From: a virus
IMG/VR virus record: IMGVR_UViG_3300032397_000074
Span: 1 to 24,861 of that record
Length of the DNA stretch: 24,861 nt
Direction: 5' to 3' (one strand)
Shown here: piece by piece, positions 1 to 24,861 of the stretch
Position numbering within the stretch: position 1 is the first letter of the stretch
Layout of the letters: each line of letters begins with the position of its first letter
The notes under the pieces: model-generated
Told to the model about the DNA's origin: nothing
Database searches by the model: none
What the model saw: the letters and a program-made list of their open reading frames with translations, nothing else
Made by a program: the position numbers and the translations under genes

Positions 1-2100
1 CCGACGCTGGAGCCGGAGGACCTACGCTGGATGTGGGCCGGGAACATGTATACCGCTGGTAATCGGATCTTGTACTCCCAACCGCACGACGGGAGCCTGA
101 TCTACAGCCGCTGGATTCTCGACCCGGACGACGCCGAGCTCGCCTACGAGCTGGAGGACCTGGAACAGGACGCCCTCCACCAGCTGCGAATGATGCAGCG
201 CGACTACCGCGTCCTCCCAAAGCTCGGAGAGTCCGAGATCGTGGTCGGCCCGGACCACCTGAAGGGGTGCCGGCTGGTCGTCGAGAACATTGAGGACGAT
301 CAGGCCGATGCGGCTAGTAATTTTTATCGGCTTATCAAGAAACTCGGCCGAGGTCACCGGGTAGAGTACGAACGGTTCGTGGCGGAATTCCTAGAGGCTT
401 GTGACCGCTTCGGCGAGGGCATGGAAGATGAAGATTCCAATGATAATTGTTACGCTGCTATCAACGACATCAACGACATTGCCGATGAACTAGCGGAGTT
501 CCTTCAAAGTCTTGACAGCCCACCACCTAGGGGAGATCGAGCCTACCTGGACGACAAGGAGAACAAGTGGGAGTCCGCTCTGGCCGAGGGTCGGGACGAG
601 GACGCCGCGCAGGCGGGGATCGAGTTCGAACACTGGGTCAAGAAGCTCCCGACGGAGGTCGACGAGCGGATGCGGGGCGAGTTCGACGCGGCCTTCGACG
701 AGTTCGAGAGGATCTACTTCGAGTGGCAGCTCGGCGGGCCACGGGCTTCGGCCGGCGCGGTGGTGGACGCGGTCGACAAGCTGTGGGGGATCGCCAAGCT
801 CGCCGCCGACTACATCAAGGCGCACGGGGTCGCCCCGAGGGCCCTTCGGCGGCCGAGGGAGCGCCCCTACACCGGGGAGGGGGACCTCGACGAGTCCAGG
901 ATGCACTACCAGTGGACCCGGGGGCAGGAGGAGTGGGACGCCCGCGTCGCCCGGAAGATCGCCCTGGAGAAGGAGCGCCTCCCCGAGGCCCTGATCCACA
1001 TCCAGTGCCGGATGCGCAACAACAGGGTGGCGTGGTGCCAGGTGGTGGAGCAGTACGAGATCCCCCACGACAGCGTCAGGCCGATACTGGACGTGGAGGG
1101 GCCGCTCCCCGAGGACCTGCGGAGGGAGGATCCCCGCAACTCGCTGGTGGTGGACGTCGTGCGCATCCCCGTGCCGGACGTCCCGAAGGGGGTCTTCCTG
1201 GCCGACCTCCCGCCCCTCATGCCGATCAACAGCGTCCGCTGGATCCCCGTGAAGGGGAACAAGACCCGCGGTTTCAGCGCCTCCAAGGGGTCCGGCACCT
1301 ACCAGCGGTGGGTGACCGACCCCGGCTTGCTGGAGCAGGAGCTGGAGGACCTCCAGAACGACGCCCTCGACCTGATGCGCATCAAGCAGCGGGACGGCAA
1401 CGTCGTCCCGGGCAAGCCGAAGAACGACTGGAAGCGGTACTACCCCGACGACCCTCCCGACGCCTTCGACTACCAGCGGAAGCCGCCCGCCGCGGAGTCC
1501 AGCCCGCGCCAGCGGCTACTCCCGGACGCCGACCCGCACCACCCGCGTCGGAAGAAGATCCCGCGGAAGGACCCGGACGAGCAGCCTGACGAGGGGGACG
1601 ACACCTCGGACGTCATCTACGGGACGAGGGTGGACTCCGCGGCGCTGGCCGACCTCCACGCCGCGGTGGAGGCAGTGCTCGACCGTCCGGATGTCATCCA
1701 GATGGACGTCCCGCTTTTGATTCGGGTGATGGAGTTTTCCCGGGAGGATGCCAAGGACGATCAGACCCTCCACCGCGCCGCGGAGAGGATGACCGCCGCC
1801 ATGGCGGCCGGTAACGTGCTTACTATGGCCGACTACGAGGAGCTCCTCGGTTCATTGGTCGGGAAGTCCGAGTCCGGTCTCCGGCCCTTTATTACCGATT
1901 TCGGCTTCCCACAGCCAGTGACTGGAACTGGCGGAGAAACGGTGATGACCCTGCCGCAATATGGCGTGTGGGAGTACGATGCCGGGCGGCACAAGCATCA
2001 GGTGGTGGCGACGGGGGACAATCTCGAAACGCTCCTGCAGCAGTACGGCCTTTCGGCCGATGATATTGTGATCATCAATCAACAAGGAGATAGGAAATGA
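1..2100 (+). CDS. Large phage protein with internal duplication, 5' end outside window
   Basis: I do not recognise the family. The reading frame is open to the left edge, so the gene probably starts outside the window; the first ATG inside is at 31 (689 residues from there). Counting from that Met, residues 21-63 and 420-460 are copies of one module: both keep GS..Y.RW..DP, then ELEDL..DAL, then R..QRD. Residues 170-235 are acidic and look helical, 465-525 is a Pro/Asp/Arg-rich linker, and the last 50 residues look like a small folded domain. Codon choice is uneven: about 530-1680 uses almost only G/C-ending codons, while 290-520 and 1690-2090 do not, suggesting mosaic origin. The stop overlaps the next start (ATGA at 2097). 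A virion or late role is inferred only from its place upstream of head genes. Confidence 0.75.
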   Translation, partial: PTLEPEDLRWMWAGNMYTAGNRILYSQPHDGSLIYSRWILDPDDAELAYELEDLEQDALHQLRMMQRDYRVLPKLGESEIVVGPDHLKGCRLVVENIEDDQADAASNFYRLIKKLGRGHRVEYERFVAEFLEACDRFGEGMEDEDSNDNCYAAINDINDIADELAEFLQSLDSPPPRGDRAYLDDKENKWESALAEGRDEDAAQAGIEFEHWVKKLPTEVDERMRGEFDAAFDEFERIYFEWQLGGPRASAGAVVDAVDKLWGIAKLAADYIKAHGVAPRALRRPRERPYTGEGDLDESRMHYQWTRGQEEWDARVARKIALEKERLPEALIHIQCRMRNNRVAWCQVVEQYEIPHDSVRPILDVEGPLPEDLRREDPRNSLVVDVVRIPVPDVPKGVFLADLPPLMPINSVRWIPVKGNKTRGFSASKGSGTYQRWVTDPGLLEQELEDLQNDALDLMRIKQRDGNVVPGKPKNDWKRYYPDDPPDAFDYQRKPPAAESSPRQRLLPDADPHHPRRKKIPRKDPDEQPDEGDDTSDVIYGTRVDSAALADLHAAVEAVLDRPDVIQMDVPLLIRVMEFSREDAKDDQTLHRAAERMTAAMAAGNVLTMADYEELLGSLVGKSESGLRPFITDFGFPQPVTGTGGETVMTLPQYGVWEYDAGRHKHQVVATGDNLETLLQQYGLSADDIVIINQQGDRK

Positions 2101-2522
2101 GTCTCGCGACCGACAAGTACAGGAAGGCAATCGAAGAGAACTCCGCTCAGTTCCCCGGCGCGGACGTCGTACTCCACTTGATCGATGCGGTAAACGCAAC
2201 GGCCGACGCGGGCGCCAACGTCGCGAATTCGATCGGCGGCGTCGCGGCCGGCTACAAGATCGCCCGCGGGGTGGCGGCCGTTACCGGCACGGCCACGGTG
2301 GTCACCGGACTGGCGACGGTGGTGGCCGTCATCGCCACCCCGCAGAGCGACCCGGACGGCACGGCCCTGGCCGCCGTCTCGGCGACGATCGGCAACCAGA
2401 GCGGGGCCCCGGCCGCCGGTTCGGTAATCCTGAAGGCGTGGAAGATCACCGCGGCCGACAACGGCGCCCTGATCGCCGCCTCGGCCCCACAGAATCTTAA
2501 CTGGGTCGCCGTCGGGACCTGA
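2097..2522 (+). CDS. Small Ala/Thr/Val-rich phage protein, probable structural component
   Basis: This 141-residue protein starts at an ATG overlapping the upstream TGA, with a strong AAGGAG seven bases upstream. The first 70 residues are helical-looking and Ala-rich. The second half has repeated short beta-type stretches (TGTATVVTGLATV, then a GSVILKAWK stretch, ending in NWVAVGT). From memory this TGLATV...LKxWK...NWxAxGT pattern recurs in small phage proteins near structural genes, but I cannot name a family. No membrane segment or signal peptide is convincing, because the hydrophobic stretch 60-80 is broken by Thr/Gly and reads as beta strands. A decoration or appendage role is an inference. 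Confidence 0.75.
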   Translation: MSLATDKYRKAIEENSAQFPGADVVLHLIDAVNATADAGANVANSIGGVAAGYKIARGVAAVTGTATVVTGLATVVAVIATPQSDPDGTALAAVSATIGNQSGAPAAGSVILKAWKITAADNGALIAASAPQNLNWVAVGT

Positions 2523-2528
2523 TTTCCG

Positions 2529-2738
2529 ATGACCGACCTGATTCAGGCAATCAGGGATCGTCTCGTCCTATCGATCTCCACCGCGGCGACCGTGGTCGGG
2601 GCAATCCTCTATGCGTCCTACGTCTGCTTCATGTGGCTGTGGTCGGAGTTTGCTCACGCCGCCGATGTAACGAAGGAGATCAACCGCATCAAACAGCAGG
2701 TGCTCGAACGGTTGAAGGTTAGGGGCTCGCTCCAGTAG
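2529..2738 (+). CDS. Small single-pass membrane protein
   Basis: This 69-residue protein has one clear hydrophobic segment at about residues 14-38 (rich in Val, Ile, Leu, Tyr, Phe, Trp), a short amphipathic N terminus and a charged, helical C terminus with many Lys, Arg and Glu. It lies six bases after the previous stop; only a weak GGGA ribosome-binding stretch is visible. Size and topology would allow a holin-like or spanin-like function, but no endolysin lies next to it, so that is not supported. I call it only a small membrane protein. Confidence 0.6.
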   Translation: MTDLIQAIRDRLVLSISTAATVVGAILYASYVCFMWLWSEFAHAADVTKEINRIKQQVLERLKVRGSLQ

Positions 2739-2786
2739 AGCGGAACCGGTTGAACGGAAGCGGCATTAGCCGCGCAGGAGTATTCG

Positions 2787-3266
2787 GTGAAATTCGCATT
2801 CATCAAGGACCGGGTGGTACAGGCCGACCCCGTGGAGGCTGGTTCTCCGCCGACGCCGCCGGATGGTCAGACGGTTGTGGAGTGCCCACCCTTCGTCAAG
2901 GTCGGTTGGATCTACACGGCCGGGGCCGGGCTGCCGGGCCGCCCGCCCGCCTTCATGCCTTCGGATGCTCCGGCCCTCGGACCGAAGCCTACGGTCGCGG
3001 ACCAGATCTCGCAGATCAGCGGCGGCGGTTTCCTTCGCAGGTTTACGGAGCCACAGCGGTCCCGTATTCGGAAGGCCGCCGCTTTGGAGTGGGCCGCCTA
3101 TCTCGCGGATCCGGCAGGTACGGGCGCTCCGCTCTCCGACTTCCTTTTTCTGCTGGTGTTCTTCCCGAATATCGTCAAGACCGATTCGTTGGTAGTCGCC
3201 GGGATGGTTGCGCTAGTATCCGTCGGCCTCCTGACGCAGGCCGAGTCCGACGTTATTCTCGCCTAA
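2787..3266 (+). CDS. Hypothetical phage protein, GTG start
   Basis: This 159-residue protein starts at GTG, six bases after AGGAG; a short GCGGC/GCCGC hairpin (2760-2773) sits just upstream of that site. The N terminus (MKFAFIKDRVVQ, later a GWIYTAG-type stretch) resembles the small N-terminal module found on many phage tail-fibre-associated proteins, where a strand carrying the KDG/VVQ-type sequence is followed by a GW.Y segment. This is a resemblance, not a firm assignment. A Pro-rich linker at 45-70 leads to a helical C-terminal half (85-159) with hydrophobic segments around 117-148 that could be helices of a folded domain or one membrane-associated helix. It is followed after one base by the next gene. 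Confidence 0.65.
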   Translation: MKFAFIKDRVVQADPVEAGSPPTPPDGQTVVECPPFVKVGWIYTAGAGLPGRPPAFMPSDAPALGPKPTVADQISQISGGGFLRRFTEPQRSRIRKAAALEWAAYLADPAGTGAPLSDFLFLLVFFPNIVKTDSLVVAGMVALVSVGLLTQAESDVILA

Positions 3267-3267
3267 C

Positions 3268-4302
3268 ATGGCCTCCCTTACCCTCGACACCGCCCGCCGG
3301 GTTCTGATCCTCTCCGTTCGTGGCAAGAAGGACCGTCTGCTCCGGGCTAAAGAAGGGGATCCTGCAGCCGTCTATACTCGGGCTCGCCAGATTTCGGAGC
3401 TCGACCCAGAGTCGGTCATCAAGTACCTGAACGTCCACTGTACTCCGGCCGAGATCGAGACTAAGTACGCACAGGCCAAGGTCGTGACCGGCAGCATGAT
3501 CGGCCGAAGGGCCCCGGCAAGCACCGAAGAGAGCACGAGGAGAGTGGTGGAGGACTCCGGAATACTTCCCCCATCGGTAAGGTCGGAGATGTGCAAAGCA
3601 GCACAAGGAGTATACGACGCGTGGGACCCGACGGGCCCTACCAGTGTCCGCGAGGCGATCGGCGACGCCATCGCCGCCGTACTGAATGACTCCGACATCC
3701 CGGCCGTCCGCTCCGGCCGCGACCGCCACTCCGAGGTCATGGCCCTCGTCGATGACGGCGTGTACGTGGTCGACATCCCCCGGGAGCTTTACGAGCGTTC
3801 GGGCGGTCGGGGCCGAGTGAAGGTCCCCGATGTCACTTTCGGCCCCGGGGATGTCACGGCTCAACGGATCGATGACGCCGCCGCGTGGCCCCGGTACTCC
3901 GGGGAGACGCCCGGCTTCGTCTTACAGAGGATGGCGGAGTCGGTGGCGGATCTCTTCCGGTCCGCTCGTCTCCCGGACGTCTTGCGCACCGGCTACGTCA
4001 TCCACTTCTCGGACCAAGGCCGGCGTACAGCCGTCATCGGTTACACGAACGGGGACGTCGCCGAGTCGGTGTACGGTACCTTCGACAAGACCGACCTGTA
4101 CGAGCAGTGGGACGACCCGGCCACCAAGGTCGAGATCGCCTCAGCCATACAGGACGCCCAGCCGACCCCGGCCACGTCCATCCTCGACTTCGAGACCTAT
4201 TTGCTGCAGTTCGATTCCGTGTACCTGTATCACAAGGAGACCGGAGAACTGCGGGAACTCACGGAAGACGAAGCACTCGCCGAACCCGGAGAAATGCAAT
4301 GA
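3268..4302 (+). CDS. Hypothetical phage protein, 344 residues
   Basis: I do not recognise this protein. It starts one base after the upstream stop, with no clear ribosome binding site, so translation may depend on coupling to the gene before. The sequence is mixed alpha/beta and soluble, without signal peptide or membrane helix. Residues 85-150 look helical; 150-185 contain short strands (DDGVYVVDIPRELYE). The C-terminal third ends in FETYLLQFDSVYLY followed by an acidic tail. Its TGA overlaps the next ATG as ATGA at 4299. A virion-related role is only suggested by position. Confidence 0.7.
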   Translation: MASLTLDTARRVLILSVRGKKDRLLRAKEGDPAAVYTRARQISELDPESVIKYLNVHCTPAEIETKYAQAKVVTGSMIGRRAPASTEESTRRVVEDSGILPPSVRSEMCKAAQGVYDAWDPTGPTSVREAIGDAIAAVLNDSDIPAVRSGRDRHSEVMALVDDGVYVVDIPRELYERSGGRGRVKVPDVTFGPGDVTAQRIDDAAAWPRYSGETPGFVLQRMAESVADLFRSARLPDVLRTGYVIHFSDQGRRTAVIGYTNGDVAESVYGTFDKTDLYEQWDDPATKVEIASAIQDAQPTPATSILDFETYLLQFDSVYLYHKETGELRELTEDEALAEPGEMQ

Positions 4303-4556
4303 AGAAGCCGTTGGAGATCGTTCGCCGCAAAGGAAGGAAGCTGGTGGAGGAGCAGTCTGTTTCGGACCCAGACGCTAAATTTCCCACCTATGGAGGCAAC
4401 GACCCAACAGTGACTGACCTTGGCGAAGAGCTCAGCGCCAACGAGATCGCCGCCGCTCTCGGGGCGCGGGTGGTCATGATGGCGGTCGTGGTCCACGAGG
4501 ACTCTGCCATCTTGGTCATCGATGGGGCGTGGCAACGAGCAATGCGCGACAGGTGA
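4299..4556 (+). CDS. Small hypothetical protein, translationally coupled
   Basis: This 85-residue protein begins at an ATG overlapping the previous stop (ATGA), with GGAG about seven bases upstream. The frame continues upstream as a long open shadow, but the ATG at 4299 is best supported by the overlap and binding site. The N terminus is basic (MKKPLEIVRRKGRK); the C-terminal half forms a likely helix (LSANEIAAALGAR) followed by strands with the hydrophobic stretches VVMMAVVVH and AILVIDGAW. No family is recognised. It ends ten bases before the start of the next, very large gene. Confidence 0.65.
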   Translation: MKKPLEIVRRKGRKLVEEQSVSDPDAKFPTYGGNDPTVTDLGEELSANEIAAALGARVVMMAVVVHEDSAILVIDGAWQRAMRDR

Positions 4557-4566
4557 GGACGACGAC

Positions 4567-7500
4567 ATGAAGAAGAGATCGCACAAGCAGCCCGCGGCCC
4601 GCCGCGAGTCCGGCGGATTCGGTATCGACGTAGCGGACGGCATTGCTGTCGTCCGGCCCCGCGGGGCTCCGCCCTCCGGCGTTCTCAACGTCATGGCTCT
4701 CGGGGGCGCCGCCGCAATGCGCCGTGCTCGCATCGCCGAGGACGACCCGATGCCGGGCATGTCTGCCGAGACGCCGACCGGCCTCCCCGACAACCCGGAA
4801 ACGGCGGCGTCAGCAGCCGCGGAAACGCCGCCGCCGGGGCCCGACAGTCCCGAGAACTTCGCGCCCGAGACGGGCGAGTTCACGATCGTCGACATTCTCG
4901 GCAACGAGGCCGGCTACAAGCTCGTCGAGCTCCCCGAGGACCACAAGCTCGGCAAGTTCGCCGTTATCAAGGACCCGGACAACCGGGCCGTCAAGGGCCA
5001 GGTCTTCCCGCACTTGTCGGATGTGGTGTCCACGCACGGCTCCTTCAACGACGCCCTGACCGCGTACCAGAAGTTCGTCAACATGGATTTGAAGCACGGT
5101 GCTCCCGAGGGCGGGGAAGAGCCCGGCGGGGAGCCGGCCTTTCCGGCCGCCGATCAGGAGCCGCGCCCCGACAATACTGCTGCGGCCGAGCCGGTCGGCG
5201 AGGCCGCCGTTATGGCTGATATCGAGTACCGCTCCCGCCTGTTCGAGGCTGGGGAGGGCGTCTGGCGTGTGATGTGCCGCGTCTCCGGCGGTGTCACTGG
5301 CACTCGGACGGCGTACCTGAAGGGTAAGGACGGTCAGGTACAGTCCTTTGCCAATCAGGCCGAGGCCGCCGCTGAAGCTGCCCGCTGCTTGCGGTTTATG
5401 AGCTCCGGCTTGCGTACTACCCATTTCGAGTACTGGGCGGTGTTGGATCGGGGCGGCAAGACCGAGTCCGTGATTGCCTCGACCGGCATCATCAGTTCCC
5501 GCGCCATGCTCGGGACGGCTGGCTTTCCGGCGCTCCCGCGCAAACCCATGCCCGGAGAGAAGGAAGAGGCCGTCGACGGTCTGGAGGCTTGGATCACCCG
5601 CAACGGACGCCCGATCACCCGAGCCGACGTACCGGAGGCGAAGGCCGCCCTCAGCCTGCGGAAGATCGACCCGATGGATCTCAACGAGGCCGAGTCGGAG
5701 ACCTACCTCGTCACGCTCTCGCAGAAGGACGAAGGTGCCCTGCGACAGGCAGGAGAGATCGACGTCACCCGCGGCCAGTTCAATATGCGGATCGACGCCG
5801 GGAATGTGTTCGAGTCGGCTGAAGGTCTCACGAGGCAGGAGATCGTGGACGGGCTCGTGGATGAGATCGGTAACGCCGACGAGGACGGCTCCATCGCCGG
5901 CCCGCTGAGGGAGTTTGAGAACGAGATCCGCGCCTCCGGGCAGGGCTTCTTCACGTGGGCCGAGATCGAAGTAGCGTGGGAGCGGCACGGGCTTCCGGCG
6001 GATGACCTCGAATGGTACCGCGGGATGGACATCGGGCTTGGGGAGACCATCAACGTCAAGAAGGGTGGCTTCCACAGGTGGCTCGGCAAGAAGGACGACA
6101 GCCCGGTCACCGGGAAGGACATCCAGAAGGGACTGCGCTCCAAGGACCCACACGCCCGGAAGATGGCCAACTTCGCCCGCAACGCCCGGAAGTGGAAGCA
6201 CGAGGCAGGCGGCCTAAATGAGCTCGACGGGGTCACTTACGAGATCGTCGACCTCGGCATCGACAGCCCATCCTACTTCCAAGGACACAGCAACATAGAC
6301 TCCGGTTGGGATGAGTCGGTCGTCGGTTGTGGTATCACACAGGCGGAAGCCTACGATGACGCCGTGGAACAACTCGCGCAGGAGGGGCATGACGTGGCGG
6401 CCATCGGCCTGCCCGACGGTTGGGGCAATCAGGACGAAGATGTCCCGGGACCGGGCGAGACGGACGATCCGGAGAGGGACGCCGATGATCCCGAGTACAT
6501 GCAACACTACGTCGCCATCAACTTTACCCCGCCGCCGGATGCGTTGAAAGGTATCCGGGCGTCCGGGCCCCGCGAGTCGGTCACCTACGCGGACTACGGC
6601 CAGTGGATGGCCGCCGCCGAGGCGAAGTTCGGCGCGGCTGAGCTCCCGGCCCTGATGCTCTGCCCACCCGACCGGTCTAGGCCCGGCTCCGGGAAGACAG
6701 AGCGGGTATGCCAGCTGCGCCGTGGTGACAAACTTCTTGGACAGTGGGACGGCAAGAAAGGATGGCTGGATGAGGCCGTTGGTGATGGGGGCTTTGCTGA
6801 TTGGATTGACCGGATGATCGGGAAGCTAGCAGGCGCTGCTGCCAAACGCGTCTATCGCACGGTGCCGGGGGAGCTAGAGAGCGAGACTCGGCAGCTAGCC
6901 GCGATCCTCGATCAGTGGTCGAGACGTTTCCCGGAAAAGCAAAGCCTAATAGGCAAGTGTCAGGCTGGCATACTGGATGCCAGCACTTCCAACGATCCGG
7001 AACGGTGCGTGGAGCTCCTTCAGCAACTGCGCTCCAAGCTGGGCCTGGGGGAATCTCTCCGGCTTGTCGACAAGAAGTTCTGCGACGGGCGTCTGGCCAA
7101 GGTCTACAAGGAGTCCGATACCGGCGAATACGTCGTTAAGTTTACGCACCCGGTGCGCGGGTACGAAGAGGCGGCCGACTACTTTACGGATGACTACGAG
7201 GACGCGGTCGGCACGGCCTCGCACTGGGTCAAGGACGACTGGAAGCCGGGAAAAGAAGAGGCATCCCTCCGCGAGACTCCACACGAGCGAGATCTGGAGG
7301 AGTTCCCCTTGTCGTCCTACGAGGTGGGTGAGCCCGGGGTCCCGGGCGGCTGGTACGTGCTGGACAAGCGCGGCTACGTGGTCCCGCAGTCCAACTCCCC
7401 GTACGCCTTCCAGACGGACGCCGAGACCTGGATCGAGGAGCACGGCCACGAGTCCGGCCTGGACGACCTGCAGGTGGTCTTCCGGGACGGCCCGGAACCG

Positions 7501-7929
7501 GCCTACGACGAACCGGTCGACGATGCCATTCCGTTCGGGGAGGGGAAGGTGGTCGGGTCCAAGCAGTTCTCCTTCATGATGTGGCGCTCGATGCTCCGGA
7601 AGTCCTACCCCGGGGCGACCATCGAGGGCACGGAGGGCGACGGCGCCCTCGGGCGCAGCGGGGACGGCCGCGAGGTCGGGAAGTGGGACGCCAAGGCCGG
7701 CACCGGGGAGATCTACTCCTCCAAGGTGGAGTCCGGCCAGACGTTCTCGGACAAGAAGCAGTGGCGCGACGACCTCGGCCGCTCCGGGAGGGTCAACTTC
7801 GACTCCGAGCAGGTCGGCGACAACGAGGTCACCACGGCGATGGATGACAAGGGCAACGTCGTCGGCCAGTTTGTCGGTAAGGACGGTCGGGGCACCGGCA
7901 CCAAGTCAGCGTCGGCCGGCCGCGCCTAG
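4567..7929 (+). CDS. Very large multi-module phage protein, possible virion component
   Basis: An ATG at 4522 is in frame, but 4567 is the better start: GAGG lies nine bases upstream and the previous gene ends at 4556. The product is 1120 residues. A Pro/Ala-rich N-terminal linker (1-100) leads to several small modules: about 105-180 (FTIVDILGNEAGYKLVE); about 217-310, with a GVWRVMCRVSGG strand pair; about 495-545, basic, with KKGGFHRWLGKK and later ARKMANFARNARKW, which I recall as a small uncharacterised motif scattered through phage proteins; and about 925-965, WYVLDKRGYVV...PYAFQTDAETW, also present in the gene at 10260. The far C terminus is Gly/Asp/Lys-rich. No enzyme motif or membrane segment was identified. 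Size, modularity and position suggest a structural or injected protein, which is inference. Confidence 0.75.
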   Translation: MKKRSHKQPAARRESGGFGIDVADGIAVVRPRGAPPSGVLNVMALGGAAAMRRARIAEDDPMPGMSAETPTGLPDNPETAASAAAETPPPGPDSPENFAPETGEFTIVDILGNEAGYKLVELPEDHKLGKFAVIKDPDNRAVKGQVFPHLSDVVSTHGSFNDALTAYQKFVNMDLKHGAPEGGEEPGGEPAFPAADQEPRPDNTAAAEPVGEAAVMADIEYRSRLFEAGEGVWRVMCRVSGGVTGTRTAYLKGKDGQVQSFANQAEAAAEAARCLRFMSSGLRTTHFEYWAVLDRGGKTESVIASTGIISSRAMLGTAGFPALPRKPMPGEKEEAVDGLEAWITRNGRPITRADVPEAKAALSLRKIDPMDLNEAESETYLVTLSQKDEGALRQAGEIDVTRGQFNMRIDAGNVFESAEGLTRQEIVDGLVDEIGNADEDGSIAGPLREFENEIRASGQGFFTWAEIEVAWERHGLPADDLEWYRGMDIGLGETINVKKGGFHRWLGKKDDSPVTGKDIQKGLRSKDPHARKMANFARNARKWKHEAGGLNELDGVTYEIVDLGIDSPSYFQGHSNIDSGWDESVVGCGITQAEAYDDAVEQLAQEGHDVAAIGLPDGWGNQDEDVPGPGETDDPERDADDPEYMQHYVAINFTPPPDALKGIRASGPRESVTYADYGQWMAAAEAKFGAAELPALMLCPPDRSRPGSGKTERVCQLRRGDKLLGQWDGKKGWLDEAVGDGGFADWIDRMIGKLAGAAAKRVYRTVPGELESETRQLAAILDQWSRRFPEKQSLIGKCQAGILDASTSNDPERCVELLQQLRSKLGLGESLRLVDKKFCDGRLAKVYKESDTGEYVVKFTHPVRGYEEAADYFTDDYEDAVGTASHWVKDDWKPGKEEASLRETPHERDLEEFPLSSYEVGEPGVPGGWYVLDKRGYVVPQSNSPYAFQTDAETWIEEHGHESGLDDLQVVFRDGPEPAYDEPVDDAIPFGEGKVVGSKQFSFMMWRSMLRKSYPGATIEGTEGDGALGRSGDGREVGKWDAKAGTGEIYSSKVESGQTFSDKKQWRDDLGRSGRVNFDSEQVGDNEVTTAMDDKGNVVGQFVGKDGRGTGTKSASAGRA

Positions 7930-7964
7930 GGGCCGGACCGCTCCGACCGTCAAAGAGGGCAGAT

Positions 7965-8150
7965 ATGAATTACAAGATTGAGTGTCTGGATGCGGAGTTC
8001 CAGGGAAAGCTGAAGGGCATGGCATTGACCGAGTCGCTCGGACCGGGAGATATTAAGTCGGCCCTCCAACAGCGGCTTGGTTCCGCAGCTATCGTCGAGG
8101 TTGACACGATGACCAAGATGGTGACGGTAAAGCGCTACTTGCTGGATTGA
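7965..8150 (+). CDS. Small hypothetical protein, 61 residues
   Basis: This short gene has a GAGGG binding site about five bases before its ATG. The protein alternates strands and a helix (MNYKIECLDAEF, then DIKSALQQRLG, then IVEVDTMTKMVTVKRYL), a plausible small alpha/beta fold. No family is recognised. Its TGA overlaps a possible TTG start for the following gene. Confidence 0.6.
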   Translation: MNYKIECLDAEFQGKLKGMALTESLGPGDIKSALQQRLGSAAIVEVDTMTKMVTVKRYLLD

Positions 8151-8161
8151 CGGTGGTAGTA

Positions 8162-8383
8162 ATGGAACGACGGCAAGTCGGCCCTAACGGGCGGGCCCTG
8201 GAAGGAAAGCCGCTGTGGACGGTACCGGATCATGACGAGGCCCTCTTGGATCTCGGAGAGCATTACGAAGACTACGGTCAAGTGATGTACGGGTTAATGC
8301 AGGGCTTCGAGTTCAGGACCACTCGGTACGTGTACCGGAAGATGCGGCTGGTGGAGTCCCTCGTCAGCCGTAGATATTCTTGA
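8162..8383 (+). CDS. Small hypothetical protein, 73 residues
   Basis: The frame is open from a TTG at 8147 that overlaps the upstream stop. I prefer the ATG at 8162 (73 residues, MERRQVGPNG), although its upstream GGTGG is only a weak binding site; coupled initiation at the TTG is the alternative. The protein is charged and soluble with a Tyr-rich middle (EHYEDYGQVMYGLMQG) and a basic C terminus. No family is recognised. The following gene starts 15 bases later with a strong binding site. Confidence 0.5.
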   Translation: MERRQVGPNGRALEGKPLWTVPDHDEALLDLGEHYEDYGQVMYGLMQGFEFRTTRYVYRKMRLVESLVSRRYS

Positions 8384-8398
8384 CCAAGGAGAACAACG

Positions 8399-8647
8399 AT
8401 GGCGACTACCAGACTGAAACCCGTGGAGTTCGTATTGGACCACGTGGATCTCATCCGCTCAAAGGCCACCGGCCAGTGGCGGTGGCAGGGCCGCTCGACC
8501 AATAACAAAAAGATCGGCGGTCCCGGCGAAAGCCATACCAACAAGGACCACGTTCAGCGCATGATCGAGGCCGTGACGGACGCCACCAACCGCGGCATCC
8601 CGATCGTCGTCGTCGTCGACGAGACGAAGCCGAAGAAGGCGCGGTGA
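8399..8647 (+). CDS. DUF1508/YegP-like small protein
   Basis: An ideal AAGGAG precedes the ATG by seven bases. Residues 24-59 (GQWRWQGRSTNNKKI, then GGPGESHTNKDHVQRMIEAV) resemble the YegP/DUF1508 repeat, in which a two-stranded W(R)W...NG.I...E.Y.sk motif leads into a helix with an I..V ending. One such repeat is seen, against the two of typical YegP. The C terminus ends in a Val-rich strand and a basic tail (ETKPKKAR). The molecular role of the family is not established, so no function is assigned. The match is by eye. Confidence 0.6.
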   Translation: MATTRLKPVEFVLDHVDLIRSKATGQWRWQGRSTNNKKIGGPGESHTNKDHVQRMIEAVTDATNRGIPIVVVVDETKPKKAR

Positions 8648-8693
8648 TCGCCCGGAAGGCCCGGCTAGTTAAAGCCCTGGTGAGGGCCCGGCC

Positions 8694-9110
8694 GTGAGCA
8701 AGACGTTGGCTTTCGACAAGCGCCTGTGCGCCGGTTCCCGCCGGTCCATGCTATCGTCGGAAGCCGGAGCGCGGCTGGATCCCGAGACGGATTGTTACAC
8801 AGTACAGTGTCCGGAGTGTTTTCGGGAACTCCGTCCGTTGAAGCATCCGGGGTCCCGCCTCTACCTCATCATCCCGGCCCACAAGCCGCCCAAGGACGAA
8901 CCGGCGATCGTCCCCCCGAAGGAGGAGGCTACCGTCTCCCACGACCTCGGGATCCACTGCTCCAACGCGGAGACGGCTCCTGGCAAGGAGGATAAATTGG
9001 ATCCGGACGTCGAGCGAGACATTCGTGCCGCCTATGACCTACTCCTTGGTAAGATCTCGGCCCCGCACTGGGACTCGAAGTCCACTCGTTGCGGTCGGAG
9101 GGCTCGGTGA
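8694..9110 (+). CDS. Hypothetical protein with a CPxC zinc-knuckle-like motif, GTG start
   Basis: The likely start is GTG at 8694, with GAGGG about seven bases upstream. The 138-residue product has one CPEC motif at residues 39-42 within YTVQCPECFREL. A second CxxC is absent; C9, C34 and C89 are the other cysteines ahead of the C terminus, so a complete zinc site is not obvious. Residues 60-90 are a Pro/Lys/Glu-rich linker and the C terminus is basic. It is the last gene before a 157-base gap. Confidence 0.55.
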   Translation: MSKTLAFDKRLCAGSRRSMLSSEAGARLDPETDCYTVQCPECFRELRPLKHPGSRLYLIIPAHKPPKDEPAIVPPKEEATVSHDLGIHCSNAETAPGKEDKLDPDVERDIRAAYDLLLGKISAPHWDSKSTRCGRRAR

Positions 9111-9267
9111 CGCTGCGCCCCGCAATTTATAACCTAACTGGCTTACGCCCCACCATTGTCGGCCCTATAAAAGCAAGGGACCATACCAGAGCGAGATTCG
9201 CAGTAGGCGCTACACGGCGTCGTATATTCTAGCCCCCTAACCCCAAGATATAGAAGGAAGCGGAAAA
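9111..9267 (+). promoter_or_regulatory. Intergenic gap with possible promoter boxes
   Basis: This 157-base gap holds no convincing gene. Two AT-rich hexamer-type boxes stand out against the GC-rich background: TATAAAAG at 9166-9173, which resembles a T4-type late-promoter box (TATAAATA), and TATATT at 9223-9228. Neither has a good -35 element at standard spacing. The downstream gene has its own AAGGAAGCGG binding site at about 9253. A promoter here is plausible because operon spacing is interrupted, but it is unproven. Confidence 0.25.
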
Positions 9268-10116
9268 ATGGCCAGCGCGAAGCGCAAGTTGAATTTTCAG
9301 GAGGCATCCAAACTCCACGGGAAGACAGTCGGCGGCCGGAAGCTGCGGCTCGTCAAGGAAGACGAGATGGAAGACGAGATGTACTACGTCTCCGTCGACA
9401 CGGGTGGTGACGCCACGATCAAGGTCAACAACGGGCAGGTTTTCGTCGGACCGTTCGACTCGCCCGAAACGGCACAAGCGGCAGTCGGCGATACGGCCGA
9501 AGTTGTCGACGATCAGGCGACCCCAGTTGGGCCGGACACGGGAGACGAAGATGACGAAATGGGCGGCGACGACATGCCACCGGCCGGCGGCGAGCCCGGC
9601 AGGCCCGGTAGGCCTGAGGAGTCCAAGGCGGCCAAGAGCAAGCGCACCCGCCTCGAAGCCATCCGTCGGCGCGTCATCAACGACATCCTGAAGGAAGCGG
9701 GCATCGATGTCGACACCACGATCGGCAGCGCCGAGCAGATCAGCGCGGGCGCCAGCGGCGAGCTGAACCGTGACGCGGTCGCCGGCAAGGTTAATCAGGC
9801 CGTTGCGGACGCCGGCAAGCAGCACGACACCAAGGACTCGGGCAAGGAAGGCCCGAACCTGGACGGCACCGATGACACCCCGATGCCGAAGGTCAGCAAC
9901 ACCGACCACACGCTGGACTCGAACGGCGGCGAAATGCACGAGTCGGGCATCGTCGCCCGCGCCATCAGCCCGGGCAACCTGATCCGCGTCTTCGACCGCA
10001 AAACCAACAAGACGGTCGACACCGGCATCGTCATGCACGTCAAGGCCGGCTGCGTTACGCTGGAGGGAGACGTCAGCTACGAGGATGAGAAGTTCGGCTA
10101 CTTGAAGCTGGCCTGA
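9268..10116 (+). CDS. Hypothetical acidic linker protein, 282 residues
   Basis: The ATG follows an AAGGAAGCGG binding stretch. The N-terminal domain (1-75) is Lys-rich then beta-like, with ATIKVNNGQVFVGPFDSPETA resembling a small strand-rich module. Residues 76-118 are an acidic, Pro/Gly-rich linker (repeated DDE/GDE, PGRPGRP). Residues 120-150 form a basic helix, 150-225 are hydrophilic with repeated Asp/Thr, and 225-282 form a C-terminal beta domain (NLIRVFDRKTNKTVDTG, then VTLEGDVSYEDEKFGYL). No family is recognised. Strong hairpins follow the stop. Confidence 0.7.
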   Translation: MASAKRKLNFQEASKLHGKTVGGRKLRLVKEDEMEDEMYYVSVDTGGDATIKVNNGQVFVGPFDSPETAQAAVGDTAEVVDDQATPVGPDTGDEDDEMGGDDMPPAGGEPGRPGRPEESKAAKSKRTRLEAIRRRVINDILKEAGIDVDTTIGSAEQISAGASGELNRDAVAGKVNQAVADAGKQHDTKDSGKEGPNLDGTDDTPMPKVSNTDHTLDSNGGEMHESGIVARAISPGNLIRVFDRKTNKTVDTGIVMHVKAGCVTLEGDVSYEDEKFGYLKLA

Positions 10117-10133
10117 CAGAACGTCCGAAGGGC

Positions 10134-10200
10134 GCCCGTCCGGGTCACCCCCGGACTCCGGGCGTAGGCAACGGGCCCTTGCGGGGGCCCGAAGCTTGCC
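10134..10200 (+). terminator. Two tandem strong hairpins after the 9268-10116 gene
   Basis: The first hairpin pairs GTCCGGG (10138-10144) with CCCGGAC (10150-10156) over a five-base loop, and GCCC/GGGC outside it extends the stem. The second pairs CGGGCCC (10172-10178) with GGGCCCG (10185-10191), extended by GGCAA (10167-10171) with TTGCC (10196-10200) across a small bulge. No T-run follows either, so this is not a textbook intrinsic terminator. They may attenuate transcription or protect mRNA ends. Confidence 0.4.
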
Positions 10201-10259
10201 GGTCGCGCCGTGGTCCGGAACATTTCTCCTGACACGCAGCGAGGACTCCCCAGAAAGCC

Positions 10260-10907
10260 ATGGCCAAGAGCACGAGAAATCTTAAGCACGGATTCCACGG
10301 CACCATCGCCCAGAAACTCGGAGACGAGGAGAAGGTCAAGTCCATCTGGGACGTCGCCGCAAATGCGCTGTTGGCGGCCGTGCCCGAGGCTACCGATAGC
10401 GTCGTTCGAGACCACTTGGACTCCGTGTACGGCCGACACTTCGCTGATGCCGTAGCTTCGTACGGCGCCGAGAAGGATCCCGAAACGGCAGTCCACCAGG
10501 CTATGGACGAGGATCCGGGCATTGTCCGGCGACTCAGGCGCTTCATCAAGACCTACCGGCCCGAGGACTTCGGCCCTCTGGAAAACGATGGAGAGGAAGA
10601 TTCTTCGGGGTGGTACGTGGTCTCTCCGGGGGGCGCCCGGCTCGACGGGCCGTACGAGTTCCAGACGGATGCCCGGGTCTCCCTGGAGGAGAAGGAGTTC
10701 CCGGCCGGCTCCCGGGTGGACTACCAGCAGGTCGGGGTCCGGTACAACGTGGTCGATAAGAAGACCGGCGGACTGGTCCAAGACTTCCCGTCCGAGGCTG
10801 ACGCCGAGGCCTACCGCCAGACGCTACCGAGCCCGGCCGATTTCGTGGTTACGCCGGGCCGGGGGGTAGCGTCGGTCAGCGCTGAGATAGAGTCGCGGCG
10901 CCCGTAG
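10260..10907 (+). CDS. Hypothetical protein with a WYV...FQTDA module
   Basis: The 215-residue product has an N-terminal helical domain (about 25-75) containing VVRDHLDSVYGRHFADAV, then an acidic helix (75-105). The C-terminal half holds two related short modules: residues 118-145 (WYVVSPGGARL, then PYEFQTDAR) and 160-190 (VRYNVVDKKTGGLVQDF, then EADAEAYRQ). Both have a strand pair crossing a Gly turn, followed by an acidic TDA/EADA helix start. The first matches a module in the 1120-residue protein. The start at ATG 10260 has only a distant GAGGA upstream. Nearby head genes suggest a virion-related role, but no function is known. Confidence 0.7.
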   Translation: MAKSTRNLKHGFHGTIAQKLGDEEKVKSIWDVAANALLAAVPEATDSVVRDHLDSVYGRHFADAVASYGAEKDPETAVHQAMDEDPGIVRRLRRFIKTYRPEDFGPLENDGEEDSSGWYVVSPGGARLDGPYEFQTDARVSLEEKEFPAGSRVDYQQVGVRYNVVDKKTGGLVQDFPSEADAEAYRQTLPSPADFVVTPGRGVASVSAEIESRRP

Positions 10908-10909
10908 CA

Positions 10910-11332
10910 GTGGAAGCCGTGCCACATAGCATCGGCTATGATTTCGCCGGCCACGACGGCGTCCACTATCGGGCTGTCTTCTGGGGCATGAACCGTAATC
11001 TACACATCCTCTCTCCCGAAAAATTCTACAAAGGAGACCCTGTCCGGGTCGATTCTGTGGATGAGAGCGGCATACTGGTCTCTCCATGGCCTGATTCGAC
11101 AGCGATGCCGGATCGGGCCCTTCTTTTCGTCTCTAACCCCATTCCCCTCGACCCCAAGTCCGAGTACGCCTTTTACGCCAATGGGTGCGAGATTCTGGTG
11201 AGCCGCGAGGCCGTCCACCACGGGAACAAGTCCTACCTCATGCTAGTGTCGGTGCCAACCGTCGGCCGGTCCAACATTCACGGAGTGAACGAGCGCAAGG
11301 AGCGCTTCGTTTTCAGTTTCCGCGGGATATGA
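10910..11332 (+). CDS. Hypothetical protein, GTG start
   Basis: The gene starts at GTG two bases after the previous stop; no strong binding site is visible and coupling is likely. The 140-residue product is beta-rich (HYRAVFWGMNRNLHIL, PVRVDSVDESGILVS, RALLFVSNPIPL, EILVSREAV), consistent with a small barrel or sandwich. Its TGA overlaps the next ATG as ATGA at 11329. No family is recognised. It lies two genes upstream of the portal. Confidence 0.6.
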   Translation: MEAVPHSIGYDFAGHDGVHYRAVFWGMNRNLHILSPEKFYKGDPVRVDSVDESGILVSPWPDSTAMPDRALLFVSNPIPLDPKSEYAFYANGCEILVSREAVHHGNKSYLMLVSVPTVGRSNIHGVNERKERFVFSFRGI

Positions 11333-11478
11333 GAAATACGACCAAATTTTGTGGAGGCTGTCGGAGAGAAGTGCCGATCATTGGTTTCTCCAAACACAAT
11401 TCCCGTAAAGACGGTTTCCGGACTCGCTGCAAGGCGAGGGAAAACGCATCGAAGAGTAACTCCTTCAGAGGCGCGTAG
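11329..11478 (+). CDS. Mini zinc-binding-like protein with a degenerate second cysteine pair
   Basis: This 49-residue protein starts at an ATG overlapping the upstream stop. It follows the phage pattern in which a CxxC is followed by F, then DG, then CxxC: C8GGC11, F20, D28G29, C34. The expected last cysteine is Arg here (CKAR instead of CKAC). In the family this pattern forms a small zinc-binding fold related to the metal knuckle of HNH/Endo VII-type proteins. With one ligand missing, zinc binding may be weak or lost, or use H23 instead. The C terminus is short and basic. It ends three bases before the portal start. Confidence 0.6.
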   Translation: MRNTTKFCGGCRREVPIIGFSKHNSRKDGFRTRCKARENASKSNSFRGA

Positions 11479-11481
11479 AAC

Positions 11482-13065
11482 GTGGCTAGATTCAGTTTTA
11501 GGAATATTCTGGGCATTCGCCAGGATAGTCCCAATCAGGGCGTCAGCAAGCGCGACATCGTCAAGCTCCTCGACACGATGGGCTATGATGCCGCGGAGGA
11601 CCGTGAGGGCCACGTTATTCCGCTTCCTCGGGATGTCAACATTACCGACATCCCGAGCTTCGCCAGCCACTGGTCAAAGCTGTTCGACAACGTGGGGGCG
11701 CACTCCGAGAACCGGACCACCCGTATCGCCTCGTACGAGCGGATGGACGGCAGCGGGGCCGAGAGCGCCCTTATCCTTGACACCTACGCCGACGAGGTCC
11801 TGAACATCACCGACACGGCGGACCACTCCGTCATGGTGGAAATCTCGGACCCGGAAATCGAGAAGAAGATCAAGGAGACGCTCTCCCTGAACGGGCTCGC
11901 CGACTCCGCCCGGGAGGACATTCGCTCCCTCGGTAAGTACGGCGACTTCGCTTATACCATCACCGGCCGACAGGGGGAGGACTTCCTGCGGCTCGACGAG
12001 GCGACCGTCGAGAGGGGGACGAGGATCGAACGGCCGCTCCGGCCGCAGGACATCGTCGTTACCTACGTCAAGAGTCCGGACTACGAGCTGCAGTACTACA
12101 AGCAGCAGATCTACAAGCTCTCCCCGTCCAAGACGGCGACCAACTACCAGGAGGGAAGGGAGTATAATCCGTGGGAATTTTCCTTTACGTCAATCCGGAG
12201 CCGCGATACTTTCCCTTACGGCATGTCGGTCCTGGAGAAGGTCCGTGTCCCGTGGGAACAATTGACGGTCCTGGAACAACTGCTGGCTATCACTCGGGCG
12301 AACAAGCTGGACCGCATCGCCGTGATGGTGCCGTCCGGGACGGGGGACGTCACCTCCGTCCTGAAGAAGCTGTCGATGCTCAAAAACTTCGTCAAGAGCG
12401 TCATCCTGAACACCTCCAACAACCAGCGGCTGTCGCGGAATCAGGATATGGGCCTGACCGACTACCTCTGGCTCCCTGACAGCTTCAAGGTCGAGCGACT
12501 TTCGACATCCATCGGCACCGCCGACATCGAGGACGTTAACTACTTCCGGGACAAGTACTACAACGCGTCCCGGCTCCCGAAAGGCTTCTTCATCGCCGAG
12601 AACGCGGACACGCAGACACGGCCGTACTCCCTTCGGCAGCAGGACCTGAAGTTCTCTCGGACGCTTATCCCGGTCGGTGAGGCGTACTGCCGTGGTGAGG
12701 AAAAGCGTCTGACGCTGCTGGCCTTCTACCTCGGAGCCGATATCTCCAAGGTCAAGATCAAGGTATCACTCAAGAAGAGCCCGTACATCTCATCCGAGCT
12801 TCTTCAAACTTACAAGGACGTTATCGAGCTCGTCAATAACTACACCAACGTGCGACAGGCCATCGATTCTACGTACAAGATCACGAATCCGGAGTTAGCA
12901 AACTTGTTGGAGATTACCGGCACCCCGCTCGAACTGTTCTTCGGAAAGGACAAGGTACCTCAGATGGAGGGCATCGACCTTTCACGGAGGTTTGGATCTA
13001 CGGATACGTGGCGGACACATCAACCGATCTACACCGGACTCTTGGAGAAATGTCGGATAGCGTGA
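11482..13065 (+). CDS. Portal (head vertex) protein, T4 gp20-like
   Basis: The 527-residue product fits the portal family of T4-type phages, which forms the dodecameric channel for DNA packaging and tail attachment. Supporting features are the length, the central stretch around 250-310 (GMSVLEKVRVPWEQL, then a helical segment RANKLDRIAVMV), the later NYFRDKYYNASRLPKGFF segment, and the gene order portal, protease-scaffold, capsid. The start is GTG at 11482, with AGAGG about ten bases upstream. No membrane segment is expected or seen. The next gene's likely start overlaps the last 16 bases. The assignment rests on sequence pattern plus synteny. Confidence 0.88.
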   Translation: MARFSFRNILGIRQDSPNQGVSKRDIVKLLDTMGYDAAEDREGHVIPLPRDVNITDIPSFASHWSKLFDNVGAHSENRTTRIASYERMDGSGAESALILDTYADEVLNITDTADHSVMVEISDPEIEKKIKETLSLNGLADSAREDIRSLGKYGDFAYTITGRQGEDFLRLDEATVERGTRIERPLRPQDIVVTYVKSPDYELQYYKQQIYKLSPSKTATNYQEGREYNPWEFSFTSIRSRDTFPYGMSVLEKVRVPWEQLTVLEQLLAITRANKLDRIAVMVPSGTGDVTSVLKKLSMLKNFVKSVILNTSNNQRLSRNQDMGLTDYLWLPDSFKVERLSTSIGTADIEDVNYFRDKYYNASRLPKGFFIAENADTQTRPYSLRQQDLKFSRTLIPVGEAYCRGEEKRLTLLAFYLGADISKVKIKVSLKKSPYISSELLQTYKDVIELVNNYTNVRQAIDSTYKITNPELANLLEITGTPLELFFGKDKVPQMEGIDLSRRFGSTDTWRTHQPIYTGLLEKCRIA

Positions 13066-13421
13066 AGCGCGGCATTCCAAAAATCAGCTTTCGGATTCAA
13101 GTCGATGCTGATGTCAGCTCGCCACTGAAGCAAAATTACGCGGATAGGTTTAGTGAGTTCATGCAGGAAGTCATGAAGACGAGACTCTCCGCCGTGGACT
13201 ACGAGGATCTACCCAGACTTAGGGAATTCACCAGAGCGAACCGAAAATTATCGGATGTACTGGGGGCGGTCGGGACGGCACTACCACCCGGCAGGATGGC
13301 CAAGTTATCGGGAGTGGCCCCGGTATTCGATCAAGCTCCCAACGACCTCCGGGCCTTTATCCTACTGGCGTTGGGAGTCCGAACCTTTCATTTGGACCAA
13401 TCGAGGGAAGAGACAGAGTGA
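13050..13421 (+). CDS. Small protein between portal and prohead protease
   Basis: The frame is open from a GTG at 13008, but ATG 13050 with TTGGAG just upstream is the better start (123 residues, MSDSVKRGIPK). It overlaps the portal end by 16 bases. The protein looks mostly helical and charged, with a hydrophobic C-terminal helix (DLRAFILLALGVRTF). In T4 the genes between portal and protease (67 and 68) encode small prohead core proteins; this one occupies the same place, but sequence similarity is not evident. Confidence 0.6.
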   Translation: MSDSVKRGIPKISFRIQVDADVSSPLKQNYADRFSEFMQEVMKTRLSAVDYEDLPRLREFTRANRKLSDVLGAVGTALPPGRMAKLSGVAPVFDQAPNDLRAFILLALGVRTFHLDQSREETE

Positions 13422-13452
13422 AGACCAAGCACAATAGATTCGAGGTGAGCTG

Positions 13453-14892
13453 ATGGCGAAGATCCTCTTGGTCGAATATCTGCTGGTGCGACCCCAGAGC
13501 ACGGAGCTCAAGGAGTCCACGGGCCGCAGGGGGTACATCGTCGAGACTTCCGGAGACGAGATCCGAGTCAAGATCCCCGCTACTATTCTGGATGAGCTCA
13601 ACGACAACGGCCGAAAGTATAGCGCGGTCGTGATGCAAGCTGCCATCGACAGGGCAAAGCCAGCCCTCGAAGCCAAGGAACTCCTCTCGACGGTAGACGA
13701 GCACCCGGAGTCGCCGCGGGTCACCCCGGGCCTCGCCTCGCATGTGGTGACGAAAGCATGGATCGAGGGCAACACGTTGTGGAATGAGTGGCTGATCCTC
13801 GAAACCAACAACGGCAATAATCTACGCGCCCTGACCAAAGCCGGCGCTGCATTCGGTGTGTCTATCCGGGGCCTTGGGTCCCAAGATCCGTTTGGTAACA
13901 TCATGGAAGATTATGAGTACCTCGGAACCGACTGTGTCGGGCAACCATCAGCGCGAATCCGGCCCCGCGCAGAAGTTGTGGAAGCGGCCGGAACCTTGAG
14001 CAAAGGTGGGACCAACAGAGACAGGGGCGTCAACATGAGCGGTACCAAGGACATCAAGCAGTACGTGACGGAACAAGCCACGCTGATGAAGGCGGACCCG
14101 GACAAGATCTCGGCGTTCCGCCGGGCAGCCGCGGTCGAGGATCAGCTGGCCGAGTACAAAGGCGACCCGCGCATCCTCGTCGAGGCGTTCAACGTGTGGG
14201 AGATCGCCAAGAAGGACATTCTCGGTGAGACCGCTGCGCCAGCTTCGGCCGATGCCCGCAACAAGACCTACACTCCGGAGCAGGTCGAGGACCTGATCCA
14301 ACGCCAATCGCGCACCGCTCGCCTGTTCCGCAAGGTCATGGCCGAGAGCGAGGCCGAAAACGAGCGCACCCGGAAGCAGCTGGAAGCAACCACTGCGTCC
14401 CTCTCGGTCGTCCAGGGCAAGCTCGACGTGGCAGTCAAGCGCTATAACACGGCGGCGAATGTGGCTGCCCGTGACCGGGCTGTCACCCGTTCGGCGAAGG
14501 GGCGCATGGAGAATCTTGCCAATAAGTACGAGGCCATCGTGGCGATCGCCGCCGAGGACCGCGTCAAGTACGGTATCGCGATCAAGGAAGCTGCCAAGGC
14601 CCTCGTGGAGCGGAACGACCTACGCGAGTCGTACGGGCTGCTCGTCACCATGGCGGGCAGGGCGATCAAGGAGGGGCGTGTTACCGTCGAGTCCCTTGGC
14701 ATTACCCTGCCGCCGAAATCCGAGCCGGCCGCCCCCGCGGGCACCGTCACCGAGAGCCTCACCGATCCGAAGTCCGGGATCGTGCGTATCGTCAAGCCGA
14801 GCGACGAGGTGAGCAAGAAGCCCATCTCCCGCAAGAACGGCATGACGGACGCGTACATGTCCGGCGAAGTCAGGGTGCCCGGCTTCATCTAA
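13453..14892 (+). CDS. Prohead protease fused to scaffold (T4 gp21/gp22-like)
   Basis: The 479-residue product has an N-terminal protease domain (about 1-175) and a C-terminal helical, charged scaffold-like region (195-479). The presumed triad of the herpes/T4-type assembly proteases is visible: His84 in VDEHPES, Ser137 in FGVSIRGLGS, and Asp160 in TDCVGQPSA, with the usual PS after the acid. The scaffold part has long helices at 275-345 (QSRTARLFRKVMAESEAE, KQLEATTASLSVVQGKL), as expected for a prohead core. The ATG follows AGGTGAGC. Proteases of this family cut scaffold and capsid N termini after assembly. An internal start for scaffold alone is listed separately. Confidence 0.85.
   Translation: MAKILLVEYLLVRPQSTELKESTGRRGYIVETSGDEIRVKIPATILDELNDNGRKYSAVVMQAAIDRAKPALEAKELLSTVDEHPESPRVTPGLASHVVTKAWIEGNTLWNEWLILETNNGNNLRALTKAGAAFGVSIRGLGSQDPFGNIMEDYEYLGTDCVGQPSARIRPRAEVVEAAGTLSKGGTNRDRGVNMSGTKDIKQYVTEQATLMKADPDKISAFRRAAAVEDQLAEYKGDPRILVEAFNVWEIAKKDILGETAAPASADARNKTYTPEQVEDLIQRQSRTARLFRKVMAESEAENERTRKQLEATTASLSVVQGKLDVAVKRYNTAANVAARDRAVTRSAKGRMENLANKYEAIVAIAAEDRVKYGIAIKEAAKALVERNDLRESYGLLVTMAGRAIKEGRVTVESLGITLPPKSEPAAPAGTVTESLTDPKSGIVRIVKPSDEVSKKPISRKNGMTDAYMSGEVRVPGFI
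14035..14892 (+). CDS. Possible nested in-frame scaffold product of the protease gene
   Basis: Within the protease-scaffold gene, Met195 (ATG 14035) sits at the boundary between the protease domain and the helical region. An AGGGGCG stretch eight to twelve bases upstream could serve as a weak ribosome binding site. Initiation here would give a 285-residue scaffold without protease, as in lambda C/Nu3 and similar nested pairs. MSGTKDIKQYVTEQ reads like a natural N terminus and follows a Gly/Ser/Arg-rich linker. This is an inference from domain layout. Confidence 0.4.
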   Translation: MSGTKDIKQYVTEQATLMKADPDKISAFRRAAAVEDQLAEYKGDPRILVEAFNVWEIAKKDILGETAAPASADARNKTYTPEQVEDLIQRQSRTARLFRKVMAESEAENERTRKQLEATTASLSVVQGKLDVAVKRYNTAANVAARDRAVTRSAKGRMENLANKYEAIVAIAAEDRVKYGIAIKEAAKALVERNDLRESYGLLVTMAGRAIKEGRVTVESLGITLPPKSEPAAPAGTVTESLTDPKSGIVRIVKPSDEVSKKPISRKNGMTDAYMSGEVRVPGFI

Positions 14893-14972
14893 GCCCGGCC
14901 CCATAATCAACACACAATCTTGCAACGTCACCCACATTCTCGATCCCGAAACCACAGGACACACATCAAATC

Positions 14973-16385
14973 ATGGATACCCCGACGTTGCTGAGGGAAG
15001 CAGGCAAGAAACGCGAAGCGGCAGTTCAGACGATCCTCACCGAGAACCGCTCGTGGAAGACGAAGTACAAGGACCTCGTCGGCTACCTCGACGGGAACGA
15101 CCCGCGCAAACGCGCCATCGCCGAAAATACGCTGATGGTCATGCAGAATCAGGCGCGGATGATGGAGGCCGTCCGCTCCGACCCGAAGCTGGAGGCCACG
15201 TTCTCACAGGCCCTCGGCCAACTGGTCCCGAAGGTCGTCGACCTCGTCCGGATCTTCTACCCGAACCTGATCGCCCACGATCTCGTCGACGTGCAGCCGA
15301 TGGACCGCCAGAACGGCGAGATCTTCCTCGTTCAGCCAGTCTACACCAATTCGGCGGCGGGCGTCACGGCCGGGCAGCAGATCTTCCAGCATGTCACCGA
15401 CGGTACGTACGCGTCGGAGAAGACGGTCACCTCACTGGGCACGGGCGACAACTCCGAGCAGCACTTCGGCGCCAGCGTCACGCCAGTTCCGATCCGTCCG
15501 AACACGGTCGTCATCCGCGCCGGTACCATTTCCGGTACGGACAACGGCCTCGGCGCGATCGCCGGCACCGGTATCGTCGGTACGGTGGATTACGCCACGG
15601 GCGCCATCGCCACGACGTTCACCGTGCCGCCGGCCAACCTCGTGGCCGTCACGGCCTCGTTCCGGTACGACTCGGAGCAAACGCCGAGCCTGATCCGGTC
15701 GGTGGACATCCGCCTGTCGCTCGTTCCGATTACGGCGGAGCCGCACCCGCTGCGCATCAACTGGTCGACCCAAGCGGAACTCGCGGCGTCGGCTCACCTG
15801 AACCTGAACATCCCGGAAACGCTGGCCAATCTGGCGGCGAGCTTCATCAAGCAGGAACGGGATATCGATCTGGTGAACCTGATCCTCGCCTCGGCGGCAC
15901 ATGACAGCAACCTGGATTTCAGCGCCACTCCGCCCGCGAACTACTCGCGTCTGGCGCGGTACGCGGAAATCGAGCTCAAGCTGAACTACGCCGAGTCGCA
16001 GATCCAGCGAGCCCTCGGCCGCGGCGGGATTTCGTGGGTTCTGGCCGGCACCAACGCGTCCGACATCTGGCGCAACTGTAACGGCTTCGAGCCCTCCGAC
16101 GTCATCGCCCCGATCGGCCCGCACAAGATCGGTACGCTGCGCGACGGCACGGTCGCCGTTATCAAGGTGCCCTCGATGGCGCAGGACACCTACGTGGTCG
16201 GCTTCAAGGGCTACACGGTCGGCGACGCTTCGGCGATCCTGGCCGAATGGGTCCCGCTCTACGCGACCCCGGTGTGGATGGCGCCTGACCTGAGCAACCA
16301 GCAGGGCATGGCGTCGTTCTACCAGACGCTGGTGAATCAGGCCGGCTACTGGAAGTCGGGCACAGTGTCCGGGTACACCGCGTAA
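14973..16385 (+). CDS. Major capsid protein, T4 gp23-like
   Basis: The 470-residue product matches the T4-type capsid pattern. A helical, charged N-terminal region (1-80) is probably removed by the prohead protease. A conserved block at about 85-125 follows (LVPKVVDLVRIFYPNLIAHDL, then VQPMDRQNGEIFLVQPVY), and the C-terminal block has GFKGYTVGDASAIL and WVPLYATPVWMAPDL. Residues about 165-235 form a beta-rich insertion (VDYATGAIATTFTVP, TASFRYDSEQ) of a type I recall from other T4-like capsids. The ATG lacks a strong binding site; only AGGAC is seen farther upstream. It is the last + strand gene before the hairpin at 16427. Confidence 0.9.
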   Translation: MDTPTLLREAGKKREAAVQTILTENRSWKTKYKDLVGYLDGNDPRKRAIAENTLMVMQNQARMMEAVRSDPKLEATFSQALGQLVPKVVDLVRIFYPNLIAHDLVDVQPMDRQNGEIFLVQPVYTNSAAGVTAGQQIFQHVTDGTYASEKTVTSLGTGDNSEQHFGASVTPVPIRPNTVVIRAGTISGTDNGLGAIAGTGIVGTVDYATGAIATTFTVPPANLVAVTASFRYDSEQTPSLIRSVDIRLSLVPITAEPHPLRINWSTQAELAASAHLNLNIPETLANLAASFIKQERDIDLVNLILASAAHDSNLDFSATPPANYSRLARYAEIELKLNYAESQIQRALGRGGISWVLAGTNASDIWRNCNGFEPSDVIAPIGPHKIGTLRDGTVAVIKVPSMAQDTYVVGFKGYTVGDASAILAEWVPLYATPVWMAPDLSNQQGMASFYQTLVNQAGYWKSGTVSGYTA

Positions 16386-16426
16386 GCGGCGCAAGTCAAG
16401 CCCGCGTACTCCTCCTGTCGCGGCAA

Positions 16427-16462
16427 CTGGTCCCCGGCCCCGCAAGGGTTTCCGGGGACCAG
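16427..16462 (+). terminator. Strong intrinsic-type terminator after the capsid gene
   Basis: CTGGTCCCCGG (16427-16437) pairs perfectly with CCGGGGACCAG (16452-16462), an 11-base stem. Inside, CCC-GCAA-GGG (16439-16448) adds a three-base stem capped by a GNRA-type tetraloop. CCTTATTT follows on the + strand, an imperfect U tract, so termination of head-gene transcription is likely. It lies between convergent gene blocks and would also fold in - strand transcripts, without a T-run there. Confidence 0.75.
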
Positions 16463-16464
16463 CC

Positions 16465-16677
16465 TTATTTGGAGCCCGCTCGGGCTCGCTGTCGCGCCTT
16501 GCGCTCGGCCTTCTTGGCTTTCTTTCCCTTCTTGTGCCCTTTCGGATGCGGATTACCGGAGGGTTTCCGGCTTCCGAGTGGGTCGTCTTTCAAAAGGGAG
16601 GGTAGATTTTCCAGAGTCGTAGCTGAAGCCATCGCAGCTAACGCGACCAGCACGGCGGGTGAGTAGCGGCGGATCAT
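16465..16677 (-). CDS. Small basic protein with N-terminal hydrophobic segment
   Basis: The ATG at 16677 is chosen because it overlaps the upstream TGA (ATGA) and has GAGGT four bases before it; an in-frame ATG at 16692 is less likely. The 70-residue product has a signal-like start (MIRRYSPAVLVALAAMASA) with a possible signal peptidase site after Ala, or a membrane anchor. A very basic Lys/Arg/Ala-rich tail (48-70) follows. It may be exported or membrane-anchored, with the tail contacting nucleic acid or anionic surfaces. Function unknown. Confidence 0.6.
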   Translation of the reverse strand: MIRRYSPAVLVALAAMASATTLENLPSLLKDDPLGSRKPSGNPHPKGHKKGKKAKKAERKARQRARAGSK

Positions 16678-16790
16678 CGGGACCTCAGCCATGGTCGCAC
16701 CGGATCCACCCAGTTAGGAAATCCGAACAGGTAGTAGCCGTAAGTGTAAAAGACTGCCAAGGCGGCTAACACTATTGCTACTCGCCTCAT
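16674..16790 (-). CDS. 38-residue membrane mini-protein
   Basis: This short gene encodes MRRVAIVLAALAVFYTYGYY followed by a C-terminal part with FPNWVDP and WLRSR. The ATG at 16790 follows GGAG by seven bases and overlaps the preceding gene's stop as ATGA; its own TGA overlaps the following ATG in the same way. These two overlaps plus the binding site make it credible despite its size. The N-terminal 22 residues are a single likely membrane helix with a basic start; the rest is aromatic and basic. Function unknown. Confidence 0.6.
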   Translation of the reverse strand: MRRVAIVLAALAVFYTYGYYLFGFPNWVDPVRPWLRSR

Positions 16791-16999
16791 TCCCGTCTCC
16801 GATGAGAACTGCGCTCGACGTTCTGAGTCAAGGCGGTTGGAGTAAAAAGCATGGCGTCAACCCCGGCCCGGAAGGCCTCTCGCATCATGTCCTTCACGGC
16901 GGCATCGGAGTGGATGTACACAACCGTAGGCTCCTTTTTCTGGAGACTGAACCAAGCCTCGAAGGCTTGATTCACCTTATACGCGGACGGGATCATCAT
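16787..16999 (-). CDS. Small hypothetical protein, 70 residues
   Basis: The ATG at 16999 overlaps the stop of the upstream gene (ATGA), which fixes the start over longer open frames. The product starts MMIPSAYKVNQAFEAWF, then a strand-helix unit (TVVYIHSDAAVKDMMREAF) and another strand (DAMLFTPTAL), a compact alpha/beta shape. The C terminus is basic (SSHRRRE). Only a weak GAG precedes the start, so translation probably relies on coupling. No family is recognised. Confidence 0.6.
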   Translation of the reverse strand: MMIPSAYKVNQAFEAWFSLQKKEPTVVYIHSDAAVKDMMREAFRAGVDAMLFTPTALTQNVERSSHRRRE

Positions 17000-17181
17000 C
17001 GTATTGGTCTCGTGTACTCGGCCTTCTCCGTAGCTTCGGACTTGTCGATGAGCATCTGTACCGTCCAGGCCGTGGCCAACCACGCCACCCCAGTAAGGAT
17101 GAATGCCCACCACCCATCGGCACGCGCCGAGCCGCCTCCGGCTATCAGACAAGCAAGGTAGAAACGGTCGATGTGGGTCAT
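16996..17181 (-). CDS. Small single-pass membrane protein, 61 residues
   Basis: The ATG at 17181 overlaps the upstream stop (ATGA) and follows GGGAGC. The sequence begins MTHIDRFYLACLIAGGG and has one strong membrane helix at about residues 24-45 (WWAFILTGVAWLATAWT). A charged C terminus rich in Glu, Lys and Arg follows. The first 16 residues are mildly hydrophobic. It may be a membrane anchor or regulator; no holin family can be assigned. Confidence 0.65.
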   Translation of the reverse strand: MTHIDRFYLACLIAGGGSARADGWWAFILTGVAWLATAWTVQMLIDKSEATEKAEYTRPIR

Positions 17182-17990
17182 GGATCGAAGCTCCCGCTGC
17201 TCGAAGATCCGGAATCGGGGGAAGACGACGAGTCTGAGGAAGAGTAGGAAGATGACGAGGATGAATCCGAAGAACTCCCGCCGTAATCGCGGGACGGCTC
17301 GGGGTCCGGCGTCTGCGCCGGTTCCGGATCGGGGACCTTCACCCGCTCCTCGTCCGCGAACAGAGTGGCAACCAGAGCTGCACCGGCCGGGGTGACGTCG
17401 GCCAGCCGAGTCGCCGGCCGTGGCGTATCGTCCCACCCCCCACTGGATCCTGCACCGCCGAAGGTACCTCCTTGGCCACGGAAGAGCTCCGGCGCCAGTT
17501 CTGAGTATGGGGGTAATCCGAGAACCGGCGCAGGTTCGCGGAGGGACTCTTCGAACTCCTCCCGAGTCTGCTTGAGAGCGGGAGGGGGCGGGTCGACGGC
17601 CCGGGCCGTAGTCCGGATCGAGACCTGATCGTCGGGCAACATCCCGGCCACCGCTTCCTCGGGCAAGTGCGGGAAGACGGACCGGGGCGTGTACATGTCC
17701 CACATCCCGAGCAGACGGCCGAGCGCCATGAGGCGCAGGGCGCAGTTCTGATCGTCAATCCAGTGGGTGATCTGGCGGCAGGTGTACTCCTGTCCGTCTT
17801 GCAGGTCGAGCAGATTCCACGCGAAACGCACTCCACCGCGGTGATTGCGGCAGAGGTAGGCCAGCGTCTCGGCGTCCCCGCCTATCTTCGTCACCGAAAA
17901 AATATGAGCGTCTATCGAGTTTATCGTTCCGCCCGGGGCGGGCGCTCCAGTACCGGTATTCCGAAGCACGTAGTCCTGCAATGCGTTCAT
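17178..17990 (-). CDS. Hypothetical protein with serine-rich low-complexity tail
   Basis: The 270-residue product starts at an ATG overlapping the preceding stop (ATGA at 17990). Residues 1-110 look like a folded domain with aromatic helices (RFAWNLLDLQDG, HWIDDQNCALRLMALGRLLG) and cysteines at 47, 71 and 83. Residues 110-235 are Pro/Glu-rich and probably flexible. Residues 236-270 are almost only Ser, with Asp, Gly, Tyr and Pro (DSSSSSSYSSSDSSSS). Such tails are usually disordered, sometimes phosphorylated or adhesive. No family is recognised. It is the largest gene of the small-gene chain. Confidence 0.65.
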   Translation of the reverse strand: MNALQDYVLRNTGTGAPAPGGTINSIDAHIFSVTKIGGDAETLAYLCRNHRGGVRFAWNLLDLQDGQEYTCRQITHWIDDQNCALRLMALGRLLGMWDMYTPRSVFPHLPEEAVAGMLPDDQVSIRTTARAVDPPPPALKQTREEFEESLREPAPVLGLPPYSELAPELFRGQGGTFGGAGSSGGWDDTPRPATRLADVTPAGAALVATLFADEERVKVPDPEPAQTPDPEPSRDYGGSSSDSSSSSSYSSSDSSSSPDSGSSSSGSFDP

Positions 17991-18238
17991 CCTTGTCTCC
18001 TGTCGCGTGGGGGGCCTTCGCTACTCGTGAGGGAAGCAGCGGTTGGGGACGGGAGGGGTCCGATCCAGCCGAGGACTTCCCCGCGGTAATTCTGGTCGCT
18101 GCCGGAGTACGACCACACCCCCTCGTGCCAGAGCAGCAGCTGCTTCTGCGGGTACGGGAAGCCGGGGGCCAGGAGCTCGTATACGACGTACGTGCCGGCC
18201 TTTGGCGGTGTTCCCCGCTCGATCTTCAGGTCGCTCAT
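17987..18238 (-). CDS. Small protein with a GWIGPLP motif
   Basis: The 83-residue product starts at an ATG overlapping the upstream stop and ends in an ATGA overlap with the next gene. It is beta-rich (GTYVVYELLAPGF, KQLLLWHEGVWSYSG), then YRGEVLGWIGPLPSP. A strand followed by GW.PLP is typical of small phage proteins of the DUF551-like type, whose function is unknown. The match is a short motif only. The last 20 residues are hydrophilic. Confidence 0.6.
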   Translation of the reverse strand: MSDLKIERGTPPKAGTYVVYELLAPGFPYPQKQLLLWHEGVWSYSGSDQNYRGEVLGWIGPLPSPTAASLTSSEGPPRDRRQG

Positions 18239-18600
18239 TCCGGCTTCCCGTAGGACACTTTGTGTACCGGCCGACGGCTTTTTAGGCGCTTATCGGTCAG
18301 GTTGTCCCCAATCACCTTCACTGCGCCCGTGTTCTCGTAGAGTACGAGCTTCTCCGTTACGCGGGAGGCGGCTGCCGCTATCATGGTCGCCGCCTTCTCT
18401 TGAGCCGGCTTTGGGATGTAGTGATAGAGCAGGGCCTTGAGTATCTGCTCCCGGACCGTTGTCTGCCTTGATGGGTCTATGAGAAAGCGGAGTCTCGGGT
18501 GTTGCCGACCGTGAATGAAGAGCAGTGCAGCGGCGGTGAGGTGATCCTCGTCGGCCGGGTCGAACTCGACCATCGGCGGCGGCTTGTGCGACTCGATCAT
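18235..18600 (-). CDS. Hypothetical helical protein, 121 residues
   Basis: The start ATG (18600) overlaps the preceding stop and the TGA overlaps the next start. The product looks mostly helical (DHLTAAALLFIHG, VREQILKALLYHY, AQEKAATMIAAAASRVTEKLVL) with a basic C terminus (KRLKSRRPVHKVSYG). No catalytic motif, zinc site or membrane segment is seen and no family is recognised. Confidence 0.6.
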   Translation of the reverse strand: MIESHKPPPMVEFDPADEDHLTAAALLFIHGRQHPRLRFLIDPSRQTTVREQILKALLYHYIPKPAQEKAATMIAAAASRVTEKLVLYENTGAVKVIGDNLTDKRLKSRRPVHKVSYGKPE

Positions 18601-18884
18601 GGTTTCGTCTCCTCCACGAGACCCCCGAAGGCGTTCAGGTTGTTCATCAGCACGGTAAAAGCCCGCCGAGACTGAAATATCCTGGCGTGCAAGAACAGGT
18701 GTGACCGATACCGATCGGCGAACTTCGCCAACAGCGGGTCCGGGTACAGCGCCGGGTACTCCTTAGCGTACGGGTGCCACGGATGCCTCCGGATCACGTC
18801 GGCCTTGAGCCTAGCCTCCCTCATCGCGTCCTCCACGAACTGGCTGTGGCGCGGGAGCGACTTCCTGCCTTGGTACTTGCCCAT
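18597..18884 (-). CDS. Hypothetical basic protein, 95 residues
   Basis: ATG 18884 is preferred because AGGAGG lies seven bases upstream; a longer open frame starts at 18926 but overlaps the upstream gene. The product starts MGKYQGRKSLPRHSQFVEDAM. It is basic and helical, with a Pro/Tyr-rich middle (HPWHPYAKEYPALYPDP) and a C-terminal helix (RRAFTVLMNNLNAFGG). No family is recognised. The stop overlaps the next start as ATGA. Confidence 0.6.
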   Translation of the reverse strand: MGKYQGRKSLPRHSQFVEDAMREARLKADVIRRHPWHPYAKEYPALYPDPLLAKFADRYRSHLFLHARIFQSRRAFTVLMNNLNAFGGLVEETKP

Positions 18885-18912
18885 CGTCCGTCCTCCTCTC
18901 ATGAAAAGACGA

Positions 18913-19794
18913 CTACTCGAATCCAATCGCCAGTTCGCGGATGCGCTTCTTTGTGCTCTCGATACGGAAGGTCGCTTCCTCCCACGGCTCCTTGTCGATG
19001 ATGCCCTTGAGCTGCGCCCGGACGAGACGATCGAGGTAGGTCGGAGAGAGGGCGTCGAGTTCCCAAGAGGACTGGCCGAATTTGCGAATGTACCCGGCGT
19101 ACCGGGAGTCGGTGGTCTTGGCGGGATTTTCGGGCGGGTTGACCTCCCGCACCTGTTCCATGTTCAGCGCGATGCGCCTCATGTCGAAAGGCTGCCCATT
19201 GCAGAAAAGCTCCATGCGATCGTAGAGATCCCGGGTCATGTCGATCCCGGACGGATCGTGGTCGCCAAGGTGGAGAACGATCGGAGTCTGCTCCCCTTCC
19301 ATAGCCGGCAGCAGATCGGACAGGGCAAACTCCCGGAGGACGCTCCCGGACGGATAGCCGCGGGCCGCGAGAAGCGGGACGTCGAATTCCCGGCAAACGC
19401 GGTCCAGGACGCCGACGAGGGCTTCCTTCTCCACGATGACGAAGACGCGGTGTGGCTGGCCGACCCACATGTCCATGTGGAAGCCTTCGGCCGCTCCCCG
19501 CATGATCTCGGCACCCGAGCCCCACCGGGTCCGGCGCACGAATTCGCGGGTCCGATCCTCCAGCGCGTCCCAGTCGATCAGGCCGGCCAGCTTGGCATCG
19601 TTGATCGTCGAGGCAATGCGCTTGTAGTCTTGCACCGTGTTGGGCGAGTACCCCCGAGCAACCATCTGGTAGTACAGCTGGCGGGCGGTCAGCACGAAGC
19701 CTTGCTTCTGGTATTCCTGGACCACACCGTTCATGACTTCGATGAGGTCGAGGACAGCGGGCGTGAACTTGCGGCTGATGTAAGCCTGCTTCAT
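18913..19794 (-). CDS. Orphan TOPRIM protein resembling Spo11/topoisomerase VI A
   Basis: The 293-residue product starts at an ATG that overlaps the upstream stop. Residues 34-85 (LTARQLYYQMVARGY, then a helix leading to IDWDALEDRTR) resemble the winged-helix CAP region of topoisomerase VI A/Spo11, where a tyrosine pair after Arg carries the DNA-cleaving residue; here Y41-Y42. Residues 116-190 carry a TOPRIM pattern: Glu122 in VIVEKEAL, then LGDHDPSGID with Asp178 and Asp180 for Mg2+. No B subunit (GHKL ATPase) is encoded in the window. Such proteins recur in phages but are poorly characterised. DNA cleavage or nicking in replication, repair or defence is inferred from the fold. Confidence 0.75.
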   Translation of the reverse strand: MKQAYISRKFTPAVLDLIEVMNGVVQEYQKQGFVLTARQLYYQMVARGYSPNTVQDYKRIASTINDAKLAGLIDWDALEDRTREFVRRTRWGSGAEIMRGAAEGFHMDMWVGQPHRVFVIVEKEALVGVLDRVCREFDVPLLAARGYPSGSVLREFALSDLLPAMEGEQTPIVLHLGDHDPSGIDMTRDLYDRMELFCNGQPFDMRRIALNMEQVREVNPPENPAKTTDSRYAGYIRKFGQSSWELDALSPTYLDRLVRAQLKGIIDKEPWEEATFRIESTKKRIRELAIGFE

Positions 19795-20315
19795 GATTCG
19801 GCCTTTGAGATATCCTGCTGAGTCGGTGGCCCGATCCTGGGCCGTTCCGGTACTTCGGTCGGCGGGAGCAGGTTCATGCGCAGCTTCTTCGCTTCCCTCT
19901 CGACAGCCAACATCAGGCGCGACTGGTGCTCCACCACGGGGCGCTGCGACTCGTCGTGCGGGACCACGGTCAGCTTCTTGCGCTGGCGGTGGGCCTTCCG
20001 GCCGACGAAGCGGAGGATACCGTGGGTGGCGCTGCACACCTGGACGGCGTCGGCCGCGTAGAAGTGCCGGCCCGGGGACGACTCCACCACGCACCCCTTC
20101 TCCCGGAGCATCCGCGTCCGCCACGCGTAGGTGACGGTGTGGAAGCGGGCGCTCCGCCACTCCACTCGCAGGAGCTGCTCGATCTCCGCGTAGGGGAAGA
20201 TGTCCCCCACCTTCGGGTCCGGCCACGTCTTCAAGAGCAAGTCGACGTCCGGCTTGATCGGCAGCCCTTCCTCAGGCCGCAGGTGTTCTACCCGTGTAGC
20301 TTGTTCATCGGTCAT
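19791..20315 (-). CDS. Winged-helix-like phage protein, possible DNA-binding regulator or replication factor
   Basis: The 174-residue product starts at ATG 20315 after AGAGGA. Residues 37-90 look like a winged helix: a turn (GDIFPYAEIEQLL), a recognition-type helix with ARFHTVTYAWRTRMLREKG, then a beta hairpin (VVESSPGRHFYAAD). A basic helical segment (105-115) and a C-terminal Pro-rich tail follow. I recall similar small proteins in phage early regions with varied annotation, so regulator versus replication factor is open. It lies directly downstream of the pentamer array and upstream of the TOPRIM gene, so it is a candidate array binder. Confidence 0.6.
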   Translation of the reverse strand: MTDEQATRVEHLRPEEGLPIKPDVDLLLKTWPDPKVGDIFPYAEIEQLLRVEWRSARFHTVTYAWRTRMLREKGCVVESSPGRHFYAADAVQVCSATHGILRFVGRKAHRQRKKLTVVPHDESQRPVVEHQSRLMLAVEREAKKLRMNLLPPTEVPERPRIGPPTQQDISKAES

Positions 20316-20330
20316 GGATTCCTCTTCTAC

Positions 20331-20341
20331 GGTGATGGACC
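20331..20341 (-). promoter_or_regulatory. Partial third copy of the leader element
   Basis: GGTCCATCACC on the - strand matches 10 of 11 positions of GGACCATCACC in the two full leaders at 21265 and 24102. It sits between the array and the AGAGGA site of the downstream gene. Here it has neither the upstream TAGG context nor a clear TATWAT box, so it may be a processing or translation-related element rather than a promoter. Confidence 0.35.
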
Positions 20342-20355
20342 ATCTTCGTTACTTC

Positions 20356-20366
20356 GGTCATAGACC
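20356..20366 (-). other. Conserved array hairpin, copy 3
   Basis: On the - strand GGTC-TAT-GACC folds into a four-base-pair stem with a three-base loop. It is identical to copy 1 and closes the third pentamer run. It lies 14 bases before the partial leader element at 20331-20341. Confidence 0.6.
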
Positions 20367-20436
20367 CCTTGCCTCACCTCGCCTTGCCCCGCCGTGCCTA
20401 GCCTGGCCACGCCAGATGCAGTAAAATCAGATTCTT

Positions 20437-20447
20437 GGCCATAAGCC
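20437..20447 (-). other. Conserved array hairpin, copy 2, with compensatory changes
   Basis: On the - strand this reads GGCT-TAT-GGCC. Against the other two copies, the third pair changes from U-A to C-G and the fourth from C-G to U-G, so all four pairs are kept in RNA while the TAT loop is unchanged. Such covariation points to selection on a folded RNA or single strand. Confidence 0.6.
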
Positions 20448-20522
20448 CCATGCCCCGCCAGACCCAGCCCCGCCACGCCCAGCCTCGCCGCGCCTCTCAG
20501 TGTAAAACGCATTTGATAAATT

Positions 20523-20533
20523 GGTCATAGACC
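20523..20533 (-). other. Conserved array hairpin, copy 1
   Basis: On the - strand GGTC-TAT-GACC closes the first pentamer run. The preceding GGCCT/GGGG end of this run can also pair with CCCCAGGC just after the upstream stop codon, so this unit can form an alternative long-range stem across the whole run. Confidence 0.6.
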
Positions 20534-20582
20534 CCAGGCCGTGCCTTGCCGGACCCCGCCATGCCCCGCCTAGCCTGGGGCA

Positions 20583-21251
20583 TTACTGCAGAAGGATGGT
20601 GGCCTCGAACGTGCCGTACGGTCCCGGCTTCTTGGGGGCGCCGGGACGCCAGTCGCCGATACCCTTGTAGAGGCCGGCGTACTCGAAGATATCGCGCAGG
20701 GTGGCGTCTGTGATCTGGTCGTCCCACACCGCGATGGACCCGGTCGCCTGCCACCCGGCGGCGAATTGCGGGCGTACCCGGATGTGCTTGTTGGCTCCTA
20801 CGGCGGCGCGTTTCACCAGCAACTCGAACCCGAGCGCCTCCGCGTAGAGCTTGTGTTGGGCGAACGACGGCTCGTCTTTCAATGCCTCCAAGTCCGCCCA
20901 CCGGATGGTCTGCCCGTTGATCAGCAGCGGCCACGCGGGTTCGACGCTCATCATCCCGCTCTGCGTCTGCGACTTGAACGTCTTGCCGCTCTTGCCGCCG
21001 GGGACCGGGACCATGGCGCCGCCCTCCATCAGCGACTTCATGATATTGGTCTGGGGGACGACGAGCGCCCCGCCGTCGTGGTACGTACATCCGAGCCAAC
21101 GCCACGCCGGGGTACGGTCGTCGCCGGGTTTGCTCAGCTTCTTGTTGGCTGGGTCGTCCTTCCACGCTTCCATGAAGTCGGCCCATTCGATGTTGTCGTA
21201 GTGCATCAGCAGCGGGGTCTTGCCGGTGATCGTTACGTCGTATGTCCTCAT
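20583..21251 (-). CDS. RAMP/Cas7-like phage protein
   Basis: The 222-residue product starts at ATG 21251, six bases after AGGAG. It opens with YDVTITGKTPLLMH, the first-strand pattern (T/V..TG.TPLL.H) seen in Cas7/Cas5-type RAMP proteins. Gly-rich stretches follow (MEGGAMVPVPGGKSG), then a strand with VKRAAVGANKHIRVRP and a late GLYKGIGDWRP motif, echoing the Gly-rich loops of that fold. I recall this family as common in phages without an assigned role. No other Cas protein is in the window. The gene ends two bases before the pentamer array, so RNA or ssDNA binding to the array transcript is a testable inference. Family recognition is by eye; the RAMP relationship is remote. Confidence 0.65.
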   Translation of the reverse strand: MRTYDVTITGKTPLLMHYDNIEWADFMEAWKDDPANKKLSKPGDDRTPAWRWLGCTYHDGGALVVPQTNIMKSLMEGGAMVPVPGGKSGKTFKSQTQSGMMSVEPAWPLLINGQTIRWADLEALKDEPSFAQHKLYAEALGFELLVKRAAVGANKHIRVRPQFAAGWQATGSIAVWDDQITDATLRDIFEYAGLYKGIGDWRPGAPKKPGPYGTFEATILLQ

Positions 21252-21264
21252 CGCTCTCTCCTGT

Positions 21265-21298
21265 TGGGTGATGGTCCTACGGGGGTGATACGATAATA
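21265..21298 (-). promoter_or_regulatory. TATTAT box and shared leader before the Cas7-like gene
   Basis: On the - strand TATTATCG (box at 21293-21298) is followed by GTAGGACCATCACCCA (21265-21280) and then ACAGGAG, the ribosome binding site. The same series precedes the operon starting at 24085. TTGACT at 21305-21310 is too close to the box for standard -35 spacing, so recognition may differ from plain sigma-70. Confidence 0.5.
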
Positions 21299-21316
21299 CG
21301 TGTGAGTCAACTCCTC

Positions 21317-21553
21317 CTAGAAGGGTAGGTCGTCTTCGGGCTCGCCTCGCAGCGGGTTACGCCCCGGGGCCTTCTCGGAATACGGGAACAGCGTGTAAAC
21401 GTGGGCAGCGTCCGACGTCAGGATAACGCAGGGGTTGAGCCGGACACTAATGCTACCGTTGTTGTTCTTCCAGGCGGCACCGACCTCTCCCTTCCGGTCG
21501 GTCTCCTTGTTGAGCACCTTCAGGACGTAATCGGGTTTGCGAGGGTCAGCCAC
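21317..21553 (-). CDS. Small protein with SSB-like acidic C-terminal tip, GTG start
   Basis: I place the start at GTG 21553, six bases after AAGGA, giving 78 residues (MADPRKPDYVLKV). It overlaps the end of the upstream gene by 34 bases. The core is beta-rich, with VGAAWKNNNGSISVRLNP, a pattern I recall from small phage proteins near recombination or ssDNA-binding genes. The last eight residues, EPEDDLPF, closely match the acidic DDDIPF-type tip by which bacterial SSB recruits partners. The protein is too short for a full OB-fold SSB, so it may mimic the tip or act as a minimal ssDNA-binding protein. Confidence 0.6.
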   Translation of the reverse strand: MADPRKPDYVLKVLNKETDRKGEVGAAWKNNNGSISVRLNPCVILTSDAAHVYTLFPYSEKAPGRNPLRGEPEDDLPF

Positions 21554-21777
21554 AGCGATTCCTTCTTCGGATCCTCGATCTGGACCATGGCGCGGCGGAT
21601 ATCCGCCATGACGTTTTGGACGGTACGGTGGTCGGACGGGGTGCGCCCGATCACCACCGTTCGGCCGACGGGAGATTTCAGCTTCACGTGCTTCTTCCCC
21701 GTCTCGTCCGTCCAACCGCTCCGCAGCAGGTCGCGGATGGCGCGGTTGAGGTCCTTGTTGTTCGTCGGTCCGTTCAT
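21520..21777 (-). CDS. HicA-like small basic protein
   Basis: The ATG at 21777 overlaps the preceding stop (ATGA) and has GGGAG seven bases upstream. The 85-residue product contains LLRSGW, then KKHVKLKSPVGRTVVIGRTPSDHRTVQN and a helix with IRRAM. The order of helix, G-turn, strand with KH, strand with TVVI, helix recalls the HicA double-stranded-RNA-binding-like fold, with H30 in the place of the HicA catalytic His. No HicB antitoxin is adjacent, so a toxin role is not supported; many phages carry such stand-alone versions. Confidence 0.55.
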   Translation of the reverse strand: MNGPTNNKDLNRAIRDLLRSGWTDETGKKHVKLKSPVGRTVVIGRTPSDHRTVQNVMADIRRAMVQIEDPKKESLWLTLANPITS

Positions 21778-22133
21778 TTTGCTCTCCCATCGGGGGCCCG
21801 GGGCCGGGCCCGTCCCCAACTAAGTACCGCCTCCTGCTCCTGTCGTCTTCGCAAGACGTCGGCCTCGGACTCGCCCTTAGCCGACTCCCGCGCCATGTCC
21901 CGACCGGCCCGCCAGTAGGCGTAGCAGACCATCTTCCGGGAGGCGGCGTCCCACCGGCCCGGGCTGACACCGTCGTAGCCATGCCAGAAGAACGTGGCGA
22001 AAGTGGAGCCGGGCGGGCGGCGGGCGCCCTCCTTGTCGAAGAAGGCACCCACCGCCGACGACCGAGTCCGGTACGCCCGGACGGCCGAGTCGTACTCCCG
22101 GCGCATGGTCTTGTCGCGGAACGGGTTGCTCAT
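21774..22133 (-). CDS. Hypothetical protein with a YAYWRAGRD motif
   Basis: ATG 22133 overlaps the upstream stop and follows a G-rich binding stretch. The 119-residue product has an N-terminal helix, then FFWHGYDG and a later CYAYWRAGRDMARE. Aromatic W/Y-AYWRAG motifs recur in small phage proteins resembling ribosome modulation factor-like folds, but this is weak. The C terminus is basic and helical (VLRRRQEQEAVL). Function unknown. Confidence 0.6.
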   Translation of the reverse strand: MSNPFRDKTMRREYDSAVRAYRTRSSAVGAFFDKEGARRPPGSTFATFFWHGYDGVSPGRWDAASRKMVCYAYWRAGRDMARESAKGESEADVLRRRQEQEAVLSWGRARPRAPDGRAK

Positions 22134-22408
22134 ACCCCCACCGCCGGGGTCCACTGCGGCAGGTGCTGCCCGAGGGCGCCGTGCGTCATGCCGTGGTCGT
22201 CCCAGATCCTCTGGAGTCTGGGCGGGACGCCCTGGACGCGCTCCATGACCCGGCTCGCGGCCTCGACCATTCTCGTTACCTCGTCGAGCTTGCCGGGGCC
22301 GTGCCCGACCCAATACCACTTCCCGCGCACCTTGACGGCGTAGTCGTACCCGCCGACGCCCTTGTAGAACAGCAGGGAGTCCGGGGCCAGCCTATGGGAG
22401 CCGCTCAT
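22130..22408 (-). CDS. Hypothetical protein, 92 residues
   Basis: ATG 22408 overlaps the preceding stop, with GGAG eight bases upstream. The start is a strand pair (SLLFYKGVGGYDYAVKVRGKWYWVG) followed by a helix (LDEVTRMVEAASRVMERV) and a His/Trp-containing C terminus. This gives a small beta-beta-alpha fold of unknown role. No family is recognised. Confidence 0.6.
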   Translation of the reverse strand: MSGSHRLAPDSLLFYKGVGGYDYAVKVRGKWYWVGHGPGKLDEVTRMVEAASRVMERVQGVPPRLQRIWDDHGMTHGALGQHLPQWTPAVGV

Positions 22409-22710
22409 GCTGCCCGCTCCAATTCCCGACGTACGGCCTGCCATTCGGAGACGAGCTGGCCGACAGCACCGTCGCGGGTCTTGAAGCTGCCGCCGCGACG
22501 GGTACGCTCCTCCCCCTCCTTCTCGGGCGGGACGGCCAGCCACAGGTGCGGGCCCTCGCGGAGGATCTTGCCGAGGCAGACGCCCTCGGTCCAGACCTTG
22601 GTGACCTCGGGGGTCTCGTTCTCGACGACGACGGACTTCAGGGTGCCGTCGCCCCACTCGCCGTGGACGCGGGTGAGGGACGGGTTGGTGAGGCAGCGGG
22701 CGAGGCTCAT
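22405..22710 (-). CDS. Hypothetical protein, 101 residues
   Basis: ATG 22710 overlaps the upstream stop and has AGGA about eight bases before it. The product is strand-rich at first (LTRVHGEWGDGTLKSVVVEN, HLWLAVPPEKEG), then has a basic loop (ERTRRGGSFKTRDG) and a C-terminal helix (LVSEWQAVRRELERA). The G-S-F-x-T-R-D-G turn is typical of small phage regulatory proteins, but I cannot name the family. Confidence 0.6.
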   Translation of the reverse strand: MSLARCLTNPSLTRVHGEWGDGTLKSVVVENETPEVTKVWTEGVCLGKILREGPHLWLAVPPEKEGEERTRRGGSFKTRDGAVGQLVSEWQAVRRELERAA

Positions 22711-23318
22711 GACTTGGTCCTGTTCAGTTCGCGGAGACAGGCCTTGCACGTGACCTTGGCCGGGTCGTCCGTGGTCGCCGAGAAGAACTTCTGCGCGGCG
22801 TAGGCCGAGGCGACGCAGAGGCCGATGTTCCGCTTGAAGCGCCCGGTCCAGTACGTCCCTACGGCGTGGACGGTCGGGCCGGATTTGGTCTCTACCTCGA
22901 CCGGGACCGGCTCGGCCGGCTTCCAGCCGGCGACGGCCTCGCGCATCCGCTCGACGTCGGAGAGGGCCATCCGCGCCTGACCCTGCAGCCGGGCCGCGCT
23001 GGCGTCCCGGTGCCGCTTCTCCGGCTTGGCGATGAGCTTGCCCTTGTAGTCCGTGACGAGGTCGTCGCGCTGGCCGGCCTGGACCTCCCCGGCCCACGCC
23101 AGCCGCGTCTCGGCCCAGTTCTCCAGGCTGTCGGCCAGCTTCGCCGCGACGTCGCGCCCACCGGGGGTGCCGAAGTGGGGCTTGCCCTGGCCGTAGCACG
23201 CGCCCTGGTTCCACCCATACTCGCGGGTGTAGCCGTGCTGCGACATGCCGGCCTTGATCAGCGCCCAGGTGCCGAAGCAGCAGGGGCAGGTGGCGCGGAG
23301 CTGGGTGCGGGTGGTCAT
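22707..23318 (-). CDS. Zinc-motif phage protein with CPCC and CKAC ends
   Basis: The 203-residue product starts at ATG 23318 after AAGGAAG, overlapping the upstream stop. The N terminus has CPCCFGTWAL, then MSQHGYTREYGWNQGACYGQG: a CPxC pair, HGY and a C.G module that I recall from a widespread phage protein family. A helical middle (55-125) and a strand-rich part (GPTVHAVGTYWTGRFKRN) follow, and the end has VTCKACLREL, a second CxxC pair. Two zinc sites or one closed by both ends are possible. Nucleic-acid binding is inferred from zinc motifs only. Confidence 0.65.
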   Translation of the reverse strand: MTTRTQLRATCPCCFGTWALIKAGMSQHGYTREYGWNQGACYGQGKPHFGTPGGRDVAAKLADSLENWAETRLAWAGEVQAGQRDDLVTDYKGKLIAKPEKRHRDASAARLQGQARMALSDVERMREAVAGWKPAEPVPVEVETKSGPTVHAVGTYWTGRFKRNIGLCVASAYAAQKFFSATTDDPAKVTCKACLRELNRTKS

Positions 23319-24085
23319 GCGGCTTCCTTGGTGTGCTTGCGGACGAGGGCGGTCAGCTGCATCTTCTGCATCCCCGGGTTCAGGTGGCCGTACTTGGTCT
23401 GGAGCGCGTCGATCGGCTGCTTGGCCGCGTCCGACGCGAGGATGTACAGCGCGTCGAGGTCGGGGGCCGGGGCGGCGGGCGCCTTGGGGGCCGGGACCTT
23501 GGGCGCCTTGGCGAGGGTGACCTTCGGCATCGTCTTCCCGTCCGGGTCGCGGATGAGGTAGTCGTTGAGGACGGCGCTGACGGCGCTGCCGGCCCTGCGC
23601 AGCCGCGCCACCACGTCGGCGTCGGTCGGCTGAGTCGGGTACGTCCAGACGACGCGGCGGTCGTCCCCGCCGGCCTCCGGGTGGATCCACGCGTCCACGG
23701 TCCAGGCGGTCGAGGGGGCGTCGGCGTGTCCGAGCGTCCGCTTGAGGTCACCGCGGAAGCGGAAGATCTTCCCGTCCGGGATGCGGGCGATGAAGATGGC
23801 GCCGCCCGAGCCCATGCCGCTGACGGTGAAGCGGGTCCGGTTGATGGCAATCTCGCGGCCGAGGTCGTCGGGGAAGCAGCCGATGGAGTGAGCGTTGTCG
23901 CGGAAGCGGCGGGCGTCGGGGCTCTCGCCGCCCACGGCCACGCCCTCGACCTTGAAGACGCAGCTGGACTCGGTGAAGGTGCAGTGCCCGGCGGTGAGGG
24001 ACTTGAGGCCGTGCTTGGTCGCCACGGCGGCGAGGGCGGCGTCCATATCGGCGCGGAGGGCGCGGAGGATTTCGCGGTTGATCAT
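23315..24085 (-). CDS. Hypothetical phage protein, 256 residues, first gene after the leader
   Basis: ATG 24085 follows AGGAG and lies downstream of the leader at 24102. The N-terminal helix (1-30) is followed by strands (CTFTESSCVFKVEG) and a block at about 60-115 with IGCFPDDLGREIAINRTRF and ARIPDGKIFRFRG, a pattern I recall from a widespread phage early protein family of unknown function. A Pro/Ala/Lys linker (190-212) leads to a C-terminal motif, LQTKYGHLNPGMQKMQLTAL. A related motif occurs in the 24193 gene. The stop overlaps the next start. Confidence 0.65.
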   Translation of the reverse strand: MINREILRALRADMDAALAAVATKHGLKSLTAGHCTFTESSCVFKVEGVAVGGESPDARRFRDNAHSIGCFPDDLGREIAINRTRFTVSGMGSGGAIFIARIPDGKIFRFRGDLKRTLGHADAPSTAWTVDAWIHPEAGGDDRRVVWTYPTQPTDADVVARLRRAGSAVSAVLNDYLIRDPDGKTMPKVTLAKAPKVPAPKAPAAPAPDLDALYILASDAAKQPIDALQTKYGHLNPGMQKMQLTALVRKHTKEAA

Positions 24086-24101
24086 GGTCTGGCTCCTGTG
24101 G

Positions 24102-24152
24102 TGGGTGATGGTCCTACACCCCGATTATACCATGCTTCGGGCACGGACGGAA
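24102..24152 (-). promoter_or_regulatory. Promoter with perfect TATAAT and shared leader
   Basis: On the - strand TATAAT (24124-24129) lies 17 bases after TTCCGT (24147-24152), a weak -35. It is followed by GTAGGACCATCACCCA (24102-24117) and the AGGAG of the next gene. The leader matches the one before the Cas7-like gene over 16 contiguous bases, so the two - strand operons may be co-regulated. Confidence 0.6.
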
Positions 24153-24182
24153 GGGGGGCCCGGGGCCGGCCCCCCTCCTTCC
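24149..24182 (-). terminator. GC-rich hairpin between the last two - strand transcripts
   Basis: GCCCCCC (24169-24175) pairs with GGGGGGC (24153-24159), extended by GGAA/TTCC across a small bulge. It follows the stop of the 24193 gene and immediately precedes the TATAAT promoter. No T-run follows, so termination is plausible but not certain. Confidence 0.4.
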
Positions 24183-24192
24183 TCGGAGGAAC

Positions 24193-24861
24193 CTACGCCT
24201 TCTCTTCCCCCGCTTCGACCTTCGCGGCCTTGGCCGGCTTCGCCGCCTTGGCGGGCTTCTCGGCCTTGACGCGGGGCGCCTTCGGGGCGGGCGCCTTGGG
24301 CGCATCGGCCGGGGTCAGGCCCTCGTGCTTCCCGTCGAGGTACGACGTCAGGATCGCCGCCTCGAACATGTCGACCTGGTGCCGGGCGATGTTGCCGAGC
24401 GACATCCGGACGAGCCCGGGGTTGCGGCCGACGTAGCGGGCCTTGAGCTCCTTGCGGATCGCCCGCATGCCCTCGGCGCCGTTCTGGCCGGAGTGCGCCA
24501 GCTGGACCCGGTCCTTCTCGCCGGTCGGGGCCGTCGTGAACGACCACGCCACGAGCGAGAACACCTGTTCGAGCGACAGCGGGCGGAGCAGCAGGGCGAC
24601 CTCGTCGCCGGAGTCGAGGATGCGCCGGCCGTTGACCTTGGCGCGGATGAGCTTGGCCTTGTACGCCTTCTTGACGACGGACTTGGTGGCCTCCTCCTCG
24701 CCGTCGTCCTCGCCCTCGTCCTCGCCGTCCTCGGCGGCGGGCTTCGCGGCCTTCTTGGCCGGCTTGGCCTTGGGCGTCTTGGCGGGCTTCGCGACCTTGG
24801 TACCCTTCGGGGCGACCGGGGCCGGGTCGCCGGCCATGATGACGTGCCATACGTGGCCGTC
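24193..24861 (-). CDS. Lys/Ala/Pro-rich protein with NPGxxxM domain, likely 5'-truncated
   Basis: The first in-window ATG is at 24837 (214 residues), but the frame stays open to the window edge and no binding site precedes that ATG, so the gene probably starts outside. From that ATG, residues 10-35 are Lys/Ala/Pro repeats (PAKTPKAKPAKK), 36-50 are very acidic, and 60-165 form a folded domain ending in LKARYVGRNPGLVRMSLGNIAR. A second Lys/Ala tail follows (KPAKAAKPAKAAK). The NPG..RM.LGN motif is typical of a phage family of unknown function. The tails resemble histone H1-like nucleic-acid-binding tails; that role is inferred. Confidence 0.65.
   Translation of the reverse strand, partial: DGHVWHVIMAGDPAPVAPKGTKVAKPAKTPKAKPAKKAAKPAAEDGEDEGEDDGEEEATKSVVKKAYKAKLIRAKVNGRRILDSGDEVALLLRPLSLEQVFSLVAWSFTTAPTGEKDRVQLAHSGQNGAEGMRAIRKELKARYVGRNPGLVRMSLGNIARHQVDMFEAAILTSYLDGKHEGLTPADAPKAPAPKAPRVKAEKPAKAAKPAKAAKVEAGEEKA

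Follow-up and report, generated by a model that had tools for sequence, protein, structure and literature searches.

The window analyzed here, a stretch of 24,861 nucleotides from a virus (IMG/VR record IMGVR_UViG_3300032397_000074), carries a short region in which three of every five bases are fixed and two vary, and the locus raises the question of what such a pattern is kept for. An earlier note on this DNA knew of no established description, a statement that is out of date since the publication of VIPR (April/June 2026), a phage-encoded, RNA-guided DNA-targeting system that is found mainly in phages and proviruses, is classified in a tree of seven types and has been proposed to predate CRISPR (PMC13142463). 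The system consists of a small RAMP protein, Vipr, and of vrRNAs built from 9-16 YNNGG repeats, whose GGY bases are fixed while the NN pairs are hypervariable (PMC13142463; bioRxiv 2026.04.26.720920). With a probability of about 95%, the array at 20578-20356 represents the guides of a VIPR system encoded by the phage. VIPR being already published, the locus is a divergent example and not a new kind of system; as VIPR is newly reported and proposed to be older than CRISPR, each clear natural locus helps to define it.

Organization of the Pentamer Array

The minus strand at 20578-20356 consists of three phased pentamer tracts, each of which ends in GG followed by a hairpin of 11 nt (GGYYTATGRCC). 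Read as GGYNN, the tracts contain 8, 9 and 9 pentamers (20575-20536, 20494-20450 and 20413-20369, all minus strand), which confirms the unit counts of the earlier note; read as YNNGG, they contain 9, 9 and 10 repeats, which is short within the published range of 9-16. In the latter register the repeat tract of vrRNA 1 occupies 20534-20578 (minus; NN = CA TA GG AT GG CC AA AC CT), that of vrRNA 2 occupies 20448-20492 (minus; NN = GC GA TG GT GG TG CT GG AT) and that of vrRNA 3 occupies 20367-20416 (minus; NN = CT GT CA TA AC GG AA GA GA AA). Among the 26 GGYNN pentamers, 23 begin with GGC and three with GGT, and the one GGT pentamer that had been described for each unit was found (GGTCC, GGTCT and GGTGA, respectively). 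Every unit closes with GGGG, and the NN pairs are unlike from unit to unit, also as described. A run of eight GGY pentamers was observed five times in the window, always inside the three arrays (0 expected based on 100 dinucleotide shuffles), and no further run of four or more pentamers is present elsewhere within the window.

The array occupies the interval from the stop of the open reading frame at 20583-21251 to the start of that at 19791-20315, both on the minus strand, and is therefore intergenic, which agrees with the earlier description of the region as non-coding; as a small correction to that description, pentamers and hairpins are on the minus strand, the strand of both flanking genes. 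In both AT-rich spacers (20522-20493 and 20436-20417, minus), TTTTAC occurs just ahead of the following tract (GTTTTACACTGA, ATTTTACTGCA) and may belong to a processing site or a promoter. A scan for sigma-70 promoters and terminators found none, and a search of Rfam gave no match at the gathering threshold. No near-identical direct repeats of the CRISPR type are common to the units, and a tandem repeat finder reports only a weak local period of 15 nt. A CRISPR-Cas array does not fit the locus: the units share no conserved repeat, and the flanking proteins match no Cas family in PADLOC or NCBIfam.

The Gene Upstream of the Array

The open reading frame that adjoins the array on its upstream side (20583-21251, minus) encodes a protein of 222 amino acids that is a Vipr by sequence, profile and structural model, and thus the predicted vrRNA-binding RAMP subunit. 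It belongs to phrog_4652 (7.5e-15), the same PHROG as the Vipr of phage SUSP1 (1.4e-96), whereas searches of Pfam, NCBIfam and PADLOC returned no match. The two proteins share 23% identity by BLASTP (E = 3e-9), and among phage genomes tblastn retrieves SUSP1 together with numerous functionally uncharacterized proteins of coliphages, mycobacteriophages and Gordonia phages. A profile built from 25 homologues of uncultivated viruses, with the SUSP1 sequences left out, matched exactly one entry among the PDB sequences, 36PP "SUSP1 Vipr protein" (1.5e-55). The AlphaFold2 model has a pLDDT of 93.8 and a pTM of 0.88, and almost all Foldseek matches listed for it are Class 1 CRISPR RAMP complexes of the Cas7/Csm3 type (best E = 9e-6) with TM-scores of 0.4-0.5 that fit a distant relation of the modeled fold to RAMPs. 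A G-rich stretch near the C-terminus (GIGDWRPG...GPYG) is conserved among the Vipr homologues and may correspond to the glycine-rich loop of RAMPs. An explanation of the DGR type, with adenine mutagenesis of GGCAA, had also been considered and was dropped after the vipr gene was found.

The nature of this protein bears on a second explanation of the five-base period, an attenuator in which a ring-shaped protein like TRAP contacts one RNA triplet in each five-base step and regulates the gene that follows. TRAP is an 11-mer ring that binds GAG/UAG triplets separated by spacers of 2-3 nt, a similar period. However, the protein encoded next to the array has a RAMP fold and not that of TRAP, the fixed triplet is GGY and not GAG/UAG, and the number of units ranges from 7 to more than 20 across loci, so that a TRAP-like attenuator is extremely improbable. 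A guide array bound by Vipr is the preferred reading, and two of the roles suggested earlier, a scaffold for a protein that contacts RNA every five bases and a regulatory RNA, come close to it, as the published system threads such an RNA through RAMP subunits.

Linkage of Arrays and Vipr Genes across Viruses

A scan of IMG/VR for the DNA pattern alone (seven phased GGC triplets) recovered at least 120 stretches (L009-L128), many of which hold several tracts with differing NN content. A Vipr homologue is encoded within the stretch examined in 82 of these loci, in 80 of them on the strand of the array, compared with none of 21 control loci fetched by unrelated patterns, and the median distance between reading frame and array in the pattern-fetched loci listed is about 24 nt. 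The earlier proposal could have failed if such runs occurred at random without linked features; instead, a vipr gene accompanies most of them. The 38 listed loci without a Vipr match include microsatellites and short fragments, and the resulting 68% is therefore a lower bound for true arrays. Starting from the protein, a GGYNN array was found beside vipr in all four of the closest relatives of the window Vipr (62-70% identity), and the SUSP1 locus contains GGYNN tracts both upstream and downstream of vipr.

The same data bear on the possibility that the array is a G-quadruplex, an R-loop or replication-origin element, or a simple-sequence expansion. The RNA-like strand is indeed G-rich, and a few of the pattern matches in other contigs are plain microsatellites (e.g., L027, L037 and L100), but the NN pairs are diverse, a conserved hairpin ends each unit and the arrays are linked to one protein family on one strand. 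This explanation has almost no probability left, and the corresponding suggestions of the earlier note (G-quadruplex, R-loop, replication initiation) found no support. Some of the Vipr-negative loci (e.g., L013, L032, L044, L084, L112 and L113) carry diverse arrays and may hold a more divergent Vipr or a vipr gene outside the stretch that was examined. With at least 120 IMG/VR stretches recovered, GGYNN arrays are abundant among uncultivated viruses, and the pentamer pattern alone is enough to retrieve VIPR loci of uncultivated phages at scale, a recognizable Vipr being present in 82 of those listed.

The 3' Tail Hairpin

The vrRNA of the published system ends in an invariable structured 3' tail, for which a pseudoknot has been claimed in the SUSP1 clade only (PMC13142463). 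The hairpin that had been noted after each unit of the window was present in all three at an identical position: GGTC-TAT-GACC in vrRNA 1 (20523-20533, minus; GGTCTATGACC) and vrRNA 3 (20356-20366, minus; GGTCTATGACC), and GGCT-TAT-GGCC, with a compensated change in the stem, in vrRNA 2 (20437-20447, minus; GGCTTATGGCC). Because the loop consists only of TAT (3 nt), a pseudoknot of the SUSP1 type cannot form in these tails.

A stem of at least four pairs with a loop of 3-5 nt directly follows 11 of the 13 arrays of the Vipr sub-lineage to which the window belongs, compared with 20% of control positions, and the stems of the sub-lineage vary in a compensated manner (GGTC/GACC, GGCT/GGCC, GGCT/AGCC, GGCC/GGCC, GTTC/GAAC, GCTG/CAGC, GCGC/GCGC and GCCC/GGGC). 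Across all array loci the enrichment of an immediate hairpin is absent (22% vs. 18% in controls), and the immediate hairpin is therefore a feature of the sub-lineage while other types use other tails. Within the published classification the system of the window is probably type II-like with a minimal tail. Its divergent Vipr, three short guides and very small tail may show the minimum that a vrRNA needs.

A Candidate Accessory Gene and the Genomic Context

The open reading frame downstream of the array (19791-20315, minus; 174 amino acids) is a candidate vap (VIPR accessory) gene based on co-conservation, a distant profile match and a structural model. Clear homologues were found only downstream of a Vipr of the same sub-lineage, in six loci (L129, L130, L131, L132, L097 and L066), and an hhalign comparison of its profile with that of the SUSP1-type Vap1 gives a probability of 88% (E = 3.4e-6), a distant similarity. 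The protein has no match to phrog_5926, and neither flanking protein matches a Cas family in PADLOC or NCBIfam. Its model (pLDDT 82) points to a winged helix and, toward the C-terminus, long helices; the Foldseek matches are weak, with a DNA-binding protein ranked first. The product is probably a winged-helix DNA-binding protein and the gene a candidate distant relative of vap1. Taken together, the vipr-type RAMP gene is followed on its own strand by the three vrRNA-type tracts, each with its hairpin tail, and then by the vap-like gene.

The window is a fragment of a tailed phage, as it also carries genes for a portal, a head maturation protease and a major head protein. Downstream of the vap-like gene, 18913-19821 (minus) encodes a phage topoisomerase-family protein (phrog_6247, 1.7e-114) whose counterparts in Pseudomonas and Salmonella phages of about 57-61 kb share 54-58% identity with it, a hint, though not proof, of a proteobacterial host.

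Guide Composition and Possible Targets

The NN dinucleotides of a vrRNA recognize double-stranded DNA with one base skipped between pairs, and the SUSP1 complex represses transcription, its natural targets being mostly satellites or prophages (PMC13142463). By analogy with SUSP1, the array would be transcribed and each repeat tract with its tail would yield one vrRNA, along whose GGY pentamers several Vipr subunits would load. The NN dinucleotides would pair with double-stranded DNA of the form NNxNNxNN, the skipped base usually being the wobble position of a codon, and the complex might then repress a competing phage, prophage or satellite or disable it in some other way, with the three guides addressing three different sites. 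Since the guide information resides in the NN pairs, the earlier note was right to infer that selection acts on the pattern rather than on the individual letters.

Of six registers compared over 349 tracts, that of codon positions 1-2 gives the highest correlation with the NN composition (r = 0.59; the remaining five reach no more than 0.31). This is in line with the published rule that the wobble position is skipped, although a depletion of C after GGC could contribute to the correlation. When the guides of all loci were compared with the DNA of the loci at skips of 0-3, a skip of 1 was only marginally best, which is not convincing.

The three guides were decoded with the published 1-nt skip and searched against IMG/VR viral contigs, guides 1 and 3 also against GTDB representatives. 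None of them has a full-length match in wobble phase in IMG/VR. Guide 3 (20 bases) matches neither viral contigs nor GTDB representatives and, when shortened to 16 bases, matches mainly one gene of closely related phages, while guide 2 (18 bases) has one viral match that is out of wobble phase. Guide 1 has no match in GTDB representatives at 18 bases; at 16 bases (8 of 9 NN pairs) it matches six viral contigs, three of which are mutually divergent family A DNA polymerases that are matched at motif B (YG[IM]GP[KN]TL) in wobble phase. A decoy with the dinucleotides of guide 1 in reversed order gave 23 matches, 21 of them in wobble phase and mostly within a tail-fibre-like repeated motif (LTNPG[IM]GY). 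As the decoy matches are equally good, short degenerate patterns easily find conserved protein motifs, and motif B was not accepted as a real target of guide 1: the match does not exceed the decoy and is a lead only.

That no natural target was established in IMG/VR or the GTDB representatives would also be expected if the VIPR array persisted chiefly as a self-regulatory element or a relic, such as one that binds Vipr to control the expression of vipr and vap without targeting foreign DNA, and the position of the array between the two genes would suit such a role. However, competing phages are poorly sampled, so that an absence of targets is to be expected, and the exact phase, the differing NN pairs in all three units and the intact vipr reading frame suggest that the guides are in use. 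The resemblance of NN to codon positions 1-2, with the confounder given above, likewise speaks against a purely regulatory array or relic, which is improbable.

Comparison with Related Systems

The closest described relative of the window system, the SUSP1 VIPR (PMC13142463; Vipr = PDB 36PP), is likewise phage-encoded and shares the phrog_4652 Vipr, the YNNGG vrRNAs with hypervariable NN, the structured 3' tail and, as a candidate, a Vap1-like neighbor. It differs in that the window Vipr, beyond its low identity of 23%, is about 27 amino acids longer, in that all three vrRNAs of the window lie between vipr and the vap-like gene whereas in SUSP1 a single one precedes vipr-vap and three follow it, and in that the pyrimidine of GGY is mostly C in the window and mostly T in SUSP1. 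Furthermore, the 11-nt hairpin of the window leaves no room for the SUSP1-type pseudoknot. The six IMG/VR loci that share the vap-like gene downstream belong to the same Vipr sub-lineage (50-70% identity to the window Vipr), with the array beside vipr and, in most, a hairpin tail as in the window, but most of them have longer guides (11-17 repeats), and in some the first hairpin is followed by another. It is possible, though rather doubtful, that the window and these six loci represent an undescribed VIPR subtype in which the vrRNAs separate vipr from a divergent Vap1-like gene, guides can be as short as 9 repeats and the tail is a minimal hairpin of 11-14 nt without a pseudoknot, with guide 1 of the window perhaps directed against motif B of the family A DNA polymerase of a competing phage.

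Class 1 CRISPR-Cas effectors (Cas7/Csm3) share with the window system the RAMP fold and RNA-guided recognition in which the bases are interrupted at regular steps. The window contains neither CRISPR repeats nor a cas operon, and the guide of VIPR consists of separated dinucleotides whereas that of CRISPR is a near-contiguous spacer. In one of the related loci (IMGVR_UViG_3300031958_000003, contig 1724-6645; L129:1724-5881 and L187:82-843), a type IV CRISPR effector module comes immediately after a VIPR locus with vipr, vrRNA arrays and a vap-like gene, in the same orientation. The module consists of Csf1/Cas8-like, Cas11-like, Csf2/Cas7 (9e-34) and Csf3/Cas5 (1e-32) genes and is followed by a PAPS-reductase/CysH-like gene (4e-20). 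It resembles type IV-B, and no CRISPR-like repeat array is present in the 12 kb examined. This arrangement of VIPR and a type IV effector occurs only once among the loci examined but is relevant to the link that has been proposed between VIPR and Class 1 CRISPR.

Follow-up and report, generated by a model that had tools for sequence, protein, structure and literature searches.

A probable phage-borne VIPR locus with one Vipr protein, three vrRNA arrays and a candidate accessory gene

What is a gene for a small RAMP-like protein doing beside a tract of five-nucleotide repeats in a phage genome? The question is raised by a 24.9 kb phage fragment (the window, meaning here the whole stretch of DNA analyzed), in which a first-pass annotation had described a Cas7-like protein gene adjoining a pentamer array. 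The carrier is myovirus-like; its portal is of the T4 type (Pfam), and its capsid protein is 57% identical to that of Pseudomonas phage QdP_Psa3 and 55% identical to that of Xanthomonas phage phiXF1.

A recently described system, VIPR (Viral Interference Programmable Repeat), provides a natural point of comparison. It combines a small RAMP protein (Vipr) with a vap gene and with vrRNAs, encoded in the intergenic flanks of vipr, in which 9-16 YNNGG repeats are followed by a structured 3' tail (PMC13142463, a 2026 preprint). VIPR represents a newly described mode of RNA-guided DNA recognition that works with a gapped code, and it has been suggested to have come before CRISPR; its presumed use by phages is to switch off the genes of rival phages. 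Seven types have been published, and the systems of SUSP1 and P. fulva have been characterized; the experiments cover co-purification of the vrRNA, DNA binding through the NN dinucleotides at a one-base skip, repression of transcription, and interference with phages (PMC13142463). Given the homology, fold, array anatomy, tail structure, gene–array co-occurrence, and conserved partner gene observed here, we conclude that the window very probably holds a phage-borne VIPR locus, made up of a single Vipr, three vrRNAs downstream of it, and an accessory (vap) gene, and belonging to a clade other than that of SUSP1. Its features are as follows, the vrRNA coordinates being predicted extents drawn from the pentamer run and the tail.

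20583..21251, minus strand: vipr, encoding a 222-aa RAMP/Cas7-fold protein (profile match to SUSP1 Vipr, phrog_4652, AlphaFold and PDB matches)
20524..20578, minus strand: predicted vrRNA 1, YNNGG array and hairpin tail GGGGTCTATGACC; run 20536-20575 (8 units); NN series CA TA GG AT GG CC AA AC CT
20438..20496, minus strand: predicted vrRNA 2, GGYNN array and hairpin tail GGGGCTTATGGCC; run 20450-20494 (9 units); NN series (GA) GC GA TG GT GG TG CT GG AT
20356..20416, minus strand: predicted vrRNA 3, YNNGG array and hairpin tail GGGGTCTATGACC; run 20369-20413 (9 units); NN series CT GT CA TA AC GG AA GA GA AA
19791..20315, minus strand: candidate gene for a vipr accessory protein (vap), 174 aa, immediately following the vrRNAs (homologs by tblastn and profile-profile comparison)

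The vipr reading frame opens with ATG, and its product begins MRTYDVTITGKTPLLMH; the motif TITGKTPLLMH, with which the protein had been said to open, occupies residues 7-17 of the 222. The sequence has no match in Pfam or NCBIfam and matches none of the Cas7 models of Pfam, NCBIfam, and PADLOC, and its match in PHROGs is to a family of unknown function (phrog_4652, E 7.5e-15). Among PDB sequences, the sole good match to the single sequence is 36pp_D, 'SUSP1 Vipr protein' (E 0.0019), and a profile of 43 relatives, built without SUSP1, aligns with the same chain over its full length at E 1e-28. Structure prediction gave a confident model (AlphaFold; pLDDT 92.9, pTM 0.87), for which the top PDB matches in Foldseek are effector chains of type VII and type III CRISPR systems (best E 6e-6). 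VIA-align likewise ranks chains of type VII Cas7 and type III-A Csm first, at Z 10.8 and about 4 Å over about 162 residues. The second-ranked BFVD match is a phage protein already called a 'Cas system-associated RAMP superfamily protein'. Vipr proteins are characterized as RAMP homologs, separate from Cas5, Cas6, and Cas7, that have an RRM core, a Gly-rich loop, and a thumb; full-length homology and overall fold place the window protein among them. The structural guess made from the raw sequence in the first-pass annotation, a Cas7-like RAMP fold, was right, and the nearest family is Vipr.

A tree of 52 sequences groups the window protein with those of three environmental phage loci (L011-L013; 79-81% identical), within a 39-member clade that sits on a long stem, apart from the SUSP1, LESphi2, and actinophage proteins; the stem has support of 93/92, and further long branches leave the exact joins unsure. 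Identity to characterized or named phage relatives is about 25-31%. Members of this clade share a longer protein with two conserved insertions, and compact vrRNAs that can end in a hairpin of 4 bp. Cellular relatives are rare: one genome scan recovered two, in a Steroidobacteraceae MAG and a Phycisphaeraceae MAG, and Vipr relatives occur in 3 of 296 genomes from the order of the former.

The pentamer tract beside vipr, described in the first-pass annotation as a single array, is real, but it is not continuous: it resolves into three separate GGYNN runs of 8, 9, and 9 units, all on the minus strand, which is the strand of vipr. Counting lead units, each array has about 9-10 units. Neither strand of the 24.9 kb window has another run of at least 4 GGYNN units. 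The first GGC comes 7 bases past the vipr stop codon (4 bases when CCAGG is taken as the first unit), rather than the two bases first reported. That account also missed that the NN positions are a guide and that the tract comprises three guide-RNA genes with hairpin tails. It likewise did not mention double-stranded DNA as the proposed substrate, or the conserved partner encoded by the following gene. A 61-aa ORF (20327-20512, minus strand) overlaps two of the arrays. NN composition is near uniform, and comparison of NN with codon phase was uninformative. No consensus for a sigma-70-type promoter or an intrinsic terminator for the vrRNAs was seen in the locus, which, like the failure to establish a target for the guides, weighs against the VIPR reading. 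Rfam returned no match.

Every run in the window ends in GG and a short hairpin, as do the vrRNAs of VIPR (PMC13142463). Among relatives, 114 of 126 distinct tails can pair into a stem of 4 bp or more from a common start position, against a mean of 17.6 and a maximum of 26 in shuffles. At stem positions 2-4, all four Watson–Crick pair types occur among relatives, with compensatory changes; within the window itself, the stem of vrRNA 2 differs from those of vrRNA 1 and vrRNA 3 at two positions and retains pairing. The 3' tail is therefore structured in the manner of VIPR, as a GG-hairpin with a covarying stem. Folding the vrRNAs singly gave results no better than shuffles, and the minimum-energy fold of vrRNA 1 lacks the tail hairpin, so that the argument for this element comes from conservation and covariation across relatives.

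The association between gene and arrays extends well beyond the window. A same-strand GGYNN run of at least 5 units lies within 1.5 kb of the gene in 78 of 80 IMG/VR loci with Vipr relatives, as against 1 of 80 in the opposite-strand control, and a run of at least 5 units appears in 1 of 1600 first-order Markov shuffles of the 80 regions; these loci are mutually related, and the counts do not represent 80 independent events. The strand bias, and the spread of the association to about 25% identity, are nevertheless difficult to account for in another way. One of the two exceptional loci (L069) begins 6 bases before the match; the other (L065) carries arrays of GGNNN, up to 11 units long, with A frequent at the third base. 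In a set of near-identical phages (L028-L040), one array slot keeps its tail and GGY while the NN series is exchanged, which is the behavior expected of guides.

Other arrays among the relatives show features of separate interest. One phage (L048:1826-2280) carries two vrRNAs with overlapping NN series (CC GT TT TG GT T.), as if addressing the same site in a shifted register. Uninterrupted GGYNN runs of 24-37 units occur in L012 (1437-1556), L025, and L062, exceeding the published 9-16 per vrRNA; the long run of L012 carries internal repeats.

The gene that follows the vrRNAs is also shared. The protein encoded at 19791-20315 has tblastn homologs at 26 vipr-carrying loci among relatives, and profile-profile comparison with the vipr-adjacent genes of SUSP1, LESphi2, LittleE, and prophiBWHA-1 returns a probability of 97.3 and an E-value of 2.7e-11. 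Homology to the SUSP1 gene that follows vipr, and to its counterparts elsewhere, is what makes the product a candidate Vap. From locus order, we infer that the SUSP1 homolog is the gene designated vap1 in the preprint.

Compared with the VIPR of Escherichia phage SUSP1 (PMC13142463; PDB 36pp), the window locus shares full-length Vipr homology, same-strand GGY/NN vrRNAs, of which three lie downstream of vipr, a GG-hairpin tail, a homologous partner gene, and residence in a phage. Between the two proteins, identity is about 25%, and the window Vipr has 222 residues rather than about 195, with two clade-specific insertions. The SUSP1 tail has a predicted pseudoknot, whereas that of the window is a minimal 4-bp hairpin; vap follows the vrRNAs in the window but directly follows vipr in SUSP1; and Y of GGY is mostly C in the window and mostly T in SUSP1. 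In SUSP1, one further vrRNA lies upstream of the genes, in addition to the three in the downstream array (PMC13142463), while the window has none upstream. Pseudomonas phage LESphi2 and the actinophages LittleE, Trine, and prophiBWHA-1 likewise encode Vipr homologs at about 30% identity, with a partner gene after vipr. GGYNN arrays adjoin vipr in the first three, whereas prophiBWHA-1 shows only a 4-unit run; these proteins fall on separate tree branches, and their records say 'hypothetical protein'.

If the mechanism established for SUSP1 and P. fulva transfers to this locus, Vipr subunits would line up on each vrRNA, one per pentanucleotide. The GGY triplets would remain unpaired with the target, presumably held by the protein, and the NN dinucleotides would jointly read double-stranded DNA with one base skipped between them (NNxNNxNN...). 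The bound complex would then keep a gene of a competitor, be it a phage, satellite, or prophage, from being transcribed, with help from Vap. The first-pass annotation had itself proposed a pentamer-phased protein–RNA or protein–ssDNA filament; the published VIPR complex is a protein–RNA complex built on a pentamer repeat (PMC13142463), and the window protein may be expected to bind RNA likewise. The loading of RNA, the one-base skip, binding to DNA, repression, and the choice of rival elements as targets are all carried over to the window by analogy with the published work (PMC13142463). Because identity to the characterized proteins is only about 25-31% and the clade sits on a long separate stem, the skip length and similar details may differ here. 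By this analogy, the locus is probably active and reads DNA with one base skipped; somewhat less surely, rival phages or satellites are its likely targets. Most of the natural targets proposed for VIPR are competitors of the carrier, namely satellites and prophages (PMC13142463).

Under the one-base-skip code, which is transferred from the preprint, the window guides would have the predicted targets CANTANGGNATNGGNCCNAANACNCT, GCNGANTGNGTNGGNTGNCTNGGNAT, and CTNGTNCANTANACNGGNAANGANGANAA. In about 2.9 million viral contigs (viral_contigs), these patterns yielded 0, 1, and 0 exact matches for vrRNA 1, 2, and 3, respectively. The sole match to vrRNA 2 (L091:8062-8087, minus strand) reaches 20/20 when the lead NN is added, with codon position 1, rather than the wobble base, being skipped; the frame that holds it presumably encodes a protein resembling a 2-oxoglutarate oxygenase, as we read it from the sequence. 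Assuming a collection of roughly 50 Gb, we estimate a chance expectation of about 0.1 such matches per guide, and the match is compatible with chance. Guides from three relatives (L031, L034, and L043) gave 0 one-base-skip matches, and vrRNA 3 gave 0 with at most 1 mismatch in the 296 genomes of the Steroidobacteraceae MAG's order. About 40 related phage records, searched with at most 3 mismatches, gave 0, 1, and 1 matches, none above chance, with 2 in one run of a reversed-pattern control. A search of guides against the collected loci at skips of 0-3 found no excess at any skip but the trivial self-match at 3. Within the window, no one-base-skip match to its own guides reached 0.83 identity.

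These searches, which found no target for any guide, would also suit a role in which Vipr forms a structural or regulatory coat along pentamer RNA or single-stranded DNA, for example in control of its own operon, and the NN positions, with their nearly uniform composition, carry no target information. We consider such a filament improbable: the exchange of NN series within one kept slot of near-identical phages is as for guides, homologs recognize DNA by NN (PMC13142463), and missing targets are to be expected with the host and rivals unsampled. It is also conceivable, if unlikely, that this is a VIPR locus whose guides act on genes of the phage itself or of its host (lysis–lysogeny, for example) and not on rival elements. 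VIPR aimed at the repressor of a resident prophage can control that prophage (PMC13142463), and the failure to find a rival target would agree with such a role; the lack of a good guide match within the window, together with the preponderance of rival elements among natural targets (PMC13142463), argues against it.

The fold matches to Cas7 and Csm chains raise the further possibility of a remnant or derivative of class 1 CRISPR-Cas with a degenerate array. The resemblance to Cas7/Csm3 of type III and type VII systems is substantial (PDB 8z4j and 6xn3; RAMP fold, Z 10.8 and 10.7). Cas7 and Csm subunits in CRISPR complexes align along the guide RNA at a fixed register. That register is six-nucleotide, however, against a pentamer in VIPR, and the CRISPR guide is contiguous where that of VIPR is gapped. 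There is no sequence-family match to Cas7/Csm3, full-length homology is to Vipr, and the arrays are GGYNN runs with hairpin tails, not repeat-spacer units. In the 24.9 kb fragment, Cas1/2, Cas3, Cas10, Cas5, and Cas6 were not found (Pfam on 20 proteins, PADLOC on 10), in agreement with the earlier statement that Cas1, Cas2, and Cas3 are absent, and Tandem Repeats Finder reported no CRISPR repeat-spacer array. In the same screens, Cas11 was matched weakly (E 0.006) by one protein, for which a HicA-like family is a far better fit. We therefore reject a CRISPR remnant as very improbable indeed; the earlier view that this is not ordinary CRISPR is borne out, the anatomy being that of the published VIPR family (PMC13142463). 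The ORF at 20327-20512 (minus strand), which traverses two arrays, suggested that the pentamers might have no connection with vipr and be a chance or coding repeat. Same-strand co-occurrence in 78 of 80 loci refutes this, and the conserved, covarying hairpin tails likewise oppose it; its probability is negligible.

Read as a VIPR locus, the window extends the system, on statistics obtained independently, to a large environmental phage clade that is unnamed in the protein-family libraries used. It also supplies a compact version, with one 222-aa protein and guides of about 60 nt, and natural relatives with an altered fixed triplet. In the contig of the Phycisphaeraceae MAG (L093:9651-10900; RECQ01000021.1), six CGCNN arrays of 6-10 units flank a Vipr 44% identical to that of the window; the constant triplet is CGC rather than GGY, and the tails are CGG-hairpins whose stems differ yet pair. 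In L065 (3228-4251), GGNNN arrays, such as one of 11 units at 4197, lie beside a Vipr relative, the constant triplet looking looser than GGY. It is possible, although we hold the idea only tentatively, that the constant, protein-read triplet itself changed between relatives within this distinct deep Vipr clade (GGY as a rule, GGN in L065, CGC in L093). Were this so, the protein would co-evolve with the fixed portion of its code, and recognition of the scaffold could be mapped by comparing relatives. The preprint refers to a 'related consensus' shown in a supplementary figure (PMC13142463), and this may already cover the CGC triplet.

Two further genes near the locus may be recorded. Two genes upstream of vipr, a small protein (21520-21819, minus strand) matches a HicA-like model of PADLOC at E 2e-17 and belongs to phrog_2089. 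At 18913-19701 (minus strand) lies a phrog_6247 protein, named DNA topoisomerase, which shares 57-61% identity with proteins from phages of Pseudomonas, Salmonella, and Serratia.
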